Shown: positions 1-64,000 of the stretch, piece after piece
Layout of the letters: each line of letters begins with the position of its first letter
Numbering within the stretch: position 1 is the stretch's first letter
DNA from: an uncultured Opitutia bacterium
GTDB lineage: Bacteria; Verrucomicrobiota; Verrucomicrobiia; Opitutales; Opitutaceae
Direction: 5' to 3'
DNA: 64,000 bases
Assembly (NCBI GenBank): GCA_903834135.1
Contig: CAILHZ010000017.1
Location: forward strand, 1-64,000
Notes under the pieces: model-generated
Databases searched by the model: none
What the model was told of the DNA's origin: nothing
The model's input: only the letters and a program-made list of their open reading frames with translations
Translations under genes and position numbers: made by a program

Positions 1-93
1 AACTTCAAATAGTGAACTATCACGTAAAAGAAGATGACATGCTGCAGACAAACCAGACAAACCACCGCCTATGATAGCGACTCGCTTTTTCAT
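1..93 (-). CDS. FAD/NAD(P)-dependent oxidoreductase, N-terminus only (runs off window)
   Basis: Only the first 31 codons lie in the window; the gene reads leftwards off the edge. The translation starts MKKRVAIIGGGLSGLSAACH, a textbook N-terminal Rossmann motif (GxGxxG followed by small residues) that binds the ADP part of FAD. The family could be protoporphyrinogen oxidase (HemY), a CrtI-like desaturase or another amine-oxidase-fold flavoprotein; the visible part cannot decide. The lipoprotein gene at 111-527 reads the same way and ends 17 bases upstream, so the two may be co-transcribed. Confidence 0.7.
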   Translation of the reverse strand, partial: MKKRVAIIGGGLSGLSAACHLLLRDSSLFEV

Positions 94-110
94 ACAAAGA
101 AAATCAAATC

Positions 111-527
111 TTACTTACGAGTAATTACCCATTTACCTGTAGCAGGTTCTTCTGATGTGGTACTGACATAAGTACCTTCGATTTGGTTATTTGTTAATAC
201 GCCAATTAATTTGGTTGAAGCGATAACACCTTGTACTTCCCAAGTAATAATTAATTCAACTTTATTACCATCAATTTTTACTGATTTAGTCTTGGCGTTA
301 ACATCTGTACCATCATAGGTGAATACAGAAATGGCACTCCATGTTCCATTAGAACCTTCTGTAAACTTAACATCAAGTGAACCACTTGAATTATCCTGGC
401 CATGCCATTTACCCAAAAATTGACCTACAAAATTAGGCCTATTTACATCATTAAGGTTGGCGAAAGGACCAGTTGCACAGGCTGATAAAGATAAACCTAA
501 GAGCAAGAGTGATATAAATAATTTCAT
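111..527 (-). CDS. Small predicted lipoprotein
   Basis: This is a 138-residue protein with a lipoprotein signal peptide: MK, a hydrophobic stretch, then the lipobox LSAC with the acylated Cys at residue 17. The remainder is a compact, probably beta-rich domain containing GKWHG and a later GTYVSTT...GKW stretch, reminiscent of small lipocalin-like or calycin-type secreted domains, but I do not recognise a named family. It is predicted to be anchored in the cytoplasmic or outer membrane. The gene reads towards the flavoprotein gene at 1-93 with a 17-base gap. No ribosome binding site is visible before the ATG; the upstream bases are TAAAAACCCCTAT. Function unknown. Confidence 0.75.
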   Translation of the reverse strand: MKLFISLLLLGLSLSACATGPFANLNDVNRPNFVGQFLGKWHGQDNSSGSLDVKFTEGSNGTWSAISVFTYDGTDVNAKTKSVKIDGNKVELIITWEVQGVIASTKLIGVLTNNQIEGTYVSTTSEEPATGKWVITRK

Positions 528-774
528 ATAGGGGTTTTTATACTACGAATGCTTTTACTTTAGGCGTCAACAAAACTTATCTGTATGAATGAGTCATTAC
601 AATTGAGGTAATTAAAGTCATATTTAACTATCACTGAGAGCAATAATCTAACCCAAAGAAGATTTAAATTAAGTAATGTTTATCTGGCTAAGTGTAGCAC
701 AATGTGAATCCACTGGCGTTGTATCGATTTTAAAAATATACATTTAGGTATCTAAATCACTTGTTTCTACTTCT

Positions 775-2343
775 ATGAAAAAGTTAATCAAATTTGGAAT
801 AGTGCTAATCTGTTTAGGGTACATTCTTAAAGATAGCCATGCAGCTACAACAAAGCCCAACATTATTATCATCCTAGTTGATGATATGGGTTTTTCGGAC
901 ATTGGCTGTTATGGAAGCGAAATTCCAACTCCGAATATTGATCGATTAGCAAACGAGGGACTCAAGTTTACACAATTTTACAATAATGGTAGGTGTTGCC
1001 CCTCTCGGGCTAGTCTTGTTAGCGGTCTATATGCACATGAAGTAGGTGTTGGGCATATGATTGATGTGCAAGACTCGCCGGGATATCTTGGAAGGCTAAA
1101 TGATAATTGTGTTACTTTAGGTGAAGTAATGCATACTGCGGGATATTATACAGCCATGGTAGGCAAATGGCACTTAGGTCAAGAACACGGAGTAGTTCCT
1201 TGGAAACGTGGGTTTGACCGTACATTTAACTCACCTGATGGTGGATTTTATTCTTCACATTCACCACGTGCAGAACTGTATCTTGACGGAAAAAAACTTA
1301 GCAATAAAGACCCATTACTTGGAGATAATTGGTATACTACAGATTTATGGACAGATTTCAGCATTAGATTTATTGACGATGCACTGGTTAACAAAAAACC
1401 CTTTCTTTTATACCTAGCACACAATGCACCTCATTTTCCGCTTCAAGCTCCTGAAGTAGATATAGCTCAGTTTCGTGGAAAATACTCACTTGGGTGGGAT
1501 AAATTACGTTCACAACGCTATGCAAATGAAATTAAACTTGGTGTAATCAACGAGCGTTGGCCGCTATCACCACGCTCAACAAATGTTAAATCATGGGATA
1601 GTCTAAGTATTAGTGAACAGCTACGCTTCCAAGAAATAATGGCAGTCTATGCAGCATGTGTATCTCATATGGATAAGGCTATTGGCCGCCTAGTAACTGC
1701 CCTTAAAGAACGTAAGCTTTACGATAATACTCTAATTTTATTCATGTCAGATAATGGTGGAAATGCTGAAGCTGGTCCAAATGGACAAGCCGATGGAAAA
1801 ATTATCGGGAATGCTGATTCATATGTAAGATGTGGTGAATCTTGGGCAAATCTAGAGAATACACCTTTTAGACTTTATAAGCATTTTAATCATGAAGGTG
1901 GAGTCTCAACTCCACTAATTGCTCATTGGCCTCTTGGTATCAAAAGTCATGGTGAATTACGCTTAGAGCCAGGTCATTTAATCGATATAATGCCAACCTG
2001 TGTTGAGATTTCAGGTGCACACTACCCACAAAGTTATAAAGGTAATTTAATCTTACCTATGGAGGGTAAATCATTAATGGCAGCATTTAAAAATGAACCT
2101 ATTGAACGTGAGGCCATATATTGGGAACATGAAGGTAATGCTGCAGTGCGTGTAGGTGATTGGAAACTTGTTCGATATCACAGAGATGGTGATTGGGAGT
2201 TATACAACATGAAAGTTGATCGCACAGAACTTAATAATTTATCCTATACAGAGCCTCAGCGTGTTAAAGATCTTGAGAAATTGTGGACAGCATGGGCTTA
2301 CCGTACGCATGTGCTACCTTATCCAGCAGGTAAAAAATTCTAA
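775..2343 (+). CDS. Secreted sulfatase (arylsulfatase family S1)
   Basis: A 522-residue protein with a signal peptide (about residues 1-24) followed by an alkaline-phosphatase-fold sulfatase domain. The calcium-binding start is visible (IIILVDDMGF, D36-D37). So is the formylglycine signature C-x-P-x-R at C74-C-P-S-R78, which makes it a Cys-type sulfatase needing a formylglycine-generating enzyme, none of which lies in the window. Other active-site motifs are GKWHLG (K131, H133) and the metal motif SDNGG. The C-terminal part has the usual WKLVRYHRDG strand and LYNM turn. It hydrolyses sulfate esters, probably on a sulfated glycan or lipid; the substrate cannot be read from sequence. It is followed 83 bases later by a CREST-family membrane hydrolase. 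The ATG start has no Shine-Dalgarno sequence (TTTCTACTTCT precedes it). Confidence 0.93.
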   Translation: MKKLIKFGIVLICLGYILKDSHAATTKPNIIIILVDDMGFSDIGCYGSEIPTPNIDRLANEGLKFTQFYNNGRCCPSRASLVSGLYAHEVGVGHMIDVQDSPGYLGRLNDNCVTLGEVMHTAGYYTAMVGKWHLGQEHGVVPWKRGFDRTFNSPDGGFYSSHSPRAELYLDGKKLSNKDPLLGDNWYTTDLWTDFSIRFIDDALVNKKPFLLYLAHNAPHFPLQAPEVDIAQFRGKYSLGWDKLRSQRYANEIKLGVINERWPLSPRSTNVKSWDSLSISEQLRFQEIMAVYAACVSHMDKAIGRLVTALKERKLYDNTLILFMSDNGGNAEAGPNGQADGKIIGNADSYVRCGESWANLENTPFRLYKHFNHEGGVSTPLIAHWPLGIKSHGELRLEPGHLIDIMPTCVEISGAHYPQSYKGNLILPMEGKSLMAAFKNEPIEREAIYWEHEGNAAVRVGDWKLVRYHRDGDWELYNMKVDRTELNNLSYTEPQRVKDLEKLWTAWAYRTHVLPYPAGKKF

Positions 2344-2426
2344 ATTTAATAGATTCAATAATTTTTATATAATTGATAAAGTAACTTATTTTCAAAGTTC
2401 AAATCACCCAACAAACGGATTACACG

Positions 2427-3296
2427 TTGAAAAATAATATTAAAATAGCAGGACTTGTGCATGTTTTAGTTTTAGCTATTTTTGGTTTTATAATCCTAGC
2501 GCTGTTTGCAGCTACAGTACATTACCAGGGTGAAAATTTCTGGAAAGATTGGTTAGAAAATGGAACGCTTAAGCATCCAACGTACACTGAACACATATAC
2601 CCAAGCGATTTTTTCAGAACTAGATCTAACACTTGGTCTAACTGCGCATATATACTCGTAGGGCTATATGCTTTCGCATTTGCGTATACAGATAGCAAAA
2701 AATCTATAAATTTTGGCGAAAACGAATTAATACAATCACCTCAGTTGAGTATACTATTCGGCTTATCATGTTGTTGTCTGGGATTTTGCAGTGGGCTCTT
2801 TCACGCATCTTTATCCAGATTAGGACAACATCTCGATGTCGCATCGATGTATCCCCCATTGCTTTCGTGTATAGCCATATTCATGAATCGATGGATTAAA
2901 TATATTTTTATCAAAAATAATACTGATGATTCTAAACTTTGGATTATTTTTTATATATTAATTACAGTTATGAGTTACTATCTTTATAAATTCAAATGGT
3001 CTATGAGTGCGTTTAAGGTATTAACTTGCTTAATTTCGATTCTAGGAATCTTTGGTCTAATAGATTACTTGTTTTTCCGTCACATGTTTTGTTTTAAGTG
3101 GCTAATGCTCTCGGTGCTAGCACTAGTGAGTGCTAGGATAATTTGGTTGCGAGATGTCGCTAAAAAATTCAGTGCACCTGATTTTCTATTTCAAGGTCAT
3201 GCGTTATGGCATGTCTTAACAGCGCTCTCGCTCATGTCTCTTTACTTTTATTTACGTTCAGAATCTGCCATGCCAATTACTAAACAAAAGACATGA
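2427..3296 (+). CDS. CREST-superfamily (alkaline ceramidase-like) membrane hydrolase
   Basis: A 289-residue multi-pass membrane protein, about seven hydrophobic segments, starting at TTG. The catalytic pattern of the CREST superfamily (alkaline ceramidases, PAQR receptors, Per1) is complete: S122-x3-H126 in CSGLFHASL, then D137 exactly 11 residues after that His in LGQHLDVASMY, and H258-x3-H262 in GHALWHV near the C-terminus. This is the spacing known for human ACER3 (S77, H81, D92, H217, H221). An NTWSN segment near residue 68 matches the conserved NTVSN of ceramidases, but the acidic calcium ligand just before it appears to be missing. Likely a zinc-dependent amide hydrolase in the inner membrane; the lipid substrate is unknown. 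It lies between a sulfatase and a TonB receptor, all on the plus strand. Confidence 0.72.
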   Translation: MKNNIKIAGLVHVLVLAIFGFIILALFAATVHYQGENFWKDWLENGTLKHPTYTEHIYPSDFFRTRSNTWSNCAYILVGLYAFAFAYTDSKKSINFGENELIQSPQLSILFGLSCCCLGFCSGLFHASLSRLGQHLDVASMYPPLLSCIAIFMNRWIKYIFIKNNTDDSKLWIIFYILITVMSYYLYKFKWSMSAFKVLTCLISILGIFGLIDYLFFRHMFCFKWLMLSVLALVSARIIWLRDVAKKFSAPDFLFQGHALWHVLTALSLMSLYFYLRSESAMPITKQKT

Positions 3297-3463
3297 TTTA
3301 GCTCAATTAAATATTGTAATTTAATTATTGCAATTTATTGTAAATCAATAATTTGCATAATTTAGTTTTTTGGATAAATAAAACTTTATAAATTAATAAA
3401 GTATTTAAATTTAATTCAGATAATGAGTTGTAGCTTGGTATTATTTTTGCTGTATGAGAGTCG

Positions 3464-5815
3464 ATGCTCATACACCACAAACACCTGTCATACACTAAGG
3501 CTGCATACTTAGCAGTAATAGCTTCACTGTTAAGCTATCCCCTTGTAGCTCAAACTGCGTCTACATCTACACAAGATGAGCCGCTTAAAATGGAGAAATT
3601 TGAAGTAAATGAAGTTCCTATAGAACAACAAATACTTCCTACCGCACGTCCCTTTAATTCAGTATTCGGTACTGATGATAACATCATTGATGTACCACGT
3701 AATGTAACAATTATCTCCAGCCAACAGCTCAGCGATATAAGCATTAGCAATGTTCTTGATTTCTCAAAGCTAACATCAAGTGCTTTCACTACTACTAATT
3801 TCGGAGCACCCTCTAATGCAAGTATTCGTGGTCAATCAGCTGATTTATTCTTAAACGGTGTGCGTTCGCGCATTACAAGCAATGGCAACGGCCTTCCTGT
3901 GGATTTTAACTCTGTAGAATCCGTTAATATCGTCAAAGGTCCAGCGACAGCTGTGCAAGGTACGTCCATGTATGTTGGAGGTTTTATTGATCTTGTCTCT
4001 AAACGTCCATACTTCGATGGCACAAAGGGCTCATTTAGCCAAACTGTCGGAGCCTATGGCGTAAATAAGAGTACTCTAGATTTCGGTGGACCAATATCAA
4101 AGCAGCTAGCATACCGTTTTAGTTTTTCTGGTGAATTCTCTAAAGGATACTATATCGATGAACATAAGCGCACACAATCGTTCTATGGTGCTCTGACATG
4201 GCGTCCTTCAAAGAACTATGAATTATTTACTAACGGACAACTTTTCTTCGCTGATTATACAGAAAATTGGGGTATTAACCGTGTCACACAGGACCTTATC
4301 GATAACGGTAACTATGTCACTGGAACAAACATAAACAGCGGAACTGTAGCGACTGCAGCAGATCCTCAGAATGCTAAGAATGTTCTTAGCGGTGGTAATG
4401 TCATTGCCTGGGGACCTACGGTAAAAATTAATCGTCATACACGCCTACTTAAGCCAGGTAACCACTCCAATGGTGCTGAGTTTAATTATCAAGTAATACA
4501 GACAGAACGTATTAGCGACGAACTACTCATCAAGAATACTACTTTTGCGAGCTACACACGACGTAATACATTGAGCACTTATTACTATAGTGAAGTAATC
4601 GATCCATCAGTCTTCGCAGAGAATCGCACTGAATTTATTTATAATTCTAAAACATTCACTACGAATAGCGGCTTAGATCTCAGATACCAACATACCAAAG
4701 CATACGATGATTACTTCTTCGAACCTGCTAACGTATGGGATATCACTAAAGACCGTACTGATATCAACGTCTACAATTCCAGTGCATTTAATTCTGGTGG
4801 TCGTGGATTTCCTATTCCAGGTTGGGCAGGTCGTTACGCAGAGCCTGGTTTATTTAATGGTGATACTAATGATAGTCATGCTACTACTTTCGGTCCATTC
4901 GTACAGAGTACATGGAAACCGACTAGCAATATTAATATCATTGGAGGAATACGCTATGACGTATTCTCAGCAAGTGTACGTGAACCACTATTGCCACCCT
5001 TTCCTACAGCAAGTATCCGAGTAACTGATCCTAACTACAATATTAGTTTGGTGCATAAAAGTACTGCAAATTCAAGTGAGTACATAACCTACAACTATAG
5101 TGAAAACACCTCTGGTGCAGTTGGTGTTGGTGGAGGTGTAACCGGATGGAACAGTGCAGGTACTGGTCTAGACAAAGAAAGTTTCAAGCAACCTAGTTCT
5201 TTATACGAAATTGGTGCTAAATTCTCCCTCGATAATAATAAATTATTCTTAAATTTTGATGCTTATAATCAAAAGCGTACTTCTAAAAGCACTAGCAGCA
5301 CTGTTATCCAACAATATCAGTATAAGGGTTTTGAATCTGAATTAAATTACCAAGCAAGCAAGCATCTCTACGGCACAATATCTTACTCTCATGTTGATGC
5401 TAAAGCTTCTGCTGGTTATCAATATGGTCTATTTGGTGGTGCAAGTGAATTGCCTCCTGGTAATGCAAAGAATGCTACCGTTGCAATTGGCTCAACTACT
5501 AAAGTATCCGGATTACCATCTAATTTGTTTAATGCACTCTTAGCATATACATTTGATAATGGATTCGGATTCAGCGTAAACACCGTGATTACTGGTGAAA
5601 TGAATAACAACACAGCAGGAACGCTCGTCATTCCTGTTCAATATACATTAGATAGTGGCCTTTACTATAAGTATGATAAGTGGAATTTCCACTTAACTGT
5701 ACTTAATTTAACGAACCAGTTAAATTGGTCACCACCTAATTCAGTATATGGAAACGGATCTATTCTAGCACTTCCTGGAATCCAAGCTGAGTTCACCGTC
5801 AAACGTAGTTTCTAG
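3464..5815 (+). CDS. TonB-dependent outer-membrane receptor
   Basis: A 783-residue receptor. An N-terminal signal peptide ends near VAQTAS (about residue 30), followed by a short linker and the extension KMEKFEVNEVP that precedes the plug domain in many verrucomicrobial receptors. The plug domain includes IIDVPRNVTIISSQQL and a region around FLNGVRSR and ESVNIVKGPATAVQGT. The rest is a beta-barrel of alternating aromatic strands ending in the terminal phenylalanine (FTVKRSF), as expected for BAM recognition. It imports a large ligand, a glycan fragment or metal chelate, using TonB energy. The preceding genes are the sulfatase and the CREST hydrolase. A strong hairpin terminator follows at 5859. 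Confidence 0.92.
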   Translation: MLIHHKHLSYTKAAYLAVIASLLSYPLVAQTASTSTQDEPLKMEKFEVNEVPIEQQILPTARPFNSVFGTDDNIIDVPRNVTIISSQQLSDISISNVLDFSKLTSSAFTTTNFGAPSNASIRGQSADLFLNGVRSRITSNGNGLPVDFNSVESVNIVKGPATAVQGTSMYVGGFIDLVSKRPYFDGTKGSFSQTVGAYGVNKSTLDFGGPISKQLAYRFSFSGEFSKGYYIDEHKRTQSFYGALTWRPSKNYELFTNGQLFFADYTENWGINRVTQDLIDNGNYVTGTNINSGTVATAADPQNAKNVLSGGNVIAWGPTVKINRHTRLLKPGNHSNGAEFNYQVIQTERISDELLIKNTTFASYTRRNTLSTYYYSEVIDPSVFAENRTEFIYNSKTFTTNSGLDLRYQHTKAYDDYFFEPANVWDITKDRTDINVYNSSAFNSGGRGFPIPGWAGRYAEPGLFNGDTNDSHATTFGPFVQSTWKPTSNINIIGGIRYDVFSASVREPLLPPFPTASIRVTDPNYNISLVHKSTANSSEYITYNYSENTSGAVGVGGGVTGWNSAGTGLDKESFKQPSSLYEIGAKFSLDNNKLFLNFDAYNQKRTSKSTSSTVIQQYQYKGFESELNYQASKHLYGTISYSHVDAKASAGYQYGLFGGASELPPGNAKNATVAIGSTTKVSGLPSNLFNALLAYTFDNGFGFSVNTVITGEMNNNTAGTLVIPVQYTLDSGLYYKYDKWNFHLTVLNLTNQLNWSPPNSVYGNGSILALPGIQAEFTVKRSF

Positions 5816-5858
5816 TATAATTCTAAATCGAATTATCTAATTAACATTCTTTTTATCT

Positions 5859-5897
5859 AAGACTACATTCTCGTAAATACGAGATGTAGTCTTTTTT
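5859..5897 (+). terminator. Rho-independent terminator after TonB receptor gene
   Basis: The hairpin AAGACTACAT(T)CTCGT / ACGAGATGTAGTCTT has one bulged base and a four-base loop, and runs into a T6 tract. It lies 43 bases after the receptor stop codon. The rest of the 286-base space up to 6101 is AT-rich and shows no gene; the next gene reads the other way. Confidence 0.88.
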
Positions 5898-6101
5898 ATG
5901 GTTAACCCAAAACGTTCACTTAAATTATTTTGAATTTAACAATTATTTCTAATAACTGGAATACTAAAAATAACATATGAATCTAATTGAAACAGTATCA
6001 CCTTGAATATACTTACGAATTAAAATGGTGATAAACTGTAAGCACCAATCAAGTGACAATTTTCAACATTTCTAATAGCTTAAAATATATGGAATTTGCT
6101 T

Positions 6102-7499
6102 TTAAAGAGTTAATTGAATTGTTGAACTAAGAACATCGGGTTCAGACCTCGGAACTTTGATATGAAGGCCTTCTGAATCGCAACTTGTAGATAATACACT
6201 TGAATTATTTAAGAGTACTGCAGAATTAACTTTTGATATTCCTGGTACAATTAATTGTCCGTCTTTAGGCCAATTAAAAATATGTAGATATATCTTGTGC
6301 TGAGGATCATTAGCTTTTGCAGTTATCCTACCCCATACAGGTGCAGGGATTGCACTTTGCTTAGCACCGTATATACTCACACCATTACGTTTGAGCCATT
6401 CTCCTACGATTGCTAAACGAGTAACAGAACCATTAGGTATTATTCCCTCGCCTGTAGGTCCAACATTCAGGAGCAAATTTCCACCTTTGCTTACGATATC
6501 AATTAAATTACGCACTACGGTTTGGGGTGTTTTAAATTGTTCATCTCCCATGTAGTATCCCCAGTGCTTATTTAATGTCATACAGGATTCCCAGGGATCG
6601 CTCCAACCTCCTGATGGAATCTCTTGTTCAGCAACACGGTAATCACCGTACCGATTGCCTACGCGTTGATTCACTATACACTGAGGAGCTAGACTGCGTA
6701 TCAAAGAGAGAAGTTCTTTACTTTGTTTAGAACTTATTCTCTCGGGAGTATCAAACCAAAGTATATCAGGATGATACAGCTCAAGTAATTCACGAACTTG
6801 TGGTTTTACCTTACCCTCATAATACAATGTAAAGTTTTTCTTTTTCTCATCAGGGAAATCCCACGTGTTACTGCGTGTCCAACCATCTGATTTTACTTCT
6901 GTTGGGGAATTAGCATCATCCCAGTCACGACCTAATGAATAATACACACCAAACTTGAGACCTTGTTTTCTACATGCATCAGCTAATTCTTTTACAGGGT
7001 CTCTTTTCCAAGGTGTTCTTTTTAGAATATTATAATCACTTGATATACTATTAAACATAGCAAATCCGTCATGATGCTTGGAAGTAATAACCATATATTT
7101 CATACCAGCATTAGCTGCAATACCTGCCCAAGTATCTGCATTAAATTGTGTTGGATTAAAGACATTAGCAATTTTGGCGTATTCAGCGCGTGGAATCTTA
7201 AGACGCAGCATCATATGTTCGCCTAAGCCATCACGTAGTGATCCATCAGGTGCTGGATAATGACAGCCCCATTGTGAGTATAATCCCCAGTGGATAAACA
7301 TTCCAAATCTAGCATCATTCCACCAGGCAAGACGTTCAGTGCTAGTAGCTTCTGAATCGAGCTTAATTAAACTCTGATTCGAATGCTTGTCACCTGTGTC
7401 AACTTGTGTACTTGGTGTCTTAGTAAGTGTCTGTGCAAAAGCACTAATCTGATTAAGTGCAGTTACAAAAAGAAATAATAAGATAGAGGTAAATTTCAT
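6102..7499 (-). CDS. Secreted alpha-L-fucosidase, family GH29
   Basis: A 465-residue enzyme with a signal peptide (about residues 1-23, cut after AFA). The GH29 catalytic barrel begins at RLAWWNDARFGMFIHWGLYS (residues 56-75). It contains the substrate-binding KHHDGFAMF motif (141-149) and the nucleophile Asp250 in PDILWFD, the GH29 signature. C-terminal to this is GGNLLLNVGPTGEG, followed by a short beta domain. It removes alpha-L-fucose from glycans in the periplasm or outside the cell. The GH88 gene lies upstream on the same strand with an 85-base gap that contains a strong inverted repeat (7547-7561), a likely LacI operator. The ATG has no Shine-Dalgarno sequence. Confidence 0.93.
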   Translation of the reverse strand: MKFTSILLFLFVTALNQISAFAQTLTKTPSTQVDTGDKHSNQSLIKLDSEATSTERLAWWNDARFGMFIHWGLYSQWGCHYPAPDGSLRDGLGEHMMLRLKIPRAEYAKIANVFNPTQFNADTWAGIAANAGMKYMVITSKHHDGFAMFNSISSDYNILKRTPWKRDPVKELADACRKQGLKFGVYYSLGRDWDDANSPTEVKSDGWTRSNTWDFPDEKKKNFTLYYEGKVKPQVRELLELYHPDILWFDTPERISSKQSKELLSLIRSLAPQCIVNQRVGNRYGDYRVAEQEIPSGGWSDPWESCMTLNKHWGYYMGDEQFKTPQTVVRNLIDIVSKGGNLLLNVGPTGEGIIPNGSVTRLAIVGEWLKRNGVSIYGAKQSAIPAPVWGRITAKANDPQHKIYLHIFNWPKDGQLIVPGISKVNSAVLLNNSSVLSTSCDSEGLHIKVPRSEPDVLSSTIQLTL

Positions 7500-7546
7500 G
7501 GGCTATAACTAGTGCGCTACTATTATCAGAAGCAATGGATGGTAAA

Positions 7547-7561
7547 GCTTAAGCGTTAAGC
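7547..7561. promoter_or_regulatory. Inverted repeat, candidate LacI-type operator
   Basis: The sequence GCTTAA-GCG-TTAAGC is a perfect 6-base inverted repeat with a 3-base spacer, lying 47 bases before the fucosidase ATG. Almost the same element (GCTTAA-CGT-TTAAGC) lies at 9171-9185 before the large TonB receptor gene, and both are followed by AGG. The repeated sequence and its position at two glycan genes suggest the binding site of the LacI regulator at 12835-13884. Confidence 0.6.
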
Positions 7562-7584
7562 AGGCCTAAGCTTGAATATGCAGC

Positions 7585-8784
7585 TTACTGTAAGTGTTTT
7601 TTAGCTCTAATTATTGATTCCAAATAATAATAGTCGGCATAATTAATGGGTACATCTAATTCACTATTTTTAGGATGGTGTCCAGTAGCGTGCATCAGTA
7701 AAAAGCCGCCATTTGTTCCTTGAGTAGCTAAATAATTCTTACTTGTAAGTGAAGTAAGTTGCTTCCAAGCGAAATTAAGAAAGGTTTGTTTCTCTGCACC
7801 TGAAGAATAATCACAGAGTTCAAATAATGCTGAACACATAATTGCAGCAGCTGCAGCGTCTCGTAGCTCATTAGGTATTTGAGGGGCATTATAATCCCAA
7901 TAAGGAATACCGTCCTCTGGCATAGTAGGATAATTTATAAAAAGAAGTGCTGTTTTCTGAGCCTGCTTCAAATACTTAGGATTACCGGTTTCACGGTACA
8001 TCATAGTGTAGCCATAGATAGCCCAGGACTGTCCTCGTGACCAACTTGATTCATCCGCTGCTCCTTGATGAGTTTTTTTCTGGAGCACTAATCCAGACAC
8101 TGGATCATAATCAACAACGTGATACGTACTTGAATCTGACCTAAAATGATTGCGTAAGGTTAAATCAGCATGTGCTACTGCAATAGATTTAAAATCTTTC
8201 TCACGATCAACTTGTGAAGCCCACATTAGGAGTTCAAGATTCATCATATTATCAATGATTATGGGATAAGTCCAAGGCTTGGCATCCCAGGATTTAATAC
8301 CACTTACTTTAGGATTAAACCGTGTACTTAACGACTCTGCAGCATTAAGCAGCACTTTTTTATATTGTGAATCATGAGTAAGCCGTAGCGCATTTCCATC
8401 ACTGCAGTATAGCATAAAACCGATATCATGCGTGCCGTGATCAAATTGCTCCTTATCCAGTAAATGCGTGTAATATTGTGCATTAATTTTGAAATTCTCT
8501 TGCTTGGTTAGTTCATATAAAAGCCAAAGAGATCCAGGAAAAAAACCACTCGTCCAATCATTCTCCTTAACCATTATGCGTTTATTCGAAACGTATGTAC
8601 GTGGTAAAAGTTTTGTTCCATGTAAGTCGTCTAACATGAATGTATACTGCAACGATGCTTTAGCTATTGAGTCATTTAATAATAACTCTTTAGGAGTTTC
8701 TTCTGCTCGAGCATGAAAACTTAGTAATCCTAAAACAAACGCAGGGGCAATTTTTGCTAAAATATTTATAAAACGAAAATGCAT
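7585..8784 (-). CDS. Secreted unsaturated glucuronyl hydrolase, family GH88
   Basis: I chose the start at 8784 (MHFRFINILAKIAP) rather than the in-frame ATG at 8847, because it places a normal signal peptide, ending at ARA (about residue 27), at the N-terminus. The 399-residue product has the GH88 alpha/alpha-barrel hallmarks DWTSGFFPGSLWL (76-88), HDIGF with Asp120, IIDNMMN with Asp178, and the SSWSRGQSWAIYGY stretch. Asp120 and Asp178 match the two catalytic aspartates of UGL. Such enzymes remove the 4,5-unsaturated uronic acid left by polysaccharide lyases, so the cell should own a lyase, though none is in this window. It lies upstream of the GH29 gene and is divergent from the TonB receptor gene at 9389. 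Confidence 0.9.
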   Translation of the reverse strand: MHFRFINILAKIAPAFVLGLLSFHARAEETPKELLLNDSIAKASLQYTFMLDDLHGTKLLPRTYVSNKRIMVKENDWTSGFFPGSLWLLYELTKQENFKINAQYYTHLLDKEQFDHGTHDIGFMLYCSDGNALRLTHDSQYKKVLLNAAESLSTRFNPKVSGIKSWDAKPWTYPIIIDNMMNLELLMWASQVDREKDFKSIAVAHADLTLRNHFRSDSSTYHVVDYDPVSGLVLQKKTHQGAADESSWSRGQSWAIYGYTMMYRETGNPKYLKQAQKTALLFINYPTMPEDGIPYWDYNAPQIPNELRDAAAAAIMCSALFELCDYSSGAEKQTFLNFAWKQLTSLTSKNYLATQGTNGGFLLMHATGHHPKNSELDVPINYADYYYLESIIRAKKHLQ

Positions 8785-9170
8785 AATAGTGATGAGTTTT
8801 TTGGGATAAGACTTACTTTTACCGAGAATGATAAATGTTACAAGCATACGTGAGATATGTGAAATTTAGCTCATTATTTTGAATCGATATGCCTAGTTCT
8901 TGTGTTCGCGAGCAACTACTTTGTTAGTTCTTAGCTATTTTAAAAATAAATTAAAAGTAAGCGGCTAGACTCCTCGTGTTGAAATTAATCATGGTAATTA
9001 GGTTTAGCGTTTTAAGATACAAACATTATCCCATGCATTCCTAATAATGGACGGTAAGTATTTTTTTATTTTTAATCTTAAGATAATATAAACAGTTATA
9101 CGTTAGTGATTTATGTATATTTACTGATTAATTGATTTAAGAGAATCAAACACAAAAGTCTTTGATTTAT

Positions 9171-9185
9171 GCTTAACGTTTAAGC
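9171..9185. promoter_or_regulatory. Inverted repeat, candidate LacI-type operator
   Basis: The sequence GCTTAA-CGT-TTAAGC is a perfect inverted repeat that extends to 7-base arms (TGCTTAA/TTAAGCA, 9170-9186). It lies in the shared upstream region of GH88 (minus) and the 1124-residue TonB receptor (plus), and matches the repeat at 7547-7561. It is probably bound by the LacI protein encoded at 12835-13884. Confidence 0.6.
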
Positions 9186-9201
9186 AGGAAAGTTAATTGA
9201 A

Positions 9202-9230
9202 TTGTTAATAAAATTACAGATAAATATTAC
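9202..9230 (+). promoter_or_regulatory. Possible sigma-70 promoter for the TonB receptor gene
   Basis: TTGTTA at 9202-9207 and TATTAC at 9225-9230 are separated by exactly 17 bases, each matching four of six consensus positions. The operator-like repeat at 9171 lies 16 bases upstream. In AT-rich DNA such matches are common, so this is tentative. Confidence 0.3.
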
Positions 9231-9388
9231 TACCCCCTATTTAAGGCGTAATCTTGGCGCATTCTGCACCTACACTACGCTCCAAATACGTACAATTCCT
9301 TGTAAAATATATATATAGAAAGCTGCTAACCTTAGATCAAAAATACTTTCAAAAGTAATTTAGAAACGTGCATTAAGACTCAAACCCT

Positions 9389-12300
9389 ATGAACACACCA
9401 CAGAATACACTCACATTAAGAGCAGATAAGTCTTTAAGAACTTATTTAGTTAAATCAGTTATGCTACTGAGTATAAGCGCACTTACAGCAATTTCAGCAA
9501 GTGCTCAATCTGCAGCTGCAGATAATGCTGCTGTAGTTTTATCTCCTTTTTCAGTTAATACATCAAAAGACGACGGTTTCGTTGCTACCAGTTCCCTTGC
9601 GGGTGGTAGATTGGCAAGTGACCTTAAAGATACGCCAGTTGCATATTCTGTTATTACAAAAGAGTTTTTAGATGCTTTTAATATTACTGATTTAACCCAA
9701 GCAGCTGACTGGGCTACTAATATGACAAGTAATCCTGGTAATAATACAGATCAGGGTTACGGATTTTCTCCTGCTATCAATATCACCATGAGAGGATCTG
9801 CTCCTAGTGAGTCAAATTACCCTGAAAGAGATTTCTTTCCCTATAACTCTAACACAGATGCTTATGCATTAGATCGTTTCGACTTTGCACGTGGTCCAAA
9901 CTCAGTTCTTTTTGGTGCTGCACAATTCGGAGGAACACCTAGTGCAATGACTAAAAAAGCACTTGTGACAAAGACTATTAATCAAGTTGTTTTCCAGTAT
10001 GGTTCATGGAATAAAATGCGCGTTACGTTTGACGTAAACCGTCCTATAAATGCTAAAGCTGCTATTCGTTTAGATGCAGTTGTCGATTATGGTAATACAT
10101 TCCGTCAAAATGAATGGCGCCATAAAAAAGGTATTTTTGCTGCAGGTACTTATAATTTGACGCCGAAATCTAGTCTAAAATTTGACGGTGAATACATGGC
10201 AACATCTGCTAAAATCTTCCCTACTTCACTTTTAGATCAAGTTTCAGCCTGGGATGGCAAAACAACCATGACAGGTCCAATTTTACCTGCAAATTCACCA
10301 ACTGCTGCAGTACTAGCACAGCAAGGCTTATCATATGGAACAAGTAACGCTAATCCATCGCTATCACCTCTATGGGTTTATGATCCAACTGGTTTTAACA
10401 CTTCAAATGTCCTCAACTTCGCAAATTTCTTTAGAACAAAAGGTGCGGCTGGAAGTAGTACAGCAGCAAATTCTAACTATATTGGTGGAAATCGTATAGC
10501 TAGTGGTAGCGTAAGCTACGCAAATCAACCGATGCTTTATGGTTATGATGTACCAAATGGACGTTATGATACTGATCTTAGTGGTTCATCTTATTTCAGT
10601 GTACCAACGCAAAAGGTCACTAATTTATGGACAAGCAATAAACCTACTCAAACACAGCTAGCTCGCGATATTGCTCTAACTTACACACATCAAGTTGGTG
10701 ATAGTTTATTTTTTGAGGTCGCAGGAGATACAAATAAAACAACCGTTGAGGGTAATAATGCTGTAAACCGTGGAATGAATACGGAATACATCGATATTAA
10801 TACTACACTTCCCAATGGTGCTGCTAATCCAGAATTCCGCCATCCTTACACAGAATTTTGGACCTATAAAAATTTACGTTGGTATGAGCTGAGTGCTTTA
10901 CGTGCACAGGCAGCATACTTGAAAGATATTAGTTTTGGTAAAATACAATTCAGTGTAATGGGAGGTGCTAATTTCCAGCGTCAAGAGAAGAGAAGTTATT
11001 TATATCTACTCCCGCTACAGGCGATTGGTCCTGATGCACGCTATTGGGATGCTGGTCAAACCAGCACTGCACTATGGAATCGTTTATATTTAGACCAAGG
11101 CGGAAGAGATTTCTACAATACAAATCTCGGTGCTATGACTCTACAAAATCAAGACGGTACATCAGTCACTGCTACGCCTCAGTGGGTTGTTGACGCAACG
11201 CGTAAGGATAATACTGCGAGTAATTTAACAAAATTTAAATTTGTACAAACGGCTACAAACTTAAACTTGTTTAATGGCAGACTAATAATGATTGGCGCGC
11301 TCCGCAGAGACTTAACACACCTTCAAACGCGAAACACTTTACTACCAGGTGACTACCCAACGGGTTGGAATGGAAGTGGTGTTATTTTTAAGCCTGATGC
11401 ACCAGCAAATTGGTCTAATTTAACTTATATACCTAAAAGTGCTGCTGGTGTTGCTACAGGACCTGCTCAGCCAGCCGATACTCGTCCGCGTCTATCAGTT
11501 GCAGCAACTAGTAGCACTGCATCTAGTAGCATTCTAGCACAGCCACAATATGCTGGGGATAAATTCCGTGATGATTACAACCCTCCTGCATTAGATGTAG
11601 CATCAAATACATATTCAACAGGTGCTACATATAACGTTTTAAAATGGCTAGGAATCTACGGCAATGCTTCCACCACCTTTAACCCAAATCTACTTGTACA
11701 GAGGCTCAATACGACACTATTGCCTCCTACAGCAGCACATGGAACTGATTTTGGTGTTCGTATTAATACACCTGATAGACGCCTATCTTTAAGTATTGGT
11801 GCTTATAATTCATACCAAAAGAATTCACCTGTATCACCTCCAAGTGGTGTAGTCGGTAATTATAACACTATTTACAGTACTGCTCCTGTTGGAAACTTAA
11901 ATCCAGGAGATGGTAATACGCGTGGAGTTGGTTTACTACCAACCGTAGTGCGTGATACTCAAACTCAACAATCTCATGGCCTAGAAATTGAAATCACAGC
12001 TAATTTAACACGCTCGTGGCGTCTATTAGCAAATGGTTCATACAGTAGATCTTGGCAGTCTGATTCGTTTCCAGACACAAGGGCGTACATCTTAGCTCAA
12101 GATACAGTGGCTCGCCAAATATTAACAGATGCCGGTGTATTAATTAGTTCCACTAACGTAGCATCGATTAATCCAGCAGTAAATACAGCTACTCAGATTA
12201 ATCAGACACAAGTTACTAATGCGGTGAATGCATGGAATGGCATACAAACCAGTGTAATTCCAAATATGGTTCTAGGTAGACAAAAACTAGCTGGTTCTAT

Positions 12301-12763
12301 GGAAAAGATAATTAACATCGGTACAGACTACACATTTCGTACCGGTACGCTAAAAGGCTTTGTTGTAGGTATTGGTGCTCATTATAGAGGTCGTAATGTA
12401 GTTGGTTATCGTGGCTCTGATACGATCATAAACCCTGCAAATACTGCAGCTACAGTTGATGATCCTACTGTAGATGCATATACCACTGTATTTGCTAAAC
12501 CTTATATTACGGGAGACGGTCGCTTAGGTTATTCGTGGAAATTACACTCAGGACATACAATGAGTGTTAATTTAAATGTACAAAATTTATTTAATAATAC
12601 TACACCAAGCTACTTCTTAGATGTTCCCGGTGCTCAGTTATCAAATACAGTCCTAAGACCCCGCAATGGTGATGTAACAAACATTGCTCTTGAAACGGTT
12701 CCTGCAGGCTATGCTCTGAGAACTCCTATTAACTATACTTTAGGATTTACAATTAATCTATAA
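9389..12763 (+). CDS. Large TonB-dependent receptor of the glycan-use locus
   Basis: A 1124-residue receptor, much longer than siderophore receptors and in the size class of verrucomicrobial and Bacteroidota glycan receptors. It has a long signal peptide (about residues 1-40, ending at SASAQ), then the extension VVLSPFSVNTSKDDGFVATS and a plug domain with the conserved LKDTPVAYSVITKEFLD segment and FDFARGPNSVLFG. The barrel ends in GFTINL. No SusD partner gene lies beside it, as is usual outside Bacteroidota. It is divergent from GH88/GH29 and followed by a convergent LacI gene. An operator-like repeat in its upstream region suggests control by sugar-responsive LacI repression. It likely imports oligosaccharides made by the neighbouring enzymes. 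Confidence 0.92.
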   Translation: MNTPQNTLTLRADKSLRTYLVKSVMLLSISALTAISASAQSAAADNAAVVLSPFSVNTSKDDGFVATSSLAGGRLASDLKDTPVAYSVITKEFLDAFNITDLTQAADWATNMTSNPGNNTDQGYGFSPAINITMRGSAPSESNYPERDFFPYNSNTDAYALDRFDFARGPNSVLFGAAQFGGTPSAMTKKALVTKTINQVVFQYGSWNKMRVTFDVNRPINAKAAIRLDAVVDYGNTFRQNEWRHKKGIFAAGTYNLTPKSSLKFDGEYMATSAKIFPTSLLDQVSAWDGKTTMTGPILPANSPTAAVLAQQGLSYGTSNANPSLSPLWVYDPTGFNTSNVLNFANFFRTKGAAGSSTAANSNYIGGNRIASGSVSYANQPMLYGYDVPNGRYDTDLSGSSYFSVPTQKVTNLWTSNKPTQTQLARDIALTYTHQVGDSLFFEVAGDTNKTTVEGNNAVNRGMNTEYIDINTTLPNGAANPEFRHPYTEFWTYKNLRWYELSALRAQAAYLKDISFGKIQFSVMGGANFQRQEKRSYLYLLPLQAIGPDARYWDAGQTSTALWNRLYLDQGGRDFYNTNLGAMTLQNQDGTSVTATPQWVVDATRKDNTASNLTKFKFVQTATNLNLFNGRLIMIGALRRDLTHLQTRNTLLPGDYPTGWNGSGVIFKPDAPANWSNLTYIPKSAAGVATGPAQPADTRPRLSVAATSSTASSSILAQPQYAGDKFRDDYNPPALDVASNTYSTGATYNVLKWLGIYGNASTTFNPNLLVQRLNTTLLPPTAAHGTDFGVRINTPDRRLSLSIGAYNSYQKNSPVSPPSGVVGNYNTIYSTAPVGNLNPGDGNTRGVGLLPTVVRDTQTQQSHGLEIEITANLTRSWRLLANGSYSRSWQSDSFPDTRAYILAQDTVARQILTDAGVLISSTNVASINPAVNTATQINQTQVTNAVNAWNGIQTSVIPNMVLGRQKLAGSMEKIINIGTDYTFRTGTLKGFVVGIGAHYRGRNVVGYRGSDTIINPANTAATVDDPTVDAYTTVFAKPYITGDGRLGYSWKLHSGHTMSVNLNVQNLFNNTTPSYFLDVPGAQLSNTVLRPRNGDVTNIALETVPAGYALRTPINYTLGFTINL

Positions 12764-12773
12764 GGTTTATCCC

Positions 12774-12804
12774 AAAACCCCTACCTTAAAATAGGGGTTT
12801 TTTT
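12774..12804 (+). terminator. Rho-independent terminator after TonB receptor gene
   Basis: A 10-base-pair stem, AAAACCCCTA / TAGGGGTTTT, with an 8-base loop and a run of seven T residues. It lies 11 bases beyond the receptor stop and just before the end of the convergent LacI gene. Confidence 0.9.
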
Positions 12805-12834
12805 ATGTCTAAAATTACGCAATTTTAGTATATC

Positions 12835-13884
12835 TTAATGATTTAACTTAGGTAAACTTTTACCGTAGTACCACTCACCTTCAGCTAGCATAACTACTTT
12901 AGGTCTAACAGGTACTCCTAGATCATTATGGAGTAATTGAGTGATCATTAAATCTACAGCGTTAACTCCAACGGCATTAAAATCTTGGATTATACCTGTT
13001 ATACCTGCAAGATTCATACCACTAAAAACATCTAGGCAAGCGTGAGGATAAGTTAGAAATAGTTTTAAGCACTCTGAGTGCGTATTTAATGTGCTTATAG
13101 ATGTTGATATTAGAGAATCAGGTTTAAGGACTTTTAACCATTTTTTAAAGCGTAGCTGATCACTATCACCAGCTATGTGAAATATCGATTTTAACCCATT
13201 TTTAGAATCTGGGTAATGTGCTAGAAATGCAGATTCGTGGCTTTTAAGCGTTTGCTCATTAGAGTTTTCAAATATGATTAGAGCCGGCTTTTTATAACCA
13301 GCTTTAAATACATTTTGCAAGGTGCGACGCATACCACTGTATTGATAATGTCCTACTCGATTAAATTCTGGTTCCCATGGTGTATGACCTATAATAACAG
13401 TTGTAAATTTAACCCAATTAAAGGGTAACTTGACTACTGAACTTTGTCTAGAAGGTGAGAAAATAATACCGGATATGCCACGAGCTATGAGTATTTTCTG
13501 AAGTCTCTGGACCGTCATTCCATCATTATTCAAATAAAATTGCTCTACATTCAGTCCAAGACTGTTCGCTCTTTGTATTAAACTTTGAATTAATTTTGTT
13601 AAAAAGTTACTTTCAGCAACTGATTCTGGGGTATCCTCAAGCCATATGAAAGCGATCGTAATCCAATTTTTTTTAGAAAATTGAGAAAAACGCACTAAAG
13701 ACATAACAGATCTAATAAGTGGGTTTGTACGGTACCCAATCCGCTTGGCTGCTGCTTTTACTGTTTTGATTGTTGTTTTAGAAACACGTTGATGTCCACG
13801 TAGAGCCATAGAGACAGCTGCAACACTTAGATTACACTCTATTGCAATTTGCTTCAGTGATGGATTTTTAGAAATCGTAGGCAT
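12835..13884 (-). CDS. LacI-family transcriptional regulator
   Basis: A 349-residue protein. The N-terminal helix-turn-helix (SLKQIAIECNLSVAAVSMAL, residues 9-28) is followed by the hinge region (GYRTNPLIRSVMS), in the short-hinge form seen in many verrucomicrobial LacI proteins. The rest is a periplasmic-binding-protein-like sensor domain. It sits among glycan genes, convergent with the TonB receptor gene and divergent from the FAD oxidoreductase gene (134-base gap). The matching inverted repeats at 7547 and 9171 are its most likely targets, which would make it the sugar-sensing repressor of GH29, GH88 and the receptor. The effector sugar is unknown. Confidence 0.9.
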   Translation of the reverse strand: MPTISKNPSLKQIAIECNLSVAAVSMALRGHQRVSKTTIKTVKAAAKRIGYRTNPLIRSVMSLVRFSQFSKKNWITIAFIWLEDTPESVAESNFLTKLIQSLIQRANSLGLNVEQFYLNNDGMTVQRLQKILIARGISGIIFSPSRQSSVVKLPFNWVKFTTVIIGHTPWEPEFNRVGHYQYSGMRRTLQNVFKAGYKKPALIIFENSNEQTLKSHESAFLAHYPDSKNGLKSIFHIAGDSDQLRFKKWLKVLKPDSLISTSISTLNTHSECLKLFLTYPHACLDVFSGMNLAGITGIIQDFNAVGVNAVDLMITQLLHNDLGVPVRPKVVMLAEGEWYYGKSLPKLNH

Positions 13885-14018
13885 CTAAGATATAAAATTT
13901 TCTAAGATTTTAAGCTAAACTAGGATTTTTAAATTAAGCCCAAATTAGAATGAATATTTTTGAATAATACCTAAATCAAAGTTGCTGATAAATACATATT
14001 AACTAGCTTCTTACTACA

Positions 14019-15644
14019 ATGAAAACAATTAGCTTAATTGTATCTGCAATCTATTTTATTACTCAACTAAACGACATAAAAGCTAGTACAATAGATACAA
14101 ATTACGATATCTGCGTATACGCAGCAAATGCCAGCGGAGTGATGGCTGCTGTTTCTGCTGCACGTGAGGGAGCAAAAGTAATTATTGTAGAACCTAGCAG
14201 ATGGTTAGGAGGTATGACTGGAAGTGGCCTTGTTAACGTTGATTGGGGACGTCAGCAAGCAGTTGGTGGTTCTGCTAGGCCCATTCTAAAACACAACTAT
14301 AACGATCCGCAGTACCGCGATTGCTATGCCCAATTGCTCAAAACGTATGCTATTAAAGTAATTTTCGATCATCGTATTAGTGAGGTAGTTCGCGATAAAG
14401 CAAAGATTACTGCTGTAAATCTAGATTACGCTCCCTTTGATGATTTGGGATGTCCTCCTGCTCAACCTACTAAAGCGCATGATCTTTTAATTAATGCTAG
14501 TATCTTCATCGACTGTTCTTACGAAGGTGATCTTATGGCCAAGTCAGGTGTGAGTTACACCTATGGACGTGAAGCTCGAGATACATACAACGAGACCTTA
14601 GCTGGAGCTCAAGATCCCATGCGTATTTATAATATAGATCCATATAATAAACCTGGCGATCCAACGAGTGGACTCATTTCCATGGTACAAAATCGACCAC
14701 TTCTAAAGGCAGGTTCTGCAGATTTACTAACTATGGGCTATGGCTTTAGGTGGAAGTATACTTACGGTGATGATAAATTACCTATCACTCCATTAAAGGA
14801 CTATGATCCAGCTCAGTTTGAATTATTTAGACGCGCGTTTAAAAATCATATCGATATTTTTACCGGTCGAAGAATGCGCGGTAAACTTGGCGCTTGGGAA
14901 CCTTCTAATGGTTATATATACTCACTTGTAGTAGGAAATTTAGCACGAGCCTTGTTCGCACCGACAAATTATGGCAGTAACGCTGAATATCCAGATGGAG
15001 ATTACGCAACACGGGCAAAAATATGGAAAGCTCAACAGAACTATATACGAAATTTAACCTATTTTTTAAGAACCGATCCAAGTGTGCCTGAAAAGCAAAA
15101 ATCAATTGCACTTCGTGTTGGTTTACAAAAAGGGATGTTTGATGATACCTCGGGCTATCCCCATCAACTATATGTGCGTGAAGCTAGGCGTATGGTATCG
15201 ACGTATATACTTACACAGCATGATTTAGAGGGTTTAACAAACCCTGAGGATTCGGTAGGTCTTGCATCTTACGGCTTTGATGAGTGGCCATATGCAACGG
15301 TAGTACTTGATAATCAAGTGGCTTTAATGGGTGGTTATTGTTCAGAACTCTATTTGGATTCTAAACACCAGGGTATCTATAAAATACCTTACCGCTGTAT
15401 TACTCCGAAGTCTGAGCAATGCACAAATTTACTAGTACCTGTATGCATTTCATCAAGTCATGTTGCTATGGCTTCAATACGTATGGAACCAGTATGGATG
15501 ATTCTAGGTGAGTCAGCAGGTGTTGCTGCTAGCATAGCTCTTAAAGAAAAAATAGCAGTTCAATCTGTAGATTATACTTTGCTTAAAAACAAACTATTAG
15601 GACTTAGTCAGAGACTAGAAATACCTGATTTGAGTAAGCCTTAA
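14019..15644 (+). CDS. Secreted FAD-dependent oxidoreductase (PF12831-like)
   Basis: A 541-residue protein with a probable signal peptide (residues 1-22). An FAD-binding Rossmann start follows: YDICVYAANASGVMAAVSAA. Its loop is degenerate (AANASG in place of GGGxxG), which is common in this family. VIIVEPSRWLGGMTGSGL carries the acidic ribose ligand and the GG doublet. DCSYEGDLMAKSGV and a C-terminal RMEPVWMILGESAGVAA complete the FAD fold. This family is abundant in Verrucomicrobiota and Planctomycetota sugar loci and is thought to oxidise or otherwise modify carbohydrates; the actual reaction is unknown. It is divergent from the LacI gene and convergent with GH2, with a bidirectional terminator between them. 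Confidence 0.85.
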   Translation: MKTISLIVSAIYFITQLNDIKASTIDTNYDICVYAANASGVMAAVSAAREGAKVIIVEPSRWLGGMTGSGLVNVDWGRQQAVGGSARPILKHNYNDPQYRDCYAQLLKTYAIKVIFDHRISEVVRDKAKITAVNLDYAPFDDLGCPPAQPTKAHDLLINASIFIDCSYEGDLMAKSGVSYTYGREARDTYNETLAGAQDPMRIYNIDPYNKPGDPTSGLISMVQNRPLLKAGSADLLTMGYGFRWKYTYGDDKLPITPLKDYDPAQFELFRRAFKNHIDIFTGRRMRGKLGAWEPSNGYIYSLVVGNLARALFAPTNYGSNAEYPDGDYATRAKIWKAQQNYIRNLTYFLRTDPSVPEKQKSIALRVGLQKGMFDDTSGYPHQLYVREARRMVSTYILTQHDLEGLTNPEDSVGLASYGFDEWPYATVVLDNQVALMGGYCSELYLDSKHQGIYKIPYRCITPKSEQCTNLLVPVCISSSHVAMASIRMEPVWMILGESAGVAASIALKEKIAVQSVDYTLLKNKLLGLSQRLEIPDLSKP

Positions 15645-15673
15645 TATTCTCGCTTTGGTATTATATATGAATG

Positions 15674-15702
15674 AAAAAGCCACTCCATAGGAGTGGCTTT
15701 TT
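15674..15702. terminator. Bidirectional terminator between convergent genes
   Basis: A perfect 12-base stem, AAAAGCCACTCC / GGAGTGGCTTTT, with a three-base loop. It has a T tract on the plus side and an A tract on the other, so it can serve both the FAD oxidoreductase gene (plus) and the GH2 gene (minus). Confidence 0.93.
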
Positions 15703-15728
15703 AAAACCTAAGTTTATTCAGATAGCGT

Positions 15729-17912
15729 TTAGTTTAAAGTCCACTGACAATTATCTTGGATCTGTTTATCTTCAATCAATGCTTCTGCATGAATTGCATT
15801 AGAACCTGCCGTCAGCTTTACTTCTTTCCATACAGCGGTTCCGTTATCGACAGCTTTCTTTCCATAAGAAATGCCATTAACACTAAGTTCTACTTCAGAT
15901 GCATTCGAGTAGATCTTTACTGAAGTTGTAGCTTGGGTTCGGTTTGTGAAACGAGCACTTGTGATATGGAGCACTGGTTCACTACTCCAACTTGCTTTAT
16001 AAAAATAAAACGCATCTTTACGTGTTTTACGATCATAACTGACGAGTCCTTTATCATTACGTCCTGGAGTGTCCCCTTCGTCTCGGAAATCAGAAGCAAA
16101 ATCGAACATATTCCAAACAAATTTTACCCAGATATAAGGACGTGTTTTAAATGCCTTCCATGTTTCTTCATGGTAGTAGCCTTGGTATTCTTCTGGATGT
16201 TTCTTCGTGAACGCATTAGCCCGTCGATAATTCATAGCAACTCTTGGCGTACTACTGTAATCAACGTCTTCATGCTGTGTAAGTGCAGCGCCAGCACCGT
16301 ACTCACTAACTCCTATACACTGAGTGGGGAAACGTTTATGGAGGCTATCCAGGAAAATGGCACTATCACCGGCTTCGCCGTAATACCATCCAAAGTACTT
16401 ATTAAACGCAGTCACGTCTGTATACCAGCGCTGTGGTTCTCCCTGATATGTTGCATTAGCCATGCCTGGAATACTAAAGGAATACTTTTCTTCAGTGTGG
16501 TACGACGCATAGGTTGTTAAACGTGTTGGATCTTCAGCTTTAGCTTCTGCATGTAAGGCTTGAATGAGACGTTGCGCCATTGGTCCATAGATTCCCATTC
16601 CTGCAATAAAGGCTTGTGTACTATCTGAATTTTCATTGCCACATCCCCAAAAACAAATTGCAGGATGGTTATAGTTTTGACGAATGAGTTCACGCATTTG
16701 TTCTAGTGCATTATTGAAAAAATCAGCTGATGGAGTCGCTTCATCCACAAAAGGAACCTCAGACCACATCACTATGCCTGTCTCGTCGGCTAAATTATAC
16801 CAGGTTTGAGACTGTTGATAGTGAGCTACTCGAATTGCAGTAGCTCCAACTTCTTTAATAAGTGAAAAGTCTTCACGATCATCCTCTGGTGAAATAGCCC
16901 ACCCTTTATTAATACGGTCTTGATGACGTGAAACTCCATGTAAATCCAAATGCTTGCCGTTGAGTAGAAACCCAAGATTAGGATCTACTTTAAAGTAACG
17001 TAGTCCTAGAGGTTGATCTACCATATCAGTCACTTTTCCAGCAGAAACAATTTCAATATGAGCCTTATAAAGATAGGGGTCAGTACGACCGTTCCATAAA
17101 TGAGGATTTTTTAATGTAAAAGGCAGTAAGGCTTCAGTTTTTCCTCCAGATAAAATGGATACTAGAGTGCTACTCTCAGCAATAATAGTTCCGGTTGCAT
17201 CACTAATTGAAACATGAACAGCTGCGTCTTTAGCACGAGCGGTATGATTAGCTACCTTTACAGTTACATCTACTAGTGCTGACTTATTTGTAACGGACGT
17301 TTGTTTTAAATAAACACCTGACGAAGCGTAATCCATAGTTTCTATTTGAAGAGCATCTGTAACAACTAAAGAAACATCCCGGTATATTCCTCCGCAGAAT
17401 GTGAAGTCTGCTGAATGTGGTATGCTATCATTACCTTCATTATTCACACGTACTGCGATTAGGTTAGGCTCACCAAGGTGCAGAACATGTGTTAAATCAA
17501 AACGAAAACACGCATTGCCACCGATATGAGTTCCTACAAGGGATCCATTGACAAATACGTCCGTACGACGGTTTGCTCCATCAAACTGAATATAAATCTG
17601 CTTACCTTGCCACTCTAGGGAGCCTACAAGGCTCTTTCTGTACCAAGCCGTACCGCGAGCATAGTCGCCTGACATGCGACTTGTTACAGAGGCTTTATCT
17701 TTAATACCATCCTGCCCATCGAAAGCATTCCATGTGTGTGGCAAATTCAGCGTGCTCCACTGGGCTGTATTTAACGAGTCTAGTTCAGCGTCTTTAACAT
17801 CGCCATAAACATAAGCCCAATTTGCATTGATATTTAAGCTAATGCGCTCTTCTGCTCTAGAATAAGAGAGCAGATTAATAAAACATAAGCTGAGGAGTAA
17901 TTTTATTTTCAT
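15729..17912 (-). CDS. Secreted glycoside hydrolase family GH2 (beta-galactosidase-like)
   Basis: A 727-residue enzyme with a signal peptide (about residues 1-20, SYSRA). It has the GH2 order: a jelly-roll sugar-binding domain (about 24-185, with LPHTWNAFDGQ and RGTAWYRK), an Ig-like domain (about 188-305), and a catalytic barrel from GKHLDLHGVSRHQD. The acid/base is Glu427 in NHPAICFWGCGNE and the nucleophile is Glu537 in GVSEYGAGA. A C-terminal beta domain (about 640-727) follows. GH2 covers beta-galactosidase, beta-glucuronidase and beta-mannosidase; the exact sugar cannot be assigned here. It is probably exported and acts with GH29 and GH88 on the same glycan. Its stop lies 27 bases from the bidirectional terminator. 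Confidence 0.9.
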   Translation of the reverse strand: MKIKLLLSLCFINLLSYSRAEERISLNINANWAYVYGDVKDAELDSLNTAQWSTLNLPHTWNAFDGQDGIKDKASVTSRMSGDYARGTAWYRKSLVGSLEWQGKQIYIQFDGANRRTDVFVNGSLVGTHIGGNACFRFDLTHVLHLGEPNLIAVRVNNEGNDSIPHSADFTFCGGIYRDVSLVVTDALQIETMDYASSGVYLKQTSVTNKSALVDVTVKVANHTARAKDAAVHVSISDATGTIIAESSTLVSILSGGKTEALLPFTLKNPHLWNGRTDPYLYKAHIEIVSAGKVTDMVDQPLGLRYFKVDPNLGFLLNGKHLDLHGVSRHQDRINKGWAISPEDDREDFSLIKEVGATAIRVAHYQQSQTWYNLADETGIVMWSEVPFVDEATPSADFFNNALEQMRELIRQNYNHPAICFWGCGNENSDSTQAFIAGMGIYGPMAQRLIQALHAEAKAEDPTRLTTYASYHTEEKYSFSIPGMANATYQGEPQRWYTDVTAFNKYFGWYYGEAGDSAIFLDSLHKRFPTQCIGVSEYGAGAALTQHEDVDYSSTPRVAMNYRRANAFTKKHPEEYQGYYHEETWKAFKTRPYIWVKFVWNMFDFASDFRDEGDTPGRNDKGLVSYDRKTRKDAFYFYKASWSSEPVLHITSARFTNRTQATTSVKIYSNASEVELSVNGISYGKKAVDNGTAVWKEVKLTAGSNAIHAEALIEDKQIQDNCQWTLN

Positions 17913-17943
17913 AACTTTTTAACACTAAGAATACAAACAAGGT

Positions 17944-17979
17944 AAAAAAAAAGGCCCACAGGTATAACCTGAAGGCCTT
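17944..17979 (-). terminator. Rho-independent terminator after TonB receptor gene
   Basis: Read on the minus strand, AAGGCC..CAGGT / ACCTG..GGCCTT forms an interrupted stem followed by nine T residues. It lies 20 bases beyond the stop of the receptor gene at 18000-20303 and before the GH2 gene. Confidence 0.85.
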
Positions 17980-17999
17980 AAGTATAGATAACGTGAAAC

Positions 18000-20303
18000 T
18001 TATAGCGAGTACGTTACTGAGAATTTAACATTGATCGGAGTACCTGGGACAATGACGTCTTCACTACGTACTGAGTAGATGTACTTCTTGTTTAGAAGAT
18101 TGCTAATCGACAAAGAATACTTGATGTGTCTATCAAGTACATAGTTGATTGTTGAATCAACTACGACACGTGATGGTACATAACCCCAGAATACTTGGTT
18201 TGGACCGTCAGTGATTGCACGCTTAGCTTGGTAATTTTCACCGATACCGATTTCTAAGCCCTTAAAGTTTCCGGAGTTAATTTTATATAACGCGTAGATA
18301 CTTTCAGTCTGTTGAGCTGTATTGTCCACTGGTATTGAACCATAAGCAACATGGTTAGTGCCTGGTTGTACAAAAGTACCACCAACATAACCATTGTAAG
18401 CAGGTCCTAGCAGTGATTTAGCACTGTAATTAGCAAAAGATCCCATGAGATAAAGATCCGATGTTACTTTGAACGTCCAATCACCGTCGAAACCACGAGA
18501 AATAACGCCTGGAATTAGGACATTTGGATTGAGGGGATCAAGAGGGAAAGAAGGTACAGTATTGTTCTTTTGCTGAATATCGAAATAAGAAACATCAAGC
18601 GTCACGCGGTTATTCAAAAACTTCGTTTTGATACCCACTTCATGCTGGAAGCCCTGCTTTGGAGGATATACAGAATTTGGAACACCATTAAGTGTACCGA
18701 TGCCGTTAACTGAGAAGTTTTGGTTGTATCCTGTAAACAAACTTACACCAGGAGCTACCTTAACAACTACACCGTATTGAACTAGATTCTTATTGAGATT
18801 ATAAGGAATGCTAGACCAAGCACCTTTCAGGTAATTATAAGAACCACTATAAGTACAAGCACGTGATACACCGTAGCTGAGAATCAGACGGCTATCCAGA
18901 AGCTTAAGTGTTTCTAATGCATAGATACGATTTTGTAACGACTGGCTTTGTGTATAAGCACTTGGTGTCGTGTAGTTAATCGGAGCTGTCATAGTAGCTG
19001 GCGTATTAGGTGCGTAAGGATACCAAGCAGAGAACGTAGTTGCATTTACACCAGTCTTCCAAGTTTCAGACTCGCCAGGGCTATCGCGGTGCTCACCACC
19101 AACAAGCAAGAGTTCATCAAAGTTCTTGCCTGTATAATTAAAATTCAAGTCAGATTGTATGTCGTTATAATGACTATGACCATCGTCAGCATTAACTGTA
19201 TTACGTGGGATAGCGCCACCGGTATAATTGCTAGGACCAGACCAAGCTGGCTGACCTGCAGCTGGAGTTGTGGAGACAGCCGCATTTGACCATACGTTTG
19301 ATCCTTCTGTCCAGGTTGGTGCAATTGCCTCTAAACGATCTGAGCGATAAAATGCACGCATAGCACGTGAACTCCAAGCTAGATACTTATTTAGACGTGT
19401 ATTATAAGAACCCCAGACGCGGTGTTCATTATCATGACGCCAATTCATAGGAGATGGTAAGTCTTGGCTACTTGTGTATGGGATATCAATCATCTTCAAT
19501 GTACGCGGATCAATTGGTAAACCGTTGTAAGAAGGCCAATTTGTTTCTAGCATCTCTGTTTTAATTTCAAGTTTACTATCAGAACTAAAGGCGTAACTTA
19601 ACGCAAATAGACCAGTAAAGCGGTGCATATAAGTATAGTCGTAGTAACCATTGTAATACGTCTGACTTGCGATGACACGGTAAGCTAAGCGACCGTCTTT
19701 AGTGATCGGTCCTGTCGAATCTAATGAAGCTTTATTGCCTTCAAATAAACCCGTTTGAAGTGTAATCGATGTAGAAGGTTTCGACTGCGGGCTCTTTACG
19801 ATTTTATTAATAATACCACCAGGACTGCCGTCAGCTGCTAAGAAGATAGCAGATGGTCCTTTAACAATTTCGAAACGCTCGAATACAACACTGTCCAATT
19901 GCGCACCTTCTGATGGAGCAAAATTATCTTCGTAGTCAGCATCACCCGTAAAACCACGGATGTTCATACGACCTGAAGTCCAATTAAGTTGTCCATTTTG
20001 GCCACCACCCACGTAGTCGAGCATATCGCTCATCATGGATGGGTTAATAGCCTGCAAGAATGAATTATTCAATACCTTAACAGACTGTGATAGTTCAGAA
20101 AGATCTACAGCGATACGCGTAGAACTTAAAGCTGAAGTACCAGCGTAGTTAGTGTCTTTTTCAGATGTGATTTCAAACGCGGGAAGTTGTACAACTTCAC
20201 CTGAGGTAGCGGTATCACTTTGTGATGAGGCTTGTTGGGCCCGTATCGAAATAACCATTGCATAAGCAATAGTTAAACTAGCAAGAATATGACGGAATTT
20301 CAT
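18000..20303 (-). CDS. TonB-dependent receptor, paralogue A
   Basis: A 767-residue outer-membrane receptor. A signal peptide ends near residue 22 (IRAQ), followed by EVVQLPAFEITSEKDTNYAG (residues 35-54) and a plug domain (RIAVDLSELSQSVKVLNNSF, MNIRGFTGDA, FERFEIVKGPSAIF). The siderophore-receptor-type barrel ends NVKFSVTYSL. It is a close copy of the receptor at 21600-23933; by eye most residues are the same from the plug to the C-terminus, differing mainly in the signal peptide and some loops. The two flank a divergent LacI gene. Its resemblance to FhuE-type receptors does not prove iron transport, since the LacI link points to a carbon source. A terminator follows at 17944. Confidence 0.92.
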   Translation of the reverse strand: MKFRHILASLTIAYAMVISIRAQQASSQSDTATSGEVVQLPAFEITSEKDTNYAGTSALSSTRIAVDLSELSQSVKVLNNSFLQAINPSMMSDMLDYVGGGQNGQLNWTSGRMNIRGFTGDADYEDNFAPSEGAQLDSVVFERFEIVKGPSAIFLAADGSPGGIINKIVKSPQSKPSTSITLQTGLFEGNKASLDSTGPITKDGRLAYRVIASQTYYNGYYDYTYMHRFTGLFALSYAFSSDSKLEIKTEMLETNWPSYNGLPIDPRTLKMIDIPYTSSQDLPSPMNWRHDNEHRVWGSYNTRLNKYLAWSSRAMRAFYRSDRLEAIAPTWTEGSNVWSNAAVSTTPAAGQPAWSGPSNYTGGAIPRNTVNADDGHSHYNDIQSDLNFNYTGKNFDELLLVGGEHRDSPGESETWKTGVNATTFSAWYPYAPNTPATMTAPINYTTPSAYTQSQSLQNRIYALETLKLLDSRLILSYGVSRACTYSGSYNYLKGAWSSIPYNLNKNLVQYGVVVKVAPGVSLFTGYNQNFSVNGIGTLNGVPNSVYPPKQGFQHEVGIKTKFLNNRVTLDVSYFDIQQKNNTVPSFPLDPLNPNVLIPGVISRGFDGDWTFKVTSDLYLMGSFANYSAKSLLGPAYNGYVGGTFVQPGTNHVAYGSIPVDNTAQQTESIYALYKINSGNFKGLEIGIGENYQAKRAITDGPNQVFWGYVPSRVVVDSTINYVLDRHIKYSLSISNLLNKKYIYSVRSEDVIVPGTPINVKFSVTYSL

Positions 20304-20399
20304 ATTTAATCTAACAAGGGTTTACTTAACTTTAGGGTTTGCGTATACATTACCCCACTTAATGGAATAATTTGTAACATATTTTTTACATAAAAAAAA

Positions 20400-20415
20400 C
20401 ACTTGGCATCAAGTG
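20400..20415. promoter_or_regulatory. Inverted repeat upstream of LacI gene, possible operator
   Basis: CACTTG-GCAT-CAAGTG is a perfect 6-base inverted repeat with a 4-base spacer, ending 22 bases before the LacI ATG and in the divergent promoter region shared with receptor A. The location fits autoregulation by the LacI protein. No clear second copy was found before receptor B, so support is limited. Confidence 0.35.
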
Positions 20416-20437
20416 AGTAATAGCTTTACCGTAAAGT

Positions 20438-21517
20438 ATGCCTAAGCCTGTCGTAACTTTACGTAGTCTAGCAAAAGAAGCAGGTGTTAGCCCAATGACC
20501 GTATCTCTTGCTCTTAAAAACAGTCATGAGATTAGTGCTCAAACAGGCGATAAGATTAGAGTCCTAGCTCAAAAACGCGGATATCGGCCAGATCCCACGA
20601 TGCGTAAGTTAATGCAGCACCTTAAATCGCGTTCTGAAACGCGTTTTAAGGCAACGGTTTGCGCTATTATTGCAGAAGATGTGAACTTGCCTTTCACCTT
20701 AGATAATTATCCAAACAGGATACGTTTGGGTATGAAACAGCGTGCTGAAGAATTAGGCTATGCTACAGATATTCTTAATTTAAATGATTTCTCATCAAAA
20801 GAACAAATCGATCGTATTCTTATTAGCCGAGGAATTGAGGGCTTAGTTTTACTCCCCTTGCGCTATATTTCAGATCTTACCAACCGCGTTAGTTGGGAAC
20901 TTTTTTCTAGCGTATTAGTGACTTCAGCTGTCCAGGCACCAAAATTTCATTCCGCGCTACCCAATCACTTTGCTAACATTACTCGCTCATTTAGTGAACT
21001 CACATCACTTGGCTACACGCGTATTGGTTTTATCACACTAAAAGATTGGGGAAGAAGAACTCTCCACCGCTGGGAAAGTGGTGTAGCATGGCAAAATTGC
21101 TTTACCGATAATCCAGAAATCAAAATCTATTCAGATCCAATATCTAATCCAAGTGATTACGGTGCTGTTGTTTCATGGTTAGAAAAAAATAACTTTGAAG
21201 TCATTATAGCGGAACCTCTCAGTCAGGCTCCCTATCAAGAGATTATCAATCGTTTACCCGAATCAAAAAGACCAAAAATAATAGCAATGAGTTGGCCGAC
21301 ACCATTGGCTACCGCAGGTATCGATCAAAGACCTGAGTTAATTGGTAAAGCTGCAATAGAGATTTTAGATGGACTCATTATTCGAGGTGAAAAAGGAATA
21401 CCAATAATCCCCTATTCTACTTTAATTGATGGGCTTTGGGTAGCAGGCAAATTGCCTGCAATAAGGACTAGACATAAATCTATAGATTTAATTTCGGATC
21501 GAGCTCGTATTACATAA
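20438..21517 (+). CDS. LacI-family transcriptional regulator
   Basis: A 359-residue regulator. The helix-turn-helix is at residues 6-25 (TLRSLAKEAGVSPMTVSLAL), with the hinge-side segment KRGYRPDPTMRKLMQHLK next. The ligand-binding domain contains IDRILISRGIEGLVLLPL and the late AGIDQRPELIGKAAIEILDGL, typical of the family's C-terminal subdomain. It lies between two near-identical TonB receptor genes on the opposite strand, reading away from receptor A and towards receptor B, so the trio looks like one regulatory module. It is a different subtype from the LacI protein at 12835 (little similarity beyond the fold). The effector is probably a sugar, not identifiable here. Confidence 0.92.
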   Translation: MPKPVVTLRSLAKEAGVSPMTVSLALKNSHEISAQTGDKIRVLAQKRGYRPDPTMRKLMQHLKSRSETRFKATVCAIIAEDVNLPFTLDNYPNRIRLGMKQRAEELGYATDILNLNDFSSKEQIDRILISRGIEGLVLLPLRYISDLTNRVSWELFSSVLVTSAVQAPKFHSALPNHFANITRSFSELTSLGYTRIGFITLKDWGRRTLHRWESGVAWQNCFTDNPEIKIYSDPISNPSDYGAVVSWLEKNNFEVIIAEPLSQAPYQEIINRLPESKRPKIIAMSWPTPLATAGIDQRPELIGKAAIEILDGLIIRGEKGIPIIPYSTLIDGLWVAGKLPAIRTRHKSIDLISDRARIT

Positions 21518-21549
21518 AAAAGCCCTCAAGGGAATTAATCCTTGAGGGC
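21516..21549 (-). terminator. Rho-independent terminator after receptor B
   Basis: A perfect 10-base-pair stem, GCCCTCAAGG / CCTTGAGGGC, with an 8-base loop. On the minus strand it runs into six T residues, so it ends transcription of receptor B (stop at 21600). Its A-rich side overlaps the stop codon of the convergent LacI gene. Confidence 0.88.
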
Positions 21550-21599
21550 CAAATTTAAGTTAAAACTTAAGTATAAAACCTAAGTTTTTAACTGAGTAA

Positions 21600-23933
21600 T
21601 TATAATGAATAAGTTACTGAGAACTTAACATTGATAGGTGTACCAGGAACGATCACGTCTTCACTACGTACCGAATAGATGTACTTCTTGTTAAGTAAGT
21701 TATCTATCGTGAGCGTGTACTTGATGTGCTTACTGAATTCATAGTTGATACTGGAATCTACTACGACTCGGGATGGCACGTAACCCCAGAATACTTGGTT
21801 AGGACCGTCAGTGATAGCACGCTTAGCTTGGTAATTTTCGCCTATGCCAATCTGTAAGCCCTTAAAATTACCGGAGGTAATTTTGTATAAGGCATAGATA
21901 CTTTCGGTTTGCTCAGCTGTATTATCAACAGGGATTGAACCGTAAGCGACGTGGCCTGTACCAGGTTGTACAAACGTACCACCTGTTAAACCGTTGTATG
22001 CAGGTCCAAGAAGCGACTTTGCACTATAGTTAGCAAATGAACCCATAAAGTATAGATTCGAGGATGCTTTATAAGTCCAGTCTGCATCAAATCCACGCGA
22101 TACTACGCCAGGAATTAATACGTTTGGATTGAGTGGATCTGATGGGAATGAAGGAACGGTATTGTTTGCTTGGTGAACGTCGAAATATGACAGATCGAAC
22201 GTTAAACGATGAGATAGAAAATCAGTTTTAATACCAACTTCATGCTGTTGTCCTGTCTTAGGAGGATATACAGAATTAGGTACACCATTTAGAGTACCAA
22301 TACCATTTACAGCAAAGTTCTGATTATAACCTGTGAAGAGACTAACACCTTCAATAACTTTATAAACAACACCGTACTGAGTAAGGTTTTTGTTTAAGTT
22401 ATAAGGCACACCAGACCAAACGCCCTTTAAATAATTAAAGCTACCTGAGTATGTACATGCACGTGACACACCAAAACTTAATATAAGGCGATCGCCAATC
22501 AGCTTAAGTGTTTCGAGTGCATATAAACGGTTTTGAAGGGATTGAGTCTGAGTGTATGCACTAGGAGTAACATAATTAGTAATTACAGTAGCTGGGGTAT
22601 TAGGTGCATAAGGATACCATGCACTTGATGATACTCCACCGGTAGAGGACAGAGCTGCTGAACTACCAGTCTTCCATGTTTCTGTTTCACCAGGTGAATC
22701 ACGATGTTCAGCACCAAGTAAGAATAAATTATTAAACCACTTGGTTGAGTAGTTCGTGTTAATATCAGCTTGAATGTCATTGTATGTGCCGTGCGAATCA
22801 TCGACATTCATAGTGTTACGATTAATCGCACCACCGGTGTAATTACTTGGACCAGACCAAGCTGGTTGACCAGCTGCTGGAGTTGTACTTACTGCTGCAT
22901 TTGTCCAAACGTTTGAACCTTCTGTCCAAGTTGGAGCGATAGATTCAAGACGATCAGCACGGTCAAATGCACGCATACCACGTATACTTATTGCTATATT
23001 TTGATTAATGCGGGTATTGAATGAACCCCATACGCGATGCACGTTATCATGACGCCAGTTAAGTGGTGAATCCAAATCCTGTGTAGAATCATAAGGAAGA
23101 TCGATCATCTTTAATGTACGTGGATCGATTGGCAGACCATTGTAGGAAGGCCAATTAGTTTCAACAACTTCTGACTTAATTTCTAGTTTAGTATCAGCAC
23201 TGAAAACGTAAGTTAATTCAGGAAGAACTGTTAAGCGGTGCATGTGAGTGTTTTGGTAATACCCATTGTTATAAGTCTGACCAGCTATCAAACGGTATAG
23301 AAGTTTACCATCTTTAGTAACCGGACCTGTTGTATCTAAACCAACATGGTTACCATCAAACAAACCGGTTTGAATCGAAAGCTCAGTTGAAGCAGTTGCG
23401 AGCGGTGATTTAACAATTTTATTAACAATACCGCCTGGGCTACCATCTGCAGCTAAGAAGATTGCTGATGGACCTTTAATGATTTCGAAACGATCGAAAA
23501 TCATTGAATCAACAGTTGAAGCGGCTGAAGGAGCGAATCCATCATTATAATCAGCATCACCTGTGAAACCACGGATATTCATACGTCCAGGAGTCCAGTT
23601 TAATTGTCCATTTTGTCCACCACCTACGTAATCGAGCATATCGCTCATCATCGTTGGATTGATAGCTTGTAAAAATGAATTATTTAATACTTTCACAGAT
23701 TGTGAAAGTTCAGACAGATCAACAGCAACACGTGTGGAACTCAGTGAAGATGTTCCAGCATAGTTAGTGTCTTTTTCTGATGTTATTTCGAAAGCAGGAA
23801 GTTGTACAACTTCACCTGATGGTGCAGTTGAATTTGCTTCAACTGGTGCTGCGGTTTGTGCTCTTGCGTTTGAAGAAACAAGTAATGCAATGAAGCCAAG
23901 GGCTAGAAGCATTTTTAATCTAGGGTTTTTCAT
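21600..23933 (-). CDS. TonB-dependent receptor, paralogue B
   Basis: A 777-residue receptor nearly collinear with receptor A. It has its own signal peptide (about residues 1-25, ending NARAQ), then the same EVVQLPAFEITSEKDTNYAG extension, plug and barrel, and an identical C-terminus (TPINVKFSVTYSL). Long stretches are also alike at the DNA level, for example around 21781 and 18181. It carries a few extra residues in an external loop (SSAALSSTGGVSSSAWYPY, where A has NATTFSAWYPY). The pair results from a gene duplication, with the loops diverging most, as expected if ligand specificity changed. A strong terminator lies 50 bases downstream. Confidence 0.92.
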   Translation of the reverse strand: MKNPRLKMLLALGFIALLVSSNARAQTAAPVEANSTAPSGEVVQLPAFEITSEKDTNYAGTSSLSSTRVAVDLSELSQSVKVLNNSFLQAINPTMMSDMLDYVGGGQNGQLNWTPGRMNIRGFTGDADYNDGFAPSAASTVDSMIFDRFEIIKGPSAIFLAADGSPGGIVNKIVKSPLATASTELSIQTGLFDGNHVGLDTTGPVTKDGKLLYRLIAGQTYNNGYYQNTHMHRLTVLPELTYVFSADTKLEIKSEVVETNWPSYNGLPIDPRTLKMIDLPYDSTQDLDSPLNWRHDNVHRVWGSFNTRINQNIAISIRGMRAFDRADRLESIAPTWTEGSNVWTNAAVSTTPAAGQPAWSGPSNYTGGAINRNTMNVDDSHGTYNDIQADINTNYSTKWFNNLFLLGAEHRDSPGETETWKTGSSAALSSTGGVSSSAWYPYAPNTPATVITNYVTPSAYTQTQSLQNRLYALETLKLIGDRLILSFGVSRACTYSGSFNYLKGVWSGVPYNLNKNLTQYGVVYKVIEGVSLFTGYNQNFAVNGIGTLNGVPNSVYPPKTGQQHEVGIKTDFLSHRLTFDLSYFDVHQANNTVPSFPSDPLNPNVLIPGVVSRGFDADWTYKASSNLYFMGSFANYSAKSLLGPAYNGLTGGTFVQPGTGHVAYGSIPVDNTAEQTESIYALYKITSGNFKGLQIGIGENYQAKRAITDGPNQVFWGYVPSRVVVDSSINYEFSKHIKYTLTIDNLLNKKYIYSVRSEDVIVPGTPINVKFSVTYSL

Positions 23934-24286
23934 ACTTAGTGTTTTAGGTTATGTCTGTGTAACAAAGAGGTGTGCTAGCTGTGACGCTAAGCGGGTGATC
24001 AACTACAGACCCATATACTTGTTAAGTACACATATACAACAGTTAACTAAGTTGAGTTATAGTTCAAAAACACATAAGTCGCTATACAGCAGTGTTTTAA
24101 ATTTAAAAACGGACAGTCAATTATATGCATATCTAAGTATACGAAAGTCGTAAATCCAGCATTTCTAGTGACTTCTGTTAAAAAGTGGAAATTAGTTCAA
24201 CTCACTTGCTCTTACAAAATAAATGAAAAGCATGTTAAAACTGTGAAACATGCGTGTAATGATAGCGGTCTCTAATTGGAATCATT
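23934..24286. other. Intergenic region between divergent receptor B and AsmA-like genes
   Basis: 353 bases, AT-rich, containing promoters for both neighbours by position. I see no convincing gene, terminator or riboswitch. Open reading frames crossing it on the plus strand start inside the receptor gene and carry no recognisable features. Confidence 0.6.
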
Positions 24287-27274
24287 GTGAAATTATTTCG
24301 CCCCTTTTTGTACCTTTTTGCCATTCTGCTGATAGCAGCAGGAATACTGATATTGCCTGCATTTCAGACATGGTTAGCAAATAACCAACTAGATAAGGCA
24401 GGTTTTAATGATACAAATTTAGGCTTTGTATCAGCAAGTTTTGGTAAACTCTCGATCGAGGATTTTTCATTCAAAAAAGATGGTGTCTCTTTCACACTCC
24501 CAGCCCTTGATGCGAAACTCCCAGTAATTAGTACCCTGCAAACCAAGCAAGCTAATCTTAAGGAGCTTGTAGCTAAAGGCTGGATACTAGATCTAACTAA
24601 TCAAAAAAAAGCTGAGTTTAACTTTAACACACTAAGTAAATCACTTGAATCATTCTTTAATGTGCTCCCTATTCCAGTTGGTTTATCTATAGATGGAATT
24701 GAACTGGATGGGCAAATAATTCTTCCAGGTATTGGCGGTAGGTCTCCTATTCATTCTCACCTTCAAGTAAGTGCTGGCAGGTTGAATATTGAAGGTAAAG
24801 GAACTCTTACCTTTAGCTTATCGAGCATATTTGGTGATCCTGAAATGTTAGTTAACGGTATGCATTTAGACGGTACTTTTTCTTTCCAGCTTAATAAACA
24901 GCGGCATTTGGAAAGTTACTCAATAAAAGCTAATGGAGTACCAACTGGCACCGCATTCCCGGATGGAACATCCTATGACTTAACATTAGATCGAGCTAAA
25001 GCTGGTTCTGATGAATATATAACTACTGAAGTTACATCGTCTAATTCTAAACTATTAAAACTGAGGGCTTACATAGATTCATCCTATAGTAAAGTAAGCG
25101 GAGTATGGAGTCTTAACGCTGATCAAAATACACTAGGTCATTTTATTTCTGATAAAGCACTTGCTTCATTCAATGCACATGGAAGTGGTACTTTTGAATA
25201 TGCTGAAACAACTGACGCCTTCACAGTAACAGGATTGTTACACGATGAATTTGACCATCTAGAAGTTCTTAATCCAGATCTTTCAGCTTTAAATCGTATT
25301 AAAACTGATTCCGAATTTTCATTTAAAGTAGCAAATAATCAATTCACCCTGCTGAAATTATCAGGGGATCTAGCAACGAATAAAACAATTGCTACCTATA
25401 AAATTTATAGACCAATCATTTTAAATACCACAACTTGGAATCTCAATACAGAATTACTTGATAAGGATTTACTACAGCTTACTCCAATAGCCTTGCCTCT
25501 AGAATGGATCTCGTGCCTTACAAAGCCTGTACTACTTTCAGGTAAAGATGCTGATGGAGATTTTAGCCTTAAGAAAACAAAGGATGGCTTTAAACTCTCT
25601 ACTTCAAAACCTTTTCACAGCTCTGATCTTACATTAAATTTTTCTAAGTTTGCGACAATTTCACACCTAACTAGCTCAACTGAGTTTGAACTTACTTCAA
25701 GTAGTGATGGTCTACATTATACAGTTAAATCACTACAGCTAGATTCAGCTAATATAAACTGGTTAAAAATCTCTGGGGTAGCTTTTAGAGCCAGAGACCT
25801 TGAACAGGCATCAACCTTTAATGCAAAAGGTAGTGCGCACCTAAGTGAAATTAAACATTTTTTTACAAATTCAATTATCAGTAGCATCCAAGGAGATTTA
25901 ATCCAAGGCGATATTAGTGGAACATCAAGCCCAGCATCTACTACTTTTGAAAGTCATTTAGGAATCTCAGGTTTGCAGGATAATACGCATTTTAAAATAG
26001 ATCCACGCGTAGATTTCTTCCCAAACAATACACAGTCACTTTTCACTACCGTTAGTATTGTACACGGTGATTCTACAAGCGATTTAACTTTCGAGGGTTC
26101 TTTAAGCCACGAGCAAAATTTGACTGTATTTGAAGCCAAAGTAACTGGTGATAAAGTAAACACTTCAGACCTTATTTTACTTCACCCTTGCTTATCGCTT
26201 CATAAATCCCTGCTTACTCAAGCAGCTAAACCACACGAAGCTTTATGGGGTAAGGTCTCTGGAAGAGTTGTAACAGAATTTGCACATCTAGAAACCGGGG
26301 AGCAGAACATAAATGCTTTTTCTGCTATGTTCGAAGTAGAACCTGACCATATTCACATGAAGGGAGCGCGCGGCATTTTTCCAAGTACTCATGGATTTAC
26401 CTCAGATGGCACACTCAGTTATCAAGATGCCAAAAGCCCTACTTATAGCCTACGTGCTCAGGCAACAATGAATGAACTTCCGAGTAGTGAATTTCTGCTG
26501 AAACCCAAGAAAGGTGTAGAACCTATTTTCGAGGGAAAATTTTCGTTTGATGCCGATATTTTAGCTGACGCAAATACTGTGCCCGAGCTTTTCAGCAATG
26601 CTACCCGCACCTTACACTTACATAGTACCAGCGGGATAATTCGCCTATTGAAGGTTAATATTGGAGACACCATACCACAAACTGCCTCTGTTATGAGCGA
26701 TACCTTAGGCACAGTGAGTCAAAAGTTAGGCTCGTTTTTCCAATTGAAAGATCATTTAGAGAAATACAGGGACAATCCAATCAGTCAGAACGCGGATAAT
26801 GCGATTTCATTAACCAACGAACTCTCTGAAATTGGTTATGATACATTAAAGCTAAATGCTACCATTTCTCCAACTGGCTTAATTAGACTCGATTCCATTA
26901 ACTTTATTTCAGCAGATGTGCATATCCGTGGTTTTGGTAGTATTTACTCAAAAAATACAGCCTTTGTGGATGCCCCACTTGATTTAAATTTAACTTTGTT
27001 AGTTAAAGGTAAAAGTGCAGAGCTTCTTAAGAAAGCGAAACTTGATGCAGTAAATTCATCTGATTCTGGTTTTACGCAACTAAGCCAACCAATTACAATT
27101 AAAGGTTCTTTAAATAAATTAGATCAGACTTATTGGCATGATCTATTAGGAAAAGCAGCCAATGTACCTGATTTAGTTCAACCAAAGTCTGCTTCACCAA
27201 AACCTAAAACGGCTAAAGAGATTGAAGAATCAAGGACCCTTCAGGATTCTGAACTTGGTTTACTACCCCAATAA
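24287..27274 (+). CDS. AsmA-like large membrane-anchored protein
   Basis: A 995-residue protein starting at GTG, with one N-terminal membrane anchor (about residues 5-27, LYLFAILLIAAGILILPAF). It is otherwise a very long, beta-strand-rich, low-complexity-like body without further membrane segments. The layout (anchor, then alternating strands such as LTLDRAKAG and IRLDSINFISADVHIRGFGS) fits the AsmA/TamB/YhdP group, which bridge inner and outer membrane and move phospholipids or help assemble outer-membrane proteins. The C-terminal part (about 810-995) resembles the AsmA C-terminal region. The tail is a Pro/Lys-rich segment (KSASPKPKTAKE). Its last 62 bases overlap the convergent gene at 27213-27785. 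The substrate cannot be named. Confidence 0.7.
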   Translation: MKLFRPFLYLFAILLIAAGILILPAFQTWLANNQLDKAGFNDTNLGFVSASFGKLSIEDFSFKKDGVSFTLPALDAKLPVISTLQTKQANLKELVAKGWILDLTNQKKAEFNFNTLSKSLESFFNVLPIPVGLSIDGIELDGQIILPGIGGRSPIHSHLQVSAGRLNIEGKGTLTFSLSSIFGDPEMLVNGMHLDGTFSFQLNKQRHLESYSIKANGVPTGTAFPDGTSYDLTLDRAKAGSDEYITTEVTSSNSKLLKLRAYIDSSYSKVSGVWSLNADQNTLGHFISDKALASFNAHGSGTFEYAETTDAFTVTGLLHDEFDHLEVLNPDLSALNRIKTDSEFSFKVANNQFTLLKLSGDLATNKTIATYKIYRPIILNTTTWNLNTELLDKDLLQLTPIALPLEWISCLTKPVLLSGKDADGDFSLKKTKDGFKLSTSKPFHSSDLTLNFSKFATISHLTSSTEFELTSSSDGLHYTVKSLQLDSANINWLKISGVAFRARDLEQASTFNAKGSAHLSEIKHFFTNSIISSIQGDLIQGDISGTSSPASTTFESHLGISGLQDNTHFKIDPRVDFFPNNTQSLFTTVSIVHGDSTSDLTFEGSLSHEQNLTVFEAKVTGDKVNTSDLILLHPCLSLHKSLLTQAAKPHEALWGKVSGRVVTEFAHLETGEQNINAFSAMFEVEPDHIHMKGARGIFPSTHGFTSDGTLSYQDAKSPTYSLRAQATMNELPSSEFLLKPKKGVEPIFEGKFSFDADILADANTVPELFSNATRTLHLHSTSGIIRLLKVNIGDTIPQTASVMSDTLGTVSQKLGSFFQLKDHLEKYRDNPISQNADNAISLTNELSEIGYDTLKLNATISPTGLIRLDSINFISADVHIRGFGSIYSKNTAFVDAPLDLNLTLLVKGKSAELLKKAKLDAVNSSDSGFTQLSQPITIKGSLNKLDQTYWHDLLGKAANVPDLVQPKSASPKPKTAKEIEESRTLQDSELGLLPQ

Positions 27275-27785
27275 GACGGACACAATAGTGACCTGTTGCA
27301 GCTAGCTCATGAGGATGAAAATAAAGCCGTGCTTCGTGTTTAGTTTCATCTAACTTATAGTTACCTAGAAACTGTGGTGTAGTGGACGTTGTGCTCGTAT
27401 AAGTTAATACAAGACTCATACCAGATTTAAGTACAGGTAACTGAGATATAACTGAGACTCCCTGAAGTGTGAGAGGATCCCATGCTACAATACCAAGGGC
27501 TTTAACAGCTTTTTTTGATCTACTGGATAGTAAATCAAGCCTTAGGCGGTTTGAGTAGTCCTTTAAATCCAATACTTCTCTTGCATGCAAAATAGCCTGC
27601 GCTTCCTGTGTGTTACGTGCAGACTGAAGCTCCAAACGAGTGAGTGATAATTCGTCGTTCATACTGCTCACTTTAAACGATTCTCTCAAGTAAAACGCTC
27701 CTTCGTAGATAGCAAGAAATGCAAATACAAAAACAAGCACCCAGGCAAAGTAGGAACGTGTGGGTGTGGAATAGGACATAAACAA
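27213..27785 (-). CDS. Single-pass membrane protein with RskA-like C-terminal domain
   Basis: A 190-residue protein. One transmembrane segment (about residues 12-30, FAWVLVFVFAFLAIYEGAF) is followed by a heptad-like helical stretch (about 38-80) and a beta domain (about 95-190). The start of that domain (GIVAWDPLTLQGVSVISQLPVLKSG) resembles the extracytoplasmic domain of RskA-type anti-sigma factors. The N-terminal zinc-finger anti-sigma domain is absent and there is no neighbouring sigma factor, so it may be only a sensor-like relic or an unrelated protein. It overlaps the AsmA-like gene tail to tail by 62 bases. Confidence 0.5.
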   Translation of the reverse strand: MFMSYSTPTRSYFAWVLVFVFAFLAIYEGAFYLRESFKVSSMNDELSLTRLELQSARNTQEAQAILHAREVLDLKDYSNRLRLDLLSSRSKKAVKALGIVAWDPLTLQGVSVISQLPVLKSGMSLVLTYTSTTSTTPQFLGNYKLDETKHEARLYFHPHELAATGHYCVRLIGVVNQVQNPEGSLILQSL

Positions 27786-27924
27786 ATAAGTTTTAAGAAA
27801 ACTAAGACCACATGAGATAAGAGTGCAATCCTGAGAATACAGTTAGCTTACTTTTATATTCAGCTCTAAGAGCTCAGATAGGCTTGAGCTCTTGTTGATT
27901 CTAATTTTCAGTACCAACTTGTTC

Positions 27925-29220
27925 ATGGCAACTACAGAACCCCCTACCCGATCTGCTAATTCGCCGCGCCGAATCTTACTGGCTAGTTTAGCTGGTACAG
28001 CGATCGAATTTTTTGACTTTTATATCTACGCTACAGCTGCAGTCCTAGTATTTCCGAAGCTTTTCTTTCCTGCATCTGATGCTACCGCTGCTACCCTACA
28101 GTCTTTAGCTACATTCGCACTCGCATTTTTTGCTCGCCCTGTTGGTTCTGCCTTATTCGGACACTTCGGTGACCGCATTGGTCGCAAGGCCACCCTAGTA
28201 GCTGCCTTACTGACTATGGGGCTTTCTACAGTCGCTATTGGCTTTTTACCGACCTACGCCTCCATTGGTATGGCTGCACCGCTTCTTTTGGCACTGTGCC
28301 GCTTGGGACAAGGTTTGGGTTTAGGTGGAGAATGGGGAGGTGCAATACTCTTAGCTACGGAAAATGCTCCTCCTAATAAACGTGCTTGGTACGGAATGTT
28401 TCCGCAGCTTGGCGCTCCAGTTGGCTTTATTTGTTCGGGTGGATTATTCTTACTCTTATCTCTTACTTTAACAAACGAGCAGTTTATCTCATTTGGATGG
28501 AGACTACCTTTCATTGCCAGTAGCGCCTTAGTTTTTGTCGGTCTTTATGTGCGATTAAAAATTACTGAAACTCCAGCATTTCTCGCGACTTTAAATGAAA
28601 ATAAACGTGTCGAAGTGCCACTCATTACACTCTTCAAAAGTCATCTTAGAGCTCTTATTTTAGGAACTTTTATAGCGGTAGCCACCTTTGTCTTATTTTA
28701 TTTACTGACTGTTTTTTGTCTATCCTGGGGGACAACCCATTTAGGCTATAGTCGAAATCAATTCCTAATTATACAAATGATTGGTGTAGTCTTTTTTGGA
28801 TTAGCCATTCCGTATTCTGCATATCTAGCAGATAAATTTGGTCGAAGAATTACCTTAATTACTGTATCCATTGGTATTATTATATTTGGCCTAGGCTTAG
28901 GCACTCTATTTTCAGCAGGAATTCTAGGTATACTCGCTACCCTAATTATTGGATTTATCTTAATGGGAATGACCTACGGTCCGCTCGGCACTTTGTTATC
29001 AGAACTTTATCCTACCTCGGTTCGCTATACCGGATCATCAGTTAGTTTTAATATGGCTGGCATTTTAGGCGCATCCGCAGCTCCTTATATTGCTACTACA
29101 CTCGCTATAAAATTCGGCCTTAATTATGTCGGGTATTATTTAAGTGCAGCAGCACTACTTAGTTTAATTTCTATCATTTTAATCCAAGAAACTAAGCACG
29201 CTTCCTACGATAAACATTAA
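27925..29220 (+). CDS. MHS-family (metabolite:H+ symporter) MFS transporter
   Basis: I chose the ATG at 27925 (MATTEPPTRS) over an in-frame TTG at 27892, because it gives the usual short hydrophilic start. The 431-residue product has 12 predicted membrane helices. It shows the MHS signatures GTAIEFFDFYIYATAA in helix 1, FFARPVGSALFGHFGDRIGRK (helix 2 to loop 2-3, MFS motif A) and RLGQGLGLGGEWGGA in helix 4. Such transporters (ProP, KgtP, ShiA, citrate carriers) import organic acids, betaines or similar compounds with protons; the substrate is not evident. It is convergent with the ArsC/Spx-like gene, with stop codons overlapping by four bases. Confidence 0.9.
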   Translation: MATTEPPTRSANSPRRILLASLAGTAIEFFDFYIYATAAVLVFPKLFFPASDATAATLQSLATFALAFFARPVGSALFGHFGDRIGRKATLVAALLTMGLSTVAIGFLPTYASIGMAAPLLLALCRLGQGLGLGGEWGGAILLATENAPPNKRAWYGMFPQLGAPVGFICSGGLFLLLSLTLTNEQFISFGWRLPFIASSALVFVGLYVRLKITETPAFLATLNENKRVEVPLITLFKSHLRALILGTFIAVATFVLFYLLTVFCLSWGTTHLGYSRNQFLIIQMIGVVFFGLAIPYSAYLADKFGRRITLITVSIGIIIFGLGLGTLFSAGILGILATLIIGFILMGMTYGPLGTLLSELYPTSVRYTGSSVSFNMAGILGASAAPYIATTLAIKFGLNYVGYYLSAAALLSLISIILIQETKHASYDKH

Positions 29221-29573
29221 ACATTAAAAGCCTTAGTCCACACCGCATCATCAAAGCCAGTAAGTTGTACTTTTTCTGATATAACGAAAGGTCGCTTCAC
29301 TAAGTTACCGTTACCCAACAGCAATGCGAAAGCTTCGGCCTCAGTTAGTGTATCAAAAGTTTTTGCAAGACCTAGTGCTCTATAATCCAGTCCTGAGGTA
29401 TTAAATAGTTTTTTAAGACTATTCTGGGCCTTTAACATGCGCTTTAATTCTTTAGGACTAGGAGGCGTTTGCCTGATCGCAATTTCAGTAAACAAGTGGC
29501 CGTGCTTAGTAAGCCAACGTGTCGCTGACTTACAAGTACTACACTTACTGTAGGTATAGATACGTACCATCAC
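29217..29573 (-). CDS. ArsC/Spx-family thioredoxin-fold protein
   Basis: A 118-residue thioredoxin-fold protein. MVRIYTYSKCSTCKSATRWL places a CxxC pair at C11 and C14, followed by the family's PPSPKELKRML helix and the C-terminal LVKRPFVISEKVQLTGF stretch typical of the Spx/MgsR/ArsC-related group (YffB type). Real arsenate reductases of this family have a single active-site Cys and specific arginines, so an arsenate role is uncertain. It may be a redox regulator or reductase. It follows ndk with a 15-base gap and is probably co-transcribed with it. Confidence 0.85.
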   Translation of the reverse strand: MMVRIYTYSKCSTCKSATRWLTKHGHLFTEIAIRQTPPSPKELKRMLKAQNSLKKLFNTSGLDYRALGLAKTFDTLTEAEAFALLLGNGNLVKRPFVISEKVQLTGFDDAVWTKAFNV

Positions 29574-29588
29574 CTACGTAATTAATTA

Positions 29589-30008
29589 TTAGCCTAAGAA
29601 AATCTCTTCAGATGTGAAGAAACGAGCAATTTCAGTTACTCCATTTTCAACACTATCGGATGCATGTACCACATTAGTCATCATATCAGTACCAAAATCG
29701 CCACGAATAGTTCCCTTGGCTGCTTTACGTGAATCTGTAGGTCCAAGAAGGTCTCTAACCTGCTGCACCACATTATCTCCCTGTAAAGCTAGTACAATCA
29801 CAGGACGTGAGCTCATAAAGGCTTCGATTTCTGGGTAGAATGGAAGATGAGCGACATGAGCATAATGCTCACGTAGTACAGCTGGCTTAAGCCGTGTCAT
29901 TTTGCATCCGATTACCGTAAAACCGGCTTTTTCAAAACGGCTTAAAACCGCTCCGACATTACGCTTTTCCATGCAATCAGGTTTAAAAATAATCAGGGAT
30001 TTCTGCAT
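29589..30008 (-). CDS. ndk: Nucleoside diphosphate kinase
   Basis: A 139-residue protein, the normal length for bacterial NDK, which transfers the gamma-phosphate from ATP to other nucleoside diphosphates through a phosphohistidine. The N-terminal strand SLIIFKPDCMEKRNVG, the nucleotide-binding part RDLLGPTDSRKAAKGTIRGDFG, and the catalytic His115 in NVVHASDS are all intact. It is a cytosolic housekeeping enzyme. The ArsC/Spx-like gene follows 15 bases downstream. The 100-base gap upstream to the VOC gene holds no recognisable terminator, so the ndk promoter may lie there. Confidence 0.97.
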   Translation of the reverse strand: MQKSLIIFKPDCMEKRNVGAVLSRFEKAGFTVIGCKMTRLKPAVLREHYAHVAHLPFYPEIEAFMSSRPVIVLALQGDNVVQQVRDLLGPTDSRKAAKGTIRGDFGTDMMTNVVHASDSVENGVTEIARFFTSEEIFLG

Positions 30009-30108
30009 ATGAACATAAGAATATAGAGACTCTTAGCTTAGAAGGAAAGCACCTTTTTGTAAGCAGTTGTCCCGTATAAAGATAACCTACGTAGGCCGTT
30101 GGTAAGCA

Positions 30109-30489
30109 CTAAAATGGCTTTGTGCGCTGACAGAATTGCAGTGGAACACCCCAAGGATCACGCATCATCACAAGAAAAGACCCGTCTGGTAATGTCTCTT
30201 CCTTGAACAGTGTAGCACCGGCCGCAATGAGACTCTCCTCTACTTGCTTTGCATTGGCAGCCACAAAGGCGATATGGAAATTAAGTGGTGGGATTGTAAA
30301 ATAGTCAGGAGCTACAACCGTTGTGTTTGAATAAAGTTCAATCACAACTCGGTCGGTTTCATCAGCTAAAAATTTAGTGTATGGAGCATGTTCAATGCTG
30401 CGTACGATTTTCAAGCCCAAGTGTTGAACATACCACTGCGTTGTCGTGCGTACATCGGCTACATTGATCGCGAAGTGTTCGAATTTCAT
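30109..30489 (-). CDS. VOC-superfamily (glyoxalase/dioxygenase-fold) protein
   Basis: A 126-residue single VOC domain made of the usual two beta-alpha-beta-beta-beta modules. MKFEHFAINVADVRTTTQWY contains the first metal-ligand His (H5), VIELYS a possible Glu ligand, FHIAFVA the second His, and a C-terminal MRDPWGVPLQF motif completes the fold. Members range from glyoxalase I to fosfomycin resistance enzymes and ring-cleavage dioxygenases; the reaction here is unknown. It starts 8 bases after the OleB-like gene and is the last gene of the fatty-acid-type operon, so it may act on, or protect against, a product of that pathway, or just be co-transcribed. Confidence 0.8.
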   Translation of the reverse strand: MKFEHFAINVADVRTTTQWYVQHLGLKIVRSIEHAPYTKFLADETDRVVIELYSNTTVVAPDYFTIPPLNFHIAFVAANAKQVEESLIAAGATLFKEETLPDGSFLVMMRDPWGVPLQFCQRTKPF

Positions 30490-30497
30490 AAATAGAA

Positions 30498-31394
30498 TTA
30501 GTTAACAATAAATTGAGCGATGGATTCAAGTACAGCACTATCGCAGTCATCTAAGACGTAGTGCCCTACATCAGGTAAATATAAAGCTTTAGCTTCAGGA
30601 AAACGTTTCCTCCACTGACCATAATAATAATCGTTAAAGCAAAAATCTTTACCTCCCCAAACGATAAACATGGGATTATTTTTAAATTGATTAAGTCCTA
30701 CTTCGATACCTTCCAGTGTCTTACGACTGCTGTCATTAGATTGCATCGGAATATCTTGCACAAAAGCATTCACCGCAACTCGGTTATTCCAGGAATCATA
30801 CGGCAGTAAGTAACCTTCTTTTTCGATGACAGTTAATTTCCTCGTGTGCATGGCCATCCACGTTGCAGGCCAGGCAAAACCATTTAGGGCACGTATAAAC
30901 CATGGACCTAAATAAGGGAGACGGCAGAATGCAATTCGTTTTGAAAGAATTTTGGAAGGAAAGGCAGCTGTATTTAAAATAACAATTTTATCAATTAAGG
31001 TGGGATTTCGCACGGCCAGTCCCATTCCAATTGCTCCACCCCAATCATGCACTACTAAATGAACACGTGTAAGACCTAAGGCATTAACAAGGGCCTCAAT
31101 GTCATCGATACGTGTTTTAAGGGTATATGAATAATCAAGCGGCTTATCTGAAAGCCCCATTCCAATGTGATCAGGAACAATGCAGCGATAAGAGTTGAAA
31201 ACTCTTGGAATTAACTTCCGATAAAAAAAGGACCAAGTTGGGTTACCATGTATAAATAAAACTGCTTGGTTTGGCTTTGGACTGGTGCCTTCATCTAGGT
31301 AACTCATCTTTACACCCCAAGGTGTTAAAAATGACTTAGGCGTATAAGGATATTCCTTTTTAAGATGCTCTGGGATTACTGTATCCATTACCAT
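30498..31394 (-). CDS. oleB: OleB-like alpha/beta hydrolase (haloalkane-dehalogenase fold; candidate beta-lactone decarboxylase)
   Basis: A 298-residue alpha/beta hydrolase. The oxyanion region is FIHGNPTWSFFYRKLIP (48-64). The nucleophile is Asp117 in VVHDWGGAIGMG, an aspartate rather than serine, as in haloalkane dehalogenases and OleB. The catalytic His278 is in DVGHYVLDD, and a charge-relay acid candidate is Asp250 in WGGKDFCF. OleB enzymes decarboxylate cis-beta-lactones to long-chain olefins. The assignment rests on the Asp nucleophile and on position: it overlaps the OleA-like gene by 7 bases, the order seen in ole loci. No OleC (beta-lactone synthetase) or OleD (reductase) gene is in the window, so the actual substrate may differ. 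It is followed by the VOC gene. Confidence 0.78.
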   Translation of the reverse strand: MVMDTVIPEHLKKEYPYTPKSFLTPWGVKMSYLDEGTSPKPNQAVLFIHGNPTWSFFYRKLIPRVFNSYRCIVPDHIGMGLSDKPLDYSYTLKTRIDDIEALVNALGLTRVHLVVHDWGGAIGMGLAVRNPTLIDKIVILNTAAFPSKILSKRIAFCRLPYLGPWFIRALNGFAWPATWMAMHTRKLTVIEKEGYLLPYDSWNNRVAVNAFVQDIPMQSNDSSRKTLEGIEVGLNQFKNNPMFIVWGGKDFCFNDYYYGQWRKRFPEAKALYLPDVGHYVLDDCDSAVLESIAQFIVN

Positions 31395-32422
31395 TCTACT
31401 CCTAACATCATACAGTTTAATCCGCTACCTATTCCAAATAAAGCAAGACGGTCGCCTGACTTTATTGCATTTGCTTTCTCTGCATACGCGAGAGTAATTG
31501 GCAATGAAGCAGATCCCATATTACCTAAGGTTTCAAACGTTGAAAAATCCTTAGCTAAATCAAGTCCTAAGGTTTCAAAAACGCGGCGTCTATGTACAGC
31601 CCCTACCTGGTGTCCAATAAAACGGTCTACATCTGTTTCAGTCCAACCCTGAGTCTGTTTAAAATCGAGCCATGTTTTGTAAGCAAGTTCTACCCCAGCA
31701 ACAAGCAGTTGCTCAGAATCAGTTTGCATTGCTAGGCCATCACTACCTTCAGAATCGCCTTGGCATAAGGCGCTATGCACGGTTGCCGCTTTAGCTACAC
31801 CACCCAGTAAGCGGTGCCCGCTGTCCTCTACTAATGAATCATGACAAAGTATCGCAGCAACCGCTCCACACCCAATAGTTAGATTAGCAAAGAAAGGTTT
31901 AATCTCATTTCTTGAAAGATTACTTTCATTTAAATGCTTAATGGTGTGCTCAACTAATGGTCTACCATTTTCAGAGGAAACAATCATCGCGCATTTAATC
32001 TGACCAGACTCAATCATTCCCGCTGCCATAGTCATCGCATTTAAAAATCCAAGACATGCATTCGAGATATCAAAAATCTGTGCTGTCTCTGGAAGGCCAA
32101 TCGCAGCATGCGCAAATGAGGCTGTTGCTGGCTCAAGCATATCCCTACACACAGCTGCATGAATAAATAACTCTATACTTTCAGCTTTAAGTTTTGATTT
32201 TGCTAGTACAGCTTTACCCGCTTTGGCACTTCCTTCAGATGGGCGCATTTTTTCAGGCCAAACACGCCGCTCCTTAATCCCAGTCATCAATTCTAAACGA
32301 CCAAATGGAAGTTTTAATTTTTCGTAGACACCGCCTAAACGTTCCTCAATTGCAGCAGATGTTAATACTTCATCTGGAAGTACAACCGCTAAGGATTCGA
32401 TACATACGTGAGAAAAATGCAT
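31388..32422 (-). CDS. oleA: OleA-like thiolase-superfamily enzyme (head-to-head acyl condensation)
   Basis: A 344-residue FabH-like thiolase-fold protein, closer to OleA than to FabH. It has the OleA-type stretches GRLELMTGIKERRVWPE (41-57), HAAVCRDMLEPATAS (88-102) and DISNACLGFLNAM (118-130). The active site is complete: Cys123, His271 (GHQVGAVH), Asn301 (LGNMGSASLP) and Glu97, matching Cys143, His285, Asn315 and Glu117 of Xanthomonas OleA. OleA joins two acyl chains by non-decarboxylative Claisen condensation into a 2-alkyl-3-keto acid. Here it sits in an operon with its own FabF-like, ACP, FabZ, FabI and CrtI-like genes, which suggests that its acyl substrate is made by that set. Confidence 0.85.
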   Translation of the reverse strand: MHFSHVCIESLAVVLPDEVLTSAAIEERLGGVYEKLKLPFGRLELMTGIKERRVWPEKMRPSEGSAKAGKAVLAKSKLKAESIELFIHAAVCRDMLEPATASFAHAAIGLPETAQIFDISNACLGFLNAMTMAAGMIESGQIKCAMIVSSENGRPLVEHTIKHLNESNLSRNEIKPFFANLTIGCGAVAAILCHDSLVEDSGHRLLGGVAKAATVHSALCQGDSEGSDGLAMQTDSEQLLVAGVELAYKTWLDFKQTQGWTETDVDRFIGHQVGAVHRRRVFETLGLDLAKDFSTFETLGNMGSASLPITLAYAEKANAIKSGDRLALFGIGSGLNCMMLGVEW

Positions 32423-32433
32423 AAGTGCGTTAC

Positions 32434-33258
32434 TTAGGTCTGTTTATTTGTCTCACTACGCATCGCCAGACGAATAACTTCTTGATCAAAGTAATTACTA
32501 CCTAAGCCAGCATCTACAATCAGAGTTGTTCCATTAATACCACTACTTCTTTTGCTGAGTAAAAATAAAGCTGTATCGGCAACTTCTTGTGTTTGAAGAT
32601 TACGTTTTCTAAACGTTATTTTTTCAGCAAAAAGATAACTTTCTAAATACCCAGGAATACCTGCTGAGGCGCTAGTCTTAAGTGGACCTGAACCAATTAC
32701 ATTAAAACGAACCTCAGTATCAGCACTAAACGATTTAGCGAGGAAGCGCGTACAGGATTCTAACGCAGCTTTGATTGGACCCATGTAGCCATAGTTATCA
32801 GGAGTTACCAGTAAGGATGAAATACCTAATGTAACAACGGATGCATCACTTGCCATTTGGCTTTTAAATGCGTTTGCAATTTCTACTAAAGAAAAAGCAG
32901 AGATAGCAGAAGCCTGTAAAAAATCTGCCTTTAGTGTCTCATGAAATGGCTTCATTCCAGTTGAGTAATTCGCAAATGCGATGGAATGCACAATACCATC
33001 AAGCTTGCCACAATTAGACGCCCTTACTTCAGAGGCTAATTTAGAAATCGAGCCTTCATGTTCTACGTCGCAGATATAAACAGTTTTACCAGCCAGCAGA
33101 GTTTCAAGAGATTTCTTACGGGATTCCGATCTTACACTATAAATGACACGAGCACCCTGCTCTTCAAGTGAGCGTGCAATATGCCACGCAACGCTGCGTT
33201 TATTCGCTACCCCAAACACTAAGAATGTCTTTTGAGCTATGCCTAAATAGTCGGCCAT
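32434..33258 (-). CDS. fabI: Enoyl-ACP reductase (FabI-type SDR)
   Basis: A 274-residue short-chain dehydrogenase of the FabI group. The N-terminal cofactor motif FLVFGVANKRSVAWHIARSL is the FabI version of the Rossmann loop. Catalytic Tyr and Lys appear as Y-x6-K in NYGYMGPIKAALES, the enoyl-reductase spacing, and GPLKTSASAGIPG corresponds to the mobile substrate loop. It reduces the trans-2 double bond in acyl-ACP elongation using NAD(P)H. The start at 33258 (MADYLGIAQKTFLVFG) fits other FabI proteins. It lies two bases from FabZ and eleven from OleA. It could be the housekeeping FabI or a cluster-specific copy; its location within the operon favours a dedicated role. Confidence 0.88.
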   Translation of the reverse strand: MADYLGIAQKTFLVFGVANKRSVAWHIARSLEEQGARVIYSVRSESRKKSLETLLAGKTVYICDVEHEGSISKLASEVRASNCGKLDGIVHSIAFANYSTGMKPFHETLKADFLQASAISAFSLVEIANAFKSQMASDASVVTLGISSLLVTPDNYGYMGPIKAALESCTRFLAKSFSADTEVRFNVIGSGPLKTSASAGIPGYLESYLFAEKITFRKRNLQTQEVADTALFLLSKRSSGINGTTLIVDAGLGSNYFDQEVIRLAMRSETNKQT

Positions 33259-33260
33259 AG

Positions 33261-33698
33261 TTAAACCTTAGCTTCTGGAGTCTTCCAGGCGACTGCGAAA
33301 TCAACAGTAAGGACACGTTTTTCACCTGATTTAACTGAACCTGACATCATTACGAAACCTCCTAATGCCTCTTTTTTCTTCACTTCGATTATAGTGGTTT
33401 CCCCAGGAAATACTGGGTTTCTGAAGCGTACATCTCCAATGCGAGCTAATAAGGGAACCCCGGGAGTCCCTGCTTTACCTAATTGCCGTGATAAAAATAG
33501 AGCGCCTGTTTGAAATACGGCTTCACACAGAAGCACCCCTGGCGTAATTGGCGCATTAGGATAGTGGCCCTTATAAAAGTCTTCCTCCGCTCTCCAAGTG
33601 CGTTTTGCCACGAGACCTTGCTCTGTTTCTGAGATGATTTCATCTACAAACAGAAATGGTGGACGATGCGGAATACGTTCTGTGACTTCTGTGGACAT
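33261..33698 (-). CDS. fabZ: 3-hydroxyacyl-ACP dehydratase (FabZ-type hot-dog protein)
   Basis: A 145-residue hot-dog-fold protein. RIPHRPPFLFVDEI is the FabZ start. The catalytic pair is His45 in FYKGHYPNAPITPG and Glu59 in GVLLCEAVFQTG, exactly as in FabZ (GHFPxxPxxPGV..EA). The later strand RIGDVRFRNPVFPGET is also typical. It removes water from 3-hydroxyacyl-ACP to give the trans-2-enoyl form. No ketoreductase (FabG) gene lies in the operon, so that step would have to be borrowed from housekeeping fatty-acid synthesis. Only 2 bases separate it from FabI and 6 from the upstream flavoprotein gene. Confidence 0.92.
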   Translation of the reverse strand: MSTEVTERIPHRPPFLFVDEIISETEQGLVAKRTWRAEEDFYKGHYPNAPITPGVLLCEAVFQTGALFLSRQLGKAGTPGVPLLARIGDVRFRNPVFPGETTIIEVKKKEALGGFVMMSGSVKSGEKRVLTVDFAVAWKTPEAKV

Positions 33699-33704
33699 AA
33701 GCGG

Positions 33705-35141
33705 TTATGAGGTTTTTATCTGACGTAAGTGTCGATCTATTTTATTAGCGACTATTACACCATAGTTCATGGTTCCAAGCCAGCCTGACATGATAATTCC
33801 AACTGATCCAGCATGGTACATACCAGGAACTTTATCAGGTAAATCCATGGATACTTTAAGTCCTTCAAACTTAGTGCCAAACGATGTACCTGAAGTATGA
33901 GTTGTGTATCGCTCTATGGTCCGCGGTGTTGCAGCTTCTTTCCAATCAATCTTTAATCTTACATCAGGAATATATACTTCAAGAGCAGTGATAGATTCGT
34001 CAATCAATCTCTCCTTTTCCTTAGCATACTGCTCGTCAGATAAGTGCTGCCAATCTGAATACTTAGCATTAATAGAAACAACTACGGAGTACCTATCAGA
34101 ACCGGGACGAGTCTCTGGATAATATAGTGAGAACGTGCGGCTGGTGGTATGAAGAGACGTTAATTCTTCAGTATTTAAATGAGGACTTTGGGAGGTAAAT
34201 ACTAAATCGCCTATATGGGGAATAGATTCCCCTTTCTTAATTCCTAGATAAACTTGGCAAGAGGTTGAATTAAGTCTCACAGCTTTACCCTCTGCTGCAT
34301 AATCTTTAGGTAAATTAGCTTCACCTAAAAGACGAAACAGTACGTTTTTTAAATTCGAATTTGAAAGTACTGCTTTTGCACGGATGGTTCTCCCACTTTT
34401 AGTGACTACACCGCACGCCACTTTAAGACCATTAACCTCTTCAACGAGAATTTTTTCAACAAGTACTTTCTTGCGAAGCTCAACTCCATTTTTCTTTAAC
34501 TCTTCGGTCATCTTTTCAACCAAAAGATCAGAGCCACCTTGAAAAGTATAGATGCCTGATCCCATAAAATTGGTGAAAACGATACCATAGGCGATTGCGG
34601 GATCATCCAGTGAAGAACCATTGGCAAAACTGATCGGCTCTAGAAGTAGCCGCTGTACATCTTCTCTACCGGGAAAGAATCTGTTAAATAATTCACGAAT
34701 TGTTTCCTGATTGTGATCAAAGAAATTCATGCCCGCTAAGTAGGCATAGAATTGATCAACAACTTGTCTATCCACCTTTAATTCTTCTACTAAAACGCGT
34801 GTGTAGTCCTCTTTTGTGAACGTCGTTTTCACATTCATTTGAGGATTAATAAAACGAATATCTCGCAAAGGAACGATACGATCGGAAATATCTTTATTCC
34901 AATACTTCCTGCATGATTTAATCATTCCAATTGGAAAACCATGTAAGGAGATATCAAAAATATGTCCACCTTTGCGAGTAAACCAGGTAGCTAGTCCACC
35001 AAACTGATAATGGTGCTCAAGCAGTAAGACTTTCCATCCAGCCTTAGCTAAATAGTTTGCTCCGGTCATTCCTGCTAAGCCACTGCCTATTACGATGACA
35101 TCATATTCATCAGCAACTCCTTTAAGCCAGTCGTAAGCCAT
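33705..35141 (-). CDS. CrtI-like FAD-dependent oxidoreductase (phytoene desaturase/RetSat type), copy 2
   Basis: A 478-residue flavoprotein of the amine-oxidase/phytoene-desaturase fold. A short leader is followed by [18 protein letters not shown] (residues 14-31), with the Rossmann GSGLAG and the acidic residue of [11 protein letters not shown]. The C-terminal region ends with the FAD-closing motif [19 protein letters not shown]. Between them lies a long variable substrate domain. Relatives introduce, remove or shift double bonds in isoprenoid or fatty chains. Placed among FabF/ACP/FabZ/FabI genes rather than carotenoid genes, it more likely acts on an ACP-bound or free acyl chain. It differs strongly from the neighbouring copy at 35159, so the two probably do different steps. 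Confidence 0.85.
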
Positions 35142-35158
35142 ATTGTGTACGTGAAGCT

Positions 35159-36616
35159 TTAAGCCTCTACGCCCCCTTTAGTCAGTATATGTGTATTGGC
35201 CATTGTGACACCACTAAGCATTGCTCCTATTATTCCTAGGAAGCCTTGATCAGTCCCACATAAATATAAATTACTAATCGCAGTTGTCCCTGATATATTC
35301 TTAGTAGGTGATCCGTAAATTGCTCCATTTAAGTGACCAGTAAAGCGTTTCACTGTTTTCGGAGTAAACATATCACTTTGAATAAGTGATCCTTTAAGCT
35401 GATACTCATTTGCGCTAGGATAATACTTTAAGGCACTTCGCTGCATCTGCATATACCACGCCTCTTTATCAGCTTTGTATTTTTCGTCGGATAAATTTGT
35501 CCACAAAGAATAATTAGCAAGACAAGTAATCTTAACTATGCCTTCTGGCATTTTACGATCCGCCCCGAAGATGAAATTATTGGGAATACAAACTACTCCG
35601 CAGCGTGTATCAATCTGCGTTTTTGGTGCTGAGTAATCGAGGCGATCAGAGTCGTTAAAAAAAAGTGCTGTATCTTGCCCGAAACCTAATTCTAACGGTT
35701 CACCCTTATACACTGAAATTGTTTCAGCAAAACTGATACGTCCTTCAGTTACATGAGGTGATGACTGTAAATTAGAATCCGCGTTACTTTGGTTATCAAT
35801 TAAAGCAGTTGTTTCTAAAGCACCGATGGATGATAGCACAACGTCTGCAGTTATTTCTTCTTCACTATCGAGAATTAAAACAGAAACTTTGCCTGCATTA
35901 ACTTTAATCCGCTTTACGCCACATTTCATGCGGCGCTCACCACCACCAGCCCTGTATTTATCCAGCAGTACTTTTATTAAAGGTCTTATTCCATCAAAAG
36001 GTCGTGCAAGTCCTTCCAGAATTGATGCCTGAAATAACATCGCAAACTGACTGTAGCTCATGTCGCCCTCTTGAGCTGAACCATAAAAAAGAGGTACACA
36101 TAAAAGCATATCCTCGAGTAAAGGATCATGGATAAATTCTTTAATTACGGCGCGAGCAGAAAGAACTGGTGCTTGCGGTGAATAATCGGTGGCTTTAATT
36201 CGTTCAACTAACCGTTTTAGTCCGTCTACTTCCAAAGGGAAATGTTTCGCAACTTCTGATTCAAAAAAAGCAAACTGGTTATTAAAATTAAGCGTTACTG
36301 GCTGTGATTTACCAAATGTAATGCGCGACTGACGCTGTTCACATAGATCAAGTTCAGAGCGGTCAATGCGCAGTTGTCTAAGTACTCGAGATAGGGCTGT
36401 TCCTCTAACCCCTTGCGGCACATAATTAGTTACAGCATGAAGCCCTACATCAAACTTTCTGCCATTAATACTATAAAAACTATTAAGACCACCTGGTGCA
36501 TTATGGCGTTCAAAGATACATACTTTTTTCCCAAAGTGCGCCAAGCGTACACCAGCTGCGAGGCCAGATAGACCCGCTCCCAGGATAACGACTTCGTAAT
36601 GCGAACGTGAGTTCAA
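35159..36616 (-). CDS. CrtI-like FAD-dependent oxidoreductase (phytoene desaturase type), copy 1
   Basis: A 485-residue flavoprotein. [20 protein letters not shown] (residues 7-26) carries the FAD motif and [15 protein letters not shown] the acidic ribose ligand with the GG pair. [10 protein letters not shown] follows, and the C-terminal FAD motif is [20 protein letters not shown]. Same superfamily as the next gene but only distantly similar. Its start overlaps the ACP stop by four bases (ATGA), indicating translational coupling. No phytoene synthase, cyclase or other carotenoid gene is in the window, so a fatty-acyl substrate carried by the adjacent ACP is the more plausible reading. The reaction (desaturation, isomerisation or saturation) is not known. 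Confidence 0.85.
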
Positions 36617-36876
36617 CGCTTCGCTTCGAGCGCGTTGAATTTTGGAGTCAAATATTCAGCGCAGCTATCTAAAGATGCTAATTTACCGTATTCAGCCTCT
36701 GGTACTTCAATACCGTGGCGTTTTCTAAGTTCCATAACGATATCCAGAAAGTCCATACTATCGAGCTGCACTTGATCACGTAAGCGAAGATCGCTCTTCA
36801 AATTCGATAGATCTTCGTCCGGCGCAATATCGGCAATAATATCTAGTACAGCTTTCTTAGTTTCGTCGTTGGTCAT
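36613..36876 (-). CDS. Dedicated acyl carrier protein
   Basis: I place the start at 36876 (MTNDETKKAV), giving an 87-residue protein of normal ACP length. The in-frame upstream ATG at 36915 would add 13 unusual residues and overlap the ketosynthase gene. The four-helix ACP pattern is clear, with the phosphopantetheine attachment Ser40 in QLDSMDFLDIVMEL (DSMD in place of the common DSLD). The protein carries growing acyl chains as thioesters. It lies 20 bases after the ketosynthase gene and overlaps the following flavoprotein gene by four bases, so these three products are probably made in step. It is likely specific to this pathway; the housekeeping ACP is not in the window. Confidence 0.88.
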   Translation of the reverse strand: MTNDETKKAVLDIIADIAPDEDLSNLKSDLRLRDQVQLDSMDFLDIVMELRKRHGIEVPEAEYGKLASLDSCAEYLTPKFNALEAKR

Positions 36877-36896
36877 AGTTAAGAGCGAACCATTAA

Positions 36897-38135
36897 CTAT
36901 GCCACATACTTGCAAACGATCAATGTAGAATTTATGCCTAACATACCGAAGGAATTATTAAGGATAGTATCCACTTTCGAGACGCGTTTAGGTGCATTAA
37001 GCACCAAACCGGGTAAATCACATAAAGGATCCAGATTTTGAACATTTATTGTAGGATGAACGATAGAATCCGTAAAAGCGGGTAAATTACCTGCTAATTC
37101 CAGTGCTCCAGCAGCCCCCATCGTATGCCCAATGAAGCTTTTCGTGTTATTAATCGATGTTGTGGGGCATCCCTCACCGAAAACAGCCCTAATAGCCTCA
37201 CACTCCTGAATATCACCCTGTGGGGTTGCAGTTGCGTGGGTATTAACAATATCTACGTCTTTAGACTCTATTTGGGCATTGGTTATAGCCCGGCGAACGC
37301 ATTCAGCCTGGCGAGTTGGGTTAGGCAGGACGTAGTCACTGGCGTCACTATTAACGCAGTAACCGGCTATTTCCCCATATATCTTAGCATTACGCTTAAT
37401 AGCATCCTCAAGACGTTCTAATGTATAAAGACATCCGCCTTCAGAAACCACGATTCCGTTACGATCCCTATCGAATGGGCGGGAGGCTTGCTTGGGGTCT
37501 ACGTGGGCTGCTAGTGCACCCTGTGACTTAAATCCAGCAAAGATACCAAAGGTATGAATACTCTCACTGACTCCTCCGCAAATGGCTACATCGACTTCTC
37601 CTAAACGGAGCATTTGAGTCGCATGAATAAGTCCTAAATTCCCTGCAGCACAGGCAGCTCCAATGGTGTATGCGGGGCCTGTAATCCCTAAATTAAGAGA
37701 TACCTCACCCGCTGGATTATTAGCTACAGTTCTAGGGTTGTGATAGTGAGACCAAAATTTAGTGTCATAGCCGAACTTAGAAATAGCATAGACTTCATTC
37801 TCAGTCTCTACGTTTCCGTGTTCTGTGCAGCCAATGTAGATACCCACTCTGTCTGTAGAAGTATTGGTAAAGTCAAGGCGGCTATCAGCCATCGCTTCTC
37901 TTGCACAGTAAATACTAATACTTCCAGCGCGAGTACCTACCCTAAGTTCTTTTTTCTTTTGATGCCTAAGGGGATCAAAATGACATACCCCAGCTGGGTG
38001 TCTTCCCATGTAGCGTACATCAATAGTCTCTACCCCTGATACTCCGCCAAGCAAACTCCTGCGGAATTCTTCTAGAGAATTACCGTTGGGGGCTGTTAGG
38101 CCTATACCAGTGATAACTATGCGAGTGTGCTTCAT
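36897..38135 (-). CDS. Beta-ketoacyl-ACP synthase II-type ketosynthase (FabF-like)
   Basis: A 412-residue thiolase-fold ketosynthase with an intact KAS I/II triad: Cys162 in TIGAACAAGN, His300 in NTHATATPQGD and His337 in SFIGHTMGAAG. The start MKHTRIVITGIGLTAPNG is the standard FabF beginning. AACAAG differs from the TACA(S/T) usual in housekeeping FabF, and the middle contains a variable YAISKFGYDTKFWSHYHNP segment, fitting a specialised paralogue. It elongates acyl-ACP by decarboxylative condensation with malonyl-ACP. As the first gene of the nine-gene operon it probably defines the chain made. It is divergent from galE with an 87-base gap that must hold the operon promoter. Confidence 0.9.
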   Translation of the reverse strand: MKHTRIVITGIGLTAPNGNSLEEFRRSLLGGVSGVETIDVRYMGRHPAGVCHFDPLRHQKKKELRVGTRAGSISIYCAREAMADSRLDFTNTSTDRVGIYIGCTEHGNVETENEVYAISKFGYDTKFWSHYHNPRTVANNPAGEVSLNLGITGPAYTIGAACAAGNLGLIHATQMLRLGEVDVAICGGVSESIHTFGIFAGFKSQGALAAHVDPKQASRPFDRDRNGIVVSEGGCLYTLERLEDAIKRNAKIYGEIAGYCVNSDASDYVLPNPTRQAECVRRAITNAQIESKDVDIVNTHATATPQGDIQECEAIRAVFGEGCPTTSINNTKSFIGHTMGAAGALELAGNLPAFTDSIVHPTINVQNLDPLCDLPGLVLNAPKRVSKVDTILNNSFGMLGINSTLIVCKYVA

Positions 38136-38222
38136 GTAAGAGGACGTAAGGCAACCGTAAGCTAACCTGATTTAGGCGCTGACGGAAAGCATTTAAGGAA
38201 GGCTTGTTTTTAATTCAACACA

Positions 38223-39242
38223 ATGCCTAACTTATTACCTATCATGAACGTACTTGTTGCCGGAGGTGCAGGTTATATCGGAAGTCACTGCGTAAGACAG
38301 CTCATTTTAGCCGGTCATAAGCCTATTGTGGTAGATAATTTAGTCTACGGGCACATAAAAGCAGTGCCTAAAGGAACCCCATTTTACACAGTAGATCTTC
38401 ATAATGAGGCTGAACTAACCCGCATCCTTAAAGAAGAAAAGATAGATATTGTGATGCACTTTGCTGCTTACTGCTATGTAGGTGAATCCGTTACTGATCC
38501 CTTTAAGTATTATCAAAATAACGTAGCTGCAACACTGAGTCTACTTAGTGCAATGCGTTCTGCATCAGTTCTTAAGTTCGTTTTCTCATCCACATGTGCG
38601 ACCTTTGGAATTCCTAAAGTGCTTCCCATGGCTGAGGACGCACCCCAGAAACCGATTAGTCCTTACGGCCAAACAAAACTGGATGTTGAAAATATATTAA
38701 AAGCTGCAGCCCACGCGTATGGTTTTAGCTTTGCAGCCTTTAGATATTTTAATGCAGCAGGTGCTGCTTCCGATGGCAGTATAGGTGAAGACCATAGTCC
38801 TGAAACTCATTTAATCCCAATAGCCTTTGATGTCGCTATGGGTAAAAGACCGCACTTAGAACTCTACGGAACAGATCATCCTACTGCAGATGGAACATGT
38901 TTACGTGACTACGTTCATGTTGATGATTTAAGTAGAGCACACATAGCTGCTTTTAATAAATTAGATAAACCAGGAACTGGTTTATTTTATAATTTAGGAA
39001 CAGGCAGACCTAGTTCTAATCGCGAAGTAATCAGTGCAGTGGAGCGAGTTACTGGTCGGAAGATTTTAGTTATCAACAAACCTAAACGACCAGGAGATCC
39101 AGCCACACTATTTGCAAATTCATCTAAAGCTAAAAATGAATTAGGTTGGATTATTGAATACCCAACGATAGATTCCATAGTAAGAACAGCCTGGGCATGG
39201 CATAAAAATAACCCAGACGGTTACGGCGACAAAAAAGCCTAA
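38223..39242 (+). CDS. galE: UDP-glucose 4-epimerase
   Basis: A 339-residue extended SDR. NAD-binding [14 protein letters not shown] is followed by VVDNLVYGH and the GalE-type [15 protein letters not shown]. The catalytic Ser/Tyr/Lys pattern is SSTCATFG and [22 protein letters not shown] and [11 protein letters not shown] are GalE-specific sugar-binding stretches. It interconverts UDP-glucose and UDP-galactose in the cytosol, for envelope glycans or galactose use. An internal ATG at 38244 ([10 protein letters not shown]) gives a more usual GalE start, and I cannot tell which is used. It is divergent from the ketosynthase operon and overlaps the end of the response regulator gene by four bases. 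Confidence 0.94.
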
Positions 39243-40669
39243 GTTTTAAATCTTTTTGCTAGTGCAGCTTTAGTTATACCAAGTAGTGCGGCAGCCTGCT
39301 TAGGATCTTTTGCTACAGCACGTGTTACCATTTCCGATGAAATTTGCTCAAGTATGGGAGAGCCAGATTTCTCGAAATGATTAAAAATAATATCAAGCGC
39401 TGTCTTCACTGATACATCATCGACTAACGATGCAGGTGATTGAGTAGAGGCTTCTGCACTTAGCTGAGTTCCATCCAGTGCTTGAATTTCTGGTGGTAAA
39501 TCCTTCACCACAATTGCATCCGTTTGTGCAATAACTGCACTGCGGTAAATTGTATTCTCTAGTTCGCGTACATTTCCTGGCCATGTATGTTTTACTAGAA
39601 GCGTCATTGCTTCAGGCGAAACGCGTGTTGCTTTGGCTTTACGTTGTTTGACTAAATTCTGGAGACAGAAATCAACAATCTGTGGAATATCGTCCGGTCT
39701 TTCTCTTAAGGAAGGCATACGGATACGAACGACATTCAAGCGGTAATACAAATCTTCACGAAATGTCTTAGCCTTAACCATTGTCTCTAAATCTTTATTA
39801 GTCGCTGCAATAATACGTACATCGACTTTAATCGTATCTGTTCCACCTACTCGCTGAATTTCACCTTGTTGCAGAACACGTAAAATTTTTGTTTGAGTGG
39901 CTAGGGCCATATCGCCTATTTCATCTAAGAAAATTGTGCCTGTATCGCAGAGTTCGAATTTTCCAAGACGCTGTCCTGTTGCACCTGTGAAAGAGCCTTT
40001 TTCATGGCCGAACAGTTCACTTTCAATTAAATTATCAGGAATAGCTGCACAATTTACGGCAATAAAAGGCTTACTTGAGCGGTGACTATGCTTCCAAATA
40101 GAACGAGCAACCAGTTCCTTACCCGAGCCGCTTTCGCCTGTGATCATAACTGTAACATCACTAGCAGTAACTTGCCCGATAACTTTAAATACATCCTGCA
40201 TTACTGGCGATGAGCCAACAATACCTTCCTTATAATCTTCTGGATTTAAGATTGGTTTATATGTTCCTGCAGAATGTAAATCAGCTCTTAACTTTAGAGC
40301 CTGTTCAACAATTGAAACAACACGTGCAGGATCAAAAGGCTTCATAACATAATCGAAAGCCCCGTACTTCATGGCTTCGATCGCAGTCTGAGCAGTACCA
40401 AACGCAGTCATGAGTACAACTAATTGTTTGGGATTAGCTGAGCGAATATGCTGAAGTGCTTCTATCCCACCCATTCCTCCCATACGTACATCTAGGAAAA
40501 TAAGATCCGGAAAAGGGCCTTTCTTAATAGCAGCAACACCTAACTCTCCACTTGCAGCTTCTTTAACTTCGAACTTCTTGGTCGTTAAAACGCGTGACAA
40601 AGAATAACGCACTTCAGCGTCATCATCGATGACCAAAATAGTAGGAGTTTTGTAAACAAAATCAGACAT
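39239..40669 (-). CDS. NtrC-family sigma-54-dependent response regulator
   Basis: A 476-residue regulator with three domains. The receiver (about 9-125) has phospho-acceptor Asp60 in [10 protein letters not shown] and the acidic pair DDD at 15-17. The AAA+ domain (about 150-385) has Walker A GESGSGKE and Walker B-like [10 protein letters not shown]. The C-terminal Fis-type helix-turn-helix has [16 protein letters not shown]. The sigma-54 contact loop reads GSFTGA in place of the consensus GAFTGA. It activates RNA polymerase holding sigma-54 when phosphorylated. No histidine kinase gene is adjacent, so its signal is unknown. It is convergent with galE (four-base overlap) and divergent from the site-2 protease gene. 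Confidence 0.95.
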
Positions 40670-40741
40670 GGTGAATTAAGCTAAAAAAACATTAAAACTA
40701 GCGCTGGCGAATCTGTAAAATCAACTATAGCTTCTTAAGTC

Positions 40742-41545
40742 ATGCTTAGCTGGTCAATTAACTTATTCCGGATTAGAGGGATTCAATTAAGTCTGCATTT
40801 TAGCTTTTTCTTACTTTTAGGCTATGCAGCCTGGGAAGGATTTTGGGATGAGGGCTTAAATGGACTACTATGGAGTAGTATTTTACTTATCTCATTTTTT
40901 ACCTGTGTAGTACTCCATGAACTTGGGCACTCTTTAATGGCTAAGTATTTTGGCATTCAGGTACGTAGAATACTGCTTATGCCAATTGGGGGTATGGCTG
41001 AATTTGAAACGATACCTAAAGAACCCTATAAAGAACTTTGGATCACCGTAGCAGGTCCTGCAGTCAATGCAGTTATTGCGTGCTTTCTTATTCCTTTTTT
41101 CTGGGGTTCAGGAAGTCTTGTTTCGTTGGATAATACTAACTCTTTTGCAGGTCTCATGCGCAGTTTACTGGCAGCAAACATTATCATGGGACTTTTTAAT
41201 TTGATACCTGTATTCCCGATGGATGGAGGCCGGATTCTACGTGCTCTACTTGCTTTTAAACTACCTTATGTACGTGCTACATTTTTTGCGGCATCACTAG
41301 GAAAAGTTTTAGCATTAATAGCAGTTTGCAGTGTAGTTTTCTTTCCTGGGTATATTCCGTTTTTATCACCAAATCCTGTTATTACAGTGATTCTCTTTAG
41401 TTTTATCTTTTTTGCTGGTGAATCAGAATATCGTTACATTCTTAGACGTGAAAAAGAGGAACGCTACATTAAGACCTTAATTGAACAAAACAGAGCGATA
41501 ATTGACACCTTAGCGACAAGTACTGAAGAACCTCCTTTTCTTTAA
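40742..41545 (+). CDS. Site-2 protease family zinc metalloprotease (M50)
   Basis: A 267-residue polytopic membrane protein. The zinc motif HELGH (H59-E60-x-x-H63) lies in a membrane helix (TCVVLHELGHSLMAKYFGI). The third ligand Asp161 is in NLIPVFPMDGGRILRALL, the NPxDG-type motif of this family. About five to six membrane helices are present, and a short charged helix forms the C-terminus. No CBS or PDZ domain is visible. Such proteases cut substrates within the membrane, for example anti-sigma factors or signal peptides; the substrate here is unknown. It is divergent from the NtrC-type gene (72-base gap). A hairpin follows at 41549. Confidence 0.9.
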   Translation: MLSWSINLFRIRGIQLSLHFSFFLLLGYAAWEGFWDEGLNGLLWSSILLISFFTCVVLHELGHSLMAKYFGIQVRRILLMPIGGMAEFETIPKEPYKELWITVAGPAVNAVIACFLIPFFWGSGSLVSLDNTNSFAGLMRSLLAANIIMGLFNLIPVFPMDGGRILRALLAFKLPYVRATFFAASLGKVLALIAVCSVVFFPGYIPFLSPNPVITVILFSFIFFAGESEYRYILRREKEERYIKTLIEQNRAIIDTLATSTEEPPFL

Positions 41546-41548
41546 AAT

Positions 41549-41570
41549 AGGAGTTATTTAAAAAACTCCT
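41549..41570 (+). terminator. Weak hairpin after the site-2 protease gene
   Basis: AGGAGTT / AACTCCT pairs over seven bases with an eight-base loop right after the stop codon, but no T tract follows. It could stop transcription before the tRNA gene or be incidental. Confidence 0.3.
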
Positions 41571-41618
41571 TGCCTAGGCATAGCCCTGTTTAGTCTAATA
41601 ATCGCTTGATAGTGTTAC

Positions 41619-41694
41619 GGGCTCTTAGCTCAGTTGGTAGAGCGCCTCAATGGCATTGAGGAGGTCACCAGTTCAAACCTGGTAGGGTCCACCA
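41619..41694 (+). tRNA. tRNA-Ala (anticodon GGC)
   Basis: A 76-base cloverleaf including an encoded CCA end. The acceptor stem is GGGCTCT with AGGGTCC and includes the G3:U70 wobble pair that identifies alanine tRNAs. The D arm is GCTC AGTTGGTA GAGC, the anticodon stem CCTCA/TGAGG with loop ATGGCAT (anticodon GGC at 41652-41654, reading GCC), and the T arm ACCAG TTCAAAC CTGGT. It stands alone between two plus-strand genes; the flanking 41546-41618 and 41695-41900 hold no gene. Confidence 0.96.
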
Positions 41695-41900
41695 CTATTT
41701 GTGATTAGAATCGTTAAACAGCATGAAGCGATACTTTGGCGTTAATCCGTTAAATATTAATGTCGCTGTATGTATATAGCTTAGTCTTAGTAAAACATAC
41801 TCAAATTAAGTAATGTATGTTAAAAATATTAGTGCAGATCAGATCGTCTAAGATGCTGACTGAAATTACCTAGTATACTATCACTTTAAAAACTAAGTTA

Positions 41901-44846
41901 ATGTCTGTGCATTTAGGCCATACAGTTGATTTCAACCTCCTTAGAAACAAGTTAACAGGCGAACTCTTGTGGGATTACTCGAGTCGATTAATGTATGCTA
42001 CGGATGCCTCTGAATATCAACAGGACCCAATAGCAATAGCTCGTCCAAATTCTGATAACGATGTTAAAGTTATTCTAGAATTTGCTCAGTTAAATAAACT
42101 CAGTGTCGTTGCTCGTGGTGCAGGCACTTCTCTGGCAGGTCAAGTGGTTGGAGCTGGAATTATTGTTGAGACTAGCTCAAAGCTAAACCGAATATTATCA
42201 GTAGACATTCAAAAACGTACAGTACGTGTACAACCTGGGGTAGTACGCGATGAGCTTAATCGTTATCTTAAGCCTTTTGGACTCTTTTTCGCACCAGAAA
42301 CCTCAACAGCTAACCGAGCAACTATTGGAGGTATGGTTGGAAATAATTCCTGCGGTGCTAATTCAATTGTTTATGGAAGTACCAGAGATCATTTAATATC
42401 TGCTCGCGGCTATTTAAGTGACGGCACAGAGGCTATGTTTGGTCCCATTACTCAAGACGAATTTATATTAGAATGTGCAAAGTCAGACACTCTTAAGGGC
42501 AAAATTTACCAGACTTTAAGAAGCCTCCTTTCAAATCCTACTAATCAGTCATTAATTGCAGATAATTTTCCGAAAAAAACAGTAACACGGCGTAACACTG
42601 GATACGCACTAGACTCACTGCTTGAGAATAACATTTTCTCATCTCAATCACATACTCAATTTAATGTCTGTAAATTGATCGCTGGATCAGAAGGAACATT
42701 ATTTTTTGGAGTTGAGTATGAACTTAATTGCGAGCCCCTACCCGCTGAACCAGCACTGCTTTGTGTACACTTTAAAACCGTTAATGAATCACTTAAGGCA
42801 GTTAATATCGCTTTAAAATATTCACCCAGTGCAGTAGAACTTATTGATAAGCATGTCTTAGATTGCACTAAACAAAATATTACCCAGGAAAGAAATCGTT
42901 TTTTTATTCACGGTGATCCTGGTGCGATTTTAGTTATCGAATTACGCAATGCTGACGTCGATGTCATTAAACGTAGTGCAACATTGTTAGTAGATGAACT
43001 TAAAGCAGCTAAGTTAGGGCACGATTTTCCACTTCTATTTGGCACAGACGTGAATCGCGTCTGGGATTTACGCCGCGCAGGACAAGGGCTTCTATCAAAT
43101 GTTACTGGAGATGCTAAACCTCGTGAAATCGTTGAGGATACAGCAGTAGCTGTTGAGGATTTACCCCAGTACATAGAAGAGTTTGATCAACTCATGAAGG
43201 GTAAATACGGAATCGAATGCGTGTACTATGCGCATGCTGGTGCGGGAGAACTCCACACTCGACCATTATTTAATTTAAAAACGAAGGAAGGCCTTGTGAT
43301 GTTTAGAGCGATTGCAACGGATGTTGCTGCACTCGTAAAAAAGTACCGCGGATCCTTAAGTGGAGAACATGGTGATGGCAGACTTCGCGGTGAATTCATA
43401 AGTTTCATGGTAGGGCCAGACTGTTATAGAATGATGCGAAGCATAAAGGAAGTCTTTGATCCCCTATGTATTTTAAATCCAGGCAAGATCATCGATACAC
43501 CTCCTATGGATACTTCGCTTAGGTATAACCATACTGATATTACGCGTGATTATAAAACGACATTTGATTTTAGCCAGGTAGGTGGAATAGTAAGGGCTAC
43601 TGAAAAATGTAACGGATCTGGAGATTGCCTTAAATCACATCTCACTGGCGGTACAATGTGCCCTAGCTACATGGCTACTAGGAACGAAAAAGATTCTACA
43701 AGGGGGCGAGCTAATCTCTTACGTCATGCTTTAAGCCATCCAAGTAAATCCACTAAGCCTTGGAATGAACCAGGTTTAGCAGATGCAATGGATTTATGCT
43801 TATCATGCAAGGCGTGTAAATCTGAGTGCCCATCCAGTGTAGATATGGCACGGCTTAAAGCTGAATGGCTGCATCAAAGTTACCTCACAGGAAACATCCC
43901 TTTTAGAACATACATTATATCCAAGTTTAGCACAATTGCAGGGCTTGGTATGTTAGCACCAAAGTTACATAACTGGCTTGTATCAAATAAACTCACTTCT
44001 TCCTGGATTAAATCTGTAGTTGGCTTTGCACAAAAAAGAACGCTTCCGCTTTTAGCTGCTCAAGAATTTAGAACTTGGCACAAACAAAATGCTAATCACC
44101 ACAGCAACGTGTATTCAAAGCAGGTGTATTTATTTTGTGATGAATTCACTCAGTACAATGATGTAGAGATAGGCATTAAAGCGGTTCTTCTTTTAAACAG
44201 CCTAGGTTACAAAGTAGATATTCCAAACCATACTGAAAGCGGCAGAGCTGCACTTTCAAAGGGTATGCTAGATCAAGCAAAAGCGTGTGCAGAATCTAAC
44301 ATCAAAGCACTTAGCTCTCTAATAACTGAAACAACACCCCTTATTGGGATAGAGCCTTCAGCAATCTTAAGTTTTAGAGATGAGTATATCGACTTAGTAG
44401 ACACTTCCCTGAGAAGTGATTGCGTACGCATTTCTAAGTATACCTTTCTTTTCGAAGAATTTATTGCACGTGAAATACAAGCAGGGAAAATCACTTCCGA
44501 ATCTTTTACCTCGGAAAAGAGAACGGTCTTAGTGCATGGTCATTGCCATCAAAAAGCGCTCTCTACAATGGCTATTGCCATAAAAGCACTAAGTCTTCCA
44601 CGCGGCTATTCTGTAAAAGAAATACCATCAGGCTGCTGCGGAATGGCCGGCTCTTTTGGATACGAAAAAGAGCATTTTGAAATTTCTAATCAAATTGGAG
44701 AACTTGTTTTACTTCCGGTAGTGCGCGAAGCTCCAGTCGGTACACTCATCACAGCCTCTGGGACTAGTTGCCGTCATCAAATCAAAGATGGCACAAAGAA
44801 AACAGCACTCCACCCTGTAGAAATTCTGTTTGCCGCACTTAAATAA
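41901..44846 (+). CDS. FAD-linked oxidase fused to Fe-S/CCG domain (D-2-hydroxyacid dehydrogenase, YdiJ/GlcD-GlcF type)
   Basis: A 981-residue fusion. The N-terminal half is a PCMH-type FAD-binding domain (about 35-270, with VVARGAGTSLAGQVVG and ATIGGMVGNNSCGANS) plus the FAD-oxidase C-terminal domain, ending near GSLSGEHGDGRLRGEFI and LCILNPGKI. The second half binds two [4Fe-4S] clusters (cysteines in CNGSGDCLKSHL and CLSCKACKSECPSS). It ends in CCG-type motifs HGHCHQKAL and GCCGMAGSFGYE. Related enzymes (YdiJ, D-lactate or D-2-hydroxyglutarate dehydrogenases) oxidise D-2-hydroxyacids and pass electrons to the quinone pool at the membrane. The substrate is not fixed by sequence. Confidence 0.9.
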   Translation: MSVHLGHTVDFNLLRNKLTGELLWDYSSRLMYATDASEYQQDPIAIARPNSDNDVKVILEFAQLNKLSVVARGAGTSLAGQVVGAGIIVETSSKLNRILSVDIQKRTVRVQPGVVRDELNRYLKPFGLFFAPETSTANRATIGGMVGNNSCGANSIVYGSTRDHLISARGYLSDGTEAMFGPITQDEFILECAKSDTLKGKIYQTLRSLLSNPTNQSLIADNFPKKTVTRRNTGYALDSLLENNIFSSQSHTQFNVCKLIAGSEGTLFFGVEYELNCEPLPAEPALLCVHFKTVNESLKAVNIALKYSPSAVELIDKHVLDCTKQNITQERNRFFIHGDPGAILVIELRNADVDVIKRSATLLVDELKAAKLGHDFPLLFGTDVNRVWDLRRAGQGLLSNVTGDAKPREIVEDTAVAVEDLPQYIEEFDQLMKGKYGIECVYYAHAGAGELHTRPLFNLKTKEGLVMFRAIATDVAALVKKYRGSLSGEHGDGRLRGEFISFMVGPDCYRMMRSIKEVFDPLCILNPGKIIDTPPMDTSLRYNHTDITRDYKTTFDFSQVGGIVRATEKCNGSGDCLKSHLTGGTMCPSYMATRNEKDSTRGRANLLRHALSHPSKSTKPWNEPGLADAMDLCLSCKACKSECPSSVDMARLKAEWLHQSYLTGNIPFRTYIISKFSTIAGLGMLAPKLHNWLVSNKLTSSWIKSVVGFAQKRTLPLLAAQEFRTWHKQNANHHSNVYSKQVYLFCDEFTQYNDVEIGIKAVLLLNSLGYKVDIPNHTESGRAALSKGMLDQAKACAESNIKALSSLITETTPLIGIEPSAILSFRDEYIDLVDTSLRSDCVRISKYTFLFEEFIAREIQAGKITSESFTSEKRTVLVHGHCHQKALSTMAIAIKALSLPRGYSVKEIPSGCCGMAGSFGYEKEHFEISNQIGELVLLPVVREAPVGTLITASGTSCRHQIKDGTKKTALHPVEILFAALK

Positions 44847-44855
44847 AAAATAGCT

Positions 44856-45410
44856 TTAAGCCAACTTAGCAGAAGTCTTGAGTTCACTTTGACTACGTAA
44901 TGCGAGCATAAAAATTGCTGGATCTTCCACACTCAAAAGTAAGCATTCACTGTTATTACGTGGAATATAAACAACCTGCTGTTTATTTGAAATAAACACC
45001 AAGGCTGATTTACCATTACGCAGCGAATATTCCCCTGAATAATATCCAGGCATGCCAGTACCCCACAATTTCCACTTTAGAGCTTCGGGTCCCTTGTTAG
45101 AAATATCGACATGCCGCATTTCTATTAAATTAAGTGACTCTAGAGCAATGGTATCACCAAACATATCTCCTTTAATGGATATATGGGTATCAGAGACTTC
45201 GAAAAATACTTTCCCTGAACGATCTAAGCTACGCATGATAACAAAACAAAAAATAAATAGGCCGAGGCCAAAAAATAACCCAAACCAAAATAAATGAGCA
45301 ATGAAAGTCAGGCATAAAAAACTCACTAAACCAGATGCAGCAGCAATTAAATCCCGGTAGAATTTTTGCCTGGGATCCTTACTAACGGCTAACGGGAAGC
45401 TAAGCGTCAT
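44856..45410 (-). CDS. Membrane protein with bacterial PH-like domain
   Basis: A 184-residue protein. Two adjacent membrane helices (about residues 20-62) are followed by a cytosolic beta-rich domain. The C-terminal part contains GTGMPGYYSGEYSL and KQQVVYIPRNNSECLLLSVE, resembling the bPH_5 bacterial PH-domain family, in which this motif is conserved. The function of that family is unknown. The gene is convergent with the FAD/Fe-S fusion gene (9-base gap, no clear terminator) and divergent from the helicase gene. Confidence 0.65.
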   Translation of the reverse strand: MTLSFPLAVSKDPRQKFYRDLIAAASGLVSFLCLTFIAHLFWFGLFFGLGLFIFCFVIMRSLDRSGKVFFEVSDTHISIKGDMFGDTIALESLNLIEMRHVDISNKGPEALKWKLWGTGMPGYYSGEYSLRNGKSALVFISNKQQVVYIPRNNSECLLLSVEDPAIFMLALRSQSELKTSAKLA

Positions 45411-45507
45411 TAGACTTAATTAAGGTCTTCTTAATTGGCTTTGACAAGGATATCGGACAGCCTCGTTTAACCTCGCGTCAAAGCTGCTTTAATGTGTTAA
45501 TAACAGA

Positions 45508-46737
45508 ATGCCTTTTAACAAGCTTGGACTTTCCGACTCGATCATGCAGGGTGTAACTGCCGCTGGATACAAAGAACCTACACCTATTCAGCTCAGAGCA
45601 ATTCCAGTAGTACTTGAAGGTAAAGATCTTATAGCTTCTGCACAAACAGGAACAGGAAAAACTGCTTCATTCGCTCTTCCTGTTTTATCTAAACTTGGAG
45701 CCCATAAACCAGGTGGTCCTCGCGTACTTGTTTTAGAGCCTACCCGTGAACTTGCCGCTCAAGTAGAAACTGCTTTCAGGGATTTCGCACGTTTCAGCAA
45801 TTTACGTGCTACTGTCCTTCACGGAGGCGTTGGTTATGGTAGACAACGCAGTGAACTGCGCGCTGGTACCGATATTGTTGTAGCCACGGTTGGCCGTTTA
45901 ATGGATTTCATTAAAGAAGGTGGTCTAAAGTTAAATACCATTGAAGTCCTTATTTTAGATGAAGTAGATCGCATGTTAGATATGGGTTTCATCAACGATG
46001 TTAAAACCGTTGTTCAGCGCTGCCCTGCTAAACGCCAAACTCTATTTTTCTCAGCAACCGTACCTCCAGAAATAGCTAAGATTGCTTCCTTTGCACTTAA
46101 GGATCCAGCGCGTATTGAAATCGGGGCTGCACGTTCTGTTAATACCTCTGTTACCCATGCGATATACCCTGTCGCAAATGAACAAAAATTTGACCTCTTA
46201 CTTGCACTACTTGCAAAGACTGACTTCGAAAGCGTACTCGTATTCTCCCGTACTAAACACGGTGCTGATCGTATTGCTACACGCCTTCGAAACGCAAATC
46301 ACAGCGTTGCTGTACTTCATGCTAATCGCTCGCAAAACCAGCGTATAGAAGCTCTCGAAGGCTTCAAAAGCGGACGCTATGAATTAATGGTGGCTACAGA
46401 TATAGCTGCACGCGGTATCGATGTCGCTGGAGTTTCTCATGTCATAAATTATGACGTACCAGAAAATCCAGAAGATTACGTTCATCGTATTGGCAGAACT
46501 GGCCGCGCTATGGCTGTGGGAGATGCTTTCACACTTTCATCACCAGAAAACGAATCTGATGTACGAGATATTGAACGCTTTATTGGTAGACAAATTCCTC
46601 GTCTACAACTTGAAGGTTTTGAATACAAGCCACTCGGAGCTGCCAAGAGTAGCGCTAAGGCTCATCAAGGCTATGGTGGTCGCAGGCCTAGCAAATCCCA
46701 TAGTGCTCCAAAGTTTGGTGGTCGTTGGCGGCGCTAA
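45508..46737 (+). CDS. DEAD-box ATP-dependent RNA helicase (RhlE-like)
   Basis: A 409-residue protein with all helicase motifs in order: Q motif (FNKLGLS...PTPIQ), Walker A AQTGTGKT (45-52), PTREL, motif II DEVD (151-154), SAT, then ARGIDV and HRIGRTGR in the second RecA domain. The motif II DEVD replaces the family's DEAD; the codon is GTA at 45964-45966. The C-terminus is a short basic tail (GYGGRRPSKSHS, GGRWRR) for RNA contact. It likely remodels RNA in ribosome assembly, mRNA decay or cold adaptation. The ATG is preceded by TAATAACAGA with no Shine-Dalgarno sequence. Confidence 0.95.
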   Translation: MPFNKLGLSDSIMQGVTAAGYKEPTPIQLRAIPVVLEGKDLIASAQTGTGKTASFALPVLSKLGAHKPGGPRVLVLEPTRELAAQVETAFRDFARFSNLRATVLHGGVGYGRQRSELRAGTDIVVATVGRLMDFIKEGGLKLNTIEVLILDEVDRMLDMGFINDVKTVVQRCPAKRQTLFFSATVPPEIAKIASFALKDPARIEIGAARSVNTSVTHAIYPVANEQKFDLLLALLAKTDFESVLVFSRTKHGADRIATRLRNANHSVAVLHANRSQNQRIEALEGFKSGRYELMVATDIAARGIDVAGVSHVINYDVPENPEDYVHRIGRTGRAMAVGDAFTLSSPENESDVRDIERFIGRQIPRLQLEGFEYKPLGAAKSSAKAHQGYGGRRPSKSHSAPKFGGRWRR

Positions 46738-46755
46738 AAACTAGGTTGCTAGTTT
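46738..46755 (+). terminator. Weak hairpin after the helicase gene
   Basis: AAACTAG / CTAGTTT pairs over seven bases with a four-base loop immediately after the helicase stop, followed by AATTTA rather than a T run. Possible weak terminator. Confidence 0.35.
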
Positions 46756-46872
46756 AATTTAGGCGTTTTGTTACATTTGCAGGCTAAAAGTTACTAAAGA
46801 TATCTTTTTTCGTGGCATAGTAACTCGTTTCGGTTCTAGTCTAAAGTCCAAGGTTACCCCACCTCACTTACT

Positions 46873-49560
46873 ATGTCCCGAATTTTTGCTGCTATTCGTG
46901 TACTGTGTCTAGCTGTAGTGCTATGTGCTTCATTCACATCGCTGAAGGCACAGACGACTCCAGTCATTACGACTCAGCCAACCAGTAAAACAATTAACCA
47001 AGGCACCTCCACTACTTTTACAGTAGTAGCGACAGGTACAACCTTGACCTATCAGTGGACTTTTAATGCAGCAGCGATTTCTGGTGCTACAAATTCTACC
47101 TATACTATTGCAAGTCCAACACCTGTAAACTCCGGTGTATATGCCTGTACTATTACCTCAGCAGGTACTGCAAGTGTAAATAGTTCAAATGCTACGCTAC
47201 TGGTTTATATTCCCTATGTAGTTAGAACAATTGCAGGGACTGCCTACGCAATGGGATCAACTAATGCTACGGGTGCTGCTGCTTCTTTCTTAAGTCCTCA
47301 AGCACTGGTAACAGATAGTGCAGGAAATATTTATGTAGCTGACACAGGAAATAGTGTAATCAGAAAAATTACTGCACTGGGTGTAGTTACCACCTTTGCA
47401 GGAACACCTGGCGTAACTGGTATAACGGACGGTCCTGGCTCTACGGCTTTATTTAATTTTCCATGCGGGATAGCTATGGATCCAAGTGGCAATTTATGGG
47501 TAGCTGATACTTATAACAGTATCATTCGTAAAATTACTCCTCAAGGAGTTGTAAGTACGATTGCAGGTCTAGCTCCTACACCTGCTATACCAAGTCCAAT
47601 TAATACAGGCTCCACTAATGCTACGGGAACTTCTGCTCGTTTTAATTTTCCGCGCGGGATTGCATGTGATGGATCCGGTAATGTTTATATTGCTGATACA
47701 CTAAACAATGCGATTCGTAAAATGACACCTACTGGTGTTGTTACAACAATAGCTGGAGCAGCTGGTAATACGCCTCAGAGTTTAGATGGAACAGGAGCTG
47801 CCGCTCGGTTCAATTATCCATACGGCATAGCCTCAGATGTAAATGGTAATTTATGGGTAGCAGATACATCTGGATCCACAATTCGCGCTGTAACCCAAGC
47901 AGGTGTAGTCACTACCCTTGCTGGACTTTCAGGTAATGCAGGAAGTAGTGGTGGAACTGGTAGTGTTGCACGATTTAATCAACCCACATCAATCGCCGTA
48001 GATAGCACAGGAAATTTATACGTAGCTGATGCAAACAATAGTACGATACGTGAAATATCACCTACAGGTGTAGTAACTACCCTTGCTGGACTTGCTGGTA
48101 GTGTAGGAGCTGTAGATGCAGCTGGATCGACTGCGCGGTTGTACAATCCGTTCGGCATTGCAGTAGATATTGGTGGAAATGTTTATATTGCAGACACACA
48201 ATTAGAAACAATCCGTATAGCTACGCCACAAACACCTGATCAATTTGCTCCTACAATTCAAACACAGCCTGTAGGCTCTACAATAGTTCAATCCAACAGC
48301 TATACTTTTACGGTAGTTGCAAGCGGAAATCCTCTACCAAGTTATCAATGGATGCTAGCAGGTGTTGCTATTGCAGGAGCAACTAATTCGACCTATACTG
48401 TAACAAATGCACAAGCAGCAGATGCTGGTGCTTACACAGTTGTAGTTACTAACCCAGTAGGTAGTGCTACTTCAAATTCAGTTACTCTTAATGTAACTAC
48501 AACACCCGTCATCACCACAGCACCTATTGGAGTTAATGCCAATACAGGCAGTACTGCGTCACTGAGTGTCGCTGCTTCTGGAGCTGGTCTTGGCTATCAG
48601 TGGTATTATAATGGAGTAGCTATTACTGGGGCAACCAGTGCTACACTTAACCTAACTAATGTAGCAACCTATCAACGCGGTAGTTATTCAGTCGTTGTGA
48701 TGAATGCAGCAGGTAGTGTTACATCAACGGCTGCTATACTAAACGTAAATTCAGTCGCTCGACTTATTAATTTATCCAGTAAAGGAAATGTAGGCACGGG
48801 AACTTCTGCACTCACCGCTGGATTGGTTATCGGAGGCTCAAATTCAAAAAACATATTACTACGCGGAATTGGACCTACACTAACTACATTCGGCGTTTCT
48901 GGTGCACTCGCTAAGCCACAACTTACCTTATTTAATTCAGCAGCTGCAGTTGTAGCTACGAATAATACATGGGGAGGCACATCATCTCTCAGTAATTTAT
49001 ATAGCCAAGTTGGAGCGTTTGCTTTACCAACAACTTCTGCTGATGATGCACTAAATCAATCCCTCACAGCAGGTGCTTATACAATTCAAGTTATAGGTGC
49101 TAGTTCAACAACAGGAATTGGAATGGCTGAAATATACGATGCAGATCCCATCACTTCATCAGCACGACTTTACAACATTTCCTCACGAGCGAACGTAGGT
49201 GTGGGATCAAGTGCTTTGGTAGCTGGATTTATTATTGCTGGTCCTTCCTCTGAAACTGTGCTCATCCGAGGTGTCGGTCCAACCCTGGCTGCAGCTCCTT
49301 TTAATTTTACAGGTGTACTAGCTAGACCAAGTATAATTGTTCAAAATGCGTCGGGCACTTCAGTGGGCACTAATTCAGGTTGGGGCGGCACGGCTATTCT
49401 GTCGCAAATTTTCACAAATGTAGGAGCATTCGCACTACCTACTACCTCCCAAGATGCTGCACTGGTACTTACGTTAGCTCCAGGAGCGTATACTGCTACT
49501 CTTACCGGCGTGGGAAGCACAACCGGTATTGGAATACTTGAAATCTACGAAGTACCCTAA
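46873..49560 (+). CDS. Secreted Ig-like / NHL-repeat protein
   Basis: An 895-residue extracytoplasmic protein. A signal peptide (about 1-27) is followed by one Ig-like domain (about 30-115). Then come six NHL-type repeats (about 115-455), each with a GN(I/L/V)(Y/W)(V/I)AD..N..IRKIT..GVVTTIAG pattern, which would form a six-bladed propeller. Two more Ig-like domains follow (about 460-630). Two C-terminal modules begin ARLINLSSKGNVGTG and ARLYNISSRANVGVG and each end in a TTGIG..EIY motif; these are characteristic of Opitutaceae surface proteins. It is probably secreted or cell-surface, perhaps for adhesion or ligand binding; no enzyme motif is visible. Internal repeats are visible at DNA level, so copy number may vary between strains. 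Confidence 0.88.
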   Translation: MSRIFAAIRVLCLAVVLCASFTSLKAQTTPVITTQPTSKTINQGTSTTFTVVATGTTLTYQWTFNAAAISGATNSTYTIASPTPVNSGVYACTITSAGTASVNSSNATLLVYIPYVVRTIAGTAYAMGSTNATGAAASFLSPQALVTDSAGNIYVADTGNSVIRKITALGVVTTFAGTPGVTGITDGPGSTALFNFPCGIAMDPSGNLWVADTYNSIIRKITPQGVVSTIAGLAPTPAIPSPINTGSTNATGTSARFNFPRGIACDGSGNVYIADTLNNAIRKMTPTGVVTTIAGAAGNTPQSLDGTGAAARFNYPYGIASDVNGNLWVADTSGSTIRAVTQAGVVTTLAGLSGNAGSSGGTGSVARFNQPTSIAVDSTGNLYVADANNSTIREISPTGVVTTLAGLAGSVGAVDAAGSTARLYNPFGIAVDIGGNVYIADTQLETIRIATPQTPDQFAPTIQTQPVGSTIVQSNSYTFTVVASGNPLPSYQWMLAGVAIAGATNSTYTVTNAQAADAGAYTVVVTNPVGSATSNSVTLNVTTTPVITTAPIGVNANTGSTASLSVAASGAGLGYQWYYNGVAITGATSATLNLTNVATYQRGSYSVVVMNAAGSVTSTAAILNVNSVARLINLSSKGNVGTGTSALTAGLVIGGSNSKNILLRGIGPTLTTFGVSGALAKPQLTLFNSAAAVVATNNTWGGTSSLSNLYSQVGAFALPTTSADDALNQSLTAGAYTIQVIGASSTTGIGMAEIYDADPITSSARLYNISSRANVGVGSSALVAGFIIAGPSSETVLIRGVGPTLAAAPFNFTGVLARPSIIVQNASGTSVGTNSGWGGTAILSQIFTNVGAFALPTTSQDAALVLTLAPGAYTATLTGVGSTTGIGILEIYEVP

Positions 49561-49564
49561 ACTA

Positions 49565-49586
49565 ATTACCGCTTAGTAGCGGTAAT
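49565..49586. terminator. Hairpin between convergent Ig/NHL and ahcY genes
   Basis: ATTACCGC / GCGGTAAT pairs over eight bases with a six-base loop. It overlaps the ahcY stop codon and lies just after the Ig/NHL stop. No strong T run on either side, so its strength as a terminator is uncertain. Confidence 0.45.
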
Positions 49587-51000
49587 GCTCTGGCTTATAA
49601 GGACCGTCTGTTGGTACACCTAGGTATTCAGCTTGTTTAGGTGTAAGAACAGTGAGTTTAACACCGATTTTTTCTAAGTGTAAACGCGCCACCTCTTCAT
49701 CAAGACGTTTTGGTAAACGGTATACACCTGCTTTGTAAGAATCTTTATTTTTCCAGAGATCAATCTGAGCGAGTGTTTGGTTTGTAAACGAAGTAGACAT
49801 AACAAACGAAGGATGCCCTGTAGCACAGCCCAAATTAACTAAGCGGCCTTCTGCAAGCATGTAGATGCAATTACCGCCCTTAAAGGTAAACTTGTCATAC
49901 TGTGGCTTAATGGTGACGCGTGTTACATCAGGTGCTTCGAGTAAACGTGCATACTGAATTTCGGTATCAAAGTGACCGATATTACATACAATTGCTTGAT
50001 CCTTCATCTGCTTAAGATGATCTAAGGTAATTACATCACAGTTACCTGTTGTAGTAACATAGATATCAGCATGACCTAGAGTATCTTCGATAGGTTTCAC
50101 CTCGAAGCCTTCCATAGCTGCTTGAAGTGCATTAATTGGATCGATTTCTGTTACTATAACACGTGCACCAAAACCACGTAATGAATGTGCTGAACCTTTA
50201 CCCACATCGCCATATCCACAGACACAAGCAACTTTACCTGCAATCATAACATCGGTTGCACGCTTTAAACCGTCTGCAAGGGATTCACGGCAGCCGTAAA
50301 AATTATCAAATTTGGATTTCGTTACTGAATCGTTTACGTTGATAGCAGGAACGAGCAGTTTACCTTGTTCATGTAGCTGATATAAACGGTGCACACCAGT
50401 AGTTGTTTCTTCCGAAACACCCTTCCAAGACTTAACAAATGTATGGAATATTTGAGGAAATTCTTTAGCGATCTTTTTAAGTAAATCCTTAATTACGCCT
50501 TCTTCTTCAGAAGATGATGGCGAATCTACCCACTTGCTTCCGTTTTCCATCTCATAGCCTTTGTGAATAAGTAAAGTGACGTCTCCACCATCATCTACAA
50601 CAAGTTCAGGTCCTTGATTACCAGGAAACAGTACAGCTTTCCAAGTGCAGTCCCAATATTCAACAAGAGATTCACCCTTCCACGCAAATACAGGAACCCC
50701 TGCTTTAGCAATTGCAGAAGCGGCATGATCTTGTGTTGAGAAAATATTGCACGAAGCCCAGCGTACAGTTGCTCCGAGTTCAACGAGTGATTCTATAAGA
50801 ACCGCCGTTTGAATTGTCATATGCAAAGAACCAGTAATGCGTACACCCTTGAGAGGCTTTTCCTTACCGAACTTCTTACGTACAGCCATTAGGCCAGGCA
50901 TTTCATGCTCGGCGACATCGATTTCTTTGCGACCCCACTCAGCTAAGCTAAGATCACGTACTTTAAAATCTTGAAAAGAGGAAGACTGTGCAGTTGACAT
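49573..51000 (-). CDS. ahcY: Adenosylhomocysteinase (S-adenosylhomocysteine hydrolase)
   Basis: A 475-residue enzyme, the longer bacterial form with an inserted segment (about 150-195, [20 protein letters not shown]). It hydrolyses S-adenosylhomocysteine to adenosine and homocysteine, relieving product inhibition of methyltransferases. The NAD-binding motif [19 protein letters not shown], the active-site area [13 protein letters not shown] and the C-terminal [10 protein letters not shown] (the Lys/Tyr tail that completes the neighbouring NAD site) are intact. It lies 28 bases downstream of metK, which forms a two-gene methyl-cycle operon. A hairpin overlaps its stop codon. Confidence 0.97.
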
Positions 51001-51028
51001 AAAAAATAAATCTAGCGGTTAAAAATAC

Positions 51029-52195
51029 TTACTTAGCAGCACTAAGTAATTCGTTGGTTTTATTGGTTTGTTCCCATGGTAATTCAGCTTTGCCGAAATG
51101 ACCGTAGTTTGTAGTTGTGCGATAAATAGGACGTAAGAGATCAAGCTGCTTAATAATTTGCGCAGGTTTAAATCCGAATACCTGCCTTACAGCTTTACCG
51201 ATCACTTGATCAGATACTTTGGACGTACCCATAGTATCAACACGAATACTTACTGGTTCTGGATAACCGATTGCATAGGCAAGTTGTAGTTCACATACAT
51301 CTGCTAATCCAGAAGCGACAATGTTTTTTGCTACCCAGCGGCACATGTAAGCAGCAGAGCGATCTACTTTGGATGGATCTTTTCCCGAGAAAGCACCACC
51401 ACCGTGGCGACCCCATCCACCGTATGTATCAACGATGATTTTACGTCCTGTTAGACCTGAGTCACCTTCAGGACCACCTATAACAAATCGACCTGTCGGA
51501 TTAATCAAAAATTGTGTGGAATTATCCAACATGGAAGCTGGAATTACTTTCTTAATCACATTTTGAATTAAGAAATCACGAATCTCGGAATGCACTGCAC
51601 TCGCAGCATGCTGCGTTGAAATAACGACATTCTCAACTTTAACAGGCTTGCCGTTTTCATAACGAATTGAAACCTGAGATTTTGCATCTGGACGAAGCCA
51701 ATTAGCAGCACCAGATTTACGAAGCTTAGTTACCTCACGTCCAAGACGATGAGCAAACATAACAGCCGTAGGCATCAGTTCTGGTGTTTCGTTACATGCA
51801 AAACCAAACATTAAACCTTGATCCCCTGCCCCTTGTTCAGCGGTGTCTTTACCATCTACAGCACGAGCATCCACACCTTGAGCAATATCAGGCGACTGAC
51901 GTGTCAAAAGATTATGAATGAAAACACGGTCTGCATGAAAGACGTCATCGTCATTGGTATAACCAATATCGCGTATAGCTGCGCGAACGATTTGTTCATA
52001 ATTTAGTTTAGCGCTAGTTGTAATTTCACCAGCAATAACAACTTGGTTAGATTTAACCAACGTCTCACAAGCAACACGGCTTGTAGGATCTTGTTCCAAA
52101 CAAGCGTCAAGAACGCTATCTGAAATCAAATCAGCAACTTTATCCGGGTGACCTTCACCAACGGACTCTGAGGAAAATACGAATGAGTCAGCCAT
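51029..52195 (-). CDS. metK: S-adenosylmethionine synthetase
   Basis: A 388-residue enzyme of normal length, making S-adenosylmethionine from methionine and ATP. Diagnostic motifs are [18 protein letters not shown] at the start, the ATP-binding [12 protein letters not shown], and the phosphate-binding [19 protein letters not shown]. Co-transcribed with ahcY. The 126 bases upstream (52196-52321) were examined for a SAM or SAH riboswitch and none could be recognised. The upstream neighbour opgH ends at 52322 on the same strand. Confidence 0.98.
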
Positions 52196-52321
52196 AGTAG
52201 TAGATAAAATAAAAGCGGAGAGATCCCTAGTCCTGCAAGTTAAATATCAACATATACCAATTATATGATACGAGTTAGTATTAACCACAAACTACTGATT
52301 TACATTGATTTATGTAACTAA

Positions 52322-54469
52322 CTAACGGTATAACGCAGTCGTAGGAGACGCAGTTAGTACATTATATTGGCGAATAGCCAATTTCCACCAAGGCGATAAA
52401 CCCTCTGCTGGATGACTCCATAATTCACGGTGAAGCCAAATTAAAGAATCAGCGTCGAGCAATATTGCCATTTTTTCTTTAATAGAAAAATCATTTGGCC
52501 CATCACGTAGTAACCTTAAGCGTAGTTGTGAAAACCATTCGCGCGATTCAACACTCGGTTTTCTTTGTCGAAGCAATGCAATATGCATTGCATTAATGTA
52601 AGGATCTAAAACAGCCTGCATTAAACCGTAATCTGCACGTAGTGGCTCAAATGCAGGGATATGATGATAACACTCTTGCATATGATTACTAAGCGCAGTG
52701 AGTTCTACTGGTGGGGCTGTTTCTTCTGGTGTAAGAAATAAACCTGATTCGCGTGCAGCGCGTCCAACAGCAGCTTTACTTAAAAAAATTGATAAAGGAA
52801 TTGAACAAACGAGACCAGCAATCACGGGACTTAACCACCAAAAATACGACGGAAGCACTAGGTACGCGCCTACACCCCATATTACACCCAGTACAACTTG
52901 AGTACCGTGCGTTAAAATCGCCTCCCTCCAGTCTGTTCCATCTTCGTTAGCTTGTCTATTCTGTGTTGCCCAAGATACGCCTTGTCCTAGCAGCGTAAAT
53001 ACAACAAACCGCGAATTAAATACCATATTAATAGGTGCAAGAAGTATGGAAATAAAAACTTCCAATAATGTACTTAGAATTAATTTAGATCGCCCACCGT
53101 ACTTCTCTACCTCTGCTAGATCACCCATTACAACAGCAGCACTGACTATTTTTGGTGTAAATAAAAGTACCAAAGTGAAAACAAAAAGCGTCAATGCTTC
53201 TGGAACTTGAATATGGTAACCAAAAAATGACGTCGTATCTGGCATTCTAAATATACCTACGTTATCTAATTGTACTTCATTCCAAGCATTTACCATACCT
53301 AAGAGCAAAAAGAGCATCCAAAGAGGTGAAGATACGTAGCCTAAGACACCCATAAAGAGGTGAAACCTGCTGGCTGGCCTAAATCCTCGTGCCGTGAGTA
53401 GCCACGTGTGCTGCATATTACCCTGGCACCATCGACGATCACGTTTTGCACTATCAATGAGTGTAGGTGGGCACTCCTCATAACTACCCTCCATATCATG
53501 AGCTAACCAAACAGCCCACCCAGCTTTTCGCATTAATGCTGCCTCCACAAAATCATGCGATAATATTTTTCCTCCAAATGGCTCTACGCCGGGTAATCCA
53601 GGTAGTGCACAATGTTCCATGAAAGGTTGCACACGAATAATTGCGTTATGACCCCAGTAGTTACCATCATGCTGCTGCCAATAATTCATACCTGCTAAAA
53701 ATACAGGACTATAAAGTCGGTTAGCGAATGCCTGCATACGTGCATACAAGCTTTCACCGTATATTAGACGTGGGGCTGTCTGAATAATCCCTACCTGAGG
53801 ATTTTCTTCCATCATCGCCACAAGTTTAATTAAGGCGTCACCCGTCATAACCGAATCAGCATCTAAGACTACCATGTAGCGATAGCGCTTACCCCAGCGT
53901 CTTAGAAAATCTGCGACATTACCTGCTTTTTTATTAATTGCCTGTCTACGCTTACGGTAAAACACATTCCCCAATCCTCCCACTTGCTTACATAATTCTA
54001 TCCAAGCAACTTCTTCTTGAATCCACTGATTAGGTTTATTCGAATCACTGAGGATAAAAAAGTCGAAGTGCTCCATCCTGCCAGTTGTTTTTACAGATTC
54101 GATAATAACGCGAATCCCCTCAAAAACACGGCTTACATCTTCATTAAATACAGGAATAATAATTGCAGTTGGTGCAAAGCGCATCTGCTCAGGCTTAGGC
54201 AAAGTCTTTGTGATTCGTGAACTATCGCCGCCACGATTAATCACATAAAAACCAAATATTGCGGAGCAAAAGCCTGCTGCAATATGCCCAAACATAATTA
54301 CAAATAATCCTAATAAAACAACCTGTACACGCGTTATACCATCACGCCAAAACAGATCAGCCATAAACCAGGTTGCTATACTGGTTAAAAAAAAGATTGC
54401 AGAGAAAAACACAAATCGGCGCCTAATAAGGCGCTTCTCGTTCATATCTGAATTTAAAAATACATGCAT
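52322..54469 (-). CDS. opgH: Glucans biosynthesis glucosyltransferase OpgH (MdoH)
   Basis: A 715-residue family-GT2 membrane glucosyltransferase that builds the beta-1,2-linked backbone of osmoregulated periplasmic glucans. Visible features are two N-terminal helices (about 20-75), PVFNEDVSRVFEGIR at the nucleotide site, the DxD motif DADS (203-206), an acid region LSHDFVEAALMRKAGW, and the RxxRW element in KRDRRWCQGN (343-347). Several C-terminal membrane helices follow. It is shorter than E. coli OpgH because the long cytosolic N-terminal region is absent; a separate 199-residue protein is encoded just upstream. An internal ATG at 54445 is an alternative start. Last gene of a probable operon with ribE, a UDG and opgG. 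Confidence 0.93.
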   Translation of the reverse strand: MHVFLNSDMNEKRLIRRRFVFFSAIFFLTSIATWFMADLFWRDGITRVQVVLLGLFVIMFGHIAAGFCSAIFGFYVINRGGDSSRITKTLPKPEQMRFAPTAIIIPVFNEDVSRVFEGIRVIIESVKTTGRMEHFDFFILSDSNKPNQWIQEEVAWIELCKQVGGLGNVFYRKRRQAINKKAGNVADFLRRWGKRYRYMVVLDADSVMTGDALIKLVAMMEENPQVGIIQTAPRLIYGESLYARMQAFANRLYSPVFLAGMNYWQQHDGNYWGHNAIIRVQPFMEHCALPGLPGVEPFGGKILSHDFVEAALMRKAGWAVWLAHDMEGSYEECPPTLIDSAKRDRRWCQGNMQHTWLLTARGFRPASRFHLFMGVLGYVSSPLWMLFLLLGMVNAWNEVQLDNVGIFRMPDTTSFFGYHIQVPEALTLFVFTLVLLFTPKIVSAAVVMGDLAEVEKYGGRSKLILSTLLEVFISILLAPINMVFNSRFVVFTLLGQGVSWATQNRQANEDGTDWREAILTHGTQVVLGVIWGVGAYLVLPSYFWWLSPVIAGLVCSIPLSIFLSKAAVGRAARESGLFLTPEETAPPVELTALSNHMQECYHHIPAFEPLRADYGLMQAVLDPYINAMHIALLRQRKPSVESREWFSQLRLRLLRDGPNDFSIKEKMAILLDADSLIWLHRELWSHPAEGLSPWWKLAIRQYNVLTASPTTALYR

Positions 54470-54476
54470 GATCTGC

Positions 54477-55076
54477 TTAACGAGTCATTTTAAATACAGC
54501 GATCAAAGCTCCAAGAAAGACGCTCCACAAAATTAATGTTTTCAAAATAGGCCATTTACTTACTCGCTCCAAGGTATCTCCTGCAGCTTCAGTAATAATT
54601 CCCAGATCAATTGGTCTAGGCACCATACTTGAGAGCGATAAATCTGGTCCTGCCTCGATAGACTTTTCACGCATGCTTGAAACAAATTCAGCAGGTAGAT
54701 CGTTTTTTTGTAAAAACGCGTACGGCCATTTTTCAGGACCATCACACATGAGTAGTGCAACTCTACCATCTACAGCGATTCTTTCATGAGGCTGATTGGG
54801 TGCATTCAGTACATATGAAAACCACTCATCCATCATCTCCTCAATTACTTCTGCAGCAACAACAGTGGGTTCACTCAGTGGTTTGGCTGTATGCCGTTTT
54901 GCTGCTTCTTGCATCAGAAGCTGCAAAAGTTGCAACTGATGCAAGCGATTGTGAATACGATGTGCTCTAATATAATCTTCTACACGCACGTAAGCCGTAT
55001 TCCATGCCTCAGCGCTGCCAGATGTAGGCCGCAGCTTTGATGGTAAATCAAACTGAATTAAAGCTTCGTTACTCAT
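54477..55076 (-). CDS. Unknown protein with C-terminal membrane anchor, between opgG and opgH
   Basis: A 199-residue protein I do not recognise. The N-terminal two thirds is soluble and largely helical (TAYVRVEDYIRAHRIHNRL and a Glu/Leu-rich stretch after it). The C-terminus has one membrane helix (about residues 177-196, LKTLILWSVFLGALIAVF), so the protein is a tail-anchored type with the body in the cytosol. It lies 13 bases after opgG and 7 before opgH, so the three are very likely co-translated. A tempting idea is that it supplies the cytosolic N-terminal part missing from this short OpgH, but I see no clear sequence match, so this is inference. Confidence 0.7.
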   Translation of the reverse strand: MSNEALIQFDLPSKLRPTSGSAEAWNTAYVRVEDYIRAHRIHNRLHQLQLLQLLMQEAAKRHTAKPLSEPTVVAAEVIEEMMDEWFSYVLNAPNQPHERIAVDGRVALLMCDGPEKWPYAFLQKNDLPAEFVSSMREKSIEAGPDLSLSSMVPRPIDLGIITEAAGDTLERVSKWPILKTLILWSVFLGALIAVFKMTR

Positions 55077-55089
55077 AGCTTAATAGCAC

Positions 55090-56601
55090 TCAAGGCTGCC
55101 ACAAATAACTCCATGTCTCAGTAAGAATGCCTGAAGGCCTTCTCAAAGAACAACGCAGTTCAACAGGACGATTAGAGCCGTCTGGCTTGAACGCAAAGTT
55201 AGCACGCCATGTTCCATTCAGCGAATTACGTTCAACAGAGCTGTGTAGGAGTCTAGCACCATCACCCACCCAAACTATAGGTTGAATAGGTGCATCTGCA
55301 TCCATCTTTTTTAAATTTGACCCATCAAAATCTATCACGAAACGCTCTAGATCAGTTTCATACGTACGTGAGCGTCCATGCCGTGTAGAAATGACATGTG
55401 CTAGTGTTGGCTGTGTCTTATCTAGATTCCAGTGTAGAATATACTGCAAATCTATTGCATTGCCTGGTGCTGGGAGTGATTCAGGAACCCAAAATGCTAC
55501 AATGTTATCTGAAGTTTCATCTGCCGTTGGTAACTCCACTAAGCGTACACTACCCTTACCCCAATCACCAATAGGCTCAACCCAAGCGCTTGGCCGTGCA
55601 TGATAATTTGCCTCTAAATCTTCGTAGGCACTAAAATGACGTTCTCTCTGCATAAGACCAAAGCCACGTGGATTATCATCAAGAAAAGACATCACGCGTG
55701 TACCGTGTGGATTAACTAAAGGTCTCCATAGCCATTCGCCTAAACCGGTATGGACCATCAGACCATCTGAATCATGTACTTCAGGTCTAAAATCGTTGGT
55801 TTGCTCATTTGAATTTTTACCATGCCAAAACATACTTGTGAGTGGAGCTAGCCCAACAACGCTAGGATTTTTACGTAAATAGATAACCGCTCTGATTCGC
55901 ATTTGCGTATCATCGCCTGGTATAATCTCAAATCGGAATGCACCAGTCGCACTAGGTCCATCTAAGAGAGCATAACACACAATCTGTTTTGCTGTCGTAA
56001 CAGGTTTCTCTACCCAAAATTCTTCAAAATTAGGAAATTCTTCACCCGTTGATTCTGCTGTATCAATAGCAAGTCCTCGTGCAGAAACACCATATACAGC
56101 GCTACGACATAGAAAACGAAAATAGCTAGCACCCTGAAATACACCCAATTCATCACCTGGTGTATTTAGATACCCGTGAAGTCTAAAGCCAGCATACCCA
56201 ATTGTTGATGGTAGCGGGCCAACTTTATTGTGTCCGTAATCAAAAAACTTCTTCTCAAATGCAATTACATTTACTTTACCTGCAATGATTTCATTTACCT
56301 GAATTGTACGTTTGAAAACAAACCCAGGATGAAAAAACTGTAATTTAAATGGAAGCCTCTCCCTATTCCACCACGACTGTACGGGTGCAAACCGAATATC
56401 GCGGTACTGATCATAGGATAACTGATCAAGCCAACTTGGGAGTGCTTTTTGAGGATCAGCATAAGGTCTTAACGAAAGTTCCTGTGCATGCAGACGTAAA
56501 ACATCAAAACTAAAACCACTGGTAGGTGCAGCAGGTAGTGCAGCACTCAGTGTTGAGTAAGCAAGTAGACTCGCAATGAAACTATAAATTCGCATGTTCA
56601 T
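55090..56601 (-). CDS. opgG: Periplasmic glucan biosynthesis protein OpgG (MdoG/MdoD family)
   Basis: A 503-residue exported protein. The signal peptide (about 1-23) is followed by the OpgG start GFSFDVLRLHAQELSLRPYA. Family stretches include YDQYRDIRFAP, FKLQFFHPGFVF, GASYFRFLCRSAVYGVSARGLAIDT, and TSMFWHGKNS. It is a periplasmic protein needed for branching or release of the osmoregulated glucan backbone made by OpgH. Its start codon overlaps the stop of the UDG-family gene (ATGA). MdoG and MdoD paralogues are hard to separate; only one copy is present here. Confidence 0.92.
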   Translation of the reverse strand: MNMRIYSFIASLLAYSTLSAALPAAPTSGFSFDVLRLHAQELSLRPYADPQKALPSWLDQLSYDQYRDIRFAPVQSWWNRERLPFKLQFFHPGFVFKRTIQVNEIIAGKVNVIAFEKKFFDYGHNKVGPLPSTIGYAGFRLHGYLNTPGDELGVFQGASYFRFLCRSAVYGVSARGLAIDTAESTGEEFPNFEEFWVEKPVTTAKQIVCYALLDGPSATGAFRFEIIPGDDTQMRIRAVIYLRKNPSVVGLAPLTSMFWHGKNSNEQTNDFRPEVHDSDGLMVHTGLGEWLWRPLVNPHGTRVMSFLDDNPRGFGLMQRERHFSAYEDLEANYHARPSAWVEPIGDWGKGSVRLVELPTADETSDNIVAFWVPESLPAPGNAIDLQYILHWNLDKTQPTLAHVISTRHGRSRTYETDLERFVIDFDGSNLKKMDADAPIQPIVWVGDGARLLHSSVERNSLNGTWRANFAFKPDGSNRPVELRCSLRRPSGILTETWSYLWQP

Positions 56602-57503
56602 TTAGTATCTAAAAAGTAGGCTTTTTGTTTTTCTGTAATAGGTAGCATTGCACGCTCCATCACTTTCAGAAGATCATCCCATATCATACGCTTGGAGCGG
56701 TTCGTGGGATTACGTAATATGTAACTTGGGTGATAAGTAATCATCAAAGGAATTGAGTTATACACTTTCCACTGACCTCTCACATCACCTAATGCTTTAA
56801 AGGCACCATTTCCTAGTAGGCCTTGTGCAGCAGAAGAGCCTAAAGCAACAATCAAAGAAGGCTGAACAATCTCAATTTGCGCTTTAAGATAAGGCATAGA
56901 GTAAGCTAGTTCAGCCGAAGTAGGAGTGCGATTAGCAGCCTGCTCCCCTGCCTCATTACTAAGTGGTTCTGGTCTTACGTTCAAAATACTACCCATATAC
57001 ACAGCAGAGCGAGTTAGCCCCATACCGGAAATCATGCGGTCTAAAAGTTGACCAGCTGGGCCAATAAAAGGCTCTCCCTTGTTTTCTTCTTCAAGTCCGG
57101 GAGCATCTGCAACAAACATAATTTTTGCATCCAATGCACCACATCCAATCACAAGTTGCTTGCCTGGCTTTAAAGTAGCCTTGTAAACAGGATCCTCGAG
57201 CATGATTTGTTTGAGCGCAGCAAGCCTCGTTTCCTTACTACCCTCCTCCAATTTAAAATAAGGGGCTACTGCAAACGGCGCAGCAACTTTTACTTTAGTA
57301 ACAGGTGAACCCTGAACTTGCGAAACACTTAAAGGCTTAATTTCTTGTGCTGCACTTACGTGCTCAACGCTACGTTTTTTAATATGGCCCTCTACAGCAC
57401 TTCGAAGCGCTTGCAGACTTTCGTCTGATACATCAACTGTTCGCACACCCGTGGCCTTAAGCCTACGCAACTCATCAGTTAATACATTAAGTGCGGTGAG
57501 CAT
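56598..57503 (-). CDS. Uracil-DNA glycosylase superfamily protein (family 4-like) without Fe-S cysteines
   Basis: A 301-residue protein. An N-terminal region of about 90 residues is unassigned. The family-4 UDG fold follows: FVADAPGLEEENKGEPFIGPAGQLLDRM (motif I region, 130-157), NRTPTSAELAYSMPYLKAQI (191-210), IVALGSSAAQGLLG, and motif II TYHPSYILRN (256-265). Family 4 enzymes hold a [4Fe-4S] cluster through four cysteines; here the only Cys in the whole protein is C121, and the expected C-x2-C, KCRPP and CxP positions are replaced (for example ILNVRPEP). The motif I GEAPG also reads ADAPG. So it may be a cluster-free variant or have another role. Start-to-stop coupled with opgG and 17 bases from ribE. 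Confidence 0.82.
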   Translation of the reverse strand: MLTALNVLTDELRRLKATGVRTVDVSDESLQALRSAVEGHIKKRSVEHVSAAQEIKPLSVSQVQGSPVTKVKVAAPFAVAPYFKLEEGSKETRLAALKQIMLEDPVYKATLKPGKQLVIGCGALDAKIMFVADAPGLEEENKGEPFIGPAGQLLDRMISGMGLTRSAVYMGSILNVRPEPLSNEAGEQAANRTPTSAELAYSMPYLKAQIEIVQPSLIVALGSSAAQGLLGNGAFKALGDVRGQWKVYNSIPLMITYHPSYILRNPTNRSKRMIWDDLLKVMERAMLPITEKQKAYFLDTK

Positions 57504-57520
57504 ATAATCTTATATTTAGA

Positions 57521-58114
57521 CTATGCTTGATGCTTCATTAACTTTTCTACGTATTTTCCCAGTAAATCAAATTCTAGATTTACTGCACTACCAACAGCAT
57601 GCTGTTTTAAATTGGTTACTTCGAGCGTATGAGGAATAAGCCAAACAGCAAAGCTATCATCCTTAACTTCAGCAATAGTTAGGGAAATACCATCAATTGC
57701 GATACTACCCTTGTGCACTAGGTAACGACCATACCCAGTTGGTACAGATACATTTAAGTACATATCCTTACCACGCATCTCAAAAACTAGTATGTGTCCC
57801 ACACCGTCAATATGACCTGTAACAAAATGTCCACCTACTTTACCATCAAAGCGAAGACTCCGCTCTAAGTTAACTTGCACACCCGCTTTAACTGCAAAGA
57901 AGTGAGTAAGTTTTCTTGTCTCCTCAAGTAAATCAAAACTCATGGATGATGCATCAAATCCAACAACCGTTAAACAACAGCCATCTACAGCTATGCTGTC
58001 CCCGAGAGTTAATCCCTGCAAGCAAAGTTGAGCTTGTACGCGCATACGCCATGATTGCGCAGATTGCGTAAATTCGAGAACACGGCCGGTTTCTTCAACA
58101 ATTCCTGTGAACAT
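57521..58114 (-). CDS. ribE: Riboflavin synthase alpha subunit
   Basis: A 197-residue protein with two lumazine-binding beta-barrel domains. It starts MFTGIVEETGRV, the invariant N-terminus. Domain 1 has GDSIAVDGCCLTVV and FDLLEETRKLTHF; domain 2 has GGHFVTGHIDGVG, KGSIAIDGISLT and WLIPHTLEVTNL. It turns two molecules of 6,7-dimethyl-8-ribityllumazine into riboflavin and the pyrimidine precursor. No other rib gene is beside it, and the 82 bases upstream show no FMN riboswitch. It is the first gene of the likely operon with the UDG-family gene, opgG and opgH. The gene is often called ribE or ribC depending on the species. Confidence 0.97.
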   Translation of the reverse strand: MFTGIVEETGRVLEFTQSAQSWRMRVQAQLCLQGLTLGDSIAVDGCCLTVVGFDASSMSFDLLEETRKLTHFFAVKAGVQVNLERSLRFDGKVGGHFVTGHIDGVGHILVFEMRGKDMYLNVSVPTGYGRYLVHKGSIAIDGISLTIAEVKDDSFAVWLIPHTLEVTNLKQHAVGSAVNLEFDLLGKYVEKLMKHQA

Positions 58115-58196
58115 GTATTAAGGTAAATCTAAGCATGCAGGCTGCTGAGATGCGATTCCAATTAAGACAAATTACACCCTAATGTAAGTGGCTTAT

Positions 58197-59594
58197 CTAG
58201 TGCAGTTTAACGCGTAATACTGCTGTCTGCGTACCTCGACTCACTAAGAGCACAAATTCCTTACGGTGCAGGTCACTTTCTGCCGCTGATAATTTTGCTA
58301 CAGCATCAGCAAATGAATCTACCGAGGCACCATCAATTTCTTTAATCCAATCTTCACCCGATAAACCAGCTCCATCTACAGGACTATTAGATTTAATATA
58401 TGAAACAATTACACCGTTATGGGACTTTACACTGCTCCTTCGTTCAACTGCATCTGCATATACAAATTCACGTACCGTAAGACCTAAACGTTCAAAATAT
58501 TTACGTTCTGCCTCACGTATCAGTTTTGGTTCATCGCCTAAAGTGATACTTAATTCTATGCGTTTAGCACCGCGCAAAACTGTCATATTTATCACGTCAC
58601 CTGGCCTATGGATTAAAACTTTTCTCTCAACAAAATCGATTGCAACATGATCAGGTCGAAAACGCGGTAACATAACAGAATCGACTGCTACAATAATATC
58701 ATGCGCTTTCATTCCTGCTTTTTCTGCAGGACTGTCTTCAAGCACCTCACTTACAACCACACTGGACTGATTTGATAAACCCAAGAAAGATGCCGCTTCT
58801 CTATCTAAAGCTTCCAAGCCGTAAGCACCAAACCATGCAAGAGGTCTGCCATTAACATTTTCAGGCCGTCTAGAAAGTGAAGGTATAACTTCTGTAGAAA
58901 GAAGAAAAGCACTACTTTCTTCAACATCTACTAACATCAGTGGAGAACCCGTACGATCCGCTTTTGAAAACTGCAAATACGTCTGAGCGAAGGAACTCGT
59001 TGCAAGCCCAACAAAATATCCATCTTTGTTAAAAACAGGTAGTCCAGGGCCAGCAACCTCCTGCTGCGCAATTGCGGTGTGTTGAGGTAAAGATTCGATA
59101 ATAGCAATGTGGCTCTGCATTAAATAGGGAATGAAATCTTCTTCTTTATTTCTCAATCCAAGTCCCCAAACAAAATCAGATAATTCAAGTTCTTTAGTTC
59201 CCTTAGGTGCTATCCACTTAGAAATAGGCAAAAGTTGAGTCGCCATCACTTTACTCACCTTAATGTAGTGCCAGCCCGTGTAAGGATCCTGGCCTAAATA
59301 AGTAGCATCACTTCCAACAGCTTCACCAGGAATATATGCTTTAAAACGGCGTAAACGCTTAGGATCTATTCTCACATCAACAGCCGCAGAGGGTAATATA
59401 ATTGTGCCTTCTGTATCAATAGCTACACCGTAAGCAGTCGACATACGCCTCTCATCTTCAGTTTCAGTTAAGTAGTCGATAGCGACGACACTCTTAACAC
59501 GCTCAGCCCACATATCGGGAAGTGAAGTGCCAAAAGTAAAACTCCTAAGCGCGATGCTGAGTAAAAAAAACTTTAGAAAGAAAGTAGACTTCAT
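58197..59594 (-). CDS. HtrA-like protein with inactive protease domain and two PDZ domains (pseudoprotease)
   Basis: A 465-residue exported protein that follows the HtrA layout: signal peptide (about 1-22), a chymotrypsin-like domain (about 28-240), then two PDZ domains (about 270-355 and 370-465, with LEDSPAEKAGMKAHDIIVAV and SNSPVDGAGLSGEDW). All three catalytic positions are lost compared with the upstream paralogue. LTNAHVV is LPSAAVD here, the Asp of TDLALLKL is Gly in TGWHYIKV, and GNSGGPLV is AGPGLPVF. It probably scaffolds or regulates rather than cuts, for example by forming mixed oligomers with the active protease. It overlaps that gene by four bases (ATGA), so the two are translationally coupled. 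Confidence 0.85.
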   Translation of the reverse strand: MKSTFFLKFFLLSIALRSFTFGTSLPDMWAERVKSVVAIDYLTETEDERRMSTAYGVAIDTEGTIILPSAAVDVRIDPKRLRRFKAYIPGEAVGSDATYLGQDPYTGWHYIKVSKVMATQLLPISKWIAPKGTKELELSDFVWGLGLRNKEEDFIPYLMQSHIAIIESLPQHTAIAQQEVAGPGLPVFNKDGYFVGLATSSFAQTYLQFSKADRTGSPLMLVDVEESSAFLLSTEVIPSLSRRPENVNGRPLAWFGAYGLEALDREAASFLGLSNQSSVVVSEVLEDSPAEKAGMKAHDIIVAVDSVMLPRFRPDHVAIDFVERKVLIHRPGDVINMTVLRGAKRIELSITLGDEPKLIREAERKYFERLGLTVREFVYADAVERRSSVKSHNGVIVSYIKSNSPVDGAGLSGEDWIKEIDGASVDSFADAVAKLSAAESDLHRKEFVLLVSRGTQTAVLRVKLH

Positions 59595-60973
59595 GGCTTT
59601 AAAATAACAAATGAAACATGACGGTCTTTTTCTACTTCTAATAAAGTAGCTTCAGGTTTTTGAGTAAACGCATCATGAGCATGAGCAACCACATCGAGTG
59701 AAGTAATTACAGCACGGTTAATTGCTGTTATGATATTTCCTGGTTGAATTCCAGCAACGTCAGCTGGGAAACCAGGCTGAACACCGATGACAATAACTCC
59801 ATTTTGATCGTTACGTCCATGCTCTCGAGCATAAATACGTGATATCTTACGTACACTTAAACCCCAGGTATCGAATGCTCTCTCCTCGCCTACACTACTT
59901 TCGAGTAATTCAGTAACAACGTTAATATCCTGTAACTTCACGCCGCGTTTAATTGTTAAAGTAAGCTGCGTGCCTACAGGCTGTTGTGCAATCGAATTTA
60001 AGATTGCTGGAATTTGTTCAGGAAACCTTCCGTCGATTGCTTTGTGATCAATCTGAAGCAGAATATCACCTGCTTTTATTCCTGAAATCGCTGCAGGAGA
60101 TTTAGGATAAACACTATTTACTAGCATGCCTGTGTTAAGTGCTAATGAATAAAAATCCTCCAAGTCTTGTAGTGCACCTGGCACAATTCCAACTGTACTG
60201 CGTACAATTGAGCCATGCTCAAGTAGTGATTTAACAACCGCCTTTGCTGTGTTGCTAGGAATTGCAAAACCGAGGTTGTTAGCTCCTGTATAGCCACGAG
60301 TTGTGATACCCACTACTTTACCGTCTTCAGTGACCAATGGGCCTCCAGAATTTCCTGGATTAATGGCGGCGTCGGTTTGAAGCCAGGTATTAAAAAGCCC
60401 TGTTTCATAACCATCTTCATTTCTTTCAGCATCAAAATACTGACTCGTATTGGAAATAATGCCTCGAGTTACTGTACGGGTTAGACCAAACGGAGTGCCT
60501 ACAGCAAATACGACATTTCCTGCAAAGAGCTTAGAGCTATCCCCAAAAGATGCGTGAGTAAACGTAAGCTGACGCCTTTTTACTTCATCCATGTCGAGTT
60601 TAAGTAACGCAAGATCGGTCCAATGGTCCCAGCCCACTAACTTTGCTCCCACATTTTCAAGGCTCGATAGAGTCACTGTAACTTCCACAGCTTTAGGGCT
60701 AACTACGTGGGCGTTAGTCAAAATAAGACCATCCTCTGATAAAATGACCCCAGAGCCTATACTGCCGTCAAAACGCTTACTTCCACCCTCATAATTGACC
60801 TGTCTGACATCGATTCTAACCACTGAATTGAGCAGTCCATTAAAGCCTCGGCTCATTGATGGGACAGCCTCTAAACGACCTAATCCTACCCCAAACAGGG
60901 CTAAACAGGCTAAAAGACAAAATGAGAGGAAACCTCCCACAGGAGTTGTTGACCGCGCTGATGAAAACTTCAC
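59591..60973 (-). CDS. HtrA/DegP-type periplasmic serine protease with two PDZ domains
   Basis: A 460-residue protein of S1C type. A signal peptide or anchor (about residues 12-36) is followed by the protease domain with an intact triad: His89 in LILTNAHVV, Asp120 in [10 protein letters not shown] and Ser209 in [10 protein letters not shown]. Two PDZ domains follow (about 260-355 and 370-455, with [15 protein letters not shown] and [13 protein letters not shown]). It degrades or refolds misfolded envelope proteins. The next gene is a degenerate copy without a triad. Its start lies only 18 bases from the divergent leuS start, so the promoters of both genes must lie in each other's coding sequence or be shared. 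Confidence 0.93.
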
Positions 60974-60991
60974 GATTGTTTATTTAAAGAC

Positions 60992-63589
60992 ATGGCTACC
61001 AAGTGCAAAGAATATAACTTTCAAGAGATTGAGCCTCACTGGCAATCTTTCTGGGATCAAAATACATCTTCACGTGCGGTCAACACCGCACCTGGTCCTA
61101 AGTACTATGTACTCGATATGTTTCCATACCCATCGGGTGCTGGACTGCATATAGGTCACCCAGAAGGCTACACTGCAACAGATATCCTTGCCCGATACAA
61201 ACGCGCTAAAGGCTTTAAAGTACTCCACCCTATAGGTTGGGACGCATTCGGCCTACCTGCTGAACAACATGCTATCAAGACTGGAACTCCACCCGCCGAA
61301 AATACGCAAAAAAATATAGCTAACTTTAAGCGTCAAATTAAGGCTTTAGGTTTTTCCTACGACTGGGATAGAGAAATTGATACAACAGATCCTAAATACT
61401 TTCGCTGGACGCAGTGGATTTTCTTACAACTCTTCAAACGTGGTTTAGCTTATGTGGATGAGCGCCCTGTGTGGTGGTGCCCTGAATTAAAAGCAGTTTT
61501 AGCAAACGAAGAAGTTGTAGATGGGAAGAGTGAAATTGGTGGTCACCCAGTTGAACGTAAGAATTTACGGCAATGGGTACTAAGGATCACTGCCTACGCT
61601 GATCGTTTACTCGCTGATTTAAAAGACGTAGATTGGCCAGATTCAACTAAGCGGATGCAGGAATCATGGATCGGCAGAAGTGAAGGTGCTGAAGTTGCAT
61701 TTACTTTAGAAAATTCAGCTCTAGGTACACTCAAGGTATTTACGACCAGACCTGACACCCTCTTTGGCTGTACGTATATGGTACTAGCCCCAGAACATCC
61801 TTTAGTTGCAAGTCTTACACTTGATTCACAAAAAGATGAAGTTAGCCGTTACCAGAAAAAGGCTGCATCGAAAAGTGATTTAGAGCGTACCGATTTAGCA
61901 AAAGATAAATCCGGTGTTTTCACAGGCAGTTACGCCGTCAATCCACTAACAGGTCTTAAAGTACCAATCTGGGTAGCCGACTATGTTCTCATGGGATACG
62001 GCACCGGTGCTATCATGGCTGTGCCAGCACACGATGATAGAGATTACGAATTCGCCAAACAGTACAACCTGACAATCACAACCGTTGTTGCAGCTAAAGC
62101 TGATGGTATTTTTGTAGAAGGTGCACTGTTTACTGAAACAGGTTATGCAATCAATTCTTCTAACGCTTCACTCAGCTTAAATGGGCTACCCACACTTCAA
62201 GCTAAGGAAAAAACGATACAATGGCTTGAAGCAAATAAAGGTGGAAAGCGCACAATCAATTACAAACTAAGAGACTGGCTCTTCTCACGTCAGCGCTATT
62301 GGGGGGAGCCTATTCCTATTGTTTGGGTAAATGAGGCAGACTACAAAAAAGCAATTCAGCTAAGACCAACTGAATTTCCTGCAAACCCTGTTACCTATAA
62401 ACAAAATAACGAAACGCATTTTGCTTTACCACTACCAGATTCTTCTCTGCCACTTGTTTTACCTCAGGTAGAAACCTATTTACCTAGTGGAACTGGAGAA
62501 AGTCCGCTTGCTAACGCTACAGCGTGGCTAGAAATTTACTTCAATTTAAAAACAGGTGAAACTAAAGCAGTCTCTCAAGTAAGCACACCACCCACTGACG
62601 AGGGCTGGGTTAAAGGACGTCGTGAAACAAATACTATGCCACAATGGGCAGGTTCTTGTTGGTATTATTTACGTTTTACTGATCCTAAAAATGCAGATTC
62701 ACTAGCATCCGCTGATGCGCTTAAGACATGGGGAGTTCCTGATATTTATGTCGGTGGAGCTGAACATGCAGTACTTCATCTTTTATATGCACGTTTTTGG
62801 CATAAGGTACTATTTGATTTAGGAGTTGTACCAACACATGAACCTTTCCCTAAACTTTTCCATCAAGGCATTATCCTAGGTGAGGATGGAGTTAAGATGT
62901 CTAAGACTCGGGGCAATGTAGTAAATCCCGATACAGTTATTGCATCTCATGGAACTGATACTCTAAGACTTTATCTCATGTTCCTAGGGCCTCTCGAAGA
63001 CATGAAGCCTTGGAATCCTAGAGGAATCGAAGGTACTCACCGCTTTTTACAAAAAGTGTGGCGTGAATGCTTAACGAGTGAAGGTGATATCAATCCTAAA
63101 CTATCAGACAGTGCTGAAGATTTACCGGAAATAAAAAAACTACTTCACGAAACAATTCGCAAAGTAGGATCTGACTTAGATACGCTTCGGTTTAATACAC
63201 CGATTTCCCAAATGATGATTTTGGTAAATGCGTTTCAAAAAGCAGATCACATCAATAAAAAGAGCATGCTAGCTTTCTTACAACTGCTTGCTCCCTACGC
63301 TCCACATATTGCCGAAGAACTCTGGGCAAGACTTGGTGGAGTATCGCCAATACAAAGTGCTTCGTGGCCAATTTTTGATCCAAGTGCGTTTGCTACAAGC
63401 GAGCAAAAACTTGTATTCCAAGTAAACGGCAAGCACCGCGGTGACCTTATGGTTAAGGCAGGCTTAAGTCAGGACGAAGCAATTAAACTCGCAGGGGAAC
63501 ATGCCAAAGTTGGTCCTCATATGAATGGCAAAACAATCACCAAGGTTATTTATGTACCAGGTAAGATTATAAACTTAGTGGTTACCTAA
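60992..63589 (+). CDS. leuS: Leucyl-tRNA synthetase
   Basis: A 865-residue class I synthetase, the usual bacterial length, charging tRNA-Leu. The HIGH motif is in [16 protein letters not shown] (about 49-64). The editing (CP1) domain follows with [13 protein letters not shown] and [19 protein letters not shown]. The leucine-specific part includes [11 protein letters not shown]. The KMSKS loop is [17 protein letters not shown]-terminal anticodon-binding domain ends in [10 protein letters not shown]. The start ATG at 60992 gives the family's [20 protein letters not shown]. It is divergent from htrA by 18 bases and is followed 50 bases later by lpxI. Confidence 0.98.
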
Positions 63590-63639
63590 TTATACACTTA
63601 AAGGAACTCCTTAAACTTACTTCCTGTCTAAACTAGAAC

Positions 63640-64000
63640 ATGGCACTGTCAGAATACCTTCCTAAAGACTTCGATCAGTCTCGGCCTTTAGCCTTGATTG
63701 CGGGACAAGGTATTTACCCACGTCTGATTGCTGATGCAGCACGTAAAGCAGGAATTAAAGTTAAGTTAATTGCAGCCGTAGGCGAAACAACTGAGGAGCT
63801 TGTTAATACCTTTAGTGAAGAAGATCGCGTCATTTTAAAAGTAGGGCAAATCGGCAAGATGCTTGATGCTCTTGAGGACTTCAAAGCAGGTTATGCACTC
63901 ATGGCTGGGCAAATCACCCCTCGAAGACTTTTCCATGGACTGCACCCTGATCTTACAGCGGCGCGTATTTTACTCTCCCTTAAACGTAAAAATGCAGAAA
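63640..64000 (+). CDS. lpxI: UDP-2,3-diacylglucosamine pyrophosphatase LpxI, N-terminal part (runs off window)
   Basis: The first 120 codons of a gene cut by the window end; it is too short in view to be on most gene lists. The translation (ATG at 63640) contains LALIAGQGIYPRLIADAARK, VGQIGKMLDALEDFKAGYAL, MAGQITPRRLFHGLHPDLTA and ARILLSLKRKN, the hallmarks of the LpxI (formerly DUF1009) N-terminal domain. LpxI makes lipid X from UDP-2,3-diacylglucosamine in lipid A synthesis, replacing LpxH, so the organism should make lipopolysaccharide. It starts 50 bases after leuS and is probably co-transcribed with it. Confidence 0.85.
   Translation, partial: MALSEYLPKDFDQSRPLALIAGQGIYPRLIADAARKAGIKVKLIAAVGETTEELVNTFSEEDRVILKVGQIGKMLDALEDFKAGYALMAGQITPRRLFHGLHPDLTAARILLSLKRKNAE

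Follow-up and report, generated by a model that had tools for sequence, protein, structure and literature searches.

Gene content of the operon

The window, that is the whole 64,000-nucleotide stretch of DNA analysed here, comes from an uncultured Opitutia bacterium. A reading-frame check of the window found all nine open reading frames of a predicted operon on the minus strand (Table 1). In the order from KAS to VOC the gaps between them are -19, -4, 17, 6, 2, 11, -7 and 8 bases, in agreement with the original prediction of nine genes with gaps of at most 20 bases or short overlaps, and the nine-gene operon is real. Since a gene for NDK starts 100 bases past VOC on the same strand, the operon end is only putative. 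A promoter scan returned 12 sites against 20.8 expected and a terminator scan returned 9 against 7.3 expected.

Table 1. Genes of the operon, from KAS to VOC, with their positions in the window.
Gene product	Position	Strand	Profile matches and motifs
KAS, FabF-like ketosynthase	36897..38135	-	PF00109/PF02801; Cys-His-His site; gate loop SFGMLGIN
ACP, divergent	36613..36915	-	PF00550 27 bits; DSMD phosphopantetheine motif
Flavoprotein A (FLA), CrtI/CrtISO-like, FAD fold	35159..36616	-	PF01593
Flavoprotein B (FLB), CrtD/CrtI-like, FAD fold	33705..35141	-	PF01593; TIGR02733 106.2 bits, cut-off 549.7
FabZ-type 3-hydroxyacyl-ACP dehydratase	33261..33698	-	PF07977 70.2 bits; PHR and GHxP...E motifs
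FabI-type enoyl-ACP reductase	32434..33258	-	PF13561 197.9 bits; Y-x6-K site
OleA, head-to-head condensing thiolase	31388..32422	-	ACP_syn_III; NF006720 452.8 bits, cut-off 285
OleB-like alpha/beta hydrolase, haloalkane-dehalogenase group (beta-lactone decarboxylase)	30498..31394	-	PF00561; HDWGG elbow and C-terminal His
VOC/glyoxalase-fold protein, peripheral	30109..30489	-	PF00903 36.2 bits

The families originally named for the nine genes fit their profile matches, though the KAS is not an ordinary FabF. It scored 317.4 bits against the NCBIfam fabF equivalog profile, under the cut-off of 493.75, and is 63-77% identical to the corresponding protein of nine relatives but only 24-35% identical to the four other KAS of the same genome. 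The gate loop is conserved in all ten operon-type KAS sequences compared, versus GFGG in those four. The equivalog models for ACP all scored under cut-off on the operon ACP, which is 65-84% identical across the relatives where it was found. FabZ models (94.5 and 92.8 bits) and FabI models (up to 181.8 bits) were likewise under their cut-offs, and the operon FabI may also work in primary fatty-acid synthesis. A fabF-acpP-fabG set, in which acpP and fabG were named from reading frames, lies elsewhere in the genome. All five PF00109 genes of this 94% complete genome have frames of 420-464 aa, and neither a multidomain KS/AT/DH protein of the Pfa type nor any other multidomain PUFA synthase was found in it.

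OleA exceeded the cut-off of NF006720 and matched chain 3row (E 9.6e-70); we take both to represent OleA, the listings naming each as 3-oxoacyl-ACP synthase III. Its residues 97-124 carry the pattern EPxx[AS]x(14,18)DxxNACL, characteristic of OleA according to the available text of PMC7158056. For the OleB-like protein, haloalkane dehalogenase models reached at most 142.3 bits, under their cut-offs, dehalogenase structures matched, and the profile scan gave no match to an OleB-specific model; the assignment is drawn from hydrolase group, motif and position beside OleA in relatives. The genes oleC and oleD are adjacent on another contig (C16, with oleAB on C17), so that the four Ole genes do not form one cluster. 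OleC scored 635.6 bits with NF006754, over the cut-off of 478, and 513.4 with the olefin beta-lactone synthetase model, under 900, while OleD scored 361.3 bits with NF042422, under the cut-off of 580. The whole OleABCD route is thus present in the genome, OleB by group, motif and position. The product had been left as a hydrocarbon, ketone or lipid; since OleC and OleD were found on another contig, the choice narrows and the product to expect is a hydrocarbon of the Ole type.

FLA gave weak matches to carot_isom, CrtD and CrtI profiles, far under their cut-offs, and with TIGR02734 (CrtI, cut-off 238.1) FLA and FLB scored 57.1 and 79.0 bits. The predicted models of both proteins (pLDDT 81.5 for FLA and 76.6 for FLB) had 4rep, a gamma-carotene desaturase, as their top PDB match, and 4dgk, 5mog and amine oxidases were among the leading matches of these moderate-confidence models, which indicate a CrtI-type FAD fold in each. 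Across genomes of the order, the best match to FLB per genome was 53-76% identical. FLA and FLB are 22.8% identical to one another and each 20-25% identical to true CrtI over partial stretches, identities so low that the reaction cannot be read from sequence.

Conservation and co-occurrence with OleA

One scan of genome contigs kept 80 loci, whose titles name Opitutaceae, Opitutae/Opitutia, genera of these groups or a Verrucomicrobia-type organism, apart from one titled Akkermansia and one titled only 'bacterium'. Of the 51 named loci that extend 6 kb or more downstream of FLB, 43 have FabZ, FabI, OleA and OleB on that side. Where the sequence reaches 7 kb or more upstream (54 loci), FLA is nearby in 36 and ACP and KAS in 35. 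In the majority of the Opitutaceae loci examined, KAS, ACP, FLA, FLB, FabZ, FabI, OleA and OleB stay together as a conserved unit. The originally predicted nine-gene unit holds for these eight, VOC being peripheral and present in only 4/51 related loci. Sugar-isomerase-like, proline-rich and other genes, named from reading frames, occur between FLA and FLB in relatives; they differ from one lineage to the next and do not belong to the core set.

The same eight-gene order was found in at least one other family (locus L299), and FLB-FabZ-FabI-OleA-OleB in 11/11 loci from ten other families, these loci having been picked for FLB close to OleA. Beyond Opitutaceae the operon mostly falls into two parts: of 19 loci taken around FLA elsewhere in the order, not one had FLB in the stretch covered, and in 15 KAS and ACP immediately precede FLA, with OleB likewise absent from the stretch. 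Ten neighbour proteins were scanned in distant families (BrkB-like, FtsH-type protease, FHA, TPR, rhomboid, GcpE and four without a match), and none was a common extra partner near FLA, FLB and OleA.

Among 387 genomes of the phylum, FLA was found in 112, FLB in 108 and OleA in 110. All three occur together in 99 of the 119 genomes with any of them, with at least one missing from the other 20, and the p-values for this co-occurrence are uncorrected for ancestry; they co-occur even where they lie on different contigs, as they often do. In the order (132 genomes), FLA, FLB, OleA and OleC are all present in 89 and all absent in 21. Joint absence was seen in the listed genomes of families f84 and f99 and of genera g200 and g203, and the listed f7 genomes also lack all four, weak OleA paralogues aside. 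The link between the flavoproteins and Ole is strong. Conserved order and co-occurrence also support the prediction that a dedicated acyl line is linked to OleA: the order proved not to be missing in relatives, with eight genes kept in most Opitutaceae loci and partial orders beyond, and a chance assembly was dropped on both grounds.

Family f33 is the only sampled one that has OleA but lacks both FLA and FLB. In two of its three genomes OleA directly follows a PUFA-synthase-type gene (KS-AT-FabA-repeat) whose protein scores under the PfaA cut-off; OleB, OleC and OleD were not found in the stretches taken. PUFA-synthase-type enzymes can also make other lipids. The family provides a natural control, with a PUFA-synthase-type gene beside OleA in place of the flavoproteins in those two genomes.

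A proposed route and its alternatives

The operon is best read as the half of a long-chain hydrocarbon pathway that makes its precursors. Together with the housekeeping enzymes FabG and FabD, the KAS, ACP, FabZ and FabI of the operon would build an acyl chain on the dedicated ACP, and FLA and FLB would put in or move double bonds in the bound chain, yielding an unsaturated, probably polyunsaturated acyl-ACP. OleA would join two such chains head to head, after which reduction by OleD, lactonisation by OleC and decarboxylation by OleB would give a C29-C31-type polyene. Both the ACP-bound substrate of the flavoproteins, with dehydrogenation or isomerisation as the reaction, and the polyunsaturated nature of the product are inferred. 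That a dedicated FAS-II and two CrtI-fold flavoproteins in this way replace a PUFA synthase in supplying OleA, and so a long hydrocarbon, is our favoured and somewhat probable account.

CrtI/CrtD-group enzymes act on long free hydrocarbons, and Ole products share a central double bond with phytoene. FLA and FLB, whose first solved-structure matches belong to this group, might accordingly modify the free C29-C31 olefin in the membrane once OleABCD has made it, as CrtI modifies phytoene, with the FAS-II genes only supplying a chain of set length. We regard this as unlikely, given the split loci that have KAS and ACP immediately ahead of FLA but neither FLB nor OleB in the stretch, and given the similar flavoproteins in the FAS-II clusters that anammox bacteria and D. 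psychrophila carry, as described in the available text of PMC2649909. It is less probable still that the operon is an ordinary route to monounsaturated membrane fatty acids whose pool OleA merely taps. The lack of FabA among the operon genes, the retention of the genes in genomes of only 0.8-1.1 Mb and a FabI that may be the main enoyl reductase would suit such a role; the separate fabF-acpP-fabG set argues against it, and the absence of FLA, FLB, OleA and OleC together from several lineages links the flavoproteins with Ole and not with some general requirement of the cell.

Two further roles were dropped. Synthesis of ladderane-like cyclobutane lipids is very improbable: the set of FabF, ACP, FabZ and CrtI-like genes resembles kuste3603-3607 in the portion available of PMC4790861, but none of the nine genes encodes a radical SAM protein, as originally noted, and OleA and OleB indicate hydrocarbons. 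That FLA and FLB are carotenoid desaturases lying by chance beside lipid genes is scarcely credible, despite their Pfam and NCBIfam names. No phytoene/squalene synthase (PF00494) was found in this 94% complete genome; across genomes PF00494 is present in 29/104 FLA carriers and 10/28 non-carriers, showing no association with FLA; and one relative (G409) carries, besides this operon, a true CrtI (563.7 bits against the cut-off of 238.1) next to its PF00494 gene. Together with the sub-cut-off scores, these results uphold the view that the flavoproteins are not carotenoid desaturases; the contrary outcome, a grouping with such enzymes together with carotenoid genes beside the homologues, did not appear.

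Relation to known systems

Co-occurrence and operon evidence tie the flavoproteins to OleA across the phylum, cultured relatives included; one of these, Geminisphaera colitermitum TAV2, has FLB (locus L276). Two questions, the origin of highly unsaturated C31 hydrocarbons in bacteria that have no PUFA synthase and the job of the phytoene-desaturase-like proteins in anammox ladderane clusters, can thus be addressed in organisms far more easily grown than anammox bacteria. Our data suggest an unrecognised way of making polyunsaturated hydrocarbons that dispenses with the giant synthase normally used. More tentatively, and with rather less confidence, the CrtI-fold flavoproteins could be oxygen-independent acyl-ACP desaturases or isomerases that make a discrete FAS-II a polyunsaturated-chain synthase, a third route besides aerobic desaturases and PUFA synthases that feeds OleABCD across Verrucomicrobiota, with relatives of these proteins performing the corresponding ladderane step in anammox bacteria.

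In Shewanella, OleA is proposed to accept 16:4 from the ACP of a PUFA synthase en route to 31:9 (PMC6463001). Both systems couple a source of ACP-bound chains to OleA; here that source consists of discrete FAS-II enzymes and two flavoproteins, with no multidomain KS gene among the five PF00109 genes, and the Pfa-like arrangement appears within the phylum in f33. The oleABCD genes are described as clustered in the available text of PMC7064751 and PMC7158056. Relative to OleABCD of Xanthomonas and Shewanella, oleA and the oleB-like gene here lie inside a FAS-II/flavoprotein operon, apart from oleC and oleD, which lie on a different contig.

The anammox proteins kuste3336 and kuste3607 are CrtI-like flavoproteins encoded beside FAS-II genes, with no lycopene activity in the test made, according to the text available from PMC4790861. 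The likeness to ladderane clusters holds for the shared gene set, whereas the nine genes here include no radical SAM or methyltransferase and carry Ole genes instead, and the clusters of D. psychrophila are the nearer precedent. As far as the available part of PMC2649909 describes, that organism makes C31:8 and C31:9 without a polyketide PUFA synthase and has phytoene-dehydrogenase-like FAS-II genes, and Kuenenia has similar flavoproteins, yet no polyunsaturated hydrocarbon was detected there, a point against the present reading. The same part describes radical-SAM genes in the D. psychrophila clusters, which are absent from these nine genes, and does not describe OleA or OleB for them. FAS-II genes and CrtI-like proteins are common to both, a likeness drawn from that description rather than from protein comparison, and the present reading extends the 2009 proposal for Desulfotalea psychrophila.

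An acyl-chain operon with OleA and OleB

The operon lies in a genome of 26 contigs (2.65 Mb in total, 94% complete), where the nine close-packed minus-strand genes of the original prediction were borne out. Family scans agreed with KAS, ACP, two CrtI-like flavoproteins of FAD fold (FLA and FLB), FabZ, FabI, OleA, an OleB-like hydrolase and VOC, in that order, with FabZ and FabI falling under the cut-offs of their specific models. OleA scored 452.8 bits against NF006720 (cut-off 285) and matched structure chain 3row (9.6e-70), the Xanthomonas OleA. Catalytic motifs were found in KAS, FabZ, FabI, OleA and OleB, the last being named from its hydrolase group, its motifs and its position beside OleA. 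OleA also carries the sequence pattern given for OleA in PMC7158056. The operon KAS retains Cys-His-His and has the gate loop SFGMLGIN, a change that every one of the ten aligned operon-type KAS shows (the loop of locus L049 was taken from the alignment directly, the scripted pattern having missed that row), while the genome's four other KAS have GFGG-type loops; that the acyl pocket of the operon enzyme is altered may fairly be inferred.

OleC and OleD were located outside the window, adjacent to each other. In the order that includes Opitutaceae, 29 further OleC loci were compared: 18 have OleD at most 400 bases downstream, five have it approximately 0.8-1.1 kb away, and at six it was not found in the short stretch covered. 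A separate fabF-acpP-fabG set is also present in the genome. A second ACP-KAS cluster perhaps serves another unusual lipid; its ACP, hydrolase, HAD-like protein and class-III-like aminotransferase are named from reading frames. A fused ACP-FabZ protein with its own KAS has an SDR and a glycosyltransferase as neighbours, judged from reading frames.

Coordinates of the operon and of related loci (L, fetched loci; G000, source genome)
Feature	Position	Genome, contig or strand	Details
Nine-gene operon	window, 38135 to 30109	minus strand	gaps -19 to 17 bases
OleC	L113:9656-11317	contig C16	NF006754, 635.6 bits (cut-off 478)
OleD	L113:11324-12343	contig C16	NF042422, 361.3 bits (under cut-off 580)
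Second ACP-KAS cluster	L116:7809-12406	G000, C19	
Fused ACP-FabZ with KAS	L117:4910-10150	G000, C4	fused protein 326 aa
FabI and OleA before KAS-ACP-FLA	L051:2486-10839	G131, family f6	
Diverged FLA	L053:9268-10641	family f5	
Diverged FLA	L054:9881-11245	family f5	
PUFA-synthase-type gene and OleA, family f33	L335:50-10075	G320	OleA starts 4 bases after 2321-residue multidomain protein
PUFA-synthase-type gene and OleA, family f33	L333:12564-18933	G046	OleA 4 bases after KS-AT protein with four FabA-like stretches

Gene order and co-occurrence in relatives

Scanning genome contigs with the FLB alignment gave 80 named loci. Among the 51 with at least 6 kb downstream, FabZ, FabI, OleA and OleB follow FLB in 43; where at least 7 kb lies upstream (54 loci), 36 have FLA near FLB and 35 have ACP and KAS. 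At some loci the remaining parts are not nearby, the cultured TAV2 (L276) having FLB alone. Around FLA, KAS and ACP directly precede it in 19 of 20 Opitutaceae loci, in 15 of the 19 taken elsewhere in the order and in 2 of 21 beyond it; FLB falls within the fetched stretch in 14/20, in 0/19 and once (a weak match, 26%), respectively. FLB-FabZ-FabI-OleA-OleB recurs in all 11 loci fetched from a further ten families of the order, which were chosen since FLB and OleA had already been seen close together. FLB and OleA are at most about 5 kb apart in 34 of the 87 genomes of the order outside Opitutaceae that hold both, representing 13 families by hand count. The conserved synteny expected of the nine genes thus stood in part: the order of eight is found in most of the Opitutaceae loci and, outside the family, at L299 of genome G409, but VOC follows in only 4 of 51 loci (at least 6 kb downstream) and the unit is split elsewhere in the order. 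The unit is therefore most aptly described as KAS-ACP-FLA plus FLB-FabZ-FabI-OleA-OleB, two parts that Opitutaceae and the family of G409 carry joined.

Other arrangements were also observed. In the distant family f40, a divergent OleA adjoins the operon's other half, KAS-ACP-FLA, at L060 and L074; G317 is a third genome with OleA close to FLA, whereas G086 is not. In G131, FabI and OleA lie together some 4 kb ahead of KAS-ACP-FLA; an NtrC-type regulator gene separates the two groups and FLB is on another contig, a third arrangement. Two f5 loci hold a much diverged FLA (30-31% identity), still beside KAS and ACP; other members, such as G336, keep the usual FLA.

Among 387 genomes of the phylum, 112 have FLA (E up to 1e-20), 108 have FLB and 110 have OleA (both at E up to 1e-40). 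All three occur together in 99 genomes, and one or two of them in 20 (Fisher p < 1e-74, shared ancestry not being accounted for). Fourteen families beyond the order have both flavoproteins, nearly always on separate contigs, many of these genomes being fragmented. The 132 genomes sampled within the order include 104 with FLA, 103 with FLB, 104 with OleA (106 reported, minus two weak matches) and 106 with OleC; 89 hold all four and 21 none. Several joint losses are suggested, as all four are missing from the genomes listed for genera g200 and g203 and for families f84, f99 and, apart from weak OleA paralogues, f7. Sixteen genomes of 0.8-1.1 Mb from f96, f97 and f98 retain at least two of the four genes, 13 of them three or four, suggesting that selection to keep the product is strong in streamlined cells; f84 and f99 genomes of similar size are without them.

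Flavoproteins and carotenoid enzymes

FLA and FLB share 22.8% identity and are weakly similar to CrtI-group proteins, and a role as carotenoid desaturases was considered. Each of the 19 FLA and 13 FLB examined matches models of carotenoid isomerases and desaturases (1e-5 or better), those of the window scoring far under the cut-offs, and the predicted structures, of moderate confidence (pLDDT 81.5 and 76.6), have gamma-carotene desaturase 4rep as first match. Against this role, no gene of the phytoene/squalene synthase family (PF00494) was found in the 94% complete source genome, PF00494 is not associated with FLA (29/104 carriers versus 10/28 non-carriers, p = 0.49), and G409 has a true CrtI (563.7 bits) directly before its PF00494 gene in addition to the eight-gene operon. 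FLA and FLB are therefore CrtI relatives with another substrate, an outcome in line with the original prediction. In genus g33 (f7), seven genomes have two PF00494 genes each and are without FLA, FLB, OleC and OleA (bar weak paralogues); an eighth, G441, lacks all five.

Chain elongation would most likely be carried out by the dedicated KAS, ACP, FabZ and FabI, with FLA and FLB setting double bonds in the ACP-bound chain; OleA would join two chains, and OleD, OleC and OleB would finish the olefin. Since the operon genes include no FabA-type isomerase, the double bonds would be explained most simply by a flavin-dependent enzyme, either an isomerase or a dehydrogenase.

Possible alternative suppliers for OleA

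Family f33 (G046, G126 and G320) is the only one sampled in which all genomes with OleA are without either flavoprotein, and serves as a natural control for the flavoprotein-OleA link. The multidomain protein before OleA in G320 contains two ketosynthases, one acyltransferase and three FabA-like stretches, scores 608 bits against TIGR02813 PfaA (under the cut-off of 1010), and is preceded by a PfaA-like ketoreductase/dehydratase gene. Its counterpart in G046 runs past the end of the fetched stretch, and the 19 kb fetched from G126 showed no PUFA-synthase-type gene. All three OleA proteins exceed the NF006720 cut-off; OleB, OleC and OleD had no match in the fetched f33 stretches. Synthases of the PUFA type can make other lipids as well. 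In Shewanella, PMC6463001 proposes that OleA takes 16:4 from the PUFA-synthase ACP en route to 31:9. Thus OleA appears to be supplied by either of two alternatives, the flavoprotein/FAS-II set or the PUFA-synthase-type gene.

Precedents exist for parts of this scheme. Rattray et al. (PMC2649909) describe genes resembling phytoene dehydrogenase within the FAS-II clusters of both Kuenenia and D. psychrophila, report that neither has a polyketide PUFA synthase and that, of the two, D. psychrophila alone contains C31:8 and C31:9 hydrocarbons, and propose an anaerobic desaturase form of FAS-II. According to Javidpour et al. (PMC4790861), kuste3336 and kuste3607 gave no lycopene, and in PMC5673642 OleABCD of Opitutae genomes is reported as a possible carbon store. 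The literature searched yielded no paper linking these flavoproteins to OleA and no report of polyunsaturated hydrocarbons in Verrucomicrobia; new here are the tie to OleA/OleB within one operon, the co-occurrence across the phylum and the replacement by a PUFA-synthase-type gene. Whereas in Shewanella the PUFA-synthase ACP is the proposed supplier of OleA, none of the five PF00109 genes of the source genome encodes a multidomain ketosynthase, and the operon is classed here as an Ole pathway variant that has a dedicated supply of precursors.
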